Shown here one piece after another: positions 1 to 64,000 of a stretch of DNA of 64,000 nucleotides. Both the position numbers and the translations under genes were made by a program. Location: assembly GCF_900109545.1 (NCBI RefSeq), contig NZ_FOAP01000010.1:62001-126000 (forward strand), read 5' to 3'. The DNA is from Stigmatella aurantiaca (GTDB lineage Bacteria; Myxococcota; Myxococcia; Myxococcales; Myxococcaceae). The notes below the pieces were generated by a model. That model did not search any database. It was not told where the DNA came from and saw only the letters and a list, made by a program, of their open reading frames with translations. Position 1 is the stretch's first letter, and every line of letters starts with the position of its first letter.

Positions 1-506
<506 letters not shown>

Positions 507-583
507 TCAGCTCAGGATCGAACCGATCAGGTCACACCTTTGTCAAGCGCCCTCCCCACCAGACACGCTCTGCGTGCGGGCCC

Positions 584-2038
584 TCAGGGGCCCTTGCCGT
601 TCAGACTCGGTGCGGCATGCTCGCCCACGGGGATGGGGGCGGCCTGCTGGTAGTAGTCGCGGACCTTGTACTTGCGCGCCATGAGGGCCATGCCCACCCC
701 GGCCAGGATGGCCAGGGCCGAGTAGAAGAAGAACTGGCCCGAGCCCTGGAAGATGTTGAGCGAGGAGGCGATGGCCACCGCGATGTTGGCCAGGGTGGTG
801 TTGACCAGCCACAGGCTCTGCACCACGCCCTTCATCTCGCGGGGGGCCTGGGTGTAGGCGAACTCCAGGCCCGTGGTGGACACCAGGATTTCCGCCAGCG
901 TGAGCACGATGTACGGGAGGATTTGCCAGGCGATGTTCAGCTTGGAGCCCCCCTCGATGAGCACCTGGTAGTAGCCCGCGATGATGTAGGAGAACGCGCC
1001 GATGATGAGCCCCAGCGGCATGCGGCGCAGCGGGGTGAGCTCGAAGCGGGTCTTCTGGAGCGCCGGGTAGATGACGCCCGCCAGCACGGGGATGAGGATC
1101 ATCACCAGCGCGGGGTTGATGAACTGCATCTGGCTGGGCTGGAAGGTGAACGAGCCCACCTGGGGGTCCATGCCGCGCGCCTGCACCACCCAGGTGGAGG
1201 CCTTCTGGTCGAAGAGCATCCAGAAGAAGGGCACGGTGGGCATGAGCAGCAGGTTGATGCGGAACACGGCCCGCACGCCCTCGATGGCCTCCTCGGGGTG
1301 CGCCTTCCGGGCGCCCGACAGCCAGTCGCCCCCGGCGGGGCGGTGCTGGCGGTTGCCCAGGGCCGAGAAGAGGATGCGCAGGAACGAGTGCGGGTTGTGC
1401 CCGGTGGGCGGCACGACGACGTAGTGGCGGCGGCCCAGCCAGTAGATGGCGGTGGCCAGGAACATGAGGATGCCGGGGATGCCGAAGGCCACCGCGGGCC
1501 CCAGGTGCTTGAGGGCCAGGGGGATGAAGAGCGAGGCGAAGAACGAGCCGAAGTTGATGGTCCAGTAGAAGATGGCGAAGACCTTCTTCACCAGGTGCTT
1601 GTTCTCCTCGGTGAACTGGTCGCCCACCATGGCGGACACGCACGGTTTGATGCCGCCCGAGCCCAGGGCGATGAGGAACAGGCCCGTGTAGAAGCCCGCG
1701 GGGCTGTTCTCGAAAATGGCCAGACACGCGTGGCCCACGCAGTACAGCAGGCTCAGCCAGAGGATGACGCGGTACTTGCCGAGGAACCGGTCCGCCAGGT
1801 ACCCGCCGAACAGCGGGAAGAAGTAGACCCCGGACATGAACAGGTGGAAGTGCGACTTGGCCATCGCCTCCCGGGCCGCCGGGTCCGGGTTCGCGTTCAC
1901 CAGCAGGTAGTCGATGAGGAACACCGTGAGGATGTTCCGCATCCCGTAGAAGCTGAAGCGCTCACAGGCCTCGTTGCCGATGATGTAGGGGATTTGCGGC
2001 GGGAAGCGGCTGCTCTTCGCGGGGACGGACTCGGCCAT
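584..2038 (-). CDS. POT-family proton-dependent oligopeptide transporter
   Basis: This 484-residue inner-membrane protein is the usual size for a bacterial POT/PTR2 transporter. Near the N-terminus IGNEACERFSFYGMRNILTVF carries the ExxERFxFYG proton-coupling signature. The loop GGYLADRFLGKYR follows, and GSGGIKPCVSAMVGDQF matches the family's second signature. The C-terminal half has well separated hydrophobic helices. It should import short peptides with protons, which fits a predatory, protein-degrading lifestyle. A second POT gene follows directly downstream, so the pair looks like a tandem duplication. The ATG at 2038 gives a short hydrophilic leader before helix 1 and is the natural start. 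Confidence 0.93.
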   Translation of the reverse strand: MAESVPAKSSRFPPQIPYIIGNEACERFSFYGMRNILTVFLIDYLLVNANPDPAAREAMAKSHFHLFMSGVYFFPLFGGYLADRFLGKYRVILWLSLLYCVGHACLAIFENSPAGFYTGLFLIALGSGGIKPCVSAMVGDQFTEENKHLVKKVFAIFYWTINFGSFFASLFIPLALKHLGPAVAFGIPGILMFLATAIYWLGRRHYVVVPPTGHNPHSFLRILFSALGNRQHRPAGGDWLSGARKAHPEEAIEGVRAVFRINLLLMPTVPFFWMLFDQKASTWVVQARGMDPQVGSFTFQPSQMQFINPALVMILIPVLAGVIYPALQKTRFELTPLRRMPLGLIIGAFSYIIAGYYQVLIEGGSKLNIAWQILPYIVLTLAEILVSTTGLEFAYTQAPREMKGVVQSLWLVNTTLANIAVAIASSLNIFQGSGQFFFYSALAILAGVGMALMARKYKVRDYYQQAAPIPVGEHAAPSLNGKGP

Positions 2039-2110
2039 GCGCGGGCATCTCGGCGGAAGGGGGGAGCGCCAGGGAAAATGGCGCTTCGTGCCTACCCCAC
2101 GGGGCCGGGC

Positions 2111-2146
2111 CGAGACAATCGGTTATCTCGGGGCGCGCGCGCGCCC
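2111..2146 (-). other. Hairpin and GC palindrome between two minus-strand genes
   Basis: Two symmetric elements sit between the carboxypeptidase stop codon and the POT start. At 2131-2146 there is a 16-base perfect palindrome of alternating GC. At 2111-2130 the minus-strand RNA can form an 8-pair hairpin (one G-U pair) with a four-base loop. No T run follows, so it is not a classical intrinsic terminator. It may be a weak terminator or an RNA-stabilising element. Confidence 0.35.
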
Positions 2147-2727
2147 TAGCTGGGGCTGGGCGTGGCCACCTCGGGCGAGGCCGGGGGCAGGGGGGGAGGC
2201 ACGTAGCGGTCCACACACGCCTGGCCCGGCTTGGGCTGGGGCGTGCCCCGGGGCCGGTACTCCCAGTGCCACGGCTCCGAGCGCACCGTGCGCCGGAAGC
2301 CGAAGCGGCACGCGTTGGCCGACAGCCACCCGTAGACCGGGGAGGAGACCCCGCCCACCGACACATCCACCGCCGTGCCCCGCTGGTGGTTGGAGCGCCC
2401 CGGGCGGGCGGCGCGAGGCCCCAGGCCCTTGCGGTAGAGGCGGTAGAGGTAGCGCTGCTCCGCGCGCGAGCGGTGGCCGCTGACGGCCCACAGCCAGATG
2501 CCCTCTGCGGAGGCCTCGTCGTGCATCTTCTGGAAGGCCAGGGCCGCGTCCTTGCGCAGGCGCTCGCCGCCGGGGATGGGCACCAGTGTCTTCAGGAGGC
2601 GGGAACGCTTCGACGGGCGCACCGCCTGGGCGGCCTGACGGCGCGCCTCCTCCTCCGCTGATGCCACGGGGGCGGCCAGCAACAGCGGGAGGAGCACGAG
2701 GCTCCAGGGGCGCAGCGAGGGCGGCAT
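2146..2727 (-). CDS. VanY-like D-alanyl-D-alanine carboxypeptidase (peptidase M15B)
   Basis: The 193-residue product starts with a signal peptide (MPPSLRPWSLVLLPLLLAAP, cleaved near ASA-EE). It carries the M15 zinc-peptidase motifs in order: SGHRSRAEQ, SNHQRGTAVDV (SxHxxGxAxD, His and Asp zinc ligands) and EPWHWEY (ExWHxE, catalytic Glu and third zinc ligand). It should trim the terminal D-alanine from peptidoglycan stem peptides in the periplasm. The start at 2727 is preferred because AGGA lies six bases upstream and the signal peptide then begins at residue 1. The C-terminus is a Pro-rich tail. It reads towards the POT transporters. Confidence 0.9.
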   Translation of the reverse strand: MPPSLRPWSLVLLPLLLAAPVASAEEEARRQAAQAVRPSKRSRLLKTLVPIPGGERLRKDAALAFQKMHDEASAEGIWLWAVSGHRSRAEQRYLYRLYRKGLGPRAARPGRSNHQRGTAVDVSVGGVSSPVYGWLSANACRFGFRRTVRSEPWHWEYRPRGTPQPKPGQACVDRYVPPPLPPASPEVATPSPS

Positions 2728-2825
2728 CGTGAGTCCTGACACGGGAAGACCAGGACATGCCTCTTGTGCATCTATTCCCAATCGCCAAGTGGCGGCCTGG
2801 CAGGCGCTTGCCTGCCTGCCTGCCC

Positions 2826-5759
<2,934 letters not shown>

Positions 5760-5924
5760 AGGGGGCTGGTCTATACTGAAAAGGTGTTCCGGTGACCCGG
5801 TTTATTGGGTAGGAAGCCGTTGGATGGTCCTGAACGCTTGGCGTTGCAACCGGAATCCCCAGCGGCCCGGAGGGCAGGTGTCCTTGGGGGCCACCAGGGC
5901 TTGGGCTACGGTGGGACGCACCTC

Positions 5925-6824
5925 ATGAAGGGCTTTTCGGTCCCCGAGCGCTGGCGCGGCCTGCCGCTGCTCATGTTTTCCAGCTTTCTCTTCGCGCTCA
6001 TGGCCCTGTTCGCCCGGATGCTCTCGGGGCGGCTGTCGGTGGGGCAGGTGGTCTGCGGCCGGTTCGCCGTGGGGCTCGTCTTCCTGGCGCTCTACTACCC
6101 GGTGATGGGCCACCGGCCCCGCTTTGGCCGGCCGCTGCTCTGGTCCCTGCGCGGCATCTTCGGCGGCATCTCGGTCTACCTCTACTTCGTCTGCATTGAC
6201 CTGGTGGCGGTGGGGCCTGCGGTGCTGCTCAACGCCTGCTGGCCCATCTACGGCGCCATCCTGGGTTACTACTTCCTCAAGGAGCAGGTGAGCGGCCCGC
6301 TCCTGGGCGGGCTCGTGCTGACGACGGTGGGGGCGGGGCTCGTCATCTGGGGCACGTCGATGGTGACCTCCAGCCTGTCCTTCGGGCTGGGGGCGTGGGC
6401 GGGCATGTTCTCGGCCGTCTTCAGCGGCGCAGCCGTGGTCGCCCTGCGCGCCCTGCGCAACGACACGGATCCAGCCACCGTCTTCCTGTCCTTCTGCGTC
6501 TTTGGTCTGCTGTTCGGCCTTCCGTTCGCCCTGGCCGACTGGCGGCCCCTCGCGGCGGACACGGTGGGGCTGCTGTTGGCGGTGGGGCTGTCCTCGGCGG
6601 TGGCCCAGATGATCTTCACCTACGCCATGGGTCACGTCACCACGGCCATGGGCGGCGTGGGCTCGCAGCTCACCCCCGTCTTCTCCTGGCTCCTGGGCGC
6701 CGTGTTCCTCACCGAGCCCGTGGCGCCGCTGGCCCTGCTGGGCGCGGCCCTGTGCATCCTGGGGGTGCTCTGGGGCACGGGGCTCTTGCGCAAGCTCCTG
6801 GCGCCCGCCGCCGTGCAACCCTAG
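5925..6824 (+). CDS. EamA/DMT-family membrane transporter
   Basis: The 299-residue product has about ten hydrophobic helices in two similar halves, as in the drug/metabolite transporter superfamily with two EamA domains. Recognisable pieces are LFARMLSGRLSVGQVVCGRF in the first half and AQMIFTYAMGHVTTAMGG in the second, followed by LTPVFSWLLGAVFLTEPVAP, the typical last-but-one EamA helix pair. The frame is open upstream to 5805, but the ATG at 5925 puts the first helix close to the N-terminus and is preferred. The substrate cannot be predicted; family members export amino acids, metabolites or drugs. It is divergent from uvrA with a 165-base gap. Confidence 0.88.
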   Translation: MKGFSVPERWRGLPLLMFSSFLFALMALFARMLSGRLSVGQVVCGRFAVGLVFLALYYPVMGHRPRFGRPLLWSLRGIFGGISVYLYFVCIDLVAVGPAVLLNACWPIYGAILGYYFLKEQVSGPLLGGLVLTTVGAGLVIWGTSMVTSSLSFGLGAWAGMFSAVFSGAAVVALRALRNDTDPATVFLSFCVFGLLFGLPFALADWRPLAADTVGLLLAVGLSSAVAQMIFTYAMGHVTTAMGGVGSQLTPVFSWLLGAVFLTEPVAPLALLGAALCILGVLWGTGLLRKLLAPAAVQP

Positions 6825-6868
6825 CGGCCCCTGGGGAGCGTGGTTTCTCCTGTCCCCGGGTGGGCAGT

Positions 6869-6885
6869 CCTGAAAAAAATTCAGG
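6869..6885. repeat. Perfect inverted repeat with A-tract spacer upstream of the ASH/VWA lipoprotein
   Basis: CCTGAA, five A, TTCAGG forms a perfect 6-5-6 inverted repeat in the 213-base gap before the large lipoprotein gene, about 150 bases before its start codon. No T run follows the right arm, so it is not a standard terminator. The symmetric arms around a stiff A-tract resemble a dimer operator, though no regulator is identifiable. Confidence 0.4.
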
Positions 6886-7037
6886 GGCCGGGACGGGGTG
6901 GAGACTTCCCTTCCCTGTGCATTCCCGCCTTTTTCCCCAGTCTGGCGGGCGGTTTGCCCGGTGGGCCCCCCGGCTTCCCTGCCTGGGCATTCCCGTTGCA
7001 ACAGCCCTCCTGGACGGAGTCTGGGGAGGCGGCGCTT

Positions 7038-10001
7038 ATGTGGGGACGTCGGTGGGCTTGGCTGGTGGCGTGGGCGTGCGTGGCGGGGGGGCTGAGCGGG
7101 TGTGACCGGCAGAGCTCCGGCAACCGCGCGCGCACGGGCTTCGCCGCACGGCCCCAGGCGCTGGAGTTTGGCCCGGCGGCGATCGGCTCCACCAAGACGG
7201 TGAAACTCCGGGTGGCCAACGAGGGCCGGGCCCCGCTGCGCGTGGAGGGGGCCTCCTCCAGCGTGCCCAACGTGGAGATTGCCCCGTTCGAGCCCTTCTC
7301 GCTGAGCGCGGGGGGCGAGGCCGAGCTGGAGGTGCGCTTCTCGCCCGCCGTGGAGGGCACGGTGCAGGGCGTGGTGGACATCCTCACGGACGCGGACTCG
7401 GACGGGGCCGCGGGCTCGCAGGTGAACTTCGCGGGCCAGGGCGTGAAGGCCTGGGTCGAGGTGCGCAGCCAGGAGCTGGATTTTGGCAACGTGGCGCTGG
7501 ACACCGTGCAGGTGCTCACGCTGCGCCTGCGCAATTCCTCCCGCGTGGAGAGCCCGCTGCGGCTGCGCATGGCCGGGGCGGACGCGGATCAGTTCTCCTC
7601 CAGCACGGCCGGGCCGGAGCTGATGTTGCAGCCGGGCGAGGAGCAGGCCCTGCCCATCGCGTTCAAGCCGCGCCGGCTGGGCGTGGCCTCCGCCGAGGTG
7701 AGCGTGGAGGTGTGCGAGGGCTGCGCGCCCATCGCCGTGCCGCTCAAGGGCATGGGCATCGCCTCGCAGCTGGATATTTCTCCCCTGCGGGTGGACTTCG
7801 GCAACGTGGCGCTGGGGGCCACGGCCGAGGAGCGCATCATGGTGCGCAACCTGGGCACCTCGCCCATGAGCTACCAGGGCGCGCGCCTCCTCGAGGGCGC
7901 CGGTGAGTTCCGCCTGCTGAGCGCGGTGGTGCCCCCGGGCGGTGTCCTGAATCCGGGACAGGCCGCGGAGATCCGCGTGGCGTTCGCGCCGTCGCGGCTC
8001 GGCGCGCTTCCCGAGGCGCGGGTGGAGATCGACGTGAAGGCCACCGGCTCGGCCGCGCCCGCGCCCAAGGTGGCCCTGAGCGGGGAGGGCGGCTCCTCGT
8101 GCGTGACGGTGCTGCCGCGCGCGCTGGACCTAGGGGGGGTGGCCGAGGGCATGTCCGCCACCCGCGAGGTGAAGGTCATCAACCGCTGCCGCGCCCCGGT
8201 GCTGGTGAGTGACTTGCAGATTGACACGCGGCAGGGCGGGTTCTTCACGCTGGCCCAGGCGCCCGCGAGCACCCCCATCGCCCCCGGCCAGTCGGCCGCC
8301 GTGGGCGTCACCTTCACGCCCCGGGCGGGCGCGGGGCAGGGCGAGGCCCAGCTCTCCGTGTCCGTGCGCAGCGGCGGCACCACCTCCACCGAGGCGGTGA
8401 CGCTCAAGGGGAACGGCAAGGCGCTCCCGCCGTGCCAGTACGCGGTGTCCCCGGCCACGCTCGACTTCGGCCGGGTGCCGGTGGGCGCGGAGGTGGTGCT
8501 GGGCACCTCCGTGCGCAACACGGGCGCCACGGAGTGCTACCTCGCGGGGCTGCAGCTCGCCTCGGGCTCGGACGGGGCCTTCAGCGCCCCGCCGGTGACG
8601 GGCGCGCTGCTGGCCCCGGGGCAGAAGGCGCAGCTGCTCGTCCGGTTCAAGCCGGAGGCGGAGGCCTCCTATGGTGGCTTGGCGGAGGGCTGGGTGAACC
8701 ACCCGTCCAATGGGCACCCCACCGTGAACGTGGTGGGCGAGGGGGTGAAGGGCTGCTTCGCCGTTCAGCCCACGCACCTGGAGTTTGGCCTCTCGCAGCT
8801 CACGTGCGCGCCGCGCACGCAGGACGTCATCGCCTACAACGGCTGCGCGGGCCCGCTCACCGTCCAGGGGCTGCAGGTGCAGCAGGACAGCGCGGAGTTC
8901 CAGCTCTCGGAGGTGCCCACCTTCCCGGTGACGCTGGAGGCGGGCGGGCAGTTCCGGCTGCGCGCCACCTACGCGCCGGAGAACGAGGGCGTGGACGCGG
9001 CGGCGCTGCGCTTTGAGCTGGGGCCGGACTCCATCTACACCGCGAGCCTGCTGGGCAAGGGCGTGAGCAAGGCGGAGCAGACCGACACGTTCTTCCAGGA
9101 GTCCGAGGCCAAGGTCGACGTGCTCTTCGTCGTGGACAACTCGGGCTCGATGATGGAGGAGCAGCAGAGCCTGGGCAGCAACTTCGCCGCCTTCCTGAGC
9201 TCCGCCAACACCGCGGGCGTGGACTACCACATCGGCGTCACCACCACGGGCCTGGATGCCTCGCCGGGCGGCTGGTCCGCGTGCCTGGGCGGCGCCGAGG
9301 GCGGTGAGAACGGCCGGCTCTTCCCGGTGGATGGCGCCTCGCCGCGTGTCATTACGCCCACCACGCCGAACGCCTCGTCCGTCTTCGCCCACAACACGCA
9401 GGTGGGCGTGTGCCACTGGAACGAGCAGGGGCTGGAGGCCGCCTACCGGGCCCTGTCCCAGCCGCTGCTGCACAACACGGATGATCCGCGCACCGCGCAG
9501 GCCGCGGACGGCAACGGCGGCTTCCTGCGCGAGGACGCGCGGCTGGCGCTCATCTTCCTCACCGACGAGGAGGACTTCTCCCCCCAGCCGGTGGCCTTCT
9601 ACGAGACGTACTTCCGCGCGCTGAAGAACAACGAGGCCTCCAAGCTGAGCGTCTCGGCCATCGTGGGGCCCACGAACCTGTCCACCTGCGTGACGGCCAG
9701 CAGCTCGGGCGCGCGCTACATCCAGCTCGCGGAGGCCACCGGCGGCGTCGTGGAGAGCATCTGCACGCCGAACTGGGCCGAGTCCCTCAAGAAGCTCTCG
9801 TCCAACACCTTCGGGCCCAACCGCTCCTTCCCGCTGTCCGAGCAGCCGGAGAATCCCTCGCAGATCTCCGTCACGGTGGATGGGGTGCCGGTGACGTCCG
9901 GTTGGCATTACAACCCAGACACCCGCGCCATCCTCTTCGAGGCGCAGGCCGCTCCCCCTCCAGGCGCCCTGGTAGAGGTGACGTACCCGCTCGGGTGCTG
10001 A
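7038..10001 (+). CDS. Choice-of-anchor D (ASH) repeat lipoprotein with C-terminal VWA domain
   Basis: The 987-residue protein begins with a lipoprotein signal (WAWLVAWACVAGGLSGC), so it is probably an outer-membrane or surface lipoprotein. Six repeats of about 105-120 residues follow, each opening with a motif like ALEFGPAAIGST, ELDFGNVALDT, RVDFGNVALG, ALDLGGVAEG, TLDFGRVPVG or HLEFG. These are ASPM/SPD-2/Hydin-type immunoglobulin-like domains. From about residue 690 a von Willebrand A domain carries the metal site DNSGSM (DxSxS). The start at 7038 is chosen for GGGAGG nine bases upstream and the signal peptide. A role in adhesion or surface assembly is inferred. An intrinsic terminator follows at 10032. 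Confidence 0.88.
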   Translation: MWGRRWAWLVAWACVAGGLSGCDRQSSGNRARTGFAARPQALEFGPAAIGSTKTVKLRVANEGRAPLRVEGASSSVPNVEIAPFEPFSLSAGGEAELEVRFSPAVEGTVQGVVDILTDADSDGAAGSQVNFAGQGVKAWVEVRSQELDFGNVALDTVQVLTLRLRNSSRVESPLRLRMAGADADQFSSSTAGPELMLQPGEEQALPIAFKPRRLGVASAEVSVEVCEGCAPIAVPLKGMGIASQLDISPLRVDFGNVALGATAEERIMVRNLGTSPMSYQGARLLEGAGEFRLLSAVVPPGGVLNPGQAAEIRVAFAPSRLGALPEARVEIDVKATGSAAPAPKVALSGEGGSSCVTVLPRALDLGGVAEGMSATREVKVINRCRAPVLVSDLQIDTRQGGFFTLAQAPASTPIAPGQSAAVGVTFTPRAGAGQGEAQLSVSVRSGGTTSTEAVTLKGNGKALPPCQYAVSPATLDFGRVPVGAEVVLGTSVRNTGATECYLAGLQLASGSDGAFSAPPVTGALLAPGQKAQLLVRFKPEAEASYGGLAEGWVNHPSNGHPTVNVVGEGVKGCFAVQPTHLEFGLSQLTCAPRTQDVIAYNGCAGPLTVQGLQVQQDSAEFQLSEVPTFPVTLEAGGQFRLRATYAPENEGVDAAALRFELGPDSIYTASLLGKGVSKAEQTDTFFQESEAKVDVLFVVDNSGSMMEEQQSLGSNFAAFLSSANTAGVDYHIGVTTTGLDASPGGWSACLGGAEGGENGRLFPVDGASPRVITPTTPNASSVFAHNTQVGVCHWNEQGLEAAYRALSQPLLHNTDDPRTAQAADGNGGFLREDARLALIFLTDEEDFSPQPVAFYETYFRALKNNEASKLSVSAIVGPTNLSTCVTASSSGARYIQLAEATGGVVESICTPNWAESLKKLSSNTFGPNRSFPLSEQPENPSQISVTVDGVPVTSGWHYNPDTRAILFEAQAAPPPGALVEVTYPLGC

Positions 10002-10031
10002 TCCCCGGAGTCGGGATGCACCCAGGCGCAT

Positions 10032-10064
10032 GAGAGGACCCCCCGGGTCCTTCTCTTCAATTTT
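10032..10064 (+). terminator. Intrinsic terminator after the ASH/VWA lipoprotein
   Basis: GAGA-GGACCC, a three-base loop, GGGTCC and TCTC form a ten-pair stem with one bulged T, followed within six bases by TTTT. It lies 31 bases after the stop codon. Confidence 0.65.
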
Positions 10065-10157
10065 CTCTCAGCACTGTTTTCAACGCCTGTAGGGAAATCC
10101 CTCTCGACAGCGGGAGGGGGCCACGGCACTTTGAAGGCTCACGCCGAAGGCCTTGCA

Positions 10158-11075
10158 ATGTCCACACAATCTCTCCTCATCGCGGGTGTGGGAGACATCC
10201 ATGGACGCTTCCACCGGGTGGAAGCGTGGATGGAGGTGTTGGAGAAGGCGCGGGGCCGGCCGGTGGACCTGGTGCTGGCGGTGGGGGACGTGGAGGCCTT
10301 CCGGCGCGCGGATGATCAGCGCCGCAAGATGACCAAGCGCCTCATGCCCGCCGAGTTCGCCGAGTACGCGGATGGGCAGCGGCAGATGAAGCGGCCGCTG
10401 TACTTCATCGGTGGGAACAACGAGGACTTCGAGGCGCTCCACGACGCGCCGGAGGGCATGGAGCTGGCCCCCCAGGTGTATTACCTCGGGCGGGCGGGGC
10501 TCCAGACGCTGCGGGGGCTGCGCGTGGCGTACCTCTCGGGCATCCACGCCCCGCGCTTCTTCGAGCAGCCGCTCAAGCGGCCCCGGGCGCTCGATACGGC
10601 GAAGCAGGCCGGCTACTTCCGTGCGCCCGAAGTCGAGCGCGTCATGCACGCGCGGGACGTGGACCTGTTGCTGGTGCACGAGTGGCCCCGGGGCATCGTG
10701 CAGCGGGCGCGGGACGAGAACACCCCTTCGGCCCGGCCCCTGCCGTCGTATTGGATTGGCAATCCCATCACGCGCCGGTTGGCGGACACGCTGCGGCCCA
10801 AGTGGATGTTCTGTGGCCACTCCCACAAGGGCTTCGCGGTGTCCCTGGGCGGCGAGAGCGGACGGCCGGTGACGCGCATTGCCTGTCTGGATCAGGCGGC
10901 GCGGCCGGATGAGGCGGTGTTCTGGCTGGAGTTCGAGAACCGCGAGCCCGTGCGCGGCGGCTGGGGCCTGTCCGGCGCGGTGGCCTGGCAGGCCGGGGCG
11001 CCGTGGAACCTTCAATCGCTGCCCGCGGCAGGGCCCCACGCCGCCTTGCCGGAAGAGGAGCGGGAGCTGGGGTGA
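10158..11075 (+). CDS. Dbr1-like metallophosphoesterase
   Basis: The 305-residue calcineurin-like phosphoesterase has the metal-ligand motifs GDIHG (D13, H15), GDVEAFR (D44), GGNNE (N87), HEW (H174) and GHSH (H221, H223). Beyond these general motifs, the layout matches the eukaryotic RNA lariat debranching enzyme Dbr1: GDxxAxR, FIGGNxE, APxxYYLGxAG, a following SGI, then HEWPRGI (HDWPRSI in Dbr1), GNP...L.PKWMF and GHSH. Two differences show. The first motif has the canonical Asp where Dbr1 has Cys, and the usual GNHE is GNNE. ATG 10158 is preferred over the upstream TTG at 10131 (GAAGG seven bases before). It is monocistronic. Substrate unknown; cleavage of 2'-5' branched nucleic acid is only an inference. 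Confidence 0.85.
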   Translation: MSTQSLLIAGVGDIHGRFHRVEAWMEVLEKARGRPVDLVLAVGDVEAFRRADDQRRKMTKRLMPAEFAEYADGQRQMKRPLYFIGGNNEDFEALHDAPEGMELAPQVYYLGRAGLQTLRGLRVAYLSGIHAPRFFEQPLKRPRALDTAKQAGYFRAPEVERVMHARDVDLLLVHEWPRGIVQRARDENTPSARPLPSYWIGNPITRRLADTLRPKWMFCGHSHKGFAVSLGGESGRPVTRIACLDQAARPDEAVFWLEFENREPVRGGWGLSGAVAWQAGAPWNLQSLPAAGPHAALPEEERELG

Positions 11076-11100
11076 GCCGCGTGGGGCCGAAGCCCGGCCC

Positions 11101-11532
11101 TCAGTGGTGGTTCACGGTCAGCCCCGAGAGGGGAAGCTCGTGGGGGCCCGAGGGTGCGTCCAGCGCCTCGCGGGCAATGTCGTCGAGCGACACCATGCCC
11201 ACGAGGTTCTGGTCCCGGTCGAGGACGGGCAGGTGGTGGAGGTGGTGTTCGGCCATGAGCTGGGCGGCGGTGGCCAGCTCATCGTCCTCGAAGGCGTAGC
11301 AGGGGGCCGCGTCCCCGAGGATTTCGCCCACCCGGGTCTGTTGGGGATCGAGCCGCTCCGCGATGGCCTGGAACACGATGTCGCGGTCCGTGAGCAGGCC
11401 CACGATTTTCCGGCTGTTGCACACGGGAAGAAGTCCTGAGCCCTGTTGCCGCATGCGCAGGGCGGCCTCGGTCAGCGTTTGTTCCGGGCTGATAGGACGC
11501 ACATCCGGATTCATCACCGCGCTCAGCTTCAT
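11101..11532 (-). CDS. CBS-domain pair protein
   Basis: The 143-residue soluble protein is almost entirely two tandem CBS motifs. The first runs from MNPDVRPISPEQTLTEAALRM through LLPVCNSRKIVGLLTDRDIVF, and the second contains CYAFEDDELATAAQLMAEHHLHHLPVLDRDQNLVGMVSLDDIA. CBS pairs bind adenine nucleotides or S-adenosylmethionine and act as energy or redox sensors. No effector domain is fused, so its partner is unknown. The start at 11532 is supported by a GGGGGAGGA ribosome site immediately upstream; the frame is open further to 11661 but that leader lacks family similarity. It is convergent with the Dbr1-like gene. Confidence 0.9.
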   Translation of the reverse strand: MKLSAVMNPDVRPISPEQTLTEAALRMRQQGSGLLPVCNSRKIVGLLTDRDIVFQAIAERLDPQQTRVGEILGDAAPCYAFEDDELATAAQLMAEHHLHHLPVLDRDQNLVGMVSLDDIAREALDAPSGPHELPLSGLTVNHH

Positions 11533-11692
11533 GTCTTCCTCCCCCGTTTCAAGCTTCTGCCCCGGGAAGGTGGGGCGCTGGCCGAGGGGGAACAACCCGT
11601 CTTGAAATAAATGTTTCCGGGACGCCGCGAGGCATCTTGTAGAGAACACGTCCGGTGACACGCTGGTGCCGCAGGCCGCGGAGCGGCCAGGG

Positions 11693-12571
11693 CTAGAAGC
11701 GCCCCGCGACCGCCGCGCCCCGGGGCCCTGCCGTCACCTGGAGGGACAGCCCCTCGGGGGCCGAAGAGGTGCGCCCGTGCAGCAACAGGGGCACCGCGAG
11801 CCCGGAGGCCGTCCCCAGCGCCGCGCCCACGGCCACATCGGTCAGGTAGTGTTTGCCAGCGCCCATTCGCAGCAGGCCCACGGAGGTGGCCAGGGGCAGC
11901 CCCACCGCCCAGACCCAGGGCTGGTGCGGGTAGCCACGCAGGTGGGCCACGGTGCCTGCGGACACCACCAGCGAGAACATCATGCTGGTGTGGCCGCTGT
12001 AGAAGGAGAGGTTGTTGTCCGAGGGGTGCTCCGTGAAGGGCTTCTGGGCCTCGGGCAGAACGTGGACGAAGGGCCGCTCCCGGCCCGCGATGAACTTCGT
12101 GGCCTGGTTGAGCACCGCGCTCAGCAGGACCGACTCGACGATGATGCCCGTGTCCTGAAGGAACACGGCGCCGGAGGCCCCCGCCTGCCGGGAGAAGGCG
12201 TAGTGCGCCCCCAGCGTGCCCAGGGGCAGCAGTCCGCCCACGATGTTGCTCCAGTTGCCCGCGCGCTGGCGCTGCGCCCCGGTGGTGCCGGTGAGCCCGC
12301 GTCCCCAGCGGTCCAGCCGGTTGAGCGAGTCCGTGCCATCAGCAGCCCGGTCGCACCAACGGCACGTCGCGGGGGCCAGGTCCTCCTTGAAGAGGACTTC
12401 GCTGCCCACGAGCAGCACCGCCGCCGCGCCCATGAGGGCGCCATCCTGTTTCCAGTCGAAGCGCAGTTCGTGAAAACCGGGCGCCTGCCCGGAAGAGGGC
12501 CGGGCGTCCGGGCTCAGTGGAACCGAGGAGAGCAGGGGGACGACCGCGAGAAGGAGTTGGGCGGAAAGCAC
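11693..12571 (-). CDS. PAP2-family membrane phosphatase
   Basis: The 292-residue protein has an N-terminal signal-like helix and several membrane segments. It carries the three type-2 phosphatidic acid phosphatase motifs: KFIAGRERP (KxxxxxxRP), FYSGHTSMMF (SGH) and RMGAGKHYLTDV (RxxxxxHxxxD). It should dephosphorylate a lipid phosphate such as phosphatidic acid or undecaprenyl pyrophosphate at the membrane. A large soluble insert (residues about 60-130) precedes the catalytic part. The start is a GTG at 12571; no ATG in frame and no strong ribosome site is visible. It is divergent from the addB-like gene, only 49 bases away. Confidence 0.9.
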   Translation of the reverse strand: MLSAQLLLAVVPLLSSVPLSPDARPSSGQAPGFHELRFDWKQDGALMGAAAVLLVGSEVLFKEDLAPATCRWCDRAADGTDSLNRLDRWGRGLTGTTGAQRQRAGNWSNIVGGLLPLGTLGAHYAFSRQAGASGAVFLQDTGIIVESVLLSAVLNQATKFIAGRERPFVHVLPEAQKPFTEHPSDNNLSFYSGHTSMMFSLVVSAGTVAHLRGYPHQPWVWAVGLPLATSVGLLRMGAGKHYLTDVAVGAALGTASGLAVPLLLHGRTSSAPEGLSLQVTAGPRGAAVAGRF

Positions 12572-12620
12572 GAATGGAGCATAAGCGGGGGCCCTTCACG
12601 CGTTCTAGAATCCACTCCGA

Positions 12621-15600
12621 ATGCCCCGTCCCGGCCGCACCCTCCAGGTCTTCCCCGACGCGAACCGGCGCCAGCAAGTGCTGCGCGCGACACGCGAAAG
12701 CCACGGCTTCGTGCGGGCGGCGGGTTGTCTCACCTGGGACGAATTCGTCAACGCGCTGGGTGGCGCCAGGGCGCTGAAGCGCAGGCCGTGCCCGGCCTCG
12801 GCCGCGCGCGTGGTGATGGGCTCGCTGGCCCAGGGACTGGGCGAGACGCCCTTTGGTGCCTTCGTCCAGGAGCCCGCCTTCGCCCGCGCCGCGCTGGAGC
12901 TCGTGCTCGACATGAAGGCGGGCCGGTTGACGCCCCGGGAGCTCCAGGACGCCGCGGAGCTGCTGCCGCAGGAGCGCCGGCCCCGGCTCCGGGTGCTCGC
13001 CCGGCTGTATGACGGCTATGTCCGGCGCATGGAGGCCCTGGGGCTGGCGGACCGCGAGGACGTGCTGCGCGGCTCGCTCCAGGCGCTGAAGGCGGGCACG
13101 TGGCCCGCGGCCTGGGAGGACGTGGACACGCTCGTGCTGCACGGCCTGTACGACGTGCGGCCCTCGGGGCTGGAGCTGCTCCTGGCGCTGGCGGCGGTGT
13201 GCGAGAAGCGCCAGGTGGCCCTGCGGGTGGAGACGCCCGTGGGCGGCTCGCCCGTGGCGGACGCGGCGCTGGCGGGCCTGTTCCGGGCCTTCGAGAACCA
13301 GGGGGAGGCCCTGAGCCAGGTCGACCTCTTCAAGGCGGACCTGACCTTCGAGGCCCGGCCCCTGGCCGAGCTGGGACGCCACCTGTTCTCCGCGGGCGTG
13401 GCGCGCGGGGCGCTGGAGGCCGCGGCGGGCCCCTTGCGCATGTGGAGCGTGGGCTCGGCCCAGGACGAGGCCCGGCAGATCGCCCGGGACGTGCGCCGGC
13501 TGGTGGCCGAGGGCGTCGAACCGGCCCGGATCGCCGTGGCCTGGCGGGAGCCGGGGCCGGAGGCGCGGTGGCTGGCCGAGGCGCTGGGCGAGCTGGGCGT
13601 GCCCGTGAGGCTGCCGTATGGCGAGCCGCTCGCGCTGGCGGGCCCGGTGCGGCTGGCGTTGGACTTGCCCCTGCTGGCCGAGGATGGGTTTCCGGCCGAG
13701 CGCGTGGCGGAGCTGGTGGCGAGCCGGTACGCGCCCATCCTCTCGCGCGGCGCACCCGAGGCCCCGGCGACGCTCTTCACCCTGGCCGCGGTGCGGGACG
13801 ACCGGCTGGGTGCCTCGCGGGGCAAGGGCGCGTATGACGTGCGGCTGGAGGGGCTGGCACGCCGGATGGTGGCGGCCCACGACGAGCGGGCCCACGCCGT
13901 GCGGCTGCTCCGGGAGCGCTGCCTGCGGCTGATGGAGGAGTGCCGCCGCATCCCCGAGTCGGGCAGCGCGCTGGAGCTGCTCGGGGCGTGGTGGCAGGCC
14001 GTGCGGCAACTGGGGCTCACGGACTCGGAAGGGGAGCTGGAGCCCCTGCGGGACGACGCCCTGGGGCTGCACGGGCTGGAGGCCCGCTCCCGGGACGATG
14101 CCGCGCGCCAGGCACTGAGCCTCCGGGTGGGGGAGCTGGAGCGCACGCTGCGGACGGTGGACGGCGGCCCGAAGTTGTCCCGGCGCACCTTCGGCCGGTG
14201 GCTCCTGGACGCGATGCGGGACGTGTACCTGCCGCCCCGGGGGCCCGCCGCCGGCGCGGTGGAGGTGCTGGACATCCGCGAGCTGGCGGGCCGGACGTTC
14301 GGCCACCTGTTCCTGGCGGGCATGACGGAGGGCCGCTTCCCGGGACACGAGGCGCCCAATCCCTTGCTGGGGGACGCCGACCGGGTGGAGCTGAACAAGC
14401 ACCTGGGGCGGGAAGTTTTCCGGCTCACCGGCGGCGAGTTCGAGGATCGCGCGCCGTGGCGCCTCGCCGAGGACCGGCTGCTCTTCGCCAGCGCGCTGGT
14501 GGCGGCGGAGGAGCAGGTGAGCCTGTCCTTCCCGGCGACGGGCGTGGGCGGGCAGGAGCAGGTGCCCTCCGGGTTCCTGGAGGAGCTCCGCCGGCTCACG
14601 GGCAAGGGCTGGGAGGCGCGGGCGCTGATGGCCGTGCCCCCGCTGGATGACGTGCTCACGGAGTCCGAGCTGCGCCAGCGCGTGGCCCTGGAGACGCTGG
14701 CGTCCGCCCGGCTGCGCGTGACCGAGCCGGATGTGGCGGGGCCCTTGCTGCGCCGGCGCTTCGCGGTCGAGGCGTGGTTCGCCAGCGTGAAGGAGCTGGC
14801 GCACGTGGAGGTTGAACGCCTGCACTTCTTCAGCAACCCGGCCAACCGGGTGGGCCCCTACACGGGACACATCGCGGGCCCGGGGCTGGACGTGGCGCTG
14901 CGGGAGACGTTCCGCTTCGATGAGACCCGGCCCCTGTCGGCCTCGGCGCTGGCCCGGTTTGGAAACTGTGGCTTCCAGGGCTTCCTCACGTACGGGCTGA
15001 AGGTGGCCGAGCCGGATCAGCCGGGCGAGGAGTTCGATGCGCGCGGCCGGGGAACCTTCTGGCACCGGGTGCTGGAGGAGGTGTTTAAGCGGCTCCGGGA
15101 GCAGGGGCTGCTCGGCAAGGGCTTGGACGAAATCCCGGAGGAGGTGCTGGATGCCTCGCTGGCCAAGGCGGTGCTCTACTTCGAGCAGCGCAACCACGTG
15201 GGCCATCCGGAGCTGTGGAAGCTCGCCAAGGAGCGGGCCCGGGCCATGGCGCGGCGCATCCTCGCGGACGAGCGCCGGGGGATGCCCTTCGAGCGCTACA
15301 TGCCCGAGGAGTTCGAGCTGAAGTTCGGCCCGCAGGCCATCCGGGAGACGTGGAAGCAGGTGTCGCTCCTGGCGGGCGAGGAGGCCATCCACTTCGAGGG
15401 GAAGATCGACCGGCTGGATCTGAGCGCGGGCGACGTGGGCGTCATCGACTACAAGTCGGGGCGCCTGGACAAGCGGGAGCTGAAACAGAAGCTCCTGTCC
15501 TCGGACTTCCAGCTCCCGCTGTATCTCTACGCGGCGCGGGCCAGCGGCCACCGGGAGGCGCGCAACGCGGCCTGGTTCTCGCTCCGCACGGGGACGACGG

Positions 15601-15836
15601 TGCACCTGTCCGAGGTGGTCTCCGCCGAGGAGCTGGAGGACATGCTGGCCACGGATCCGGCCATCCGCGCCCGGCTGGCCGAGGAAGAGAAGCCCAACCT
15701 GGCGAACGCGGTGGAGCAGCTGGTGGCCACGGCCCGGAAGGGCCAGTTCGGCATGCGCCCGAAGGATTGCGGCAGCTGCGGCTACCGGGCGGTGTGCCGC
15801 ATCACCGAGCGGCGCGTGGTGGAGGAGGGCGTTTGA
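12621..15836 (+). CDS. AddB-like nuclease subunit with iron-sulphur-type PD-(D/E)XK domain
   Basis: The 1071-residue protein resembles the AddB side of AddAB helicase-nucleases. The N-terminal 750 residues look like a UvrD-type fold without a usable Walker A motif. The C-terminal RecB-family nuclease has H815 (GTFWHRVLEE), D930 (GKIDRLD) and D943/K945 (VIDYKSG), an intact catalytic set. Four cysteines, C783 (NCGFQGF) and C1050, C1053, C1059 (C-x2-C-x5-C), are placed like the [4Fe-4S] ligands of AddB, AdnB and Cas4. Its stop overlaps the TTG start of the helicase gene, so the two are translationally coupled. Expected role: double-strand-end resection for homologous recombination. Exact family (AddAB, AdnAB or a separate clade) is not settled. 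Confidence 0.85.
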   Translation: MPRPGRTLQVFPDANRRQQVLRATRESHGFVRAAGCLTWDEFVNALGGARALKRRPCPASAARVVMGSLAQGLGETPFGAFVQEPAFARAALELVLDMKAGRLTPRELQDAAELLPQERRPRLRVLARLYDGYVRRMEALGLADREDVLRGSLQALKAGTWPAAWEDVDTLVLHGLYDVRPSGLELLLALAAVCEKRQVALRVETPVGGSPVADAALAGLFRAFENQGEALSQVDLFKADLTFEARPLAELGRHLFSAGVARGALEAAAGPLRMWSVGSAQDEARQIARDVRRLVAEGVEPARIAVAWREPGPEARWLAEALGELGVPVRLPYGEPLALAGPVRLALDLPLLAEDGFPAERVAELVASRYAPILSRGAPEAPATLFTLAAVRDDRLGASRGKGAYDVRLEGLARRMVAAHDERAHAVRLLRERCLRLMEECRRIPESGSALELLGAWWQAVRQLGLTDSEGELEPLRDDALGLHGLEARSRDDAARQALSLRVGELERTLRTVDGGPKLSRRTFGRWLLDAMRDVYLPPRGPAAGAVEVLDIRELAGRTFGHLFLAGMTEGRFPGHEAPNPLLGDADRVELNKHLGREVFRLTGGEFEDRAPWRLAEDRLLFASALVAAEEQVSLSFPATGVGGQEQVPSGFLEELRRLTGKGWEARALMAVPPLDDVLTESELRQRVALETLASARLRVTEPDVAGPLLRRRFAVEAWFASVKELAHVEVERLHFFSNPANRVGPYTGHIAGPGLDVALRETFRFDETRPLSASALARFGNCGFQGFLTYGLKVAEPDQPGEEFDARGRGTFWHRVLEEVFKRLREQGLLGKGLDEIPEEVLDASLAKAVLYFEQRNHVGHPELWKLAKERARAMARRILADERRGMPFERYMPEEFELKFGPQAIRETWKQVSLLAGEEAIHFEGKIDRLDLSAGDVGVIDYKSGRLDKRELKQKLLSSDFQLPLYLYAARASGHREARNAAWFSLRTGTTVHLSEVVSAEELEDMLATDPAIRARLAEEEKPNLANAVEQLVATARKGQFGMRPKDCGSCGYRAVCRITERRVVEEGV

Positions 15837-18800
15837 GCACCGCGTCTTCCCTGGCCCTGGAGCAGAACCTCGCGCTGATGGCGGGCGCGGGCGCGGGCAA
15901 GACATACAGCCTGGTGACGATGGTGCTGCACCTGCTGGCGGGCGCGCGGGAAGCGGGCCCGGCGCTGCGGCCCGCGAGGCTGTGCATGTTGACCTTCACC
16001 GACAAGGCGGCGGCGGAGATGCGCTCGCGCACCCGCGCGCGCCTGGACGCGCTCGCCCAGGCGGAGGCGAAGGAGCCGGAGCTGCGCGCCTCGCTGGAGC
16101 GGCTGAGCCGCCCCTTTCCCACGCAGGACACCTGGCGGGCCCTGCGCGAGGAGCTGGGCGCGGCCACGGTGGGCACCTTCCACTCGCTTTGTGGACAGCT
16201 CCTGCGCCGCGCGCCCGCGGGCCTGGGGATTGATCCGGCCTTCGAGGTGCTCGACGAGCTGGAGGCGAGCAGCCTTGTGCAGGACGTGTGCGAGCGCGTG
16301 GTGCTGGACGCGCTGGAGAAGGGCAGCCCCGAGGTGAGCGAGCTGTGCCAGGAGCTGACCTTCTCGGGCTCCGGGTTCTCCGAGGGCCTCGTGAGCTCGC
16401 TGCGGCAGGTCTACGCCAAGCTGCGCGAGGAGGGGCTCCGGGCGGAGACCGCGCCCATCTCACGCATCGAGGAGGCCCGTGCCGCGCTGGAAGCGCTCTT
16501 CGGCGAGGGCTTGAAGCACTGTGCCTCGGCGAGGGAGCTGGATGCGAAGGGCGAGTGGCGCCTGCTGCGCGAGGCCTGCGAGCGCGCGCTGGAGGGGATG
16601 ACGCCGGAGAACTTCTCCGAAGCGGACCGGCTGCCCGCGCTCAAGGCCGCGTTCCTGGCGGATGGCCGCAACTTCGCGCGGTTGAGCAAGGGCGCGGCGA
16701 GCCCCATCCGGGCGCTGTACTGGCTCGTGTTCGGCAAGAGTGATGGCTCGGTGCTGCGGTTCGAGGACGCGTTCGCGGCTTGGCGCACGGTGCCGTTCGA
16801 GAGCACCTTCCGTGCGCTGCTCGGCCAGGTCGAGGTGCGCCACGAGACCGAGTTCTCCCGGCGCAACGTCTTCGACTTCACCGCCTTGCTGGTGAAGGCG
16901 CGGGACTTGTTGAGGGACCACCCCACCTTCCGCCGCCAGGTGCAGGAGCGGATGGGGGCGCTGCTGGTGGACGAGTTCCAGGACACTAACCGGCTCCAGC
17001 TCGATCTGGTGCTGCTGCTGTCGGAGCAACGGGACGGAGGCCCCCGGACGGTGCGTCCGGACGAGGACCTGCGCGCCGCGCTCCCGCTGGAGCCCGCGTT
17101 CCTGTGCGCGGTGGGCGACCGCAAGCAGTCCATCTACGAGTTCCGGGGCGCGGACGTCTCCGTCTTCGCGGCGCTGGCGGAGAAGATTGTCGCCGAGGGA
17201 GGCCAGAAGGGCTTTCTCCAGCACAACCGCCGCTCGGTGCCGGCGCTGCTCGACTTCTTCAACCGGGCCTTCGCGGGGGTGCTGGTGGCGGGCCAGCCCC
17301 CACGCCCGTACGAGGTGGCGTACGTCTCCGAGGAGGACGATCTGTCGCCGGTGCGCCCGGAGTTCTCCCCGGAGCCCGCGGTGGAGCGGCTGCTCATCGG
17401 AGAGGCGGAGACCGCGTCGGGCGCGCGCGAGCTGGACGCCGACGCGGTGGCCCGGCGGCTGCGCCTGCTGCTGGCGCCGGGCGCACCCCCGTGTGTGGCC
17501 CACGAGGACGGCCAGCGCCTGCGCCTCGCGCGCGGCGGCGACGTGGCCATCCTCCTGCGAACCTTCACCCACCTGGAGGTGTACCGCCAGGCGCTCATCC
17601 GCCATGGCGTGCCGCACCGGGTGCTGCGGGGACGCGGCTTCTATGGGGCCCAGGAGGTGCTGGATCTGGCCTCGTTGCTGGCGCTCCTGGCGGATCCGGA
17701 GGACGCGCTCGCGCTGGCGGCGGTGCTGCGCTCGCCCCTGGTGGGGCTGTCGGATGCCGCGCTTTTCCGGCTGTCGGGGGAGAAGGGCCTGACGCTGGCG
17801 GGCGTGGAGCAGAAGGACCTCGCCACGTGCGAGCTGGAGCCCAGCGAGCGGCTGCGGCTGGAGCGCTTCCTGACGGCGCTTCCCTCGCTGCGGCGGGAGC
17901 GGGACCGGCTGGGCGTGAAGGCCTTGCTTCAGGTGGCCATGGACGTCACGGGCTACCGCGAGGCCATGGCGGGAACCCCGTACGCGGAGCAGGCCAGCGC
18001 CAACATCGACAAACTGCTGGCGCTCGCGGGCCGGCGCGACGAGCGCGGCACGGGCGGGTGCGTGGCGTTCGCCCGGGAGCTGCGCATGCTCGTCGAGTCG
18101 GATCCGACCGAGGCGCAAGCGGACCTGCTGGACGCGGGAGACCCGCGCGCGGTGCAACTGCTCACCATCCACCGGGCGAAGGGCCTGGAGTGGCCCATCG
18201 TCGTGGTGCCAGGGCTGGGCGGCAAGCGGCGCTCCGAGAGCGGACGGATCCACTTCGAGCGGACGCACGGCCTGGTCTTGCGGCCATGGCTGCAGGACTC
18301 CCTGGAGAGCTTCAGCTCCACCCGCTTCGAGGCGGTGAAGGACGAGCTGGATACGCGAGGGCTGGCCGAGTACCGGCGCTTGCTCTACGTGGCGCTCACG
18401 CGTGCGAGGGACCTGCTGCTGCTCTCGGGCACGGCGGAGAAGCGCGTGCCCTTGTCCTGGTGGACGATGCTCGATGGGCGCCTGGGCTCGGACGCGGCGC
18501 TGCGGGCCCGGGTGCGGGACATCGAGGTGGCGGCCCTGCCACCACCCGCGGATCCGCTGCCGCCGGGCGCGGACGAAGTCGCGGAAGCCGAGGCGCGGGT
18601 GGAGGCGGCCATCCAGCGGGTGCGCGGTGGGGCGGCCCTGGAGCCGGTGTCCGCCGTGGCCTCGGCCGAGGCGCTCCAGGACTTCATGATCTGCCCGAGG
18701 CGCTACCGCTACATCCACCAGCTCGGCTTGAGCGGCCAGCGCCCGTGGGAGCTGCCGGCGAAGCGCCGCCCCCTGTGGGTCGAGGCCGATGCCTGGGGGC

Positions 18801-19468
18801 ACGCCCCGGACGCCTCCCAGATGGGGGCCGTGCTGCTCCGGGAGCTGGACTTCCGCTGGGCCACCGCGCCCACGCCGGAGCGCCGGGCACACCTGGAGGC
18901 CCTCCTTCAGGCGTGGGGCCACCTGCCAGACGGGGAGGGGATGGAGGCGGTCCTGGCGATGACCGAGCGCTTCCTGGACACCCCCTTTGCCCGGCTCCTG
19001 GCCGCAAGCCCTCCGTCGCACCTGCACCGGGGCCTGACCTTCTCGCTGGCGTTGTCCCTGCCGGGGGCGAAGGGCCAGGTGGCCGTGGAGGGCGAGCTGG
19101 ACCTGCTCTGGGAGACGCCCGAGGGGGAGGCGTGGGTGGTGGCCTACCGGCGGGGCAAACGTCACCCCCTGGGTCCGGTGGCCTTCGCGCACGAGCTGGT
19201 GGTGCAGGGGCTGGCGGCGAAGCGCCTGGTCCAGGACGGGGTGACGGTCCGGGCCGGGGTGGCCTTCCTCGGGGAGCCCTCGCCGGAGCCGGAGTTCCTC
19301 ACCCTGCCGGGGGGGTTGACGGAGGCCGCCGAGCCGCTGGAGCAGGCGGTGCGGGCCCTGGTCCGCTCCGGCATGCAAGATGAATGGCCCAGCCGGGAAG
19401 CCGCGGCGTGTCAGGCGCTACATTGTGGCTTCGCGGAACACTGTCACCCCTCCCCCCGTGCGTGCTAA
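15833..19468 (+). CDS. AddA/RecB-like UvrD-family helicase with degenerate nuclease domain
   Basis: The 1211-residue protein is an SF1 helicase. Walker A is GAGAGKT (K23), motif Ia LTFTDKAAAEMRSR, motif II VDEFQDT (D380, E381), motif III AVGDRKQSIYEFRGAD, motif V IHRAKGLEWP and motif VI LLYVALTRARDLLLL. The C-terminal nuclease-like domain keeps four cysteines (C954, C1193, C1198, C1204) and the first acidic residue (GELDLL, D1090). The DYK catalytic pair is replaced by A1104-Y-R1106, and the upstream His is Leu, so it is probably inactive. The start is TTG 15833 inside the preceding stop (TTGA), after a strong GGAGGAGGG. The open frame upstream is only antisense-quality sequence within the previous gene. 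It pairs with the AddB-like subunit. Confidence 0.88.
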   Translation: MSTASSLALEQNLALMAGAGAGKTYSLVTMVLHLLAGAREAGPALRPARLCMLTFTDKAAAEMRSRTRARLDALAQAEAKEPELRASLERLSRPFPTQDTWRALREELGAATVGTFHSLCGQLLRRAPAGLGIDPAFEVLDELEASSLVQDVCERVVLDALEKGSPEVSELCQELTFSGSGFSEGLVSSLRQVYAKLREEGLRAETAPISRIEEARAALEALFGEGLKHCASARELDAKGEWRLLREACERALEGMTPENFSEADRLPALKAAFLADGRNFARLSKGAASPIRALYWLVFGKSDGSVLRFEDAFAAWRTVPFESTFRALLGQVEVRHETEFSRRNVFDFTALLVKARDLLRDHPTFRRQVQERMGALLVDEFQDTNRLQLDLVLLLSEQRDGGPRTVRPDEDLRAALPLEPAFLCAVGDRKQSIYEFRGADVSVFAALAEKIVAEGGQKGFLQHNRRSVPALLDFFNRAFAGVLVAGQPPRPYEVAYVSEEDDLSPVRPEFSPEPAVERLLIGEAETASGARELDADAVARRLRLLLAPGAPPCVAHEDGQRLRLARGGDVAILLRTFTHLEVYRQALIRHGVPHRVLRGRGFYGAQEVLDLASLLALLADPEDALALAAVLRSPLVGLSDAALFRLSGEKGLTLAGVEQKDLATCELEPSERLRLERFLTALPSLRRERDRLGVKALLQVAMDVTGYREAMAGTPYAEQASANIDKLLALAGRRDERGTGGCVAFARELRMLVESDPTEAQADLLDAGDPRAVQLLTIHRAKGLEWPIVVVPGLGGKRRSESGRIHFERTHGLVLRPWLQDSLESFSSTRFEAVKDELDTRGLAEYRRLLYVALTRARDLLLLSGTAEKRVPLSWWTMLDGRLGSDAALRARVRDIEVAALPPPADPLPPGADEVAEAEARVEAAIQRVRGGAALEPVSAVASAEALQDFMICPRRYRYIHQLGLSGQRPWELPAKRRPLWVEADAWGHAPDASQMGAVLLRELDFRWATAPTPERRAHLEALLQAWGHLPDGEGMEAVLAMTERFLDTPFARLLAASPPSHLHRGLTFSLALSLPGAKGQVAVEGELDLLWETPEGEAWVVAYRRGKRHPLGPVAFAHELVVQGLAAKRLVQDGVTVRAGVAFLGEPSPEPEFLTLPGGLTEAAEPLEQAVRALVRSGMQDEWPSREAAACQALHCGFAEHCHPSPRAC

Positions 19469-20791
<1,323 letters not shown>

Positions 20792-20821
20792 GGGGCGCTT
20801 CCCGTCCGCTCAGGCAAGGCC

Positions 20822-22123
20822 ATGGTGGCTCGCGGCATCCTCATCGTCCTCGTGGTGGTGCTCCTGGGGGCGGCGGCGCCCTCGGTGCCCGCTCAGGCCG
20901 CGTTCGAGCGGGGCGAGAAGGCGCTCGCGGAGAACCAGCTCGGCGAGGCGGCGGTGGCCTACCGGCAGGCGCTCACGGAGCACCCCAACTGGGCCCCGGC
21001 GCTCAACGGCCTGGGCAACACGCTCTTCAAGCAGGGCCAGGCCATCGAGGCCTCGGCCCTGTTCCGCTCTGCCACCGAGGCGGATCCGGAGTTCAAGTCC
21101 GCGTGGTTCAACCTGGGCTACGCGGCGCGCAAGGCGGGGGACTTCGCCACGGCGGTGCGGGCCTACGAGCGCTACACCCAGCTCGCGCCCGAGGATCCGG
21201 ACGGCCACTACGGGCTCGGGGAGAGCTACCGCCAGCAGGGCCAGAACGCCAAGGCCCTCGCCGCCTACGAGACGTACCTCTCCAAGGAGAAGCGCCCCAG
21301 CGAGCAGAAGTGGGTGGAGCAGGCGCGCGAACACGTGGCGGCGCTGCGGCCCCAACCCCGGACGGCGCCCACGGCCCCCGGGGCGGCGCGGGCGTCCGCG
21401 TCCCCGGGCCTCACGCCCCACCCGGGGCTGTCGCTCAGCCGGGTCCGGGACGGGGATGCGCTCCTCAAGGAGCGCCGGTACCGGGAAGCGGCCTTCGCCT
21501 TCCTCGACGCGGTCCACGCGGACGGGGGCAACGTGGAGGCGCTCTTTAAGCTGGGCAACGTCCTGGCGGTGCTGGGCTACTACGGCCAGGCCATCGAGCG
21601 GTGGAACCGCGTGGCGCAACTCACCTCGGACGAGGCCATCCGCCAGAGCGCGGTGGAGAACGTGACGCGGGCCCAGGGCCGCGTGGCGCAGCAGGGCGGC
21701 TCCCCGCAGGCCCAGGGGGTGGCGCCCGGCTTCGGGCCCGTGGCGGAGACGGCGCGGGCGCAGGGCCGCCGCTTCTACGAGCAGGGCGTTCAGCGCATCC
21801 AGGCCGAGGACTACGCGGGGGCCGTCCAGAGCCTCACCCAGGCTGTCGTCCTGGAGCCCACCCTCGCGGTGGCCTACACCGCCCGGGGCAGCGCCTACAT
21901 TGGCCTGCGCCGCTACGCGGAGGCCGCCGTGGACTACGAGTACTCGCTCCGTTTGGCCCCGGAGCTGGCCTCTCCTTTATATGGACTGGGGGAGGCCTAC
22001 CGGATGCTGGGGCGCACCCCGGAGGCCCGGGCGCACTACGAGCGGTACGCGGCCTCCACCGCCCGGGACGTCCGGCCAGAGCTCCAGTCCGAGGCCCGAC
22101 AGACCGCCGAACGCCTCCGTTGA
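20822..22123 (+). CDS. Secreted or membrane-anchored TPR-repeat protein
   Basis: The 433-residue product has an N-terminal hydrophobic signal (GILIVLVVVLLGAAAPSVPAQA). Two blocks of tetratricopeptide repeats follow, separated by an Ala/Pro-rich linker near residues 180-205. Repeats such as NWAPALNGLGNTLFKQGQAIEAS, FKSAWFNLGYAARKAGDFATAV and LASPLYGLGEAYRMLGRTPEAR show the W-LG-Y-A-F-A-P pattern. It should be a periplasmic or membrane-bound scaffold for protein contacts; no catalytic domain is seen. It lies 30 bases downstream of purA and may share its transcript. The partner is unknown. Confidence 0.85.
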   Translation: MVARGILIVLVVVLLGAAAPSVPAQAAFERGEKALAENQLGEAAVAYRQALTEHPNWAPALNGLGNTLFKQGQAIEASALFRSATEADPEFKSAWFNLGYAARKAGDFATAVRAYERYTQLAPEDPDGHYGLGESYRQQGQNAKALAAYETYLSKEKRPSEQKWVEQAREHVAALRPQPRTAPTAPGAARASASPGLTPHPGLSLSRVRDGDALLKERRYREAAFAFLDAVHADGGNVEALFKLGNVLAVLGYYGQAIERWNRVAQLTSDEAIRQSAVENVTRAQGRVAQQGGSPQAQGVAPGFGPVAETARAQGRRFYEQGVQRIQAEDYAGAVQSLTQAVVLEPTLAVAYTARGSAYIGLRRYAEAAVDYEYSLRLAPELASPLYGLGEAYRMLGRTPEARAHYERYAASTARDVRPELQSEARQTAERLR

Positions 22124-22196
22124 GGGACAAAGCAGCCGGGCGGATTTCGCGGTGGGACGGCTGGCACATGTCACCCCCGGCGCTTACTTTCCCTGT

Positions 22197-22628
22197 ATGG
22201 ACGGACGCATTTCCGAGGGTGGAGGCCGGCAGGTTTTTCGTCCACGGCGGATTCTCGCGGCCCTGATGGCGGGCGCGGGGCTCCTCTGGATCAGCGTCCT
22301 CGTCTATTTGATGAGCTTCGAGGGTGTGCCGCTGAAGACGTTCCTGGCGGCGCTCTTCTTCGTCGTCTTTTTCGCTGTCTCGCTGATGTATTACGGGCGC
22401 AGCAGCATCGTGGTGGACGAGCGCGGCATCACCTGCCGCGGCCTGGTCCGTACCCGGCGCTTCTCCTTCAAGGACATCCACAAGGTGGACGTGTTGCCGG
22501 GGCCGGTGACCGTCTACGCCATCCGGGGCCGGGGTGGGTTTGTCCACTTCACCAGCTTTTTCGTGCACCACCGGCGGCTCGCGGCGCTCCTCGTGGAGCG
22601 CGCGGGGCTCTCGGCGCAGGCGCTCTGA
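22197..22628 (+). CDS. Small membrane protein with PH-like domain
   Basis: The 143-residue product has two closely spaced membrane helices (ILAALMAGAGLLWISVLVYL and FLAALFFVVFFAVSLMYYG). A soluble stretch of about 75 residues follows, with the order SSIVVDERGITCRG, RRFSFKDIHKVDVLPG and TVYAIRGRGGFVHF. That pattern is typical of the bacterial PH-like domain behind two helices (DUF304/YdbS-like). The function of such proteins is poorly defined. ATG 22197 places helix 1 correctly; the frame is open upstream but overlaps the TPR gene. It is convergent with the FHA gene, six bases apart. Confidence 0.7.
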   Translation: MDGRISEGGGRQVFRPRRILAALMAGAGLLWISVLVYLMSFEGVPLKTFLAALFFVVFFAVSLMYYGRSSIVVDERGITCRGLVRTRRFSFKDIHKVDVLPGPVTVYAIRGRGGFVHFTSFFVHHRRLAALLVERAGLSAQAL

Positions 22629-22634
22629 GCCCGC

Positions 22635-23447
22635 TCAGCCCAGCAGGGCATAGGTGACGAGAATCCCCGTGAGGGCCATCACCGCCCCCATGCCGAGGAA
22701 CCACCCTTCGCCTCGAAACCGGCTTTGCTGCGCTGCGTCAAGCTCTGGCGCGGGCGGTTCCCCTGCGTCCAGAGGGGCCTCCGGGAGGGGGGCTTCGACG
22801 GCCGCCTGGAACCGCAAGAGGGTCTGCCCCAGCTCGATGACGTCACCCCTGCCGAGGGCGAGGGGCTGCCTCACCTTCCGGCCATTCACATAAAGGCTGT
22901 TGTGGGGGCTCAAGGAGGCCACGGTGTACGTGGTGCCGTCCCAGCACAGGCGGGCGTGGGCGCGGGAGACGGTCCGGTCCCGGATGTGAAGGTCCACGCC
23001 GGTGCCCCGGCCAATGTCCGTCCTCGCGCCCGCCAGGGGGAAGACGCGGCCCGTGTCGAGCCCGGTGAGGCAGGTGAGGGTGGCGGCCTGGGAGGGGGGA
23101 AGCTCCTCCGCATCGGTCAGCAGGTGCTTCAACACGGCCACGGTGCTCAGGGGACGTTCGGCCTCCGGGGGCGGCGCGACGGCCTTGAGGCGCATCTCCT
23201 GGGGCAGGCCCATCACCTCGCCGGGGAGCACGAGCCGGCGCAGGCCGGACGGCACGAGGACGCCGTTCACGGTGATGGGCTGCAGGGCGGTCACGGTCAG
23301 CCGGGGACCTTCGATGTGGAGGGTCAGGAGCCCGGGGGGAAGGCCCTCCAGGCGGATGGGGTCCTCCGGTCCTCCGCCCAGGAGGTGCTGGCCCTCCGCC
23401 AGCTCGAACGGGGTGAGGCTTCCCAGGTGCTCGAATTCGAAGCGCAT
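22635..23447 (-). CDS. FHA-domain protein with C-terminal membrane anchor
   Basis: The 270-residue protein contains a forkhead-associated phosphothreonine-binding domain in its second half. TDIGRGTGVDLHIRDRTVSRAHARL carries GR, the conserved SRxH and neighbours, followed by SPHNSLYVNGRKV. The N-terminal half is a further beta-rich region that may be a degenerate FHA-like fold. A single hydrophobic helix at the extreme C-terminus (GMGAVMALTGILVTYALLG) suggests tail anchoring with the FHA domain in the cytoplasm. ATG 23447 is preferred over TTG 23465; no strong ribosome site marks either. It would read phosphorylated partners of Ser/Thr kinases, abundant in myxobacteria. Confidence 0.85.
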   Translation of the reverse strand: MRFEFEHLGSLTPFELAEGQHLLGGGPEDPIRLEGLPPGLLTLHIEGPRLTVTALQPITVNGVLVPSGLRRLVLPGEVMGLPQEMRLKAVAPPPEAERPLSTVAVLKHLLTDAEELPPSQAATLTCLTGLDTGRVFPLAGARTDIGRGTGVDLHIRDRTVSRAHARLCWDGTTYTVASLSPHNSLYVNGRKVRQPLALGRGDVIELGQTLLRFQAAVEAPLPEAPLDAGEPPAPELDAAQQSRFRGEGWFLGMGAVMALTGILVTYALLG

Positions 23448-23567
23448 GCCCGGGCCGGGGAGCAACCCAGGTGCCGAAGCGCCCCGCGAGTGCTTCCAGG
23501 GGATTGGCGCTCCGCCCCGTCTCCTTTCTGGACGGACCCGTCCCGTTTCCGGGACGCCGGGGCCGCC

Positions 23568-24551
23568 TCAGTACCCCGCGTGCTTGTCGACGAGGTTCAG
23601 CAGGGGCGCACCGGCCTCGAAGCGCTCCAGGTTCTTCAGGAAGAAGGCCACGGCATCCTCCCGCCAGGTGGGCGTGTGGTCGGCGCAGTGGGGCGAGAGC
23701 AGGACGTTCTCGAGCCGCCAGAAGGGGTGCCCCGCCGGCAGCGGCTCGGTCTCGAAGACGTCCAGCGCGGCGCCCCGCAGGCGGCCCTGTTCCAGGACGC
23801 GCACCAGCGCGGCTTCGTCGACGGTGCTCCCCCGGCCCACGTTGATCAGCACCGCGTGCGGCTTCAGGGCGTTCAGCTCCGCTTCCCCCATCATCCGCTG
23901 GGTTCCGGGGGCGTTCGGCATGGCCAGGAGCAGGTAGTCCGAGGCGGCGATCATCTCCTGCCGGCGCTCGAGCGGAAACACCGCGTCCACAAAGGGGTCC
24001 CCCTCGCTCTGCCCGGGCCGGCGCCGGCAGGCCAGGATGCGCATGCCGAAGGCCTTCGCGCGCTGCGCGGCGGCCCGCCCGATGTCGCCATAGCCCAGGA
24101 TGCCGAGCGTCTGCCCGCGCAGCTCCACGGAGGTGAACGGCTGCCAGCGGGCCTCGGCTTGCTGCCGCACCAGGCGGCGCAGGTCCTTGGCGAAGAACAG
24201 CATCGCGGCCAGGGCGAACTCGCTCAGCGAGCCGCTGTAGACCCCCTTGGAGTTGGTGAGGGGCAGGGGGCTCTGAATGAGCTCCTCGAAGAGGAGGTTC
24301 TCCACGCCGGCGAACAGGGAGTGGATCCAGCGGAGGTTCCGCGCCCGGGGGAGCAGCGTGCGCAGCAGATCCTTCTTCTGCGAGTCGATCACGAGCACCT
24401 GGGCCTGCTCGATGGCGGCTCCCAGCTCCGCCTCGGACGCGCCCAGGGTGAGGTGGAGGCGGGGGGCCAGTTGCCGGAGGGGCTCCAGGTGACGCGCGGT
24501 GGGGTCCGCCAGGACCAGCAGGTGCTCGACGCTCATGGGACCGCCGAGCAT
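23568..24551 (-). CDS. D-isomer-specific 2-hydroxyacid dehydrogenase
   Basis: The 327-residue NAD-dependent enzyme has the Rossmann motif TLGILGYGDIGRAAAQRAKAF (GxGxxG). It also shows the family pattern ALKPHAVLINVGRGSTVDEAALV with the catalytic Arg, E in VFETEPLPAGHPFW, and His in LLSPHCADHT. It should interconvert a 2-oxo acid and a D-2-hydroxy acid; the substrate cannot be told. It resembles the glyoxylate/hydroxypyruvate reductase-like subgroup in length. ATG 24551 lies one base after the stop of the upstream SUI1-like gene with AGGG in place, so the two are translationally coupled. An alternative ATG is at 24536. Confidence 0.9.
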   Translation of the reverse strand: MLGGPMSVEHLLVLADPTARHLEPLRQLAPRLHLTLGASEAELGAAIEQAQVLVIDSQKKDLLRTLLPRARNLRWIHSLFAGVENLLFEELIQSPLPLTNSKGVYSGSLSEFALAAMLFFAKDLRRLVRQQAEARWQPFTSVELRGQTLGILGYGDIGRAAAQRAKAFGMRILACRRRPGQSEGDPFVDAVFPLERRQEMIAASDYLLLAMPNAPGTQRMMGEAELNALKPHAVLINVGRGSTVDEAALVRVLEQGRLRGAALDVFETEPLPAGHPFWRLENVLLSPHCADHTPTWREDAVAFFLKNLERFEAGAPLLNLVDKHAGY

Positions 24552-24552
24552 A

Positions 24553-24978
24553 TCAACCCTGGCGCACGCGCTTGACGCCCCGGCGCAGGAGCAGATCGGG
24601 TGCCGTCCTGCGGTGGTCGCCTTTCAACACGAGCGTGGGGCCGGCCACTTCGCCGTAGCACCCCAGCCCGCGCTGGAGCGCCTCCAGCCACGTCCGCAGC
24701 CCGTCGGGCGCCAGCTCCAGCCCTTCCACGAGCGTCACCTCTTGTCCTCCGCGCTGCTCCAGGCGCAGCACCGCCAGCGCGGGCCCCTCGGTGGGAGGGG
24801 TGAGGGGAAAGTCCTCGGCGCGGACCTGGGGCTTGGCGCCCGGGACGGCCTCGCGCTGGGCGGCCAGGGCCGCGAAGGGGTTGTGGAAGCGCCCCTTGTC
24901 CTGGGGATCCCGGTAGCCCTGGGAGGGCGTGTCCTTGGGAGGGGGCGTTCCCGGTCCTGGGTGTTTCCGGCGTGCCAT
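24553..24978 (-). CDS. SUI1/YciH-like translation initiation factor protein
   Basis: The 141-residue protein has a basic, Pro-rich N-terminal half (MARRKHPGPGTPPPKDTPS). The C-terminal half matches the SUI1/eIF1 fold of bacterial YciH: VTLVEGLELAPDGLRTWLEA, then a GCYGEV loop, LVLKGDHRRTAPDLLLRRGV and a basic end. YciH proteins are thought to influence start-codon selection or translation under stress; the role in myxobacteria is not established here. The start at 24978 is chosen because the similarity and ribosome-site position fit; the frame stays open upstream into the RICIN gene. It is directly coupled to the dehydrogenase gene behind it. Confidence 0.82.
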   Translation of the reverse strand: MARRKHPGPGTPPPKDTPSQGYRDPQDKGRFHNPFAALAAQREAVPGAKPQVRAEDFPLTPPTEGPALAVLRLEQRGGQEVTLVEGLELAPDGLRTWLEALQRGLGCYGEVAGPTLVLKGDHRRTAPDLLLRRGVKRVRQG

Positions 24979-25013
24979 GCCCGTTATTTTGGCATGGATG
25001 CGGGGGCCCTGCC

Positions 25014-25805
25014 TCAGCGGGGGACGATCCGCCAGAGCTGGTTGTCCGACGCGGGGCGGTTCATCGGATACGCGATGAGGGCGCCGTGGGAGGCATTGCC
25101 TCCCTCGATGTCGAGGACGAAGCCGTTGAGCTGGCTCTGGATGTAGAAGTAGCCCGGCACGGGGGAGGGCACGAACCGCCACAGCTGATGGGCCGCTCCG
25201 GAGTACGGCCACGTGATGACGTGCGCGGCCGGGTTCGGGTTGGCCCCTTCGATATCCAGGACCCGTCCGGTCTCCCGGTTCTGGATGTAGAAGCCGCCGG
25301 GCACGGGGATGAGATCCCAGCTCATGTTGTCACGGCCGCGCCGGCGGGGCGGGGCCACGATGGCCGCTGAACCCTGTCGGCGGTCATTGTCCTCCACGCT
25401 GGCCAGGACATCCGCCAACCGGCTCTGGAGCTGGATCCGGCGCTGGGGCAGCCGCGGTCCCTCGGGGAGGGGCGGCCGGTGGGGCTCGGGCCTCGGGGGC
25501 GGAGCGTTGTAGTGAGGGGTTCCCGAAGGAGGAGGGCGGGACGGGGCGGGGGGCGTGGGGCGCGCCTCGCCCTGGCACCAGCCCGCGCTGCTGCAGGTCC
25601 GCAGGCCGTCACAGTGCGAGTCGTGGGTGCAGCGGTTGGGGCCTCGCGCGTTCTTCGACTCATCCCGGTAGTGCTGAGGGCTCGCGCCCGCGTGCGCCAT
25701 CGCCAGGGGGACCACGAGGGCCGCACACGCCGTCAGCCACTTCAACGCCTGCACCACCCGTCCCGCTGCATCACTTCGCCTTGCACCACCCTGACCGCGC
25801 ATCAT
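25014..25805 (-). CDS. Secreted RICIN-type lectin-like protein
   Basis: The 263-residue protein has a signal peptide (ALKWLTACAALVVPLAMAHAG). A short Cys-rich module follows (CTHDSHCDGLRTCSSAGWC, four Cys) of a kind common in myxobacterial secreted proteins, then a Pro-rich linker. The C-terminal beta-trefoil portion has two clear repeats: GGFYIQNRETGRVLDIEGANPNP...QLWRFVP and GYFYIQSQLNGFVLDIEGGN...QLWRIVP. These match RICIN domains that bind carbohydrate. The start is the first of two adjacent ATGs (25805) after GGGAGAAACAG. It is divergent from a CBM9-like lipoprotein gene with 117 bases between, suggesting shared control of two sugar-binding exported proteins. Confidence 0.85.
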   Translation of the reverse strand: MMRGQGGARRSDAAGRVVQALKWLTACAALVVPLAMAHAGASPQHYRDESKNARGPNRCTHDSHCDGLRTCSSAGWCQGEARPTPPAPSRPPPSGTPHYNAPPPRPEPHRPPLPEGPRLPQRRIQLQSRLADVLASVEDNDRRQGSAAIVAPPRRRGRDNMSWDLIPVPGGFYIQNRETGRVLDIEGANPNPAAHVITWPYSGAAHQLWRFVPSPVPGYFYIQSQLNGFVLDIEGGNASHGALIAYPMNRPASDNQLWRIVPR

Positions 25806-25922
25806 CTGTTTCTCCCGGCATGCTCCCTTCGGAGCCGCGTTGATCCGTGGACTGTGCGGGCGGGGAAATAATTCAGAAGGGCCGGGCCGTGGGCGGCATC
25901 CTGGGCGTAGAGTCGCTCCCGG

Positions 25923-27110
25923 ATGCGTCCTCTTTCCCTGGTTTTTCTCCCCCTGTTGGGCCTGAGTCTCGCCGCTTGCCGGGACGAACAGGCCGGTCCC
26001 CGCTCCCGGAAGCCGGCGGCTTCGGCCCAGGTCAAGACGCGGGACACCGCGCCCGCGGACCTGACCTTCCGCAGCGGGGCCACGCTGGGCGGTGGCGCGC
26101 TGGTGTACCTGGGCTCCCGCGTCTCCCCCGTGCAACCCTCCCCGGGGCAGGCCGTGCAGTTCTCGCATTACTTTCAGGCGGTGCGCCCGCCCCCGGAGGG
26201 GTTCCGGTTCTTCGTCCACCTGGTGGACGCGGACACGGGGCAGATGGTGGTCAACGCCGACCACGAGTTCCAGAACGGGGCGGCCCCGCTGGGCTCGTGG
26301 CCGCAGGGGAAGGTGGTCGAGGACGTCCACACCGTGCAGATGCCGCCCGCGCCCGTCCGGGTGATGCTCGGCTTCTGGAAAGGGGACGAGCGCCTCACGG
26401 TGGATGAGCCGCGTGCACAGGATGGCGCGAACCGGCTGCTGGGGCCCGAGCTGGGCAAGGCGCCCGAGCTCCCCGAGTACAAGGTCCAGCGGGTCTCCAC
26501 GCCCCTGGTGCTGGATGGCGTGCTGGACGACGCGGCCTGGAAAGAGGCCACCCCCGTGGTGTTGCGCGGCAGCTTCGATGGGCGGAGCGCCTCGCTGCGG
26601 ACGGAGGCGCGGCTGCTCCACGACGAGGCCTCGCTCTACGTCGCGTTCGACGTGGAGGACCCCGATATCTGGGGAACCCTGCTCACGCGGGATGCGCCCA
26701 TCTACGAGCAGGAGGTGGTGGAGGTCTTCCTGGACGCCAACGCGGACGGGAAGACATACAACGAGCTGCAAGTCTCTCCGCACAACGTCATCTTCGATGC
26801 GTACTTCCCCGCGCGGCGGCAGGGCATGGACCTGAGCTGGGACTCAGGCATGAAGACGGCGGTGAAGGTGCGCGGGACGCTGGACAACCCAGCGGACCGG
26901 GACGAGGGCTGGACGGTGGAGATGCAGATTCCGTTCGCACGGCTGGCCGAGGTGCCCCACGTCCCCCCTCGGAAGGGGGACCGCTGGCGCTTCAACCTCT
27001 ACCGCCTGGAACACCTCGGGCGGCGGAACGTGGAGGGGCAGGCGTTCTCCCCGTTGTTCATCGGGGACTTCCACGCACTGCCCCGCTTTGGATGGCTCAC
27101 GTTCGAATGA
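25923..27110 (+). CDS. Lipoprotein with CBM9-like carbohydrate-binding domain
   Basis: The 395-residue protein starts with a lipoprotein signal (LVFLPLLGLSLAAC). Residues about 60-165 form a beta-rich domain around FRFFVHLVDADTGQMVVNADHEF. The C-terminal 200 residues match family 9 carbohydrate-binding-like proteins: STPLVLDGVLDDAAWKEATPV, EARLLHDEASLYVAFDVEDPDIW, EVVEVFLDANADGKTYNELQVSP and an ending RFGWLTFE. No hydrolase domain is attached, so it may capture or sense sugars at the cell surface. It is divergent from the RICIN gene and convergent with the small gene at 27118. Confidence 0.85.
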   Translation: MRPLSLVFLPLLGLSLAACRDEQAGPRSRKPAASAQVKTRDTAPADLTFRSGATLGGGALVYLGSRVSPVQPSPGQAVQFSHYFQAVRPPPEGFRFFVHLVDADTGQMVVNADHEFQNGAAPLGSWPQGKVVEDVHTVQMPPAPVRVMLGFWKGDERLTVDEPRAQDGANRLLGPELGKAPELPEYKVQRVSTPLVLDGVLDDAAWKEATPVVLRGSFDGRSASLRTEARLLHDEASLYVAFDVEDPDIWGTLLTRDAPIYEQEVVEVFLDANADGKTYNELQVSPHNVIFDAYFPARRQGMDLSWDSGMKTAVKVRGTLDNPADRDEGWTVEMQIPFARLAEVPHVPPRKGDRWRFNLYRLEHLGRRNVEGQAFSPLFIGDFHALPRFGWLTFE

Positions 27111-27117
27111 ACGGAGC

Positions 27118-27372
27118 CTAGGCGTGGGGCGAGATGTCCCAGTGCGAGTCGGCCACGGACCGCTCGGTGGGATCGCCCAGGAAGCGCAGGAAGCCTTGGA
27201 GTTCCAGGGTGTCGATGAGTTCCTCGGCCTCCAGTTCGGAGAAGCCTTTCATGTCCACCAGCAGGTTGCGCATCATGGACTTGCCCCGCAGGTAACCGAC
27301 GGGTTCTCCGGGCCCCAGGGCGGCCTTGATGTCAGCGGTGAGCTGTCTCAGGTCAAGATCTTCAGAGATCAT
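27118..27372 (-). CDS. Small conserved-looking protein of unknown function, coupled to comEC
   Basis: The 84-residue product is soluble and acidic (MISEDLDLRQLTADIKAALG through EAEELIDTLELQGFLRF). It has no signal peptide, membrane helix or metal motif that I can see, and I do not recognise it. Its ATG overlaps the comEC stop by one base (TAATG) after a GGGGGG run, so it is translated as part of the comEC unit. A helical N-terminus and a C-terminal section with SVADSHWDIS are all that can be described. A link with DNA uptake rests only on gene order. Confidence 0.75.
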   Translation of the reverse strand: MISEDLDLRQLTADIKAALGPGEPVGYLRGKSMMRNLLVDMKGFSELEAEELIDTLELQGFLRFLGDPTERSVADSHWDISPHA

Positions 27373-29846
27373 TACCCCCCAGGGTAGGGACGGTGTGCGA
27401 CAGGGACAACTGGGCGGGCGGGCGGGGGAGCCTCGCGTGCAAGGAAGGTATGCAGGCGGACATCCTTTCCGTCGCTTTCCAACGTGACGGCGCCGTCCGT
27501 GTCCGTCCGGAAGCACTCGCTGCCCTGGGCGCGGTAGCGCGCCTCGACTTCGGGGTGGGGGAAGCCAAAGCGGTTGCGGCGCCCCACGCAGAAGACGACG
27601 TACCGGGGCCGGGTCCGTTCGATGAACGGCGGGGTGGAGGAGGTCCGCGAGCCATGGTGCGGTGCCTTGAGGACGGTGACGGGCCCCAGGTGTTCGAGCA
27701 GGGCCTCCTCACCTGCCTGCTCCACGTCGCCCGCGAGCAGCACGCTCACGTCCCCGTGGCGCACGAGCACCACCACGCTCTGGTCGTTGACCCCTTCGAG
27801 CAGGTCCCGCTGGTCTGAAGGCGGAGGCCCCAGCACCTCCAGGGTGGCCTCGCCCAACGCGAAGGCGGTGCTCCCCACCTCCACTTCCTTCACCTGAGCG
27901 GGCCCCGCGGCGGCGATGAGCTTCCGGGACAGGGCCCCCTCCGTGGTGCCCGAGGGCAGCCAGAGCTGATCCGTGGGGACCTTGCCCAGGGTGGAGATGA
28001 GCCCGAGCGCATGGTCGGGATGGGGGTGAGACAGGAGGGTGAGGGCCAGCCGTCCAATGCGCTCGTGGGCGAGGAACGGCAGGACGAACCGCTCGCCGGT
28101 ATCGGCCCCCTGGGGCACCCCTCCGCCGTCGACCAGGGCGTGCTGGCCTCGCGAGCTGATCACCGCCGCATCGCCCTGGCCCACCGAGAGAAAGGTGATG
28201 CGCAGGGCGGGGCGGGGCATGAGCCAGGGGGTGAGCCAGGCGACCACCAGTGCCAGGGGGACCGCCAACACGCCGAGCCGCCAGCGCCCGCTGCCGAGCG
28301 CCCAGGTACCGAGCCCCACCGTGAAGAGGGCCGTGGCCACCCCCCCGAAGGGGGGCAGGTCCACCGTGGCGAGCGGAACCTCGGCGAAGAAGCGGGTGAG
28401 GAGGAGCAGCACCTCCGAGGCCCAGGCGCCGCCCCACAGCACCGGGGTGGCCAGCACTGGGGCCACCGTGAAGAGGGCCGCCCCGCCCGCGGCGAAGCCC
28501 GTGAGCATGCCACACAGGGGCAGACAGACGATGTTGGAGACGAGCCCGGCAAGGCTCGCGCGGCCAAAAGCGCTGGCCACCAGGGGCAGGCTCGCCCCGG
28601 TCACCGCGACGCTGGCGCAGAACGTCTCCAGGAGGGTCTCCCGGGCCTTTTCGGCGAGGCGCACGAGCCGACGCTTCTCCTGGGGATCCGGCGGCGGGAC
28701 TGGAAGGGCCTCCCGCAGGGCGGGCGTGAGCAGCAGCAAGCTCAGCACGGCGAGAAACGACAGCTGGAGCGACAGGTCCGCGACGCTGGAGGGTGCCCAG
28801 ACGATGAGCACCACCGCCGCGGCGGCCAGGCTGTTGAGCCCATCGGCGCGGCGCCACAGCGCCAGGCCCAGCAGCACCACCGTGGCCATGACCGCCGAGC
28901 GCACCGCGGGGGGCTGGTTCCCGGTGAAGAGCACATAGGCCCAGACAAAGGGAATCGACGCGGGGGCGGCCACCCTCCGGGCATCCATCCCCCGGAAGCG
29001 CACGCCCACCCGGACGAGCATCCGCCGCAGCAGGGCCAGCGTCATCAGCGCGAGCGCCGCCACGTGCAGGCCGCTCACGCTGAGCACGTGGGCCAGCCCA
29101 CTCCGGGAGAAGGCATCCTCCAGCGCATCGTCGAGCGAGGCCCGCTGCCCGGCGGCGAGGGTGAGAAACAGCGCCGCGGCGTCTTCCGACGGGGCCACCG
29201 CCCGGACGGCCCGCGAGAGCCCTTGCTGGGTCCTATCGACGTATTGGCGCCACGCAGGCGCCTCGGACACCACCAGCAGCCGTCCCGCCTTGATGCTCCC
29301 GGTGAAGGCGAACGCGCGCCGGCGCCGCAGGGGCGTGAAGTCCTTCTCCCCGGGGTTGCCCGCGGGCTCCAGGGGCTGAAGGCGCGCCTCGGCGTGGACG
29401 CGCTGGCCGGGCAGCAGCGGCGGCGGTGTGCCCTGCAGGGTGAGGGTGGCGCGGAAGCGCGCTGGGACTGCGGGAGCGTCTGGAGCCCCAGCCCGGGCCA
29501 CGGCCAGGTGCAGGCGGACGGCCTCATCGAAACGATCCACGCGCTCGACTTCGCCCTCCAGGAAGGCGGATCCGCCGTGGATCAACGCGGGGGGCACGTC
29601 CACGCGGGCCTCGAGCCCTGCCAGTCCCGCGCCAACGGCTCCCAGCGCGAACAAAACACCCAAGTGGGAACCAGGCAGGCGAGCGAACGCCCAGGCGGCT
29701 GAGCTCACGACAACCGCGACGCCTAGGAATACCCAGTGAAGGCTTTCAGTTCTTGCTGTGTTCGCAGCAGCGCCCAGCAACAAACTCAGCGCTGGAAACA
29801 CAAAAGGTCGCGCGCCGAGGTCGCGCCACGCATAACGATTCACCAC
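27372..29846 (-). CDS. comEC: ComEC/Rec2 DNA-uptake channel protein
   Basis: The product is about 824 residues, the usual length for ComEC. An N-terminal DUF4131/OB-like section is followed by the multi-helix competence domain, marked by GLAHVLSVSGLHVAALALMTL and GNQPPAVRSAVMATVVLLGL. The C-terminal metallo-beta-lactamase domain has ITFLSVGQGDAAVI, LLSHPHPDHALGL (HxHxDH) and LLAGDVEQAGEEAL with KAPHHGSRTSST. It should form the inner-membrane channel for single-stranded DNA during transformation, with the C-terminal domain degrading the other strand. The start is a GTG; 29846 and 29843 are both possible, behind GAGGTGG. It is divergent from cdnL. Confidence 0.93.
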   Translation of the reverse strand: MVNRYAWRDLGARPFVFPALSLLLGAAANTARTESLHWVFLGVAVVVSSAAWAFARLPGSHLGVLFALGAVGAGLAGLEARVDVPPALIHGGSAFLEGEVERVDRFDEAVRLHLAVARAGAPDAPAVPARFRATLTLQGTPPPLLPGQRVHAEARLQPLEPAGNPGEKDFTPLRRRRAFAFTGSIKAGRLLVVSEAPAWRQYVDRTQQGLSRAVRAVAPSEDAAALFLTLAAGQRASLDDALEDAFSRSGLAHVLSVSGLHVAALALMTLALLRRMLVRVGVRFRGMDARRVAAPASIPFVWAYVLFTGNQPPAVRSAVMATVVLLGLALWRRADGLNSLAAAAVVLIVWAPSSVADLSLQLSFLAVLSLLLLTPALREALPVPPPDPQEKRRLVRLAEKARETLLETFCASVAVTGASLPLVASAFGRASLAGLVSNIVCLPLCGMLTGFAAGGAALFTVAPVLATPVLWGGAWASEVLLLLTRFFAEVPLATVDLPPFGGVATALFTVGLGTWALGSGRWRLGVLAVPLALVVAWLTPWLMPRPALRITFLSVGQGDAAVISSRGQHALVDGGGVPQGADTGERFVLPFLAHERIGRLALTLLSHPHPDHALGLISTLGKVPTDQLWLPSGTTEGALSRKLIAAAGPAQVKEVEVGSTAFALGEATLEVLGPPPSDQRDLLEGVNDQSVVVLVRHGDVSVLLAGDVEQAGEEALLEHLGPVTVLKAPHHGSRTSSTPPFIERTRPRYVVFCVGRRNRFGFPHPEVEARYRAQGSECFRTDTDGAVTLESDGKDVRLHTFLAREAPPPARPVVPVAHRPYPGG

Positions 29847-30043
29847 CCCACCTCGCCCGTCCTGCCCCTGGCGCGTCACCCACAGCGGCGGATAACGCGC
29901 ACGAAATCCGACACGGTAGTCGGCGCGTTCTGAAGCGGTCAAGAGCTTCTGTGACGGAATGTTGCTGGATGATGTGGTTTGTGGTAGTTAGGCCGTGCTT
30001 CAGGTGGCCGAAGCCGGAATCCTTCTCAAGGAGGCGGTAAAGA

Positions 30044-30541
30044 GTGCAGACCAGCTTCAAGACTGGTGACAAGGCGGTTTACCCGGGCCAGGGCGTTGGC
30101 GAGGTCATGGGTATCGAGCACACCGAAGTGGCCGGTCAGCGTCAGTCCTTCTATGTGCTGCGCATCCTGGAGAATGGGATGCGGATCATGATCCCGATCA
30201 ATAAGGTCGGCTCGGTGGGCCTGCGGGAGATCATCAGCGAGGAGGACGTCAAGCAGGTCTATTCCATCCTCAAGGAGAAGGACATCTCGGTCGACTCCAC
30301 GACCTGGAACCGCCGGTACCGGGAGTACATGGAGAAGATCAAGACGGGCTCCGTCTTCGAGATCGCCGAGGTGCTGCGCGATCTGTACCTCCTGAAGGGC
30401 GACAAGGACCTCTCCTTCGGTGAGCGCAAGATGCTGGACACGGCGCGCTCGCTCCTCATCAAGGAGCTGTCGCTGGCCAAGGACTGCTCCGAAGAGGAGA
30501 TCGAGTCCGACCTGAAGAAGATCTTCAACATCGCCTCCTAG
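30044..30541 (+). CDS. cdnL: CarD-family transcription regulator CdnL
   Basis: The 165-residue protein begins FKTGDKAVYPGQGVGEVMGI, the RNA polymerase beta-interacting Tudor-like domain of CarD/CdnL. A helical C-terminal domain (YREYMEKIKTGSVFEIAEVL, LSFGERKMLDTARSLLIKEL) follows. In Myxococcus CdnL is essential and stabilises open complexes at rRNA and other promoters. The sequence agrees with what I remember of the Myxococcus protein over nearly its whole length. The start is GTG 30044 behind a perfect AGGAGG. A strong intrinsic terminator follows at 30570. A weak promoter-like pair (TTGCTG at 29962, TAGTTA at 29985) lies upstream but is not convincing. Confidence 0.96.
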   Translation: MQTSFKTGDKAVYPGQGVGEVMGIEHTEVAGQRQSFYVLRILENGMRIMIPINKVGSVGLREIISEEDVKQVYSILKEKDISVDSTTWNRRYREYMEKIKTGSVFEIAEVLRDLYLLKGDKDLSFGERKMLDTARSLLIKELSLAKDCSEEEIESDLKKIFNIAS

Positions 30542-30569
30542 CGCGCCCGCTGCCGCTGGCGCATGCTTG

Positions 30570-30603
30570 GCCCTGGGCCCCTTCGTGGGGTCCAGGGCTT
30601 TTT
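30570..30603 (+). terminator. Strong intrinsic terminator after cdnL
   Basis: A 12-pair stem (30570-30581 with 30587-30598, one G-U pair) closes a TTCGT loop and is followed at once by TTTTT (30599-30603). It ends one base before the ATG of the next gene, so that gene has no room for a normal ribosome site after it. Confidence 0.88.
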
Positions 30604-30604
30604 C

Positions 30605-31261
30605 ATGTCCGAGGAACAGCGCGTCCAGGAAGAGCGGCAGCGGCGCATCGCGGAGCTGGAGGCCCGGCTGGCGCGGCGCTCCCGGGGCGCGGTCCGGCCC
30701 CCCATGGCCCTGGCGGCCATCGCGGTGAGCGTGGCGTTGCTGTGGATGCAGCGGCGGGAGCTGGCCTACCTCGTCTCGCCGCGCACCCCCCTGTCGCTCG
30801 GGGCGGAAGGGGAGTACCGCCTCGAAGCATTGAGCTCCAACCGGTATGCCCAACTGCACGGCGTGCCGGCGTCGCACGGCGCCTATGAGCGGGACGGCGA
30901 GGCGCTCTATGTGCTGGTGGGGCTGAGGGAGTCCCCCTTCGTGGTCCGTCGGCCGGCCCTGCCGGGGGAGGAGTGGACCGCGGGGCGGCCCCCTCCACCG
31001 CCGGATCCCCGGCCGTTCGCGGTCCGCGGCCGGCTCCTCGCCGAGGAGGACGCCCCGCGCTACCGGGAGGCTTTCGCGTTGCTGCGCGAGAAGGGCGAGC
31101 TTCAGCCCCGGGACGGCCGGCTGTGGATCGTCATCGAGGGGCAGCGGCCCGGGGAGGATTGGGGCCGGGCCGGGGTGGCGTTGCTGCTGGGCACCTTCGC
31201 CGCCGCCAATGCCGTGCTCCTGGTGCGGAGCCTGCGCCGTTCCCGGTCCCCGGCGGGCTGA
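30605..31261 (+). CDS. Two-helix membrane protein of unknown function
   Basis: The 218-residue product has a charged, coiled-coil-like N-terminus (SEEQRVQEERQRRIAELEARL). One helix near residues 35-50 (MALAAIAVSVALLWM) and one near the C-terminus (GVALLLGTFAAANAVLLV) leave about 130 residues between them outside the cytoplasm. I do not recognise a family. ATG 30605 comes directly after the T run of the cdnL terminator, so there is no visible ribosome site; an ATG at 30563 in frame would encode through the hairpin. How it is expressed is therefore unclear. It is convergent with an FHA gene. Confidence 0.7.
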   Translation: MSEEQRVQEERQRRIAELEARLARRSRGAVRPPMALAAIAVSVALLWMQRRELAYLVSPRTPLSLGAEGEYRLEALSSNRYAQLHGVPASHGAYERDGEALYVLVGLRESPFVVRRPALPGEEWTAGRPPPPPDPRPFAVRGRLLAEEDAPRYREAFALLREKGELQPRDGRLWIVIEGQRPGEDWGRAGVALLLGTFAAANAVLLVRSLRRSRSPAG

Positions 31262-31273
31262 GCGCGCGGGGCG

Positions 31274-31969
31274 TTACAGGAAGATCAACGAGAAGAGGGT
31301 CATGAGCAGCCCCAGGCCCGCCGTCACCAGGGCGATGTGCCGGAGCCGCAAGGGCCGGCGCATGGGGAGGCCCTCCGGGAGGGCGGCGCTCGGGGCCCCC
31401 GGGGCCGGGCTTCCCGGGCCGCGCAGCTTCAGGACGGAGTTGCCCAGCGTGAGTTCGTCCCCCGGGTGCAGCTGCGTGTCCCCTTCGATTTTCACACGGT
31501 TGACGAAGGTGCCGTTCTGGCTGCCCAGGTCCTTCAAGAGGAGGACGTCCCCGGTGCGCAGCAACTGCACGTGGCGGCGGCTGATGGACGGATGCTGGAG
31601 GCGCAAGTCACACGCCGACGCGCGGCCGATGACGAGCGTTCCCTGGGGGATGGGCATGAGCTGGCCTGCGCCAGGCCCTTTCTCCACGTAGAGCGACACC
31701 GCGAGGGGGCTGGTCCCGGCGTATTCGCGCGCGTCGAACCGGGGCAGCAGCTCGCGGTCCTGGTTGAGCTGGCGCACGTTTCGCGCTCCCCGGGGCGAGC
31801 GGCGGGGCCCCACGGGGAACTGGGGGACGCGCTGGGGACGTGGATCATCCGCCTGCAGCGGGGTGATTTCGTCGTCGTCGAAGGGCAGCTCCACCTCCTG
31901 CTTCTTGGGCGACGGCACACCCGGAGGCTGAGGGGGACGAGGGGGCCGCTTGGGGTTGGAGGGAGCCAT
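31274..31969 (-). CDS. FHA-domain protein with C-terminal membrane anchor
   Basis: The 231-residue protein has a long Pro/Arg-rich disordered N-terminus with an acidic patch (LPFDDDEITPLQADD). A canonical forkhead-associated domain follows: GTLVIGRASACDLRLQHPSI, SRRHVQLL and LGSQNGTFVNR, containing all phosphothreonine-contact residues (Arg, Ser, His, Asn). The last 20 residues are a hydrophobic helix (IALVTAGLGLLMTLFSLIFL), so the protein is probably tail-anchored with FHA in the cytoplasm. It resembles the FHA protein at 22635 in layout. The start ATG at 31969 gives the only complete form. Its likely role is docking of kinase substrates at the membrane. Confidence 0.9.
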   Translation of the reverse strand: MAPSNPKRPPRPPQPPGVPSPKKQEVELPFDDDEITPLQADDPRPQRVPQFPVGPRRSPRGARNVRQLNQDRELLPRFDAREYAGTSPLAVSLYVEKGPGAGQLMPIPQGTLVIGRASACDLRLQHPSISRRHVQLLRTGDVLLLKDLGSQNGTFVNRVKIEGDTQLHPGDELTLGNSVLKLRGPGSPAPGAPSAALPEGLPMRRPLRLRHIALVTAGLGLLMTLFSLIFL

Positions 31970-32066
31970 GCCTGTTCCTATTCTCCCAGATTGGTGGCTG
32001 GCCCTGCCATATCCTGGCGACTAGAGTGACCGCCTTCATTCATTTTGCTCAGGAAGGAACCCCACC

Positions 32067-33545
32067 GTGGCCCCGCCGTCGATCGCGCTCTTCAACACGC
32101 TGACGATGCAGAAGGAGCCCCTGGTGACCGCCGAGCCCGGCGTCGTTCGCCTCTACGTGTGTGGTCCTACGGTCTACAGTTACATACATATTGGCAACGC
32201 GCGGACCTTCACCTCGTTCGATGTCGTGGTGCGTTATCTGCGCTACCGGGGCTACCAGGTCCACTACGTCCGCAACTACACGGACGTGGACGACAAGATC
32301 ATCAAGGCGGCGAACGAGACCGGGGAGACGCCGGTCGAACTGGCCGGCCGCTTCGTGAAGATCTTCGAGGAGGACTCGCGCGCGCTGCACCTGGTGGCGC
32401 CGGACGTGTCGCCCAAGGTGAGTGATCACCTGCCGGAGATCATCCGCATCGTCGAAGCGCTGGTGGCCAAGGGCGTGGCGTACGAGTCCCAGGGGGACGT
32501 GTACTTCTCGGTGAGCAGCTATCCGGACTACGCGAAGCTGTCCAAGCGCAAGCTGGACGACCTGTGCGCGGGCGAGCGGGTGGCCCCCGGCGAGCAGAAG
32601 CGGGAGCCCCTGGACTTCGCGCTCTGGAAGGCCGCCAAGCCGGGAGAGCCCGCGTGGGACAGCCCCTGGGGCAAGGGCCGGCCGGGCTGGCACATCGAGT
32701 GCTCGGCGATGAGCGCCAAGTACCTGGGCGAGTCCTTCGACATCCATGGGGGGGCGCTGGATCTGATCTTCCCCCACCACGAGAACGAGATCGCCCAGAG
32801 CGAGGCCGCGAGCGGCAAGCCGTTCGCCAAGTACTGGATGCACTGCGGCTTCCTCGACATCGAGGGGGCGAAGATGTCCAAGTCCCTGGGCAACGTGGTG
32901 CGGCTGAGGGATGCGCTGTCGCGCGTGGACGCGGAGGCGCTGCGCTTCTTCTTCCTGTCGACGCACTACCGGCACCCGCTGCACTTCGCGGACAAGGCCA
33001 TCGCCGACAGCGAATACCGCCTGGAGTACTTCTACGAGACGCTGCGCAAGGTGGACGAGCGCGTGGCCGGGAAGGACTTCGGCCAGGGGCCCCTGCACGG
33101 GGAGCCCGGACGCTTCCTCCAGCAGTTCGAAGCCGCCATGGATGACGACTTCAACTGCCCGGGCGCCCTGGGCGTGCTCTCGGGGCTGTTCGGGCAGATG
33201 AACGAGCTGACCGACAAGCCGCCCGTGAAGGACAAGGCGCTCGTGGGCCGGACGCTGCAGGCCCTGCGCGAGAACGTGCGCAAGCTCTCCGGCGCGCTGG
33301 GGCTGTTCGAGGACGAGCCCGCCCAGTGGCTGCTGCGGCGGCGGGACCGGGCCGTGCAGGAGCGGGGCATCGACGTGGCGCAGGTGGAGCGGTTGATTTC
33401 CGAGCGCAACGAGGCCCGCAAGGCCAAGAACTTCGCGGAGGCGGACCGGCTGCGCGGGGAGCTGAAGGGGCAGGGCGTGGAGATCATGGACACGGCGGCG
33501 GGGACCTCCTGGAAGGTCGCCGCGCCCGTGGCCGAGACCGCCTGA
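32067..33545 (+). CDS. cysS: Cysteinyl-tRNA synthetase
   Basis: The 492-residue class I synthetase charges tRNA-Cys. It shows the zinc ligand C32 in VCGPTVYSYIHIGNAR with the HIGN form of the HIGH signature. Further zinc-site residues are WHIECSAM and FPHHENE, with KMSKSLGN around residue 272. The C-terminal helical domain includes ERNEARKAKNFAEADRLR. The start is GTG 32067 with AGGAAGGA nine bases upstream. It is divergent from the FHA gene and is followed 19 bases later by an M28 peptidase gene in the same direction, probably one transcript. Confidence 0.98.
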   Translation: MAPPSIALFNTLTMQKEPLVTAEPGVVRLYVCGPTVYSYIHIGNARTFTSFDVVVRYLRYRGYQVHYVRNYTDVDDKIIKAANETGETPVELAGRFVKIFEEDSRALHLVAPDVSPKVSDHLPEIIRIVEALVAKGVAYESQGDVYFSVSSYPDYAKLSKRKLDDLCAGERVAPGEQKREPLDFALWKAAKPGEPAWDSPWGKGRPGWHIECSAMSAKYLGESFDIHGGALDLIFPHHENEIAQSEAASGKPFAKYWMHCGFLDIEGAKMSKSLGNVVRLRDALSRVDAEALRFFFLSTHYRHPLHFADKAIADSEYRLEYFYETLRKVDERVAGKDFGQGPLHGEPGRFLQQFEAAMDDDFNCPGALGVLSGLFGQMNELTDKPPVKDKALVGRTLQALRENVRKLSGALGLFEDEPAQWLLRRRDRAVQERGIDVAQVERLISERNEARKAKNFAEADRLRGELKGQGVEIMDTAAGTSWKVAAPVAETA

Positions 33546-33564
33546 GCACGCAGGGCCCTTCGCC

Positions 33565-35226
33565 ATGAAGCGCCTGTCCGGTCTGCTCACCTGCCTCCTG
33601 GCCCTGCCGGGCCTGGCCCAGGGGGTGCCGCTCTCGCTGCCGGAGGAGAAGGCCGCGGCGAAGGCCATTGGCGCCCCCCTGCTCATCAGCCATGTGCGGT
33701 TCCTCGCGCATGATCTCCTGGAGGGGCGGGCGCCGGGGACGCGGGGCGATGCGCTGGCCCAGGCGTACATTGCCTCGCAGTTCGAGGGGCTGGGGCTGAA
33801 GCCCGCGGGCACCGGGGGCTCGTACCTTCAGCCCTTCGAGCTCGTGGGGCTCGAGGGCCATCCGGAGACGATGACCTTCCGCGCCGCCTCGGGGCGGATC
33901 GAGTTGAAGTTTCGCGAGGACTTCATCGCGGTGTCCGGCGTCCAGGCGTCCCCGGTGGTGCTGAAGGACTCGGAGCTGGTGTTCGTGGGCTACGGCATCA
34001 CCGCGCCCGAGTATCAGTGGGACGACTTCAAGGGGATGGACCTCCAGGGGAAGACCCTGCTCATCCTCAACAGCGATCCGGCGGAAAACCCTCACCTCTT
34101 CGCGGGCCGGTCGCGGCTCTGGTACGGGCGCTGGGACTACAAGTATCTCCAGGCGGCGAAGGTGGGCGCCGCGGGCGCCATCCTCCTGCACACGACGCCC
34201 AGCGCGGGGTACTCCTGGCGCGTGGTGCAGTCCTCGTGGACGGGCGAGCAGTTCGAGCTGCCCGCCTCGGGCGCGCCGCGCTTGCAGGTGAAGGCGTGGG
34301 CCACCGAGGACGCCACGCGGCGGCTCGTCCGGCTGGGAGGGCAGGAGCTGGAGGCCCTGGTGGCGGCGGCCCAGACGCGCGAGTTCCGGCCCGTGCCGCT
34401 CGGGGTGAAGGTCTCCACGCGGTTCGCGAACCAGGTCCGGCGCCGGCCCACCGCCAACGTGCTCGGCCTGCTGCCCGGGAGCGATCCCGCGCTGGCCGGG
34501 GAGGCCGTGCTCTACACGGCCCATCATGATCACCTGGGCATGAAGGCGGACGTCCGGCCGGGCGAGGACGCCATCTACAACGGCGCGGTGGACAACGCCT
34601 CCGGCGTGGCGGAGATGCTCGCGGTGGCCCGAGCCTTCCAGGCGCTGCCGAAGCCGCCCCGGCGCTCGGTGCTCTTCGCCGCCGTGGCCGCCGAGGAGCA
34701 GGGGCTCCTGGGCTCGGAGTTCCTCGCCGGACACCTGCCGTTTCCCGCGGACCGGGTGGCCGCCAACATCAACATCGATGGGGCCAACATCAACGGCCGG
34801 ACGAAGGACGTCACCGTCATTGGCCTGGGCAAGTCCAACCTCGATGCGCTCATCACCGCGCTGGCCGGGGCCCAGGGCCGGGGGGTGAAGGGTGACCAGC
34901 TCGGGGACCGGGGCTTCTTCTACCGGTCGGATCAATTCAGCTTCGCCAAGCGGGGCATCCCGGCGGCGTACTTCAGCAGTGGCATGGACTTCGTGGGCAG
35001 GCCCGAAGGGTGGGGCCTGCGGCAGCGGGAGACGTGGGAAGGGCAGCACTACCACCAGCCCTCCGACGAGCTGCGCCCGGAGTGGGACTGGTCCGGCGCG
35101 GTGGAGGACACCCAGCTCTACTTCCTGCTGGGCGCGCACGTGGCGCGGGCCCCGGAGCTGCCCCGCTGGAATCCCGGGGACGAGTTCGAGGCGCCCCGGC
35201 GGGAAGCCCTGAAGCGGGCGAAATAG
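33565..35226 (+). CDS. Secreted M28-family metallopeptidase with PA insert
   Basis: The 553-residue exported enzyme has a signal peptide (LSGLLTCLLALPGLAQG). A protease-associated domain occupies about residues 110-260 (LVFVGYGITAPEYQWDDFKG, AKVGAAGAILLH). The catalytic M28 domain has zinc ligands H321/D322/H323 region (TAHHDHLG), D343 in NGAVDNASG, E377/E378 in AAEEQGLLGSEF and a late His in HYHQPSDE. Such enzymes are aminopeptidases active in the periplasm or outside the cell, fitting a predatory bacterium. The exact specificity is unknown. It sits just downstream of cysS. Confidence 0.93.
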   Translation: MKRLSGLLTCLLALPGLAQGVPLSLPEEKAAAKAIGAPLLISHVRFLAHDLLEGRAPGTRGDALAQAYIASQFEGLGLKPAGTGGSYLQPFELVGLEGHPETMTFRAASGRIELKFREDFIAVSGVQASPVVLKDSELVFVGYGITAPEYQWDDFKGMDLQGKTLLILNSDPAENPHLFAGRSRLWYGRWDYKYLQAAKVGAAGAILLHTTPSAGYSWRVVQSSWTGEQFELPASGAPRLQVKAWATEDATRRLVRLGGQELEALVAAAQTREFRPVPLGVKVSTRFANQVRRRPTANVLGLLPGSDPALAGEAVLYTAHHDHLGMKADVRPGEDAIYNGAVDNASGVAEMLAVARAFQALPKPPRRSVLFAAVAAEEQGLLGSEFLAGHLPFPADRVAANINIDGANINGRTKDVTVIGLGKSNLDALITALAGAQGRGVKGDQLGDRGFFYRSDQFSFAKRGIPAAYFSSGMDFVGRPEGWGLRQRETWEGQHYHQPSDELRPEWDWSGAVEDTQLYFLLGAHVARAPELPRWNPGDEFEAPRREALKRAK

Positions 35227-35305
35227 CCCCGCGTCCGTCCACTGGAGGGCAAGCGTGCAGGAAGGGACAGCCTGCCGTGCGGCCGGATGTTAAATCAGCC
35301 AGAAC

Positions 35306-37399
35306 ATGCCGGACTTCCAGATCGTCAGTGCACACGCGCCGCAGGGCGACCAGCCGAGGGCCATCGCGGAGCTGACCGAGGGGCTGCTTCGGGGCGACCG
35401 TTACCAGACCCTGCTCGGCGTCACGGGCTCGGGTAAGACGTTCACCATGGCGAACCTCATCGCCAACGTGCAGCGGCCCACCCTCATCATCGCCCACAAC
35501 AAGACCCTGGCCGCCCAGCTGTACGGGGAGTTCAAGGAAGTATTCCCGCACAACGCCGTCGAGTACTTCGTCTCGTACTACGACTATTACCAGCCCGAGG
35601 CGTACGTCCCCTCGTCGGACACCTTCATCGAGAAGGATTCGTCCATCAATGACGAGATTGAACGCATGCGCCACTCGGCCACCCACAGCCTGCGCATCCG
35701 GGACGACGTGGTCATCGTGGCCAGCGTGTCCTGCATCTACGGCCTGGGCGCCGCGCGCTCCTATGTGGACATGGCCGCCACGGTCACCCTGGGGGCCGAG
35801 CTGGGCCGCGATGCGCTCATGCGCAAGCTCATCGAGAGCCAGTACGAGCGCAACGACTTCGACTTCCACCGGGGCACCTTCCGCGCCCGGGGCGATACCA
35901 TCGAAGTCTTCCCCGCCTACGAGGAGGAGCGTGCCATCCGGGTGAGCTTCTTCGGCGACGAGGTGGAGAAGATCACCGAGTTCGATCCCCTGCGCGGTGT
36001 CACCCTGGGCGCGCTGGACAAGATCGTCATCTTCCCCGCGAGCCACTACGCGACGGAAGGCGACACCCGGAAGAAGGCCATCCAGACCATCCGCGACGAG
36101 CTGTCCGAGCGGCTCCAGGAGTTCAAGCGCGAGGGCAAGTTGCTGGAGGCCCAGCGGCTCGAACAGCGCACCATGTTCGACCTGGAGATGATGGAGCAGG
36201 TGGGGTTCTGCAACGGCATCGAGAACTACTCCCGGCACTTCTCGGGCCGCGCCCCGGGCGAGCCGCCGCCGTGCCTCATCGACTACTTCCCCCGGAACAT
36301 GCTCGTGCTCGTGGACGAGAGCCACCAGACCGTCTCGCAGATCGGCGCCATGTACCGGGGTGACCGCTCGCGCAAGGAGACGCTGGTGAACTACGGCTTC
36401 CGGCTGCCCAGCGCCCTGGACAACCGGCCCCTGAAGTTCACCGAGTTCGAGGAGATGGTGCAGCAGGCCGTCTTCGTCTCCGCCACCCCGGCCGAGTACG
36501 AGCTGCAGAAGAGCAAGGGCGTGGTGGTCGAGCAGATCATCCGCCCCACGGGCTTGTTGGACCCGGAAGTCGAAGTGCGCCCGGCGCGCAACCAGGTGGA
36601 TGACCTGCTGGAGGAGGTCCGCAAGCGCGTGGCCAAACGGGAGCGCGTGCTGGCCACCACGCTCACCAAGCGCATGGCGGAGGACCTCACCGAGTACTTC
36701 ACCGACGTGGGCGTGAAGGTGCGTTACCTGCATTCGGACATCGGCGCCATCGAGCGCACCGCCATCATCCGGGATTTGCGCCGGGGCGTGTTCGACGTGC
36801 TGGTGGGCATCAACCTGCTGCGCGAAGGTCTGGACATCCCCGAGGTGTCCCTGGTGGCCATCCTCGATGCGGACAAGGAGGGCTTCCTGCGCAGCCACGT
36901 CTCGCTCATCCAGACCATTGGCCGCGCGGCGCGCAACGTGGAGGGACACGTCATCATGTACTCGGACGCGATGACCGACTCGATGAAGCTCGCCATCGAG
37001 GAGACGAGCCGCCGCCGCGAGGTGCAGCGCGCCTACAACGAGAAGCACGGGATTACGCCCCGCTCGGTCAAGAGCGCCATCCTGGACCTGTCGCTCCAGT
37101 ACGACGCGGACCCCACCGCGCTGCCCCTGGCGGCCGATGCGCCCAACGACTTGCTCGAGACGAAGGAGATCAAGCGGCTCATCGAGCAGTTCACCAAGGA
37201 CATGCAGCACGCCGCCGACGAGATGCAGTTCGAGAAGGCGGCGGAGTACCGGGACCGCATCGTGCTGCTCAAGGACATGGACCTGGGCCTCAAGCCGCCC
37301 AGCCGCTCGCTGTTGCAGGCTCCTCCTCCCAAGGCCGAGGACACGTCGGCCATGAAGGGCCGCCGAGGCCCCGCGGCCAAGGGCCGCAGGAAGCGCTAG
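35306..37399 (+). CDS. uvrB: Excinuclease ABC subunit UvrB
   Basis: UvrB is the damage-verifying helicase-like subunit of nucleotide excision repair. The 697-residue protein begins with [13 protein letters not shown] (Walker A). The beta-hairpin region is [19 protein letters not shown] and motif II is VLVDESHQT. Helicase motifs such as [14 protein letters not shown] and [14 protein letters not shown] follow, and the C-terminal UVR motif is [15 protein letters not shown], which contacts UvrC. About 35 basic residues follow as a tail. uvrC begins 10 bases after its stop, so the two form an operon. No LexA box could be identified in the short gap upstream. Confidence 0.98.
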
Positions 37400-37409
37400 G
37401 ACTCCCCCT

Positions 37410-39350
37410 ATGGACGCCCGGCTCCAGGAGAAGCTGGACTCGTTGCCCACCGAACCCGGCGTGTACCTGATGAAGGACCGCCGGGGCCTCGTCATCTACG
37501 TGGGCAAGGCGGTGAACCTGCGCAACCGGGTGCGCTCGTACTTCACCCGCACCGGGGACACGCGCGCCTTCATCGCCCTGCTCGACACGATGCTGGGCGA
37601 CATCGAGACGGTGCTCGTTCACAACGAGAAGGAAGCGCTGCTTCTCGAGAACGAGCTCATCAAGAAGCACAAGCCGCGCTTCAACGTCCTGCTCAAGGAC
37701 GACAAGCAGTTCATCTCCCTGCGGCTCGATCGCAGCCAGCCGTACCCCCGGCTGGAGGTGGTGCGCAAGTATGAGCGGGACGGGGCGCGCTACTTCGGGC
37801 CGTACTCCAGCGCGGGCGCCATCCGCGAGACGCTGCGCATCATCAACCGCTACTTCCACCTGCGCACCTGCACGGACCACGTGCTGGCCAACCGCAAGCG
37901 GCCCTGTCTGCTGCACCAGATTGGCCGCTGCCCGGCCCCGTGCGTCTACCCGGTGCCGCCCGAGGACTACCTCCGCAGCGTGGACGAGGTGGGGATGTTC
38001 CTGGAGGGCAAGGCGGGCGAGCTGGTGGATGGGCTCCGGGGGCGCATGCGCAGCGCCGCCTCCGAGCTGAAGTTCGAGGAGGCCGCGCGCCTGCGCGACC
38101 AGCTCCAGGCCATCGAGCGCAGCCTGGAGCGCCAGAAGGTGGCCACCACCGACTTCAAGGACCAGGACGTCTTCTCCTTCTTCCGGGAAGGCGACCGCAT
38201 CCTCTTCTACGTCCTCTGGGTGCGGCAGGGCCGGCTCAACGGGGGCCAGGCGTTCCCCTTCGGCAGCCAGGAGTTCCCCGACGAGGAGCTGCTCGCCTCG
38301 TTCGTGAACCTCTATTACGACCAGGGCAGCTTCGTGCCCGAGGAAGTCCTGCTGCCGCTGGAGCCGGAGAGCCTGGAGGGGCTGGAGGCACTGCTGTCCG
38401 AGCGCAAGGGCCAGAAGGTGCGCGTGCTGGTGCCCAAGCGCGGCGAGAAGCACGAGCTGGTGCTCATGGCGCACAAGAACGCCGAGCAGTCCTTCGTGGA
38501 GCGCAAGCGGACCAAGGACGAGACGGATGCGGTGCTCGGCCGGCTCCAGCAGAAGCTGGGCCTGCGCAACTACCCGCGCCGCATGGAGTGCTACGACATC
38601 TCGCACTTCCAGGGCTCCAGCATCGTCGCCTCCCAGGTGGCCGTCACCGATGGCGAGACCGACAAGTCCCGCTACCGCCGCTACAAGATCAAAACCCTGG
38701 AGAAGCAGGACGACTTCGCGAGCATGTACGAAGTCATCTCCCGCCGTCTCAAGCGGGGCCAGGAAGAGAAGGACTTGCCGGATTTGCTGGTCATCGACGG
38801 TGGCAAGGGCCAGCTCGCCAGCGCCCACGCGGCCATGAAGGACCTGGGCGTGGAGGGCGTGGACGTGGTGGGCCTCGCCAAGAGCCGGGATCAAGAGGTG
38901 TTTGATCGCGACGCCGAGAGCGCCCGCAGCCCCGAGCGCATCTTCGTGCTGGGTCGCAAGGACCCCATCGTGTTGCCGCAGAACTCAGCGGAAATCTTCA
39001 TGCTCACGCGCATGAGGGACGAGGCGCACCGGTTCGCCATCACCTTCCAGCGCAAGGATCTGCGCAAGAGCCGCATCCACTCGGCCCTGGAGGACATTCC
39101 CGGGGTGGGGGAGGGGCGGCGCAAGTTGCTGCTGCGTCATTTTGGCTCGCTCAAGCGCGTGAGCGAGGCGAGCATCGAGGAGCTGGCGGAGGTTGTCGGC
39201 CCGTCCCTGGCCGAGCGCGTTCACGCGGGGCTTCACGGCCACGAGGAAGAGGACGCGGCGGACCCGGTCCGGGAGGCCTCGCTGGCCGATGCGGACGCGG
39301 CAATAGGCGAAAAATCCTCACAGGGAGGGTCGCCAGCTGGCTCGGCGTGA
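37410..39350 (+). CDS. uvrC: Excinuclease ABC subunit UvrC
   Basis: UvrC makes both incisions around the lesion. The 646-residue protein has the N-terminal GIY-YIG nuclease ([20 protein letters not shown]) for the 3' cut. A cysteine cluster ([21 protein letters not shown]) follows, then a UVR motif ([14 protein letters not shown]) that pairs with UvrB. The RNase H-like C-terminal nuclease has [16 protein letters not shown] and VIDGGKGQL for the 5' cut. Helix-hairpin-helix motifs ([20 protein letters not shown]) end the conserved part. It is directly downstream of uvrB and is followed by an intrinsic terminator at 39387. Confidence 0.98.
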
Positions 39351-39386
39351 TTAATTTTCACTCGGGAATTCAGAGCGGAAAGTGCG

Positions 39387-39414
39387 CTGGAACCACGAAG
39401 TTCCAGGGATTTTT
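39387..39414 (+). terminator. Intrinsic terminator after uvrC
   Basis: CTGGAAC and GTTCCAG form a seven-pair stem around a six-base loop, followed after three bases by TTTTT (39410-39414). It lies 36 bases after the uvrC stop. Confidence 0.7.
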
Positions 39415-39416
39415 CA

Positions 39417-39446
39417 TTGCGGCTGGACACGGCGCTGTTTTATAGC
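39417..39446 (+). promoter_or_regulatory. Putative sigma-70-type promoter for the DUF507 gene
   Basis: TTGCGG (39417-39422) and TATAGC (39441-39446) are separated by 18 bases in an AT-rich island directly after the uvrC terminator. The start codon at 39492 is then about 40 bases from the expected transcript start. The -35 match is modest. Confidence 0.4.
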
Positions 39447-39491
39447 GATCCGCAATCGTCGAGCACGCAATACAGGGTGAGGGGTGGACAC

Positions 39492-40010
39492 ATGAGGCTC
39501 TATCCGAAGGTGATCCCGATCATCTCTCGCGAGTGCATCCAGCAGCTGACGCAGGATGGGGACATCGAAGTCGAGATGATGCGGGTGGCGGACGCCGAGA
39601 TGGATCTGTCAGCCATCATGCGTGAGTACCTCGCCAACGAGGAGCGCGTGAACCAGGCGACGCGCGAGGCCCTGGAGCGGCGGGGGTACGACTACTCCAA
39701 GTTCAACCAGGTCAAGCGTGAGATGGCCGACGTCCGCGGCTTCAAGATGGGCGACGAGGGCATCGAATACGTCATCAATCAGATGATTGAGTTCCTGCTC
39801 ATCAGCCGCAATGTCGAGGAAGTGTTCTCCCCCGACAATGTGCTGCGCATGAAGATTTTCAGCGTGATGAAGAAGCACCTCGACGTGGACGATGAGATCG
39901 ACCGGGAGGCGCGCTCGCGGCTGAAGCACCTGCAGGAGGGCACCAGCGCCTTCGACATCGAGTACAACAAGACGGTGGAGCAGATCCGCCGCGCCCGGGG
40001 CCTCATCTAG
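39492..40010 (+). CDS. DUF507-family protein
   Basis: The 172-residue soluble, mostly helical protein begins MRLYPKVIPIISRECIQQLT, typical of DUF507 proteins, whose function is not known. The protein seems to contain two related halves of about 85 residues; the second starts near FKMGDEGIEYVINQMIEFLL and both contain a conserved REYL/RSRL-type helix followed by Asp/Glu-rich turns. No catalytic motif or membrane helix is seen. ATG 39492 is chosen for GAGGGG just upstream and the conserved N-terminus. It has its own candidate promoter and is separated from uvrC by a terminator. Confidence 0.85.
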   Translation: MRLYPKVIPIISRECIQQLTQDGDIEVEMMRVADAEMDLSAIMREYLANEERVNQATREALERRGYDYSKFNQVKREMADVRGFKMGDEGIEYVINQMIEFLLISRNVEEVFSPDNVLRMKIFSVMKKHLDVDDEIDREARSRLKHLQEGTSAFDIEYNKTVEQIRRARGLI

Positions 40011-40061
40011 CCGGCTGCCAATCCCCGTCCCGCTGCCTACCTTGTGGGGAAGGAGGCAGCG

Positions 40062-41633
40062 ATGGTGGGTTCACTTCTCAACTCGATGATGCTGGGTCTC
40101 CTGGTCGCTCAGGCGCCAGGCGGCATGACGTTCGATGGGCGCGAGGTCAGCGCCAGGACGACGTCCTCGGTGGGCTTCTTCGCCCAGGGGACGACTCCCT
40201 TCCCCAACCTGTGGGAGCGCGGCACCGGCTCGGCCAGCCTCACGGTCGAGGACCGGGTGTTGGACCCCAGCGCCAGCTACGGTGACAAGGCCCGCGTCGA
40301 GGCCCGCTTCCGGCTGGGCACCTCCGAATATCAAATCGAGCTGACCCAGCCCGGCTTCCCGCCTGCCCAGGTGTCCGGGGCAGCGGCCGCTGGGTCGCTT
40401 CCCCGGCCTGGTCATCCCGTGGGCGGCGGTGTCCTGGTGGATCAGGATGTCTACGGCAACAGTGGGCTTGGCTGGATGGCGACCACCCGGGTGCATGCGG
40501 CCGCGGCCGTCTGGGGCGTGGGGCGTGTGTCGCTCAACGGACGGTTGCTGACGGACTCGGCCATCATCCACGCCGCGGCGCTGTCGCACGGTGCCCAGGC
40601 CGATGACGACACTCACATCACGCTGCCCCAGGCCCGCACGGGTGACGCGGAGCTTCAGGTGCTCGTGTGGAACCTGCCGCTCAACGTCGAGCCCCGGGGC
40701 TTCCTGCAGCTGTCCTTTGATGATGTGCAGATCGACTTCGACGGCACGGTGTTGAAGTCCTTGGCCCAGGTTCCGAATGTCTCCGAGCAGCCCCAGAACC
40801 CGATGAGCCTCGCGTCGTCCCTGGGCGGGGTGAGCCTGGCGACGCCGCTGGCGCCCCCCTCGCGTCCGGGCGATGGGCTCGGCGGCAGCGGCTTCTCCGT
40901 GGAGGGGACCGCGGTGACGGGGCTTCCTGGTGGGCCCATCACCCCGGTCGGCCCGGGGGTGCTTGGCGGCCCGGCGTCCCCGGATCCCTCCGTCATTCCC
41001 GGCTTCAGTGTGGGGACGGAGGGCGTCGCGGTGGGCTCGGCGGACTCGCTGACCGCCATTGCTCCCGCGCCGGTGGTGCGGGGGGGCGCGGTGACGCCGG
41101 ACACCATCAGTGGCTCATTCCCCACCCGGGGTGCGCCGACGCCGCCCGCGAACATCTCGGGGGTGATGCCGGGCACGCCCGCGCCGGGCTCGCAGCTCGC
41201 GCTGGAGAGCCAGGGCCTCGTGGGCGCGCCCCCTCCGGGAGGCCCGGCGGAGGCAGGGGTGGCGATGCCGCGCTCCGCGGGGGCCACCGCCTCCACGCAG
41301 GGCTCCTTCACCGTGGTGCCCATCTCTCCGCCCAACTTCACCACCTTCTCGGGCACGCCGCAGATCAGCCCGGGCCTCATCGCGACGCCGCCACCCATGG
41401 GAACGGATGTGACGATTCCCACGCCGCCGCTCCTGGGCTCGCCGGCCCCGCTCACCGCCGCGAACGCGCCGCCGCTCCTGGGCACGCCCGCGCCGCTCAA
41501 TGCCGCGCCCGCGCCCGGCCTGGTGGGCACGCCCTCGCCGGCCAATGCCTTCCCCCTGGCCCCGAGCGTGGGGGCCCCGGCCCCGGGCTTCATCGCGCCG
41601 GCGGGGGGCACCGGGGTGCCGCCCTCCATCTAA
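40062..41633 (+). CDS. Exported Pro/Gly/Ala-rich repeat protein of unknown function
   Basis: The 523-residue product has an N-terminal signal-like helix (MVGSLLNSMMLGLLVAQA). Residues about 20-240 are a folded beta-rich region (VSARTTSSVGFFAQGTTPFP, GDAELQVLVWNLPLNVEPRG). The remainder is low-complexity Pro/Gly/Ala/Thr sequence. At the C-terminus four degenerate 15-residue tandem repeats (residues 455-514) start PPLLGSPAPL, PPLLGTPAPL, PGLVGTPSPA and APSVGAPAPG. AAGGAGG six bases before ATG 40062 decides the start. A surface or matrix protein is plausible, but I do not recognise the family. Confidence 0.8.
   Translation: MVGSLLNSMMLGLLVAQAPGGMTFDGREVSARTTSSVGFFAQGTTPFPNLWERGTGSASLTVEDRVLDPSASYGDKARVEARFRLGTSEYQIELTQPGFPPAQVSGAAAAGSLPRPGHPVGGGVLVDQDVYGNSGLGWMATTRVHAAAAVWGVGRVSLNGRLLTDSAIIHAAALSHGAQADDDTHITLPQARTGDAELQVLVWNLPLNVEPRGFLQLSFDDVQIDFDGTVLKSLAQVPNVSEQPQNPMSLASSLGGVSLATPLAPPSRPGDGLGGSGFSVEGTAVTGLPGGPITPVGPGVLGGPASPDPSVIPGFSVGTEGVAVGSADSLTAIAPAPVVRGGAVTPDTISGSFPTRGAPTPPANISGVMPGTPAPGSQLALESQGLVGAPPPGGPAEAGVAMPRSAGATASTQGSFTVVPISPPNFTTFSGTPQISPGLIATPPPMGTDVTIPTPPLLGSPAPLTAANAPPLLGTPAPLNAAPAPGLVGTPSPANAFPLAPSVGAPAPGFIAPAGGTGVPPSI
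41424..41603 (+). repeat. Four 45-base tandem repeats inside the Pro-rich gene
   Basis: Units begin at 41424, 41469, 41514 and 41559 and encode 15 residues each with a common P-L/V-G-x-P-x-P core. The first two are the most alike; the third and fourth have drifted. Confidence 0.7.
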
Positions 41634-41643
41634 AGGAGGGGGA

Positions 41644-41675
41644 GTGGCCGGGGTGAAAAATTGACCCCCGGCCAC
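41644..41675 (+). terminator. Putative GC-rich terminator hairpin without T run
   Basis: GTGGCCGGGG and CCCCGGCCAC form a perfect ten-pair stem with a 12-base A/T-rich loop, 10 bases after the stop of the Pro-rich gene. No T run follows, so termination would need Rho or be partial. Confidence 0.5.
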
Positions 41676-41695
41676 AGGGCTGTAGCGTCCTGTGC

Positions 41696-42073
41696 ATGCC
41701 GACGTTCGCTGCAGCCCTCTCCCGTCCCTCCACCCCGCGGAGCGATCCGCTGCGTGAGGCCGTGGAGAGCCTGTCCGCGGCGCTCCCGGCCCGTGCGGAC
41801 GCGGCGGTGCTCGTGGAGCTTCTGGAGGATGATCTCCGGGAGGGGCTCGACGCGCTGGGGGACGTGGAGGCGCACTTCTCCGAAGTCATCGAGGCACTGG
41901 GGGCGGAGCAGCCCTCGCCCATCGCGCTGCTCTCGGTGGCCGACGAGCAGCGGGTGCTTCAGCGGCTCGACACCCTGATGGACGTGGTGACGCAGGTGCG
42001 CCGCCGGCTCGCGAAGGCGTCGGGGCTGCTCAGAGCGAGCCCAAGAACTTCACCAACGCCTTTCGGTCGCTGA
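41696..42073 (+). CDS. Small helical protein of unknown function
   Basis: The 125-residue predicted protein is soluble and rich in Leu, Ala, Glu and Asp with heptad-like spacing (AAVLVELLEDDLREGLDALG, VLQRLDTLMDVVTQVRRRL). I do not recognise a family. Its last 15 codons overlap the end of the convergent di-heme gene by 44 bases, and the final residues (SPRTSPTPFGR) look non-conserved, so the true C-terminus may be recent. The ATG at 41696 has no strong ribosome site. It is probably real because of its amphipathic helix pattern and position in an otherwise uncoded gap. Confidence 0.55.
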   Translation: MPTFAAALSRPSTPRSDPLREAVESLSAALPARADAAVLVELLEDDLREGLDALGDVEAHFSEVIEALGAEQPSPIALLSVADEQRVLQRLDTLMDVVTQVRRRLAKASGLLRASPRTSPTPFGR

Positions 42074-43352
42074 CCGGCAGCTTCCGGAACTGCTCCCGGG
42101 AGCGCTCCGCTTCGCCGCCGTGCCAGAGGATGGCCTCCTCCAGCGTGCGGGCCCGGCCATCGTGGAGGTAGCCCGAGTAGGGCAGCACCGTCTGGGTGAG
42201 CCCCAGGCCCCACAGCGGCGCGGTGCGCCACTCCTGCCCGGTGGCGATTCCATCCGGACGGCCATCCGCGAGCCCTGCTCCCAGGTCGTGCAGGAGCAGG
42301 TCCGTGTACGGGTGGATGCGCTGGTGGCGGAGGTCCGCGAGCACATCGGGGCCGGTGTGCAGCGTCTCCCGGTGGCACCGCTCGCAGCCCAGGGCCTGGA
42401 ACTGGTCCTCGCCCCGCTGGGTCTCCGCGTCGTCGAGCAGATCCCTCGCCGGCACCGCGAGCGTGCGCGCGTAGAAGGCCGCGGCCTCCAGCGTGTGGAG
42501 GGGAAGCTCGTGGGTGCCGTCCGCCTCGGGGAACAGGGGCGTCGTCACGCCCATGTCGTTCAGGTAGGCCTCGGCCGACTGCTGGAGCAGGGTGGGGCTG
42601 TTGGCCTTCAGCCCGAACCGCCCGGGCACCAGCGCCTGGCGCTGCACGTCCCAGACTTCATTGAGGCGGCCGGAGATGCCATCCCGGTTCTTGTCGGTGG
42701 GGTCCGCCAGGGCCTGGAGCGTGGAGACCTCCACGGCCTCGAGCAGCCCCAGCCCGAACACGGGGGGCGGCAGGCGCAGCGAGGTGAGCATGCCCGCGGG
42801 CAGCGCCGAGCCATCGCTGGGGGTGATGTGGAGGCGCGGCGCGCGGAGCGAGTAGCGGGTGCCATCCGCGTACGCGCCCTCGGTCTCCACCCACTCCAGG
42901 CGAACGGAGGCCTCCGGCGTCAGCCCGTAGTTGGCCTGGTCGGAAATCTGGGTGCCCAGGCCCGGGACGGGCACGGGGCCATGGGGGTGGGTGGGAACGC
43001 CCTCGGGCATGCTGACGCGCACGAGCAACTGGGTGCGCTGGGGGCCAGGCCCCATCACCGGCATGCCGCGCCCGTTGCGCAGGTGGCAGGCGTTGCAGGA
43101 GTTGTTGTTGAAGAGGGGGCCGAGCCCGGGGTTCACCGGGGCGGGGCCGGGGACGAAGAGGGCCGCGAAGGCCGCATCCCCGGCGCGGTGCAGCGCCAGC
43201 CCTTCCTCGGTGAGGTGGGGCGCCGGCTGCGCGAACGCCAGCGAGGTGCGGTTGTCGATGGTGGTGGCGCCACCGGCCCGCGGGGGCTCCGTTTCCCCAC
43301 AGCCGGCCAGCAGCGCCGTCACCGTGGAGAGCAGGAGCGCCCGGGACACCAC
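42030..43352 (-). CDS. Di-heme c-type cytochrome / DHOR-family lipoprotein
   Basis: The product, about 440 residues, carries a lipoprotein signal (ALLLSTVTALLAGC). Two haem-binding CxxCH motifs are present: CNACH at 86-90 in FNNNSCNACHLRNGRGMP, and CERCH in LGCERCHRETLHTGPD. It matches the di-haem oxidoreductase family (DUF1111, putative peroxidase/thiol oxidoreductase) in motif order, including FGLGLLEAV and WRTAPLWGLG. Such proteins commonly sit beside imelysin genes. The gene follows the imelysin gene by one base (TAG-C-GTG) with GTG starts at 43352 or 43349. A periplasmic redox role in iron handling is inferred. Confidence 0.88.
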   Translation of the reverse strand: MVSRALLLSTVTALLAGCGETEPPRAGGATTIDNRTSLAFAQPAPHLTEEGLALHRAGDAAFAALFVPGPAPVNPGLGPLFNNNSCNACHLRNGRGMPVMGPGPQRTQLLVRVSMPEGVPTHPHGPVPVPGLGTQISDQANYGLTPEASVRLEWVETEGAYADGTRYSLRAPRLHITPSDGSALPAGMLTSLRLPPPVFGLGLLEAVEVSTLQALADPTDKNRDGISGRLNEVWDVQRQALVPGRFGLKANSPTLLQQSAEAYLNDMGVTTPLFPEADGTHELPLHTLEAAAFYARTLAVPARDLLDDAETQRGEDQFQALGCERCHRETLHTGPDVLADLRHQRIHPYTDLLLHDLGAGLADGRPDGIATGQEWRTAPLWGLGLTQTVLPYSGYLHDGRARTLEEAILWHGGEAERSREQFRKLPVSDRKALVKFLGSL

Positions 43353-43353
43353 G

Positions 43354-44454
43354 CTACCGGTTGATGAGCTGGGTGACGTCCGTCTGGAAGGTGTCCTGCG
43401 CCTTGCGGATGGCCTCCTGGGCGGCTTCGATTTCGTCCGCGGCGTTCGGATCCCGGATGGACTCACGGAAGGGCTCGGGGACACGGGCAAGGGCGGCAAT
43501 GGCATCGGTCAGCTCCTGGCGGATCCGGGTATCCAGCTGCGGATTCGCGTCCTTCACGAAGTCAGCGAGAGAGGGGCCCTTGGCCGTGGCCCCGGGCAGG
43601 TGGCCCAGGTAAGCGTTCTCGACACTGCGGATGTTGTTGGTGAAGTCGGACAGCGAGTTGTAGGCGAACTGGCTCTCGACGAGCTCCGGGTCCTTCGCAT
43701 CATAAGGGTCGGCGATCTTCCCGTTGGCCACCTCGTCCAGGATGTTGACGATACCACCCACCATCTCCTGGGCCGCGTTCTGCACGGAGGGGTAGAACGT
43801 GTTGCCCTCCTCTCCGGCCCCGGCGAAGGCGTCGCGGTACGGAGGGCGTCCGTCCACGGACTGGGTCCAGGCGTTCGCCAGCGCGGCGCCAATGTCCCGG
43901 AGCTGCGTGGAGATGGCCTTCAGGTAGTCGAACTCCCGCTGGGTGAAGTCCTGCACCGTCTTCTCGGCGCCCGTGCTGGGGTCCCGCGCGAAGAGCAGGT
44001 ACTCCACGGTGTGGAAGCCCTTGAGCGTGTCCTCCAGGTTGCCCACGTACTCCGGGGTGAAGTCCCTGTTGCTGGCCAACACCGCGTCCAGGTCCGAGCG
44101 GTTCACCGGCCAGCTGTCCAGCGCCGGATCGTACCCGAACGAGTCCACCGGGCCGAAGAGGAAGCCCTCGCTCTGCTCCCACGGTACCCGGGCGTCGAAC
44201 CAGGCCTTCCGGGCGGCCGCGAGGCGCTCGGCGGTGGGCCCCGCGGCGAGCGCGGTGGCCGCCGTGTTCAGGGCCTCCAGCCGCGCGGCGAGCTGCTGGT
44301 AGGTGGGGACCACCACGTCATCGGCGAAGTGGACGATGATCTCCTTGTCGAAGGAGTCCGTGGACGGAGTGGAGTCACCGTCGTCCCCACACGACAGGAG
44401 CGCGAGCGCGCCAGTGAGGGCCAGGGGACGGAGCCAGGAGCGGGAGAAGAGCAT
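43354..44454 (-). CDS. Imelysin-family lipoprotein
   Basis: The 366-residue protein has a lipoprotein signal (LRPLALTGALALLSC) and an imelysin/EfeO-M75-type helical domain. The GxHxxE motif is in LKGFHTVEYLLFAR, and other family pieces are AARKAWFDARVPWEQSEGF and FGPVDSFGYDPALDSWP. Imelysin proteins act in iron uptake in the periplasm; the older peptidase label is doubtful. ATG 44454 starts the signal peptide cleanly, with AAGGA upstream; a GTG at 44472 is the alternative. It lies between the porin and the di-haem gene in one operon behind a Fur-like site. Confidence 0.92.
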   Translation of the reverse strand: MLFSRSWLRPLALTGALALLSCGDDGDSTPSTDSFDKEIIVHFADDVVVPTYQQLAARLEALNTAATALAAGPTAERLAAARKAWFDARVPWEQSEGFLFGPVDSFGYDPALDSWPVNRSDLDAVLASNRDFTPEYVGNLEDTLKGFHTVEYLLFARDPSTGAEKTVQDFTQREFDYLKAISTQLRDIGAALANAWTQSVDGRPPYRDAFAGAGEEGNTFYPSVQNAAQEMVGGIVNILDEVANGKIADPYDAKDPELVESQFAYNSLSDFTNNIRSVENAYLGHLPGATAKGPSLADFVKDANPQLDTRIRQELTDAIAALARVPEPFRESIRDPNAADEIEAAQEAIRKAQDTFQTDVTQLINR

Positions 44455-44475
44455 GTGCGGGGGTTCCTTCACGGG

Positions 44476-45807
44476 TCAGTAGGAGAAGCCGGTGGACAGG
44501 CGCAGGGTGTTCTCGGGGCGGAAGCGTGAGGAGTCCCCCAGGCGGCGGTGCCCGAAGTCGAACTTGGCGAAGAAGAGATCCGCCAGCGTGTAGGCCACGC
44601 CCGCGGTGTAGATGGAGCGGGCGAAGCGGGGGTTGTCGAACAGGTCCGCGCGCGGCTTGAACTGCGAGTCCACGTAGTCGAAGCGCACGAAGGGCTCCAC
44701 CACGTGGTCTCTTCCGAGCCCGAACACCGGGGCCACGTCGCGGCCCAGCTCGGCCCAGGTGGCCAGGGCATGCTCTGCCACGGGGGTGCGCGTCACGTTC
44801 AGGAAGTTGGACAGGCGCGAGTTGCGCGCGGAGATGTCATCCGCGTTCTGGAGGTTGCCCCAGAGCACCAGCGCCTTGGCGCGCCAGGGGCCCTTCTCCA
44901 CGGACAGGTGCGCATCGAGGATGAGCAGGCCCCCGGGCACATAGCCGCACGGGGCCACCTGGCGGCCGTCGCCGGACGCCTCGCACGATTTGACGAGGTC
45001 CGGCTTGGGCCGGTTGCGCGTGGTGCCGCCGTAGTAGCCCGAGGCGCCGAAGACGATGCCCTCGAAGCGGTCCACATCCGCGCGCAGCACCAGCGCCATG
45101 TCCCGGGCCCGCACCATCTCGAAGCGCAGCTGGTGCCCCTCGGCCACCCAGCGCTGGGAGTTGAAAGCCGTGGAGTCCAGGCCGTTGACCGCCTGCGCGG
45201 TGAGCTTCACGGGGCCTAGGTTCGCCCGGGCCTGCAGCCCCATCTCGTGCCAGGTGTTGGGCAGGATGAGCGTCTCGGACTCCGAGCGCACCGTGGCCAG
45301 GTAGTCGGTGGGGCGGGAGTACGCGCTCAGCGTGCCCACCGCCACGTAGAAGCGCCCGATGGCCATGGAGAAGCGCGGGCCGAACTTCTTCTTGAGGACG
45401 AGCTCCTCGACCACCACTTCGCCGCCCTTCTCCACCTCCATCTCGAACTCGCCGAACTCCTCGTACTCGAGCTCCATCGAGGCGCCCGTGCCGCCGTGCT
45501 CGAACTCCACTTCGATTTCGGCTTCGAGGCCGTACTCGGGCAGCTCCGCCTCCAGCTCCAGCGCCAGGCGGGTGGTGTCGAACGTCATCCGCGAGTCGCG
45601 CTGCGAGCCCCCCAGGCGGTTCTGGTTCTCACCGTAGTTGTGGTAGGTGAACTGCAAATCCCCATAGCCCGACATCTTGAATTCCAGGCGGGGCCGCTTC
45701 GGCGCCGCCTCATCCTCCGTGCGCGTCTCGGTGCTGGCGGGAGGGGGCGGATCCGCCAGAACGGGGGCGGCGGACAACAGCACGGCAAGCAAAAGAGCAG
45801 GGCGCAT
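44476..45807 (-). CDS. Outer-membrane porin with glutamate-rich segment
   Basis: The 443-residue protein has a signal peptide (MRPALLLAVLLSAAPVLA) and alternating beta-strand sequence ending in aromatic residues (LSTGFSY), as expected for a barrel. After MSGYGDLQFTYHNYGE the segment 84-135 contains 20 Glu in 52 residues, many at every second position (for example 95-103 and 120-126), so they would face one side of the strands. Two Cys lie in KSCEASGDGRQVAPCGY. It resembles phosphate-selective-type or general porins without exact identity. First gene of the iron-type operon; a promoter with overlapping Fur-like dyad lies 33-62 bases upstream. Confidence 0.85.
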   Translation of the reverse strand: MRPALLLAVLLSAAPVLADPPPPASTETRTEDEAAPKRPRLEFKMSGYGDLQFTYHNYGENQNRLGGSQRDSRMTFDTTRLALELEAELPEYGLEAEIEVEFEHGGTGASMELEYEEFGEFEMEVEKGGEVVVEELVLKKKFGPRFSMAIGRFYVAVGTLSAYSRPTDYLATVRSESETLILPNTWHEMGLQARANLGPVKLTAQAVNGLDSTAFNSQRWVAEGHQLRFEMVRARDMALVLRADVDRFEGIVFGASGYYGGTTRNRPKPDLVKSCEASGDGRQVAPCGYVPGGLLILDAHLSVEKGPWRAKALVLWGNLQNADDISARNSRLSNFLNVTRTPVAEHALATWAELGRDVAPVFGLGRDHVVEPFVRFDYVDSQFKPRADLFDNPRFARSIYTAGVAYTLADLFFAKFDFGHRRLGDSSRFRPENTLRLSTGFSY

Positions 45808-45839
45808 CGGGCGGCGCGCACCCTAGCCGTGTGAAAACG

Positions 45840-45869
45840 ATTATGCAAATCAGACTCATTTTGAGCCAA
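45840..45869 (-). promoter_or_regulatory. Promoter for the porin-imelysin-di-haem operon
   Basis: Read on the minus strand, TTGGCT (45869-45864) and CATAAT (45845-45840, five of six to the -10 consensus) are 18 bases apart. The Fur-like dyad covers the spacer and the upstream end of the -10, as expected for repression by blocking RNA polymerase. Confidence 0.6.
45843..45865. promoter_or_regulatory. Fur-box-like operator
   Basis: ATGCAAATCAGACTCATTTT with following GAG is a dyad centred at 45854; six of nine positions in each half match across the centre. It resembles known GCAAATGAGA-CTCATTTGC ferric uptake regulator sites. Its position over the promoter of an imelysin operon supports iron control; no footprint is available here. 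Confidence 0.6.
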
Positions 45870-45921
45870 AACCATCCACCGGGGCCGGGGCCAGTGGGGG
45901 CGGCTCAGCGGGGGCGGGCGC

Positions 45922-46809
45922 TCACCACTTGAGTTCTTCCTTGCCCGTCTGGGCGCGCTGCTTCTTGTCGCCGGGGCGCGAGTACGCGGTGAGGGTGGCG
46001 CGCACGGCGCCCACGTCCACGGTGCCCACGGCGACGAGCGGCAGGCGGCGCGCGTCATCGGAAATCCACACGTGCACCTCGCGCTGAATCGAGGGCCGGT
46101 CCAGGCGCACCGCGGTGCCCTTGAGGTACCAGGCCTCGAACTCGCCGATGGGCAGGGAGACGTGCTCGCGCTTTTCCACCACGCCCGTCATGCGCCACAG
46201 CTTGCGGATGCCGTACACGTCGAAGCACAGGGGCAGGCCCTCCTTCATGGGTAGCTGGCGCATCAGGTAGATGGCGCCAGCCACATCCAGCCCGTCCTTG
46301 TCATAGGTGTAGAGGGATCGCCCGGAGCGCCCGCCCAGGGTGTAGTCCACCTTGACGGAGCGGTCCTTGGCGCCGAAGGCCACGTCCACCTTGCGCTGCA
46401 CGTCGTTCTCGGTGGCGTTCTCCACGTAGCGCGAGGGCCGCAGCGTGCGCGGGTGCAGGTAGCTCACCGCGGAGCCCTTCACGCGCCGCACCTTGGAGAA
46501 GAAGGCGTTGCTCTGCACGTCGATCTGCACGGGCAGCACGCCCTTGTCGGGGCGGTGGGTGCGCATCGACATCTTCCCCGCCTGGGCGCCCATGGCATCG
46601 AGATCAAACTCCAGGTCCTCGCCGGGCATGAAGGCCAGGGGGCTGGTCAGCGTGGGCAGGGCGGTGGGGCAGAGGGCCACCTTGGAAGCGGCGGGGGCGG
46701 CCTGCGCGGCTTCGGGCTCCTTGTCCTCGGACTGCGCGGCCCCTTGGGCGTAGGTGGTGGTGGCGAGCAGGACGAGACTGGCCGCGAGGGCTGAGCGCAT
46801 GGAGGTCAT
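45922..46809 (-). CDS. Exported DUF3108-family protein (second of two)
   Basis: The 295-residue protein has a signal peptide (LAASLVLLATTTYAQG) and an Ala/Glu linker. The DUF3108 domain follows, with SPLAFMPGEDLEFDLDAMGAQAG, VQIDVQSNAFFSKVRRV, YDKDGLDVAGAIYLMRQLPM and REVHVWISDDARRLPLVAVG. DUF3108 proteins are beta-rich envelope proteins without known biochemical role. It is the third gene of an operon that begins with another DUF3108 gene, separated from the DUF4091 gene by 27 bases. ATG 46809 or 46800 may be used; GAAAGA precedes the first. Confidence 0.85.
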   Translation of the reverse strand: MTSMRSALAASLVLLATTTYAQGAAQSEDKEPEAAQAAPAASKVALCPTALPTLTSPLAFMPGEDLEFDLDAMGAQAGKMSMRTHRPDKGVLPVQIDVQSNAFFSKVRRVKGSAVSYLHPRTLRPSRYVENATENDVQRKVDVAFGAKDRSVKVDYTLGGRSGRSLYTYDKDGLDVAGAIYLMRQLPMKEGLPLCFDVYGIRKLWRMTGVVEKREHVSLPIGEFEAWYLKGTAVRLDRPSIQREVHVWISDDARRLPLVAVGTVDVGAVRATLTAYSRPGDKKQRAQTGKEELKW

Positions 46810-46836
46810 TCTTTCAGGAGCGGCGGGGAAACGGAC

Positions 46837-48501
46837 TCAACGAGGGACGCCCGGGCGCTTCGCATATTCGGAGTTTTCCCAGCGGGCGCGAAGCCGGGAA
46901 GTCAGGGCCTGGCGGACCGTGTCCCATTCGGCGGGAGACGGCTCGATTTCATAGCCCGAGCGGGTGAGCCGCCGCGCCAGGGCCTTGGCGCTCTCCGCAT
47001 CCCCGAGCTTCGCCAGCAGGTGGAGGTACTCGTAGTCCTCCAGCCCGTCGCGCAGGTGCTTGAGCCGCAGGGACACCACGGGCTGGTGCGTGGAGGTGCC
47101 CAGGCGCTGGGGGGTGCCCGGGTAGAAGAGGGTGCCGTCGCCGTTGCCGCCGAACTCGAAGAGGTTCTTCCACGGGTCCTGCGTGTTGTAGGCGAAGACG
47201 GTGTCGAAATAGAGCTCGCCATCCACGCCGGTGAGGAACGCCAGCGGCCCCATGGCCCGGTTGAGGGGGGCGGGGTGGTCCACCATGTAGGAGGCCCAGC
47301 CGGTATAGGCCCGCTCGGTGGCGGCCTCGGTCATGGGCCCACCGTTGCAGCCGTGGGAGTTGCAGCTCTGATACCACCAGACCTTGGTGTCCGCGGGCAG
47401 GCGCGCGCGCAGCTTGGAGATCGGCAGGATGTTGCGGCACGTCTGGGGCCCTGGCCGGGGGAAGAAGCAGTTGAGGGTGGGGGTGAGGATGTCCGCCGTT
47501 CCCTTCAGGGCCTCGTCCAGCGGTGAGGTGACGAGCACGGGAATCTTGCCGGCCGCGCGCACCCGCTTCGACTGCGTGTGCACCAGGGGCACGTCCTCCG
47601 GCTTCGGCTCGTCCTTGGCGTAGAAGAAGAGCTGGGCGTCCCAGCCCTTGCTCTTGAAGTGCTCGGCGAAGGCCCGGTAGTACGCGACCTTCTCTTCCTC
47701 GGTGCTCGCCTTGCGGCTGTCCCGCACGTCCGCGGTGGTGAAGCGGGCGCCGGAGGGCAGCAGGCTCCCGTCGAGGAAGGGGGCCATCTCCGCGTCATAG
47801 GCCTGGAAGTCCACCACCGCGCGGCCCTTCTCGAAGCGCACCGGCGGCGCATCCATGCCCAGGCCATGCGCGCTCACCCGGTGCTCCAGCAGGGTGCGCG
47901 CGTAGTCGCGCAGCAGCTTCTGCGCCTCCGGGGACTCCGGCGCCACGCCATGTCCCTTGGCGATGCTGTAGAGCGAGATGCCAAAGCTCGTGGGCAGCGA
48001 GGCCGTGGCGGGCAACACGAAGGGCTGCACCTCCACCGTGAAGGGCACTGCCGCCATCGCCTTCGCGTCCGCCTTCACGCGCAGCTCGCCACGGTACTTG
48101 CCGGGCGCCTGCGCCTCGGGGGCGCACACCTCCACGTAGAGGACGGTGGGCAGGGACGGCTCTCCCGGCGTCTCCACGGGAACGAGCGCGTCCGGCCAGG
48201 GGCCCGTGCGGCCCTGGCTGTTGGACGGCGTCTTCACGTCCAGGTAGGCCTCGCGCCAGACCGAGGCCGTCAGGGACTGGCCCTCGGCCCGGAGCGTCAG
48301 CGGCTGGGCCGTGACGCGCTCGATGGCGCCCGGGAGCACCACCTGGGTGGCCTCGCACTCTCCCCGGGCCACGCTCAGCTTGGCCTCGGCGCGGCCTTCC
48401 ACCGCGGCGCCGGGCCGGACCTTGATCAGCGGAGAAACGACCTTCGGCTCCGGCGATGCGGCCAGCACCGCCGTGAGCACCCACGCCCATCCTGCTCCCA
48501 T
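46837..48501 (-). CDS. Exported DUF4091 glycoside-hydrolase-like protein
   Basis: The 554-residue product has a short signal peptide (GAGWAWVLTAVLAAS). An N-terminal beta-sandwich (about 20-160) precedes a TIM-barrel-like region (FGISLYSIAKGHG, AFAEHFKSKGWDAQLFFYAKDEP) with candidate catalytic acids D and E in the KDEP motif. It ends in the DUF4091 signature zone (WGLEDYEYL-like: RLKHLRDGLEDYEYLHLLA). DUF4091 occurs at the end of putative glycoside hydrolases. The substrate is unknown. It lies between two DUF3108 genes in one transcript; its start has GGTGGAGAG directly before the ATG. Confidence 0.85.
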   Translation of the reverse strand: MGAGWAWVLTAVLAASPEPKVVSPLIKVRPGAAVEGRAEAKLSVARGECEATQVVLPGAIERVTAQPLTLRAEGQSLTASVWREAYLDVKTPSNSQGRTGPWPDALVPVETPGEPSLPTVLYVEVCAPEAQAPGKYRGELRVKADAKAMAAVPFTVEVQPFVLPATASLPTSFGISLYSIAKGHGVAPESPEAQKLLRDYARTLLEHRVSAHGLGMDAPPVRFEKGRAVVDFQAYDAEMAPFLDGSLLPSGARFTTADVRDSRKASTEEEKVAYYRAFAEHFKSKGWDAQLFFYAKDEPKPEDVPLVHTQSKRVRAAGKIPVLVTSPLDEALKGTADILTPTLNCFFPRPGPQTCRNILPISKLRARLPADTKVWWYQSCNSHGCNGGPMTEAATERAYTGWASYMVDHPAPLNRAMGPLAFLTGVDGELYFDTVFAYNTQDPWKNLFEFGGNGDGTLFYPGTPQRLGTSTHQPVVSLRLKHLRDGLEDYEYLHLLAKLGDAESAKALARRLTRSGYEIEPSPAEWDTVRQALTSRLRARWENSEYAKRPGVPR

Positions 48502-48519
48502 CTCTCCACCTTTCGCGGC

Positions 48520-49329
48520 TTAGCCGTCGGTGCTGCGGGCCACCTGGTTCATCGTCAGCAGGCGGCCGGGTTTGTACTCGGTGAGTTCCGCCACGATGGT
48601 GCCCAGCACGAAGTCCGCCTCGAGGCGCACCGGCACGTGGCTGGGGTCCGTCGTGAAGTACAGGGTGATGTCGCGCCGGGTCTGCAGCTTCTCGGAGAAG
48701 TCCGTCTGGACCGACACGCGGAACACCTCGCGCGGCCCCATGGGCGTCTTCATCTGCTGGCGGCCTTCCACCTTGGCGCGCATCACGAAGCTCTTGCTGC
48801 CGGTGAAGACGGGGGCGGAGTACTCCTGGCCGTCAGCGAGCCCCTGGCGGCGCAGCCCGAACGCGGCGCTGGCCACGTCCATCGTGCCCTCGGGCAGCTC
48901 GTGCGTGGACTCGGTGGGCTGCGCGCCTTCCTTCTGCCGGATGACCCGCGCGGACTTGCCCCCGTCCTCCAGCTGGATGCGCTGGCGGCGGCGCTTGTGG
49001 TTCTCGTCGGCGAAGAAGTCACTGCCCAGCGAGCGCTGGCCGTCCTCGCCCCAGTACGTCACGAACTTGTCCTTGATGGGCCAGGCGCTGGCCATCGAGT
49101 CCGTCTTCGCCAGGGAGATGATGGGCCACACCTTCTGGCCCCACTGCTGCATCGGCGCGCCGACGGTGATCTGCGCGGTGCCCGCCGTCACCCCCAGGTA
49201 CTGGACGCGGTAGAGCGCCTGCTCGCCAGGCCCGAAGGACGGGTTGGCCACCTGGGCACCCGCCGTGCCCGCCATCAGCAGCAATCCGGACAGCAGTCCC
49301 GTCATCGCACCTGTGAACCGCTTGTGCAT
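48520..49329 (-). CDS. Exported DUF3108-family protein (first of two)
   Basis: The 269-residue protein has a signal peptide (TGLLSGLLLMAGTAGAQVA). The DUF3108 domain shows FGPGEQALYRVQYLGVTAGTA, ADENHKRRRQRIQLEDGG, MDVASAAFGLRRQGLADGQE and ITLYFTTDPSHVPVRLEADF. It is a paralogue of the third gene in the same operon, though the two are only distantly alike. The start at 49329 has GAGGGAGC at the right distance; an upstream frame extension to 49425 lacks similarity. Role: probably periplasmic or outer-membrane-associated, unknown. Confidence 0.87.
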   Translation of the reverse strand: MHKRFTGAMTGLLSGLLLMAGTAGAQVANPSFGPGEQALYRVQYLGVTAGTAQITVGAPMQQWGQKVWPIISLAKTDSMASAWPIKDKFVTYWGEDGQRSLGSDFFADENHKRRRQRIQLEDGGKSARVIRQKEGAQPTESTHELPEGTMDVASAAFGLRRQGLADGQEYSAPVFTGSKSFVMRAKVEGRQQMKTPMGPREVFRVSVQTDFSEKLQTRRDITLYFTTDPSHVPVRLEADFVLGTIVAELTEYKPGRLLTMNQVARSTDG

Positions 49330-49592
49330 GTCTGAGCTCCCTCGCTCGGGATCCTGCCCTCCGGACAGCCGGTAGGGCGAAGAATGTAGGCAGCCGGCCT
49401 GAGCGCCGCCAACCGCCTCCCCCAATCATTGCCGGAAGCGGACCATTCCCCGGACGGGGGTTTGCCTCCGGCATTCAAAGGGGGATTGCCGAGGTGGGAG
49501 CATGTGGCAGTGGGATTGCTCCGCTGCTAGCCTGGGGACCAGGCGGTGCCCCGGGCACCGTGGCTCAATGCTCGCGTGAGGAGGGTTGGCGC

Positions 49593-49802
49593 ATGGACTT
49601 CGAGGATGACGACAACAAAGGGAGCAAGGGGAAGGGCCGCAGTGGCAAGCCCCTCAAGGAGTTCGACTGTCCGACGTGCAACGCCAACAACCCCACGGAT
49701 GAGCCCATCACCGACGGGGCGGAGCTGCGCTGCAACTACTGCGGCAATGACTTCCTGGTGAGCATCAACGACAGCGGCCGGCTCAAGTTCAAGGAGCTGT
49801 AG
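49593..49802 (+). CDS. 69-residue zinc-ribbon protein
   Basis: A short acidic/Lys-Gly-rich N-terminus (DFEDDDNKGSKGKGRSGK) is followed by a four-cysteine zinc ribbon, EFDCPTCNANN and LRCNYCGNDF, spaced CxxC-x21-CxxC. Such small ribbons bind zinc and often contact nucleic acid or protein, but no specific role can be assigned. GAGGAGGG with ideal spacing decides ATG 49593. It is monocistronic and convergent with yggS. Confidence 0.85.
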   Translation: MDFEDDDNKGSKGKGRSGKPLKEFDCPTCNANNPTDEPITDGAELRCNYCGNDFLVSINDSGRLKFKEL

Positions 49803-49823
49803 GCGCTCCCCCCTTCGGCGCGC

Positions 49824-50489
49824 TCAGTCCCGCTCGCCGAAGATGGCCGTCCCGACGCGCACGAGCGTGGCCCCCTCTTCGATGGCCAGCTCGAAGTCGT
49901 GCGTCGTCCCCATGGAGAGGCCCGTGAGCCCGTGCTCGCGGGCCAGCTCCCGCAGGCGCCGGAAGTGGCCGCGCGCCTGCTCCCCGTCCCCGGTGGGCGG
50001 GGGCAGGGCCATCAACCCCTCCAGCCGGAGGCCCGGCAACGTGCGCGCCTCCTCCAGGAAGGCCCCCAGCGCCTCGGGCCGCAGGCCGCTCTTGCTCTGC
50101 TCGCCCCCGAGGTTCACCTCGATGTAGCAGGGCAGGGGGGCCTCCATGCGGCGCTTGGACAGCTCCCGGGCCACGTCCATCCGCTCCAGCGCATGGAAGG
50201 CGTGGGCGGCGCGGGCCACGTACTTCACCTTGTTTGTCTGCAGGGCGCCGATGGCGTGCCAGCGCAGCCCGGCCAGCGCTTCCAGCCCGGCGGCCTTGTC
50301 CCGCAGCTCCTGGGCGTAGTTCTCCCCGAAGTCCCGCTGGCCCGCCGCGTAGGCGTCGCGGATGAGCGCCTCGGGCTTGAGCTTGGACACGGCCACCAGC
50401 GTCACCGACTCCACCGGGCGCCCCGCGCGGGCACAGGCCGCGGCCACCCGGGCGCGGATGTCCGCGAGCCGCTCCGCGACGGCGCTCAT
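49824..50489 (-). CDS. yggS: YggS-family pyridoxal-phosphate homeostasis protein
   Basis: The 221-residue PLP-binding barrel protein has the lysine motif [15 protein letters not shown], then [49 protein letters not shown] and [13 protein letters not shown]. The last is the usual SMGMSxDxxxAI with changes (TTH for MSA). YggS keeps free PLP in balance and has no enzyme activity of its own. Its ATG overlaps the maf stop by four bases (ATGA), so it is translationally coupled. Confidence 0.95.
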
Positions 50490-51082
50490 GGGGTGCTCCA
50501 GGCCAGCGGCACGCCGGCGCGCTTCAGCAGCTCCAGGGTCTCCCCCAGGGGCAGGCCGATGACGTTGGTGGGGCTGCCCTCCAGCGCGGCCACGAGAAAC
50601 CCGCCGCGCCCCTGCACCGCGTAGGCCCCCGCCTTGTCCAGGGGCTCGCCGGTGCCCACGTACCAGCCGATCTCCGCGTCCGACAGTGTCCGGAAGGTGA
50701 CGGCGGTGCGCACCACCGTGGACGCCTCGGCCCGGCCCGCGAGGGCAACCCCTGTGTAGACCGCATGGGTCTGCCCCGAGAGGCGGCGGAGCATCTGGCG
50801 GGCCTCGATGGGGTCCGCGGGCTTTCCCATCAACTCCGGGCCCAGGGCCACGGTGGTGTCGGCGGCCAGCACCCAGGCGCCTGGGAACCTGCCTGCCACG
50901 GCCTGGGCCTTGGCGCGGGCCAGCCGGAGGACATAAGTATCCGCTGCTTCACCTTTCAGCGGGGTTTCATCGAGGTCCGCTGCGGCCACGGTGAAGCGCA
51001 GGCCCAGCTGGGACAGAAGTTCCCGCCGCCGCGGCGAAGCGGAAGCGAGGACGAGGGGTGTAGGATCCTCTAGAGTGGACAT
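50486..51082 (-). CDS. maf: Maf-family nucleotide pyrophosphatase
   Basis: The 198-residue protein shows the Maf signature [19 protein letters not shown] at the N-terminus. [22 protein letters not shown] and [26 protein letters not shown] follow. Maf/YhdE enzymes hydrolyse non-canonical or excess nucleoside triphosphates and can restrain septation. The start at 51082 is chosen since the conserved SASPRR then lies near residue 15. It is first in a two-gene unit with yggS and divergent from the GAF-GGDEF gene. Confidence 0.95.
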
Positions 51083-51133
51083 GGCGATAGGACCGAATCC
51101 CTTAGCAGAACCGTGCCTCGGAGTAGACCCCTG

Positions 51134-52228
51134 ATGAATCCCGCGGATCTCCTCTCGGCCATGAAGAGGACGGTGGAGCAACTGGCCGCTTTCAACGAGA
51201 TGGCCAAGGCGCTCACCTCGACGCTGGAGCTGCGGGAGGTGCTCAGCCTGGTGATGCAGAAGGTGAGCGATCTGCTCCAGCCGCGCAACTGGTCCCTCAT
51301 CCTCCAAGACGAGCGATCGGGAAAGCTCTACTTCGAGATCGCCGTGGGGGAGGGGGCCGAGGCCCTCAAGTCCCTGCAGCTCTCGCCCGGAGAGGGCATC
51401 GCCGGCACGGTGTTCTCCACGGGCACCGCCCGGCTGGTGGACGACGTGGGCGGAGACCCCGCCTTCGCGCCGCGCTTCGACAAGGCCTCGGCGTTCCGCA
51501 CGCGCTCCATCCTGGCCGTGCCGCTCATCGCGCGGGGGCGGGTGCTGGGCATCATCGAGCTGGTGAACGGCCCGCAGGATCCGCTCTTCACCCAGGATGA
51601 CCTGACGACGCTGACGGCCATCGCGGACTACGCGGCCATCGCCATCGAGAACGCGAAGAACTTCTGGCGGGTGCAGGAGCTGACCATCACCGACGAGCAC
51701 ACGGGCTGCTACAACGCCCGGCACCTGCGCGCGCAGCTCGAGCACGAGGTGAAGCGCTCCCAGCGCTTCCACCACCCGCTGTCCCTGGTCTTCCTGGACC
51801 TGGACCGCTTCAAGCACGTCAACGACACCCACGGGCACGTGGTGGGCAGTGCCCTCCTGAAGGAGGTGGGCGAGCTGCTCATCAGCTGCAGCCGCCAGTT
51901 GGACCTGGTGTTCCGCTATGGCGGGGACGAGTTCTCGCTGATGCTGGTGGAGACGGCCCCCGAGGGGGCGCTCACCATCGCCCGGCGCATCCGCGATGCG
52001 TTCCGCGAGCAGCACTTCCTGAAGTCCCAGGGGCTCGACATCCGCCTCACCGCGAGCCTGGGGGTGGCCACCTTCCCGGACCACGCCCACTCCGCCATGG
52101 ACCTCATCCGGGCGGCCGACTTCGCCATGTACGCGGCGAAGGCCCGGGGCCGGGATGGCGTCTGCCTCGCGGAGCCCCTGCCCGCCGGGCCGCGCCCGGA
52201 GCCCCTCCCGGAGCCGGGAGAGCCCTGA
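51134..52228 (+). CDS. GAF-GGDEF diguanylate cyclase
   Basis: The 364-residue cytoplasmic protein has a GAF sensor domain (about 20-180; [55 protein letters not shown]). A GGDEF domain follows with [10 protein letters not shown] at 263-267. The product-inhibition I-site RxxD (R254-D257) sits five residues before GGDEF, so both synthesis of c-di-GMP and feedback control look intact. It has no membrane helix. The start at ATG 51134 is likelier than GTG 51113, though GGAG is ten bases away. The GAF ligand is unknown. Confidence 0.92.
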
Positions 52229-52232
52229 ACGC

Positions 52233-52266
52233 AAAAAGGGCGGCACCTCCGGAAGAGGGCCGCCCT
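52233..52266 (-). terminator. Intrinsic terminator for the foldase gene
   Basis: On the minus strand a stem of 8 plus 4 pairs with one bulge and a five-base loop ends in TTTTT (complement of 52233-52237), 27 bases after the stop of the foldase gene. The hairpin may also stop transcription of the convergent cyclase gene. Confidence 0.85.
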
Positions 52267-52292
52267 GGGGCTGACCGCGAAGGGCCCGCCGC

Positions 52293-53858
52293 TTAGCTGG
52301 AGCCGACGATGCTCTGGATGGCCTCGTTGTTCTCCACCACGGTGCCCGTCTCGCGCAGGGCCTTGAGGAAGGACTCCGTCATCTCGATCTGCTTGGCGCG
52401 GCGGGTCTGCTCACGCAGCTCGTCCTTCTTCTGGGTGAACGTCTCGGCGGTGGGCTTCACGCGCTCGGTGACCTGCGCCACCACGAAGCCCTCGTTGAGC
52501 GGGAACACCTGATCCAGCACCTGCGGCCCCGGCGCGGCGAAGGCCGCCGTGGACAGCGCGGGCGCCAGGCCCAGGTACGGCACGGACTCGCCGCCCGCGG
52601 TGAAGCTGCCCGTCTCCACCGCCTCGGGCCGCGTCTCCGTCTCGAAGCGCTGGAGGGCCGGCTGGCCGTCCTTCTCGGGAGGGAAGAGCTGCTGGAGCGT
52701 CTGGCCGCCCTTCACGGAGGCCAGCGCCTTCTCGGCCGCCGCCTTGGCCAGGTCCTTCGCCTTCTGCTGCTTGTAGAGCGTGGTGGCGATCTCCGGGGAG
52801 ACCTCGTCGAGCTTCTTGTCGGAAGCGGCCTGCTTCTCCTCCACCTTCACCACGTGCCAGCCGAGCTTCGTCTCGATGGGCTCCGAGACGCTGTTGGGGG
52901 CCAGGGCGAAGACGGCCTCGGCGAGCGTGGGCTCCAGGCTGCCGCGCTCCACCCAGCCCAGGTCTCCACCGGAGGCCTTGGTGCCCGGGTCCTCGGTGCG
53001 CTCGCGCGCCACGGTGACGAAGTCCTTGCCGCCGGTGATCTCCTGGCGGATCGCCTCGGCGCGGGCCTTCGCGTCCGCCTTTTGCTGCGCGGTGGCGTCC
53101 GGCGCCAGCTTCACGAGGATCTGCCGGGCCTTGGCCCGCTCGGCCTGCTGGTACATGAAGCGGTTGGTCTCATAATAGGAGGAGATCTGCTCGGCGTTCG
53201 CCTTGCGGAACTCCTCGAGCTGCGCGGGGGTGGGGGCGGGCACCTGGGCCGCGTACATGGTGGGCAGGAAGCGCGCGAACACCACCTTGGCCTGGTTGGC
53301 GTCCTTCTCGAAGCGGGCGCGCACCTCGTCGTCCGAGACGACGGCGCCGCTGTTGACCACCTGAAGCATCTTCTGCGCGGCGAGCTGCCGGCGCAGCTCC
53401 TCCTCGTACTTGGGCTCCGTGGTGCGGTAGTAGTCGCGCAGGGCGCGCTTGTACTGCTCGAAGTTGAACTGGCCGTCCTTGTGGAAGTCCACGTTCTCGT
53501 GGATGAGCTTGCGCAGCTCGTCGTCGGACGGAACGATGCCGTGGCGCTCGGCGGCCTGGGACAGCAGCTCGCGCGTCACCAGCTGGTCCATGACCTGGCT
53601 GGGGAGCGACTGGCGCGCATAGGACTCGGGGATGGGCACGCCCCGGTTGCGCAGCGAGTTGAGCTGCCCCGCGTAGACGCGGCTGAAGTCCCGGAGGGGA
53701 ATCTCCTTACCGTTGACCACCGCCACGGAGCTGGGCATCACCGGGCCGCCAGCGGACCCGAAACCCGAGCTTCCCGGGCCGAACTGCAGCGCGAACACCA
53801 CCGCGATGGCGATAATGCCCACCAGCGAGAGCACCTTCCGGGCGTTCATACCGTCCAT
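52293..53858 (-). CDS. PpiD/SurA-like periplasmic peptidyl-prolyl isomerase
   Basis: The 521-residue protein has an N-terminal membrane helix ([18 protein letters not shown]), then a SurA-N/PpiD chaperone domain ([41 protein letters not shown]). A parvulin rotamase domain at about 230-350 ([55 protein letters not shown]) and a second C-terminal section follow. It should help fold exported and outer-membrane proteins. The start is at 53858, or 53849 nearby. It is divergent from the mreC operon with 229 bases between. Confidence 0.9.
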
Positions 53859-54087
53859 GTTGCCGTCGTTTCTTCTCGTAGGGCGCCGGGCAACCGCTGA
53901 TTTCGCGGAAGGACTCGCGGCGCGGGTTTGTTGGATGCCCGGCCGGTAGGTGAACGGTTCTCCGCCACCCCCGATACGAGGCCTTGACTGCCTAGGACAG
54001 TACCCCAGAAAATGCAAGCGATTTAGAGTGGTTAGCTGATCCCCAACCTGCCGTTGCCCCCCTTTCCCCACAGGACATTCCCTCCTC

Positions 54088-54942
54088 GTGCTGTCGCTCC
54101 TCAAGCGGTACCGTCAGCTGCTCTTGGTGAGCGCGCTGTTGCTCGTTCCGTTGGTGGCCTTCCTGGCCTCCGGCCGGCGAGGGCGCGAGCCCAACTTCGT
54201 GGATCGCGCCGTCATCGCCCTGACGTCGCCGCTCCAGTCGGGCCTCAACTGGATCATCGATGGGGGAATCGGGCTGGTGAACGGCTACGTGGACCTGCGC
54301 GGGGTGCGGCGGGAGAATGACGCACTGCGGCTGGAGAACATGCAGCTGCGCGCCGCGGTGCAGTCCCTGGGCGAGGCGCGGACGGAGAACGAACGGTTGC
54401 GGCAGCTGCTGGGCTACACGGAGGCGGTGCCCGGGCCGGAAATCCCCGCGCGCGTGGTGGGAGTGAACCCGGTGGCGAAGCTGTTGTCGGTGCGCATCAG
54501 CAGCGGGGAGAAGCAAGGGGTGTTCGAGGGCATGTCCGTGGTGACGCCGGATGGAATCGTGGGCCGGGTCATCCGGACCACGGGCCACTATGCGGACGTG
54601 GCGCTGGTGACGGATCCGCAGAGCCGGGTCGGGGTGCGCGTCCAGCGCTCGCGGGCCCGTGGCACGGCGGTGGGCTCGGGCAGTGGACCGCTGATTCTGG
54701 AGAACATGCTGCGCACCGAGGATGTGGAGAACGGAGACCTCATCATCACCTCCGGGACGGATGGCGTGTACCCCGCGGGCATGGTGGTGGGCCGCGTGAC
54801 GAACCTCGAGAAGAAGGAGCACGGCATGTTCCAGGGCGCTGACATCGTGCCCGCGGTGGACACCACCAAGCTCGAGGAAGTGCTCGTGGTGGGCAGCCCC
54901 TATGGCGTGGCGGCCCAGTCGCTGGAGGGCGGGACGCGATGA
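54088..54942 (+). CDS. mreC: Rod shape-determining protein MreC
   Basis: The 284-residue protein has an N-terminal helix (LLLVSALLLVPLVAFLASG). A coiled coil follows (RRENDALRLENMQLRAAVQS), then the MreC beta-domains (ARVVGVNPVAKLLSVRISSG, VVTPDGIVGRVIRTTGHYAD, ILENMLRTEDVENGDLIITSG). It acts as a periplasmic scaffold linking MreD, PBP2 and RodA for lateral wall growth. The start is GTG 54088. mreB is not in this window. Its stop overlaps the mreD ATG (ATGA). Confidence 0.96.
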   Translation: MLSLLKRYRQLLLVSALLLVPLVAFLASGRRGREPNFVDRAVIALTSPLQSGLNWIIDGGIGLVNGYVDLRGVRRENDALRLENMQLRAAVQSLGEARTENERLRQLLGYTEAVPGPEIPARVVGVNPVAKLLSVRISSGEKQGVFEGMSVVTPDGIVGRVIRTTGHYADVALVTDPQSRVGVRVQRSRARGTAVGSGSGPLILENMLRTEDVENGDLIITSGTDGVYPAGMVVGRVTNLEKKEHGMFQGADIVPAVDTTKLEEVLVVGSPYGVAAQSLEGGTR

Positions 54943-55442
54943 AGTTCCTGGTCACGGTGGGGCTGGCGCTCGTGCTGCTCACGCTCGAGTCGGTGGTGGT
55001 GCAGCGCTCGGGCCTCGTGCTCAGCCGCATCGATGTGACGGTGGTGCTGCTGGCGTTCCTGGCCCTGCGGGCCTCGCTGCTGGAGGGGGCCTTCTCCGCC
55101 TTCGCGGTGGGCTATCTGCTGGACCTGATGAGTGGCCAGCCCACGGGGCTGTTCACGTTCCTGGGGGTCTTCATCTTCTTGATTGGACGCTTGGTGGACT
55201 CGCTGGTGGATGTGCGCGGCGTGGTGGCCTTCGTGCTCTTCGTCATGGGCGCGGACATCGGCCATGGCCTGCTGGCGGCCTTCTTCAGCTGGCTGACGGT
55301 GAAGGATGGCTCGGCCATGGCGGTGCTGCCCGGGCTGCCCTTGCAGGTGGCGCTGACGGGGCTCGCGGCCCTGGTGCTCTATCCGTTGCTGCGCCGCTTC
55401 GAGGTGCGCCAGGAGCGTTCCCAGATGGGAGGGCTGCTGTGA
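54939..55442 (+). CDS. mreD: Rod shape-determining protein MreD
   Basis: The 167-residue integral membrane protein has about five helices (VTVGLALVLLTLESVVVQ, VVLLAFLALRASLLEGAFS, FTFLGVFIFLIG and two more), typical of MreD. AFAVGYLLDLMSGQPTGL is the conserved cytoplasmic-loop region. Its ATG overlaps mreC by four bases and its stop overlaps the GTG of mrdA, so it is made in step with both. It belongs to the elongasome. Confidence 0.93.
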   Translation: MKFLVTVGLALVLLTLESVVVQRSGLVLSRIDVTVVLLAFLALRASLLEGAFSAFAVGYLLDLMSGQPTGLFTFLGVFIFLIGRLVDSLVDVRGVVAFVLFVMGADIGHGLLAAFFSWLTVKDGSAMAVLPGLPLQVALTGLAALVLYPLLRRFEVRQERSQMGGLL

Positions 55443-57436
55443 CGCCTCCGACGCTGGGCAACACCACACCGGGAAGAGATCTCAAGCGCCGCTTCCTGTT
55501 CCTGGGCCTGGCCATGGTGGGGGGCATGGTGCTGCTGGCCATGCAGCTCTACCGGCTCCAGCTCATCCGGGGCGAGGAGTACTCCGCCAAGAGCGTGGCC
55601 AACTTCGTCAAGGAGGTCCGCCTCCGCGCCGACCGCGGCGTCATCAAGGACGCCCGGGGAACCATCCTGGTGGACAGCCGTCCCTCGTTCGACGCGTTCA
55701 TCACCCCGGCCTTCTGCATCCACTGCTTCGAGCAGGTCATTCCGAAGCTGTCCGAGCTGCTCGCGCTGGATGCCGATCAGCGCCAGAAGGTGGAGGACCA
55801 GGTCCGCGCCGCCCGCCGCAACGCCCCGTTCCAGCCCATTCCGGTGCGCGTGGACCTGACGCGCGACGAGCTGGACCGGCTCAACGCCCGGCACGATGTC
55901 CTGGATGGCGTGGAAGTGGTGCCGGTGCCGCACCGCAACTACCGCGCCGGCACGGTGCTCTCGCACGTGCTCGGCTACATGAACGAGATCAACCAGGACG
56001 AGCTGGAGCGGCTCAACGCCGACGGCGCCAAGTACGCCCTGGGCGACTACATCGGCCGCCGCGGCCTGGAGCGCTACTTCGAGTCCCAGCTTCGCGGCGT
56101 GGACGGGGTGCGCAAGCAGGTGGTGAACGCGCGAGGCCAGACCATCGAGGAGCTGAACGTCATGCTCGGCGACCACTCCGTGGTGCAGCCGGAAGCCGGT
56201 GGCAATGTCGTGCTCTCGCTCGACATGCGGCTGCAGGAAGCCGCCGAGCAGGCCTTCCCGGGCGTGACGGGCGCGGTGGTGGCCATCGACGTGAACACCG
56301 GGTTCATCCGCGCACTGGTGTCCCGGCCGGGCTTTGATCCGAACCTGCTCACCGGCCGCGTCACCCCGGCCCAGATGGCGGCGCTGGCCAAGGATCCGCT
56401 CCAGCCGATGATCAACCGCGTGGCCGCCGAGCACTACAGCCCGGGCTCCACCTTCAAGGTCATCTCGGCGCTGGCCGCCTACAAGTCGGGCCTCTTCCGG
56501 CCGGAGTCGGTGGTGAACTGCCCGGGCGGCTACAAGCTCGGGGCGCGCACCTGGCGCTGCCACAAGGACAGTGGCCACGGTCCGGTGACGGGCCGCCAGG
56601 CCATGCAGTACTCGTGTGACACCTGGTTCTACAAGGTCGCCGACACCCTGGGGCTGGACCCCATCGCCGACATGGGCAAGGCCCTGGGCCTGGGCAGCCC
56701 CACCGGCATCGGCGTGGTGGCCGAGGTGCCGGGCATCATGCCCAGCACCGCCTACCATGACCGGCTCTCGCCGGGCGGCTACTCCAAGGGCATGGCGCTC
56801 AACAGCGCCATCGGGCAGGGCGACGACAACGTGACGCCGCTGCAGCTGGCGCTCGTGTACGCCTCCCTGGCCAACGGCGGCACGCTGTACAAGCCGCAGC
56901 TCGTGCAGCGCATCGAGGATCTGGACGGCAACGTCATCGAGGCGTTCCAGCCGCAGGTGGTGCGCAAGGTGGACATCAATCCGGCGCACCTCAAGGCGGT
57001 CGTGGACTCGCTGATGGCGGTGGTGAACGAGCCGGGCGGCACCGCCTACCGCCAGCGCCTCAAGGACATCAAGGTGGCCGGCAAGACGGGCACCGCGCAG
57101 GTGGCCACGCTGGGCGCGGTGCGGCTCAAGACGCACCAGATGGAGTTCTTCGCGCGTGACCATGCGTGGTTCGCGGGCTTCGCCCCCTCGGACAACCCGG
57201 AGCTCGCCGTGGTGGTGCTCAACGAGCACGGCGGCCATGGTGGCTCGGATGCGGCGCCCACGGGCATGGCCGTCATCCAGAAGTACTTCGACCTGAAGGC
57301 GCAGGATGCGGTTTCGCCGCCGCCGCGCGCCAACCAGCCCTACACCCCCACGCTGCCTCCCGCCCCCAACCTGGAGAGTGCGATTCTCTCCCGTGGCGTG
57401 ACGCCCCCAGGCCTGCCGAATGCAACTGCGCATTGA
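55439..57436 (+). CDS. mrdA: Penicillin-binding protein 2 (elongation transpeptidase)
   Basis: The 665-residue class B PBP has one N-terminal helix (LFLGLAMVGGMVLLAMQLY) and a dimerisation domain (VRLRADRGVIKDARGTILVD). Its transpeptidase has the active-site tetrad STFK in HYSPGSTFKVISAL, YSCDTWF (SxD in place of SxN) and KTGT in VAGKTGTAQV. It cross-links peptidoglycan during cell elongation together with RodA. The start is GTG 55439, overlapping the mreD stop, after GGGAGGG. The frame continues open upstream inside mreD but that is not coding. Its end overlaps rodA by 17 bases. Confidence 0.96.
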   Translation: MTPPTLGNTTPGRDLKRRFLFLGLAMVGGMVLLAMQLYRLQLIRGEEYSAKSVANFVKEVRLRADRGVIKDARGTILVDSRPSFDAFITPAFCIHCFEQVIPKLSELLALDADQRQKVEDQVRAARRNAPFQPIPVRVDLTRDELDRLNARHDVLDGVEVVPVPHRNYRAGTVLSHVLGYMNEINQDELERLNADGAKYALGDYIGRRGLERYFESQLRGVDGVRKQVVNARGQTIEELNVMLGDHSVVQPEAGGNVVLSLDMRLQEAAEQAFPGVTGAVVAIDVNTGFIRALVSRPGFDPNLLTGRVTPAQMAALAKDPLQPMINRVAAEHYSPGSTFKVISALAAYKSGLFRPESVVNCPGGYKLGARTWRCHKDSGHGPVTGRQAMQYSCDTWFYKVADTLGLDPIADMGKALGLGSPTGIGVVAEVPGIMPSTAYHDRLSPGGYSKGMALNSAIGQGDDNVTPLQLALVYASLANGGTLYKPQLVQRIEDLDGNVIEAFQPQVVRKVDINPAHLKAVVDSLMAVVNEPGGTAYRQRLKDIKVAGKTGTAQVATLGAVRLKTHQMEFFARDHAWFAGFAPSDNPELAVVVLNEHGGHGGSDAAPTGMAVIQKYFDLKAQDAVSPPPRANQPYTPTLPPAPNLESAILSRGVTPPGLPNATAH

Positions 57437-58571
57437 ACGCCGCATGGTCCCCCACATCCCGTGGGGCCTGCTCTTCTGTGTCCTGGGCATCGCGGCGCTG
57501 GGTATCTGGAACCTGGCCTCGGCGTCCCGGCCGCCCCATGCCCCCGTCTGGTACAGCCAGACCATCTACCTGGGCGTGGCCCTGGGGGCCGCGCTGGTGG
57601 TGTGCCTGGTGGACTACCGGTGGATCCAGCGCATGACGGTGCCCATCTACGTGCTCAACATCGTGGCGCTCATCGCGCTGCGCTTCGTGGGGCACAAGGC
57701 CAAGGGCGCCGAGAGCTGGTTCGTGCTGGGGCCCATCCGCGTCCAGCCCGCCGAGTTCATGAAGATCGGCGTGGTGCTGATGCTGGCGAAGATCTACCAC
57801 GACGACTTCCGGCCGGGCCAGGGCTCCTACAACGTGTGGCGCCTGTGGAAGCCGGTGCTGGTGGTGGGCGTGCCGTTCGTGCTGGTGCTGGTGCAGCCGG
57901 ACCTGGGCACCGCGCTGATGATCTTCCTGTCCTCGCTCACGGTGCTCATCTTCGGCAAGGTGCGCTGGTACCTCGTGGCGATGATGGTGGTGGGGCTGCT
58001 GGCCGGGGCGGGCATCATCTGGAACGACTACATCCGCGACTCGCCCGAGCCGCGCACGACGATCGTCCGCCACCACCTCAAGAAGCACCAGAGCCAGCGC
58101 ATCTCCGGGTGGTTGGATCCCGAGGCGGACCTGCGCGGCAGCGGCTACCACGCCGCCCAGTCGAAGATCGCCGTGGGCTCTGGCGGCATGACGGGCAAGG
58201 GCTGGCGCGAGGGCACCCAGACGGGCCTGTCCTTCCTGCCCGAGCAGCACACGGACTTCATCTTCTCCGTGTGGGCCGAGGAGCATGGGTTCCTCTCCTG
58301 CCTGGTGCTGCTGGCGCTCTATGGCGGGCTGTTCTCCATGGCCCTGGCCGTGGGCTTCAACGCGCGCGACAGGTTCGGGGCCTTCGTGGCCGTGGGCGTC
58401 ACCGCCATGCTCTTCTGGCAGGTGTTCGAGAACATCGGCATGGTGATTGGCCTGCTGCCGGTGACGGGCATCACCCTGCCGCTGATGAGCTACGGCGGCT
58501 CCTCCATGCTGTCGGTGATGCTCAGCATCGGGCTGCTGGTGAACATCAGCATGCGCCGCCACATGTTCTAA
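57420..58571 (+). CDS. rodA: Peptidoglycan glycosyltransferase RodA
   Basis: The 383-residue SEDS-family membrane protein has about ten helices and family motifs. These are GAESWFVLGPIRVQPAEFMK, QPDLGTALMI, the long extracytoplasmic loop with GSGGMTGKGWREGTQTG and FLPEQHTDFIFSVWAEEHGF, and LPLMSYGGSSMLSVM. It polymerises lipid II into glycan strands for side-wall growth. The start overlaps the mrdA end by 17 bases in a different frame, so the two proteins are probably made in a fixed ratio. It is the last gene of the mreC-mreD-mrdA-rodA unit; mgtE converges from the other side. Confidence 0.97.
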   Translation: MQLRIERRMVPHIPWGLLFCVLGIAALGIWNLASASRPPHAPVWYSQTIYLGVALGAALVVCLVDYRWIQRMTVPIYVLNIVALIALRFVGHKAKGAESWFVLGPIRVQPAEFMKIGVVLMLAKIYHDDFRPGQGSYNVWRLWKPVLVVGVPFVLVLVQPDLGTALMIFLSSLTVLIFGKVRWYLVAMMVVGLLAGAGIIWNDYIRDSPEPRTTIVRHHLKKHQSQRISGWLDPEADLRGSGYHAAQSKIAVGSGGMTGKGWREGTQTGLSFLPEQHTDFIFSVWAEEHGFLSCLVLLALYGGLFSMALAVGFNARDRFGAFVAVGVTAMLFWQVFENIGMVIGLLPVTGITLPLMSYGGSSMLSVMLSIGLLVNISMRRHMF

Positions 58572-58583
58572 GGACGTAGGGCC

Positions 58584-59963
58584 TCAGAACACCCGGCCCG
58601 CCAGCAGGGTGCTCGCCACGGTGAAGTAGATGACCACGCCGGTGACGTCCACCAGCGTGGCCACGAAGGGCGCGGACGCGGTGGCCGGATCCAACCCGAG
58701 CCGCCGCAGCAAGAACGGCAGCATGGAGCCGCACAGCGTGCCGAAGGTCACCACCCCCAGCACGCTGAAGCCCACCGCCACGCCCACCCAGAGGAAGTGC
58801 TCGCCATAGAGCGTCTCGTGGCCGGGCCACAGCGCGATGCGCAGCGCGCCCAGCACCCCGAGGAACACCCCCAGCGCCACCCCGCTGATGCTCTCGCGCA
58901 TCGCCACGCGCCACCAGTCCCGCAGCGACACGTCGCGCACCGCGAGCGCGCGGATGATGAGCGAGGTGGCCTGGGAGCCGGAGTTGCCCCCAGAAGAGAT
59001 GATGAGCGGCACGAAGGTGCCCAGGAAGACGGCCTGGGCGATGGCGTCCTGGTAGTGCGCCATGGCCGTCGCGGTGAACATCTGCCCCAGGAACAGCAGC
59101 GTGAGCCAGCCCACGCGCTTGCGCAGCATCTCCAGCAGGCCGCTCTCCAGATAGGGGGCCTCGAGGGCCTCCATGCCGCCCATGCGCTGGATGTCCTCGG
59201 TGGCCTCCTCCTCGGCCACGTCGAGCACGTCGTCCACGGTGATGATGCCCAGCATCACCCCCCGGGAGTCCGTCACGGGCAGCACCACGCGGTCATACTT
59301 CTCGAAGAAGCCGATGACTTCCTCCCGGTCCGCGGTGGCCGGGATGCTGACGAGCTGCCGGTCGTGGATGTCGATGACGCGGGTGTCTGGCTTGGAGAGC
59401 ACCAGCGAGGCCAGGCGCACCTCGTCCAGCAGCCGGCCCTTCTCATCGACGATGTAGAGCACGTGCAGGGTTTCCCGCCCCTGGCCGTGCGAGCGCACAT
59501 AGTCGAGTGCCGCGGAGGCCGAGAGGTTTCCCGGCAGCGTGAGGTACTCCGGCGTCATGTAGCGGCCGGCGCTCTTCTCGGGGTAGCCGAGCAGCTGCCG
59601 CGCCACCTTCAGCTCCGTGGGCGACAGCGAGGTGAGCGCCCGCCGCGTCACCTCCGCGGGCAGCTCCTCCAGGAGACGCGTCCGGTCGTCCGGCGCCATC
59701 TCGTTGAGCAGGTTCTTCAGCTCCTCGGTGGCCAGCGTCCCCACCACCTCGGATTGCTGGCCGGGCGGGAGGTACTCGAACACCAGCGCGGCGATGTCCC
59801 GCGGCAGGAGCCGGAAGAGCACGCCGCTTTCCTGGGCGGGCAGATCCTCGATGACTTCGGCCACGTCGGCCGGATCCATCTCGGTGAAGGCCTCGCGCAG
59901 CGAGTTCCAGTCCCGGGAGCGGATCAGCTCTTCGAATTCGGGCTTGAGGAGGTTTCCCAGCAT
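58584..59963 (-). CDS. mgtE: Magnesium transporter MgtE
   Basis: The 459-residue inner-membrane channel has the acidic N-domain of helical repeats (FTEMDPADVAEVIEDLPAQE, VFEYLPPGQQSEVVGTL, LNEMAPDDRTRLLEELPAEV). A CBS pair (ILGITVDDVLDV-like: MLGIITVDDVLDVAEEEATE) precedes five C-terminal helices with the pore signature IISSGGNSGSQATSLIIRAL. Cytoplasmic Mg2+ binding to the N and CBS domains closes the channel. The start is ATG 59963, where the conserved N-domain begins; the longer frame upstream is not supported. Confidence 0.97.
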   Translation of the reverse strand: MLGNLLKPEFEELIRSRDWNSLREAFTEMDPADVAEVIEDLPAQESGVLFRLLPRDIAALVFEYLPPGQQSEVVGTLATEELKNLLNEMAPDDRTRLLEELPAEVTRRALTSLSPTELKVARQLLGYPEKSAGRYMTPEYLTLPGNLSASAALDYVRSHGQGRETLHVLYIVDEKGRLLDEVRLASLVLSKPDTRVIDIHDRQLVSIPATADREEVIGFFEKYDRVVLPVTDSRGVMLGIITVDDVLDVAEEEATEDIQRMGGMEALEAPYLESGLLEMLRKRVGWLTLLFLGQMFTATAMAHYQDAIAQAVFLGTFVPLIISSGGNSGSQATSLIIRALAVRDVSLRDWWRVAMRESISGVALGVFLGVLGALRIALWPGHETLYGEHFLWVGVAVGFSVLGVVTFGTLCGSMLPFLLRRLGLDPATASAPFVATLVDVTGVVIYFTVASTLLAGRVF

Positions 59964-60097
59964 CGCAGTCCCCACGCGGGGTGGAGGGGGCGCATGGTGT
60001 ATGAAACACGCCGCCCGCGATATGGGATTCTTCTGCCGTTTCGCCTTCGTTACTGCGCCCCTCCTGGCTGCGTGCCAGGAGGGGAAAGGGGCTTGGA

Positions 60098-60442
60098 TTA
60101 GGAGGGCTTGCCGGAGGCCAGCTGGCGGCGCCGCTCGGCCTGGTAGTGCGCCGAGCACAGGCCCTTGGACCGCGACTCACGATCGCAACCCGAGACGGTG
60201 CAGCGGCGCTCGGGAGGAACCGGACCGGCCGTCACGAGCTTGGGCGGACGGCCCCGGCGCCGCATGGACGACGTGCCGAGAACGGTGCTGTTGCTGCCCC
60301 CCAGGGAGTCCAATCCACTGTTGTGAAGGGCCCGCGCCATTCCCCGGCCGATCGCATCTCCGATGGCCTCCGCCCAGGATGCGAGTGCGGGGGGAAGTGC
60401 CTGGGGAGAAGTGGTGATATTCTTGCGAGAGGGGCGAGACAT
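60098..60442 (-). CDS. Small AT-hook plus Cys3His zinc-finger protein
   Basis: The 114-residue protein has an amphipathic N-terminal segment (LASWAEAIGDAIGRGMARAL). An AT-hook core, RRRGRPPK (61-68), binds the DNA minor groove in known proteins. A C-terminal Cys3His cluster (C81, C86, C96, H99; C-x4-C-x9-C-x2-H) in CTVSGCDRESRSKGLCSAHY ends in a basic tail. A similar short Cys/His module occurs next to some phage HNH nucleases, but no nuclease is present here. AGGAG six bases upstream decides the start. A perfect -35 hexamer lies 80 bases upstream. A nucleoid or regulatory DNA-binding role is inferred. Confidence 0.85.
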   Translation of the reverse strand: MSRPSRKNITTSPQALPPALASWAEAIGDAIGRGMARALHNSGLDSLGGSNSTVLGTSSMRRRGRPPKLVTAGPVPPERRCTVSGCDRESRSKGLCSAHYQAERRRQLASGKPS

Positions 60443-60497
60443 GAATACTCCTGAGAGTCCTGATAGCAGGTGAAGCCAGAGAAAACCGTAGAAAACG

Positions 60498-60527
60498 CTT
60501 ATTCGCCTTCGGGAACAGAACTGTCAA
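60498..60527 (-). promoter_or_regulatory. Strong sigma-70-type promoter for the AT-hook gene
   Basis: On the minus strand TTGACA (60527-60522, perfect) is 18 bases from AATAAG (60503-60498, four of six). The expected transcript would start about 48 bases before the ATG at 60442. Such a clean -35 is rare in this GC-rich DNA. Confidence 0.65.
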
Positions 60528-60802
60528 CACCTGGATGAGGGGGGACCCCTCTCCAGGTGGACAGAACTCACAGGTGGGCCGGGCCTGTTGCACAGCCCGC
60601 GCAGGGGATGATCTCCCGCCGGGCACTCGGCAGCTGTTGGGGGGCAAGCCCCCACGCGGCACGAGCGTCACAGAGAATACGGATGAAAACGGGTGTTTCT
60701 CCAGAACGAAATGCACGTTTTATGCGTGTGGCGTTCCGAAGTTCACGGCTCGAACACTCTCCGGGCAGGAGAGCGGAGCTTTGAGGCGGGACGCACGCGC
60801 GC

Positions 60803-60855
60803 CCCGGTGCAACCGGGAGCCGCGCCCGCGCGAGCCAGGATGCTCCGCGCGGGCG
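60803..60855 (-). terminator. Tandem hairpins after trxA
   Basis: On the minus strand, 16 bases after the trxA stop, CGCCCGCGCG and CGCGCGGGCG (60855-60823) form a perfect ten-pair stem with a 13-base loop. A second six-pair stem with a three-base loop follows at 60817-60803. No T run follows either, so this may be a Rho-assisted stop or a transcript-stabilising end. Confidence 0.5.
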
Positions 60856-60871
60856 AGGGTTGTGAATCCGA

Positions 60872-61204
60872 TTAAAGCGCCTTCTTGATCGCGTCTTCGA
60901 TCTTCGCCTTGCCGCCGCCGGTGCCGACGATCTGCTCGACGACCTTGCCGCCCTTGAAGATGAGCAGGGTGGGGATGGAGCGGATGCCGTACTTCTGGGG
61001 CGTCTCCTGGTTGCTGTCGACGTCCATCTTGGCGACCTTGACCTGGTCCTTGTACTGATCCGCCAGCGCATCGATGGCCGGAGCGATGGCCCGGCAGGGC
61101 GCGCACCAGCTGGCCCAGAAGTCCACGAGCACCGGCTTGTCGGACTCGATGACTTCCTTGGTGAAATTCCCATCTCCGATGTTCAGCACGTTCGCGCCTG
61201 CCAT
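60872..61204 (-). CDS. trxA: Thioredoxin
   Basis: The 110-residue thioredoxin has the active site WCAPC (C34, C37) in [18 protein letters not shown] and the cis-Pro in [15 protein letters not shown]. It reduces cytoplasmic disulphides with electrons from thioredoxin reductase. Ala replaces the usual Gly in WCGPC, a common variant. The start at 61204 is decided by GGAGGA five bases before the ATG. It is monocistronic and followed by tandem hairpins. Confidence 0.97.
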
Positions 61205-61396
61205 AAATCCTCCGTGGGTCATCTCGTCAAGGCATGGGCCCCTGGGCGGCGCGTCTAGTACGCCCGCCCCGGGCTCTGCAAGAAATCGGCGGCCCTTCGC
61301 CGCTTCCATCCGGTCAGATGCGGCGCGGGCCCGGATGTTTCAAGCAGGCAGGCATCACGACAGTCCGCCCGGAGCGGGGGGGCTTCATGTAAACTG

Positions 61397-61768
61397 GTGG
61401 ACGTGACGAAGCTCTTCCTTCCCCAGACCCAGCTCGAAGAGTGGGCCCTGGCCGACAAAGCCGACCTGCGCGATGGCCACCTGGTGGTGGCGGAGGAGGG
61501 GGGCGCCAGCTTCCCGACGGTCCCCGCCGTCCACTTCGTGCAGCTCGTTTCCGGGGACGACACCCACCAGCTGGTGGCCAAGGTCAAAACCGAGGCCCAG
61601 CTCGCCAGCCTGGGGGCCGAACAGATGGCGGACTCGGTGCTCCTGGGGGAGACCGCCTATGAGATCGTTCCCGGGTACCTCACGGAGGTGGCGCCGCGCC
61701 CCTCCGATAAGAAGGTGGGCAACGAGGAGGATCTGTTGGCTGCCTTCATCCTGAACAAGATGGGCTGA
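61397..61768 (+). CDS. Small protein of unknown function
   Basis: The 123-residue product is soluble and acidic, without signal peptide or membrane helix. It begins with a motif DVTKLFLPQTQLEEWALADK and holds an alpha/beta pattern (HLVVAEEGGASFPTVPAVHF, ASLGAEQMADSVLLGETAYE, VGNEEDLLAAFILNKM). I do not recognise the family. The start is GTG 61397 or GTG 61403, without a clear ribosome site. It precedes the haem operon by 34 bases in the same direction and may be its first gene. Confidence 0.75.
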   Translation: MDVTKLFLPQTQLEEWALADKADLRDGHLVVAEEGGASFPTVPAVHFVQLVSGDDTHQLVAKVKTEAQLASLGAEQMADSVLLGETAYEIVPGYLTEVAPRPSDKKVGNEEDLLAAFILNKMG

Positions 61769-61802
61769 TCGAAAGGCCGCCCGGGGTTATGTCGCTGCCG
61801 CC

Positions 61803-62612
61803 ATGAGTCAACCGCTGGTCTCCCTTGCTTGCCATGCCTACGCCTTCGCGGCGCTGGTGTACCTGACGTACCTGGTGCGCCAGTGGGACGCGTTGGTCCT
61901 CGCCGGACGCCTGCTGGTGGGCGGCGGGCTGGCGCTTCACGGCGTGGCCCTGGCCCTGGCCATGGGCGCTCAGGGCATCATGCCCGTGGGCGCTGCCCAG
62001 GGTTTCTCCACGCTGGCCTTCCTTCTGCTCGCCATCGGGCTCGTGCTGGATGTGCGCTACCGCAAGCCCGTCATCGGCGCCTTCATCACGCCCCTGGCGG
62101 TGGCGGTGCTGCTGCCCGGGTTGCTGCTGCAGGAGGGGCGGGCCCCCTTGGACGCGCCGCTGCGCCAGCCGTTGCTGCCGGTGCATGTCGGCATCGCCCT
62201 GCTGGGGCTGGCCGCCTTCGCCGTCGCGGCGGGCGTGGGGGTGATGTACCTGCTCATGGAACGGCAGGTGCGCGGCAAGCACTTCGGGCTGCTCTTCGCC
62301 CGGCTTCCCTCGCTGGAGTTCCTGGACACCCTCAACCGCCGCCTGGTGGTGTGGGGGTTCGTCGCACTTTCCATCACCCTGGCCACCGGGGCCTTCTTCG
62401 TGGCGGGCTCGCCGCGGGGGCTGACGTGGATGATGGATGCGAAGGTGGTGGCCACCTTCGTGGCCTGGGGGCTGTTTGCCTCGGTCGCGGGGGCGAGGGT
62501 GCTCGTGGGGTGGCGGGGCCGGCGGGTCGCGCTGCTGACGATGGCGGGGTTCTGCCTGGTGCTGGTGTCGTTCCTGTCGTCGTATGACTTCTCTGCCGGG
62601 GGGATGCGTTAG
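61803..62612 (+). CDS. CcsA/HemX-like membrane protein, cytochrome c assembly family
   Basis: The 269-residue protein has about eight helices and matches the CcsA/CcmC/HemX superfamily in pattern: LVSLACHAYAFAALVYLTYL, LRQPLLPVHVGIALLGLAAF with the conserved His, and a later VVWGFVALSITLATGAFFVA. The WAWG tryptophan-rich loop of true CcsA is not obvious. It lies two bases before hemA, as HemX-type genes often do, and may regulate or assist haem synthesis or cytochrome c maturation. The exact role is not settled. Confidence 0.85.
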   Translation: MSQPLVSLACHAYAFAALVYLTYLVRQWDALVLAGRLLVGGGLALHGVALALAMGAQGIMPVGAAQGFSTLAFLLLAIGLVLDVRYRKPVIGAFITPLAVAVLLPGLLLQEGRAPLDAPLRQPLLPVHVGIALLGLAAFAVAAGVGVMYLLMERQVRGKHFGLLFARLPSLEFLDTLNRRLVVWGFVALSITLATGAFFVAGSPRGLTWMMDAKVVATFVAWGLFASVAGARVLVGWRGRRVALLTMAGFCLVLVSFLSSYDFSAGGMR

Positions 62613-62614
62613 CG

Positions 62615-63940
62615 ATGGAACTGCTCTGTCTGGGCGTGTCCCATCGGACCGCCCCCCTCAACGTCCGCGAGCGTCTGGCGTTGCCGGAGCCCCAGCAAGT
62701 CGAGTTGCTGCGGCGGCTGGCGCAGGCGCCCTCCTCCGAGGTGCTGCTCGTCTCCACCTGCAACCGGGTGGAGGTGTACATGTGCGCCCCGGACCTGTTC
62801 CAGGCGGACCAGCTCGTGCGCGAGGAGCTGAGCCGGCTGGGCGGGCCGGAGACGCTTCACCACCTCTATGCCCACCAGGGCGCCGGGGCGCTGGAGCACC
62901 TGTTCCGCGTGGCCTCGAGCCTGGACTCCATGGTGCTGGGCGAGGCGCAGATTCTGGGCCAGGTGAAGGAGGCCTACGAGCTGGGCGTGAGCACTGGCTC
63001 GGTGCGCAGCGCGCTGATGCGGGTGTTCGCGGCGGCGTTCGGCTGCGCCAAGCGGGTGCGCACCGAGACGGCCATCGGCCGGGCCTCGACGTCCATGGCC
63101 TCGGCGGCGGTGTCGCTGGCCAGCAAGGTGTTCGACGATCTGAAGGACAAGACGGTGCTGGTGGTGGGGGCCGGCGAGATGGCGGAGCTGGCCGCCCGGC
63201 ACCTGCGGCAGGCCGGGCCGCACCGGCTGCTGGTGGCCAACCGCACCCTGGCGCGGGCCCAGGCCCTGGCCGCCGAGGTGGGCGGCGAGGCCCGTCCTTT
63301 CGAGGAGCTGCATGGGCTCCTGAAGGATGCGGACGTGGTGGTGTGCTCGACGGCCTCGCCGGTGCCGCTGTTCACCCGCGAGAGCGTGAGCGCGGTGGGC
63401 CGGTCCCGGCGGTTCCGGCCCCTGTTCATGGTGGATCTGGCGGTGCCCCGGGACATCGCGCCGGACGTGGCGGAGCTGGACTGGGTGCACGCCTACGACG
63501 TGGATGACATCCAGAAGTTCGTGGCGGAGAACGAGGCGGCGCGGGCCGAGGAGGCCCAGAAGGCCGGCGTGCTCGTCATCCAAGAGGTGTCCCGCTTCAT
63601 GCGGGAGCGGGCGCTCCGCGAGGGCATGCCCGTGCTGGCGCGGCTCCGGCAGCGGGCGGAGCAGATTGCCCGCGCGGAGGTGGAGAAGACCTTGAGTGCG
63701 ATGGGCGATGGACTGAACGACAAGCAGCGCAAGAGCATCGAGGCCATGGGCCGCGCCATCGTCAACAAGCTGCTGCACGAGCCTACCGCGCGCCTGCGTG
63801 CCGTGGGCCCCGAGCACGAGGGCAACCGGCTCGCGGGGGCCGCCGCCGAGCTGTTCGGACTGGAAGACGAGGCCGCCTCCCGCGCGGAGGCCCAGGCCGC
63901 CGCGCCTCCGGCCATCGCCGCCAGCGGGGGCAAGCGATGA
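62615..63940 (+). CDS. hemA: Glutamyl-tRNA reductase
   Basis: HemA reduces glutamyl-tRNA to glutamate-1-semialdehyde, the first step of the C5 haem pathway. The 441-residue protein has GVSHRTAPLNVRE, the catalytic C49 in VSTCNRVEVY, LVLGEAQILGQVKEAY-like MVLGEAQILGQVKEA, the NADPH site VLVVGAGEMAELAARHL and a helical dimerisation end. It is coupled to the ccsA/hemX-like gene before it (two bases) and to hemC after it (ATGA overlap). Confidence 0.97.
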   Translation: MELLCLGVSHRTAPLNVRERLALPEPQQVELLRRLAQAPSSEVLLVSTCNRVEVYMCAPDLFQADQLVREELSRLGGPETLHHLYAHQGAGALEHLFRVASSLDSMVLGEAQILGQVKEAYELGVSTGSVRSALMRVFAAAFGCAKRVRTETAIGRASTSMASAAVSLASKVFDDLKDKTVLVVGAGEMAELAARHLRQAGPHRLLVANRTLARAQALAAEVGGEARPFEELHGLLKDADVVVCSTASPVPLFTRESVSAVGRSRRFRPLFMVDLAVPRDIAPDVAELDWVHAYDVDDIQKFVAENEAARAEEAQKAGVLVIQEVSRFMRERALREGMPVLARLRQRAEQIARAEVEKTLSAMGDGLNDKQRKSIEAMGRAIVNKLLHEPTARLRAVGPEHEGNRLAGAAAELFGLEDEAASRAEAQAAAPPAIAASGGKR

Positions 63941-64000
63941 GCGGCTCCGTGCGAATCGCCACCCGCCAGAGCCCGCTGGCGCTCTGGCAGGCCCGCCACG
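63937..64000 (+). CDS. hemC: Hydroxymethylbilane synthase, N-terminal fragment
   Basis: Only 21 residues are in the window: MSGSVRIATRQSPLALWQAR and the next His. The pattern IATRxSxLALWQA is the conserved N-terminus of HemC, which polymerises four porphobilinogens. Its ATG overlaps the hemA stop (ATGA). The gene continues beyond the right edge. Confidence 0.9.
   Translation, partial: MSGSVRIATRQSPLALWQARH

Follow-up and report, generated by a model that had tools for sequence, protein, structure and literature searches.

The msDNA of Myxococcus xanthus is a classic branched molecule. Intron RNA that is branched is opened in eukaryotes by the lariat debranching enzyme Dbr1. Retron RT-DNA is debranched by the eukaryotic lariat debranching enzyme DBR1 (PMC8989520), and work on the enzyme of Entamoeba histolytica (EhDbr1; 4peh, 5k77) indicates which parts of such a protein are important. 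Its Cys14 is absolutely conserved and essential, the branch adenine is sandwiched by Tyr64 and His16 with Tyr64 stacking on it, and His91 has been proposed to protonate the leaving 2'-O (PMC4176325). The recognition loop and the C-terminal domain (PF05011; 82 aa in Entamoeba) are both needed, and EhDbr1 fails in vivo when Cys14 is changed to Ala or Ser or when the C-terminal domain is removed (PMC4176325). A Dbr1-like domain also forms the N-terminal part of CWF19L1 (8ro2). No report of a bacterial Dbr1 was found in the open-access literature that we searched, a scope outside which most subscription papers fall.

In the window, the stretch of 64,000 nucleotides of Stigmatella aurantiaca DNA that we analysed, one reading frame starts with ATG and encodes a protein of 305 aa (P0001) related to these enzymes, and the start of the family alignment coincides with this ATG. 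The prokaryotic relatives were sorted into two sets by a GNNE motif (subfamily A, which includes P0001) or a GNHE motif (subfamily B), and the His/Asn split between them is hence by construction. Residue numbers of EhDbr1 were verified on the printed PDB alignment. The features are as follows.

10036..10064, + strand: hairpin GGACCC-CCC-GGGTCC, then T-rich DNA, past the upstream gene; possible terminator (sequence and folding)
10158..11075, + strand: coding sequence of a Dbr1-clade metallophosphoesterase, subfamily A, 305 aa (ORF call, Pfam, PDB phmmer, class scan, model, fold search)
10191..10205, + strand: motif I, GDIHG, residues 12-16; D13 at the Dbr1 Cys14 position, H15 equivalent to Dbr1 His16 (alignment)
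10284..10304, + strand: motif II, GDVEAFR, residues 43-49; D44 equivalent to the bridging Asp45 (alignment)
10338..10340, + strand: R61, where Dbr1 has the branch-point-stacking Tyr64 (alignment; role of Tyr64 from PMC4176325)
10413..10424, + strand: GNNE motif, residues 86-89; N87 metal ligand, N88 instead of the proposed acid His91 (alignment)
10536..10622, + strand: SGI...GYFR segment, residues 127-155, at the position of the Dbr1 lariat recognition loop (alignment, conservation, confident model)
10677..10688, + strand: HEWP motif, residues 174-177; H174 metal ligand (alignment)
10815..10826, + strand: GHSH motif, residues 220-223; H221 and H223 metal ligands, S222 instead of Met231 (alignment)
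10959..11006, + strand: C-terminal tail GWG...W...W, residues 268-283, specific to subfamily A and absent from nearly all B; no PF05011 match (Pfam, alignment)

The dN/dS of the gene is about 0.15-0.17 against three congeners, and the gene order around subfamily A genes is kept across the family, with an ASH-repeat gene usually upstream and a PAP2 gene often downstream; the subfamily is constrained and vertically inherited across related myxobacterial genomes. In the window, positions 6936-10001 encode a large ASH/HYDIN-type Ig-repeat protein, conserved as the immediate upstream neighbour in most loci of the Myxococcaceae. The hairpin past it has a folding z of -2.6, the best fold reaching beyond the hairpin, and as a possible terminator it suggests that the window gene is transcribed separately. 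Membership of an operon or a defence island was considered and rejected, given an ASH/HYDIN-type neighbour, the possible terminator in between, the absence of reverse transcriptase (RT) hits in the flanks and the absence of a PADLOC hit for P0001. The neighbouring genes give no pointer to the substrate of the protein. An Rfam scan of the window returned nothing and a phage search with P0001 found no match; one viral contig matched the clade, and there were distant mycobacteriophage matches to subfamily B. Two adjoining large genes at 12621-19468 appear, on reading their sequence, to resemble an AddB/AddA-type nuclease-helicase pair.

Pfam placed P0001 in generic Metallophos families only (E 1.8e-12) and NCBIfam gave no hit, so that the relationship to Dbr1 would escape routine annotation. 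When P0001 was compared by phmmer with 177,635 PDB sequences, Entamoeba Dbr1 was matched at E 1.6e-21, a value which at the level of sequence excludes a chance likeness, and the only other matches at E <= 1 were to CWF19L1 (1.2e-8 and 7.9e-8). A profile of eleven relatives, EhDbr1 itself among them, reached CWF19L1 at 1.5e-15, with no further significant match. The host genome contains 27 Metallophos matches, with P0001 the sole match to the Dbr1-like profile at E <= 0.1. The myxobacterial subfamily B protein matched EhDbr1 at E 6.5e-31.

AlphaFold gave confident models of P0001 (pLDDT 91.4, pTM 0.92) and of the M. xanthus subfamily B protein (pLDDT 94.9). In the fold search with the P0001 model the best nine matches were Dbr1 (E 9e-22 to 8e-21), followed by two of CWF19L1 type and then by LpxH (5e-8). 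The A and B models behaved alike, with Dbr1 first, CWF19L1 second and other phosphoesterases at E about 5e-8, and the TM-scores by query length were about 0.73 (A) and 0.83 (B). Two trees, one careful and the other larger and quick, were built with phosphoesterases of E. coli and of the host's own genome as outgroups. EhDbr1 groups with A, B and the archaeal forms, at a support of 95/96 in the careful and 95 in the larger tree, several long outgroup branches blurring the deeper order and a single catalytic part representing eukaryotic Dbr1, and in both trees P0001 lies outside the ApaH, SbcD, CpdA and YfcE groups. Subfamily A is a single clade (100/100) beside actinobacterial B proteins (95/87). 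In the careful tree EhDbr1 adjoins an archaeal MAG protein (97/91); this small protein (L080) is its sister and is relevant to the origin of eukaryotic Dbr1. A haloarchaeal plasmid phosphoesterase with a GNNE motif (L170) and gp159 of mycobacteriophage Thibault (L171) are distant relatives near the Dbr1 clade.

A preliminary description of the gene had taken its product for a homologue of Dbr1 rather than an Ap4A or UDP-sugar hydrolase, and had named structure prediction and phylogeny as checks. Both upheld this assignment, as the confident model ranks Dbr1 ahead of all other phosphoesterases with CWF19L1 next, and the tree places P0001 no nearer to diadenosine tetraphosphatases or UDP-sugar hydrolases, its neighbour group being that of EhDbr1. 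That the window gene encodes a true bacterial relative of Dbr1 is well supported, with sequence, fold and tree in agreement.

The same description was right about the motif series and about the seven metal ligands, all of which are present. Dbr1 His16, Asp45, Asn90, His180, His230 and His232 are matched by H15, D44, N87, H174, H221 and H223 of P0001, and these residues together with D13 are invariant in all 69 aligned subfamily A members. The two departures that it had pointed out, Asp for Cys and Asn for the His of GNHE, are real and fixed in the subfamily, every one of the 69 sequences having Asp for Cys14, Asn for His91 and also Arg for Tyr64. With no variation at the metal ligands, and none at N88 and R61 either, this is a stable replacement and not decay. 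Asp occupies the Cys14 position in every prokaryotic homologue aligned (69 A and 64 B), and judging from these sequences C14D may perhaps just be the ancestral prokaryotic state. The Tyr64 position holds Tyr in 88% of the 64 subfamily B sequences and Arg in every A; this residue and the Trp-rich tail co-vary sharply with the His/Asn split, a co-variation that is not by construction. P0001 resembles EhDbr1 in core, motif order, metal-site positions bar Cys14 and tree clade, and also has an insertion where the lariat recognition loop sits, about three residues shorter than that of Dbr1 and ordered in the model. It differs further in having Ser for Met231 and an alignment gap at Lys59, and instead of the PF05011-type domain, for which there was no match at E <= 1, it has only the short Trp-rich tail. 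Of the features that define Dbr1, P0001 has two and lacks four (Cys14, His91, Tyr64 and the C-terminal domain), and we have therefore not filed it as a Dbr1. The four absences lower the claim that P0001 is Dbr1, and less so the claim of similar substrates.

Taken from its sequence and model, P0001 is probably a folded, vertically inherited two-metal phosphodiesterase of the Dbr1/CWF19L1 clade with altered chemistry. It is probably catalytically active. It would bind two divalent metals in the usual phosphoesterase manner, the metals would activate a bridging water, and a phosphodiester, or less likely a phosphomonoester, would be hydrolysed. To judge from the loop and the kinship, the substrate may resemble RNA or a nucleotide and be gripped by the counterpart of the lariat recognition loop. 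Some phosphoesterases are active although they lack the motif His; in E. coli LpxH reads GNRD and YfcE reads GNCD. Another acid, or water, could make up for Asn88.

The preliminary description had gone further and proposed debranching of msDNA or intron lariats. A true bacterial debranchase, with another general acid for His91, would cut the 2'-5' bond of msDNA or of group II lariats, and we consider this unlikely for P0001. The Dbr1-clade fold, the insertion of lariat-loop size and the action of eukaryotic DBR1 on retron RT-DNA (PMC8989520) speak for it, and the host genome holds possible branched substrates in a type XIII retron product and a group II intron. Its two RT genes, neither near the window gene, belong to these elements. 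The intron (L001, C6:449639-452633) has a maturase RT and looks complete, with Rfam matches to D1-D4 (E 1.6e-19) and D5 (3.1e-11), and the retron RT has RT_XIII as its best PADLOC model (8.9e-155) and the Ec86 RT as its best PDB match. Near the retron RT (L002, C3:296320-299970) a strong inverted repeat at about 731-856 is probably the msd stem; Rfam miRNA models match it on both strands, below cut-offs. Against a debranchase stands the absence of Cys14, His91, Tyr64 and the C-terminal domain, given that EhDbr1 altered at Cys14 or without that domain fails in vivo (PMC4176325), and with the acid His and the branch-point Tyr missing P0001 is unlikely to be a canonical lariat debranchase. The fetched flanks of A and B loci, searched with both host RTs, gave no RT hit, a search that RTs unlike these two would escape.

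The distribution of the retron was also compared with that of subfamily A. Among the 147 genomes of the class, 72 had P0001-like matches, one of them (G051) a distant form, which leaves subfamily A in 71. With Mx162-type retron RTs counted at E <= 1e-50 and the counts taken by hand from tables, 62 genomes have both, 9 only A, 7 only the retron and 69 neither. Fisher's test gives p 2e-23 by genome, 1.8e-4 by genus and 0.047 by genus within the family, descent and genome size being ignored; the association is strong when genomes are counted but marginal when genera within the family are compared, and shared ancestry and genome size may explain it. Five A-positive genomes (G014, G110, G012, G032 and G035, the last through absence from the match list) have no RVT_1 match, and subfamily A therefore needs neither a retron nor an intron, though it may still be linked to them. 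With the residues and the domain missing, no linkage to an RT and occurrence where no RVT_1 is matched, the proposed debranching role is not supported, and on present sequence data msDNA is a possible substrate of P0001.

It is quite improbable that P0001 is a non-catalytic or weakly catalytic RNA-binding scaffold, like the phosphoesterase domain of CWF19L1. By both sequence and fold CWF19L1 ranks second among its relatives, and the match of P0001 to it (1.2e-8) is better than that of a subfamily B protein (0.18), but P0001 consists of one domain and its metal site is complete and invariant throughout subfamily A, and Pfam found Metallophos families only, with no CwfJ-type domain. That P0001 is an ordinary bacterial phosphoesterase of the Ap4A hydrolase, LpxH, 5'-nucleotidase or cAMP phosphodiesterase type, only superficially like Dbr1, can hardly be right: the generic Pfam match and the lack of an NCBIfam hit would fit, but LpxH, YfcE and others, which have the core fold in common with it and in some cases likewise lack the GNH His, are distant in fold score (LpxH 5e-8) and outside its clade in the trees, and sequence, profile, fold and tree all side with Dbr1.

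About 30 of the 71 A-positive genomes carry a second protein, 33-40% identical and with the GNHE motif. The host genome has subfamily A and not B. When named genomes were scanned with an alignment that had EhDbr1 at its head, 132 relatives came up, of which 80 were kept, and subfamily B among these occurs in Cyanobacteriota (e.g. L056), Acidobacteriota (e.g. L063), Pseudomonadota, Planctomycetota, Actinomycetota, Chloroflexota, archaeal MAGs and Myxococcota (e.g. M. xanthus L085). The B proteins belong to the clade of A and have Asp at position 14 and the insertion, but keep GNHE and mostly Tyr64, are without the Trp-rich tail and are nearer to EhDbr1. Going by these residues, subfamily B, present in M. 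xanthus, would be a likelier bacterial debranchase than A. An RVT_1 match occurs in 26 of 34 B-positive genomes, a count without a matched control, and nothing clear emerged as a recurrent neighbour of subfamily B across phyla in a neighbour clustering made noisy by spurious ORFs. L085 weakly matches the PADLOC candidate-defence model PDC-S10 (3.5e-7), perhaps only through the shared phosphoesterase fold. A record titled Comamonas sp. KCTC 72670 has Myxococcus-like A and B genes (L087, L100) in myxobacterial gene order, and its label is probably wrong. A wider proposal, that bacteria own Dbr1-homologous enzymes cleaving 2'-5' branches, A re-tuned (Asp, Asn, Arg) for a substrate such as msDNA and B for group II lariats, strikes us as distinctly unlikely.

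These results describe prokaryotic relatives that form a clade around Dbr1 and have active sites of two kinds, each represented in Myxococcus xanthus (A, L105; B, L085). The clade bears on the origin of eukaryotic Dbr1, EhDbr1 standing beside an archaeal sequence (97/91), and the debranching of msDNA or group II lariats by bacteria becomes a directly testable question.

Follow-up and report, generated by a model that had tools for sequence, protein, structure and literature searches.

Within the 64,000-nucleotide stretch of the Stigmatella aurantiaca genome analysed here (the window), a porin gene is followed by genes for an imelysin and a di-haem oxidoreductase (DHOR). This arrangement raises the question of whether the three genes form a route for iron with its own passage through the outer membrane, and of what controls it. 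The reading preferred here, at a probability of about 0.7, is that of a Fur-repressed imelysin/DHOR iron-acquisition operon that brings its own channel for entry through the outer membrane.

Gene content and layout

The three genes lie tightly packed on the minus strand, in the order porin (45807-44476), imelysin (44445-43354) and DHOR (43352-42030; start codon GTG, at 43352 or 43349), with intergenic gaps of about 30 nucleotides and 1 nucleotide, respectively. The initial annotation had recognised three closely spaced genes, and the reading frames and the Pfam matches for imelysin and DHOR bear this out. Upstream on the same strand lies a DUF3108 gene (45922-46809), a neighbour identified by Pfam and conserved in relatives, which is not counted as a member of the system. 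A terminator-like hairpin (45876-45897, minus strand) sits 3' of this gene, and several relatives have clear G+C hairpins with T runs in the same place. The porin operon therefore has a transcription start of its own.

The imelysin belongs to the Peptidase_M75 family (PF09375, 2.6e-73): residues 46-351 match profile positions 2-286 of 288, the whole domain, and the GxHxxE motif is present as GFHTVE. It scores 37.1 bits against the EfeO equivalog model NF041757, below the curated cut-off of 270, and is thus not an EfeO by that model. Its closest solved relatives are 3n8u and 4ecg, the latter matching over 380 residues with 855 bits. The DHOR is a family member by PF06537 (332.5 bits, 5e-99) and carries the haem sites CNACH and CERCH; a sequence search found no solved relative for it. 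These features are widely kept in the family loci, with GxHxxE in 79/81 imelysin segments and two CxxCH motifs in 77/79 DHOR segments. Lipobox-like N-termini occur in 76/81 imelysin and 65/79 DHOR segments; the window imelysin has LLSC, as read from its translation. Both proteins look like predicted lipoproteins and may be located at the outer membrane instead of in the plain periplasm. The periplasmic redox step that the initial annotation proposed is a putative one.

Linkage of the porin and its acidic loop

With the porin as the sole query, a search returned 80 loci spread over about ten phyla. Imelysin and DHOR accompany the porin on its strand in 78 of them; the two exceptions stop at contig ends, and one locus (L181) differs from the others in gene order. 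Within the phylum, an HMM search of 195 genomes gave 35 genomes above 400 bits. Loci were read from 30 of these (nine were known already), and imelysin follows the porin in all 30. Six plasmid records encode a porin of 27-30% identity, with imelysin adjoining in 6/6 (one partial) and DHOR in 5/6. A search of phage collections with the porin returned one unannotated fecal record. The window operon has the three genes in order together with an acidic porin loop and, as judged from sequence, the same trio with this loop recurs in many phyla, including human gut bacteria.

The window porin (443 amino acids) has no Pfam match on its own and falls outside PF07396 (Porin_O_P) at a threshold of 0.01, a model that 19 of 66 family members reach at E <= 0.01. 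A sequence search of solved structures with the porin family matched nothing. Its AlphaFold2 model is a 16-strand barrel (pLDDT 84.4, pTM 0.82), and the best structural match is OprO (4rjw; Z 26.6, 15% identity, rmsd 3.6 over 314 residues). The predicted structure thus shares the 16-strand OprO/OprP fold, although the absence of other folds among the structural matches carries no weight. OprP and OprO, both Porin_O_P proteins and the top structural matches (Z 26.4-26.6), are anion channels. The present porin differs from them in sequence (14-15% identity), in its acidic L2 and in its linkage to imelysin and DHOR.

The acidic segment spans approximately residues 103-130 and lies within the predicted extracellular loop L2, which is modelled with low confidence. 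It holds 8-10 acidic residues in 81/81 rows, with a median net charge of -8. All 11 remote porin paralogues lack the loop, and neither imelysin nor DHOR occurs in their available flanks. The motif EEFGEFE is exact in 14/30 porins of an unbiased set, the remainder being E-to-D or F-to-Y variants; as it served as a search word for the 80 loci, its invariance there is partly a product of selection. The alignments comprised 61 of the 80 loci and five near sequences (A4), and 55 of the 80 loci and the window (A5). In Riemerella, the available text of PMC5609570 places a 'Vitamin K-dependent gamma-carboxylase' beside imelysin, which prompted the idea of a gamma-carboxylated Glu-rich loop.

The porin could instead be a general solute channel that merely lies within an iron-regulated operon, with imelysin and DHOR acting alone. 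Imelysin-DHOR clusters without this porin do occur within the taxonomic order (L086-L090), and OprO/OprP-like folds carry other solutes. However, the 78/80 linkage over about ten phyla, the confinement of the acidic loop to imelysin-linked members and the separate grouping of porin-linked imelysins (support 80/79 in a tree thinned at random to 78 rows) make this account improbable.

Another alternative concerns the DHOR. The di-haem enzymes MauG and MbnH modify a partner protein whose gene adjoins their own, and by analogy the DHOR might oxidise side chains of the imelysin or the porin to make a metal site, in place of acting as the redox partner of iron. It accompanies imelysin, and some porin positions, Trp186 and Tyr258 among them, are invariant in the family alignment, yet no candidate target residue stands out, and such a role is considered unlikely. 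An extracellular electron conduit of the porin-cytochrome type was set aside, as a 16-strand barrel seems too narrow for the 45-kDa di-haem protein.

Promoter and Fur-like element

The initial annotation placed the promoter at TTGGCT (45869-45864) and CATAAT (45845-45840), separated by 18 nucleotides on the minus strand (45840-45869). This pair is literally present and is the single sigma-70-like site in 41500-47000, where shuffles expect 0.1. However, it is poorly conserved: among nine orthologous promoters (the window and eight relatives), 3/9 retain TTGRCT at that spacing and 4/9 retain CATAAT. In contrast, TTGCAW-17/18-TAGGGT is kept in 9/9, 11-13 nucleotides ahead of the porin ATG. This difference in conservation moves the promoter downstream, so that the true one is probably about 20 nucleotides beyond the first pair: TTGCAT (45848-45843), a 17-nucleotide spacer and TAGGGT (45825-45820), together 45820-45848 on the minus strand. 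Since TAGGGT lies 12 nucleotides before the ATG, the porin mRNA would be near-leaderless. A search of plasmid DNA with the promoter found nothing.

The Fur-like element TCAAAATGAGTCTGATTTGCATAATCGTTTTCA (45832-45864, minus strand) contains three 21-bp matches, each shifted by 6 bp and overlapping the next. A Fur-box profile built from this genome scores the three registers at 24.2, 20.7 and 19.4 bits, against at most 12.0 bits elsewhere in the 64 kb; a shuffled AT-rich 46-nucleotide patch reaches 19.4 bits in 0.16% of trials. The profile was built from 8 sites out of 11 candidate rows, leaving out L052 (by a phosphatase), L054 (by a gene for an RCC1 protein) and the L047 site as read on its second strand. 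Its training sites, originally picked by a consensus pattern that biases it to canonical boxes, score 22.4-32.9 bits when each of the eight is left out in turn. The element is degenerate by this measure, its best register lying at the low end of the training range and the other two (19.4-20.7) below it. The textbook Fur 19-mer is absent from the window at up to 3 mismatches, and an inverted-repeat search found no arm pair at 45843-45865. The initial annotation had described a dyad matching known Fur sites over the spacer and -10. What stands is a conserved element, the best Fur-profile match in the window, at the operon promoter; it is not a clean dyad, and it overlaps the -35 and most of the spacer of the likelier TTGCAT-17-TAGGGT promoter. 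The idea that the exact element marks a wider regulon was rejected, because only this site occurs within one mismatch and 14 other genome sites need three.

Element and promoter are kept with small changes in all 30 loci read from the phylum, and the overlap with the -35 accounts for part of this conservation. A sceptical account would go further and regard the 'Fur site' as just promoter conservation around an AT-rich spacer, or as the site of an unrelated regulator. The overlap of TTGCA with the -35 and the degeneracy of the element speak for it. Nevertheless, the conserved stretch reaches about 10 bp further upstream than the -35 (TGAttCtG), the profile score is twice that of the next best site in the window, and Poribacteria have Fur boxes at the same operon, so this account is quite unlikely.

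Evidence from other copies points in the same direction. Upstream of 35/77 porins lies a site that agrees with the 19-position Fur consensus at 16 or more positions, compared with 6/1841 control windows; the count covers 77 of the 80 loci, the other three having too little upstream DNA or no start. Of the 35 box-bearing porins, 34 are from Poribacteria, whose operon copies have near-perfect Fur boxes, and one (L115) is from an unclassified MAG. No significant box was found at the Bacteroidota loci with this consensus; the Riemerella boxes printed in the available part of PMC5609570 look different from it. The FTR1 iron permease adjoins the trio in L178 and L181, and ferritin-like genes occur at 7/80 loci. 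A published transcriptome (PMC10434189) records a 63- to 324-fold rise of the Bacteroides thetaiotaomicron locus BT2473-BT2482 (peptidase M75, thiol oxidoreductase, porin, CcsA, hypothetical) under iron depletion, and a rise of 14- to 33-fold in a study of colitis; this locus is comparable to the present operon by annotated gene type.

The imported metal might nevertheless be copper, zinc or manganese, with an iron response that is indirect or mediated by Zur, PerR or another paralogue within the Fur family. The core of the element, GATTTGCATAATC, departs from the canonical boxes of the genome, which encodes two Fur-family genes; acidic loops are not iron-specific, and 4ecg, a solved imelysin of such an operon, has calcium in a Glu/Asp pocket, according to the part of PMC9174327 available. 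Against this stand the textbook boxes in Poribacteria, FTR1 and ferritin as neighbours, and the Bacteroides induction in low iron, which leave another metal with little probability. Taken with the conserved element and the linkage, the same findings, by analogy where they concern Bacteroides, favour the iron-responsive route with a dedicated porin that the initial annotation had envisaged. Iron probably regulates the operon, and Fur would be the protein acting at the predicted element.

A candidate route for iron

Under the preferred reading of a Fur-repressed iron-acquisition operon, Fur would leave the -35/spacer element when iron is low, and the freed TTGCAT-17-TAGGGT promoter would give a near-leaderless porin-imelysin-DHOR mRNA. 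The porin, an OprP/OprO-like barrel, would use its acidic L2 to gather iron ions, ferrous or ferric, at the surface of the cell and would pass them inward. The imelysin lipoprotein would then bind the arriving iron through its HxxE site, the di-haem lipoprotein would alter the oxidation state of the iron, in a direction and role that we can only infer, and an inner-membrane permease encoded elsewhere would receive it.

Parts of this scheme resemble known systems. The published P. aeruginosa operon likewise sets an imelysin beside a DUF1111/DHOR-type di-haem protein, with Fur control and an iron role; as described in the text available, it has two imelysins and no porin, and the word porin does not occur there. 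The ferrous-iron transporter EfeUOB/M also combines an imelysin-type (EfeO/M) protein with a haem peroxidase, and two copies of the trio adjoin FTR1/EfeU-type genes. The present operon differs in its low score against the EfeO model (37.1 of 270 bits), in having no permease and in the added outer-membrane channel. BT2473-BT2482 similarly holds peptidase M75, thiol oxidoreductase, porin and hypothetical genes and is strongly induced in low iron, although it also has CcsA, fimbrillin and HTH genes; PMC10434189, as far as available, lists it without a mechanism. A literature search, thin on subscription journals, found no description of this porin as part of imelysin/DHOR systems.

A bolder version, put forward tentatively and at somewhat less than even odds, is a dedicated TonB-independent channel for inorganic iron. 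The acidic surface hairpin would gather the metal and the barrel conduct it, while the lipid-anchored imelysin and di-haem enzyme, placed at the periplasmic mouth of the barrel, would trap and redox-gate it, making import vectorial; the whole would represent an old module that can be transferred. The usual statement for free ferrous iron is that it diffuses via general porins (PMC9478572, in the part available). With a porin family tied to imelysin/DHOR in about ten phyla, and an acidic loop only in its imelysin-linked members, a dedicated iron route becomes testable, and genes called 'porin' or 'hypothetical' beside imelysin in gut Bacteroidales gain a testable function. If true, one module would be common to soil predators, Poribacteria and human gut bacteria.

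The operon and its promoter

As the initial annotation had described, three genes are tightly spaced here; they lie on the minus strand and encode a porin (45807-44476), an imelysin (44445-43354; Pfam Peptidase_M75, 2.6e-73), and a di-haem oxidoreductase, DHOR (43352-42030; Pfam DHOR, 5e-99), with gaps of about 30 nt and 1 nt, respectively. Searched alone, the window porin has no Pfam match. The translated imelysin and DHOR have lipobox-like N-termini (LLSC and LAGC); the imelysin, the only one found in a search of the source genome, retains GxHxxE, and the DHOR carries two CxxCH motifs. In several relatives, the upstream DUF3108 gene ends in a hairpin followed by a T run, so the operon is probably transcribed apart from it. 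Upstream, 45922-49425 (minus strand) holds a GH123-like gene between two DUF3108 genes; in each of eight loci retrieved from close relatives, the trio sits behind the nearer DUF3108 gene and the GH123-like one. A convergent 125-aa reading frame (41696-42073, plus strand) overlaps the DHOR 3' end by 44 nt.

The proposed promoter, TTGGCT-18-CATAAT, exists and is the region's sole sigma-70-like site, but it is not kept among nine orthologous promoters, drawn from this genus and two others: TTGRCT recurs in three and CATAAT in four, whereas TTGCAW-17/18-TAGGGT is present in all nine. Across 30 loci, those nine included, TTGCA-17/18-TAGGGT occurs in 24, and in the remainder TTGCA precedes TACGGT (five loci) or TAGCTT (one locus). 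The porin ATG lies 11-13 nt past TAGGGT, so the porin mRNA is probably near-leaderless. In one relative (L027, genome G020), an extra 9-bp inverted repeat, seen by eye, lies between the -35 and -10 just upstream of 4404 (GGTTTGCAAAATCATTTGCAAACC).

A Fur profile was derived from eight canonical boxes of the source genome, which neighbor genes for an MFS transporter, HmuY, a short-chain dehydrogenase, TonB, a ferritin-like protein, an ECF sigma factor, a TonB-dependent plug, and a siderophore-interacting protein. Its three best windows in the 64 kb all lie at the operon promoter and score 24.2, 20.7, and 19.4 bits in registers 6 bp apart (next best, 12.0 bits). No perfect dyad was found at 45843-45865, where the Fur-like dyad was first placed. 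This Fur-like element is degenerate, a portion of it doubling as the -35. In the nine orthologous sites, the central register scores 14.8-21.4 bits; in G002, the element reads by eye as two inverted 7-bp arms separated by 9 bp.

Distribution of the trio

A porin-family scan (one genome per species), which did not select for imelysin or DHOR linkage, confirmed 160 loci. By record title, the best 80 comprise Poribacteria (45), Myxococcota (13), Bacteroidota including Kapaibacteria (11), Latescibacteria (3), Gemmatimonadetes (2), and one each from Calditrichaeota, Rhodothermales, Aliifodinibius, Methylococcales, Sulfurovum, and an unclassified MAG. Same-strand phmmer matches to the window imelysin and DHOR occur in 78 of these 80; the L126 and L141 sequences stop before the missing trio genes. 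The order in L181 is imelysin-DHOR-porin. Plasmid records of Parabacteroides, Phocaeicola, Bacteroides, Prevotella (two), and Pseudoalteromonas also hold porin homologues, adjoined by imelysin in 6/6 (L218 partial) and DHOR in 5/6. The Parabacteroides imelysin matches solved structure 4ecg over 380 residues (855 bits). Porin-linked imelysins form one group, separate from porin-free myxobacterial imelysins, in a tree that supports this split modestly (80/79) and has several long branches.

Several variants accompany this pattern. Other myxobacterial genera (L086-L090) have imelysin-DHOR-imelysin clusters that lack a trio-type porin, include an additional DHOR in some cases, and resemble the P. 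aeruginosa arrangement. A NUDIX-type gene separates imelysin from DHOR in three poribacterial trios (L127, L132, L135), joined in the latter two by a small lipoprotein gene. Near-identical trios under Latescibacteria and Gemmatimonadetes labels (L118, L119, L120, L122, L123) may reflect recent transfer or wrong binning. Short or interrupted matches to the trio-type porin (G114:C1:6799399-6800027, G147:C1:665238-665570, G124:C1:8630265-8630618) occur in genomes that are otherwise complete and probably represent decayed copies.

Predicted porin fold and acidic loop

AlphaFold2 models the window porin as a 16-strand barrel (pLDDT 84.4, pTM 0.82). A poribacterial model (87.6/0.84) has closely similar strand order and an additional low-confidence hairpin in the loop. 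The best solved matches to the porin model are OprO and OprP (Z 26.6 and 26.4; identity 15 and 14%). Between strands 3 and 4 lies an acidic segment, E-x-E-F-E-H-G-G-T-G...ELE-x-EEFGEFE-x-E-x-E-x-GGE, which should, on the model, sit in extracellular loop L2. Across 81 aligned rows, residues 103-130 include 8-10 acidic residues per row, and E99, E101, E103, H104, G106, G108, E124, G128, and G129 are invariant. EEFGEFE is exact in 76 of these rows, a count biased by its use as a search word; in the profile-search set it is exact in 14/30 loci, the others carrying conservative variants. In gut and oral members the segment appears, for example, as EYGGTG...YEENGEYETEIEKGGE (5/6). The segment is missing from all 11 remote paralogues, which have neither imelysin nor DHOR in the flanks available.

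Iron context

Upstream of the porin, 35 of 77 loci (from the best 80 of 160) match 16 or more of the 19 Fur consensus positions: L115 and 34 Poribacteria, the latter being related and not independent cases. Among 1841 control windows taken within these loci, mostly coding, 6 reach this level. With this consensus, no Fur box was found upstream of the porin in Bacteroidota copies. PMC10434189 reports that BT2473-BT2482, a locus whose genes include those for peptidase M75, thiol oxidoreductase, a porin, and hypothetical proteins, increases 63- to 324-fold under iron depletion and 14- to 33-fold in a data set on colitis. The trio has FTR1 permease genes as neighbors in L178 and L181, and 7 of the best 80 loci contain ferritin-like genes; the single FTR1 gene of the source genome lies away from the operon. 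Fur-like boxes also precede porin-free imelysins of the order (L092-L100). Another locus, L101 (G000:C16:15500-27500), clusters a Fur-like box, an RCC1-repeat lipoprotein gene, another DHOR gene, a second Fur-family gene (8720-9205), and a further envelope-type reading frame within 3030-10479, and is perhaps a second Fur-linked DHOR locus.

The operon probably works like the known Fur-regulated imelysin/DHOR iron operons (PMC3143127), the porin being an additional, putatively dedicated channel in the outer membrane. Iron would pass through the porin, L2 may bind metal, and the DHOR would have a redox role. Within the open-access literature searched, the porin as a constant partner of imelysin and DHOR, together with its acidic loop, appears to be new.
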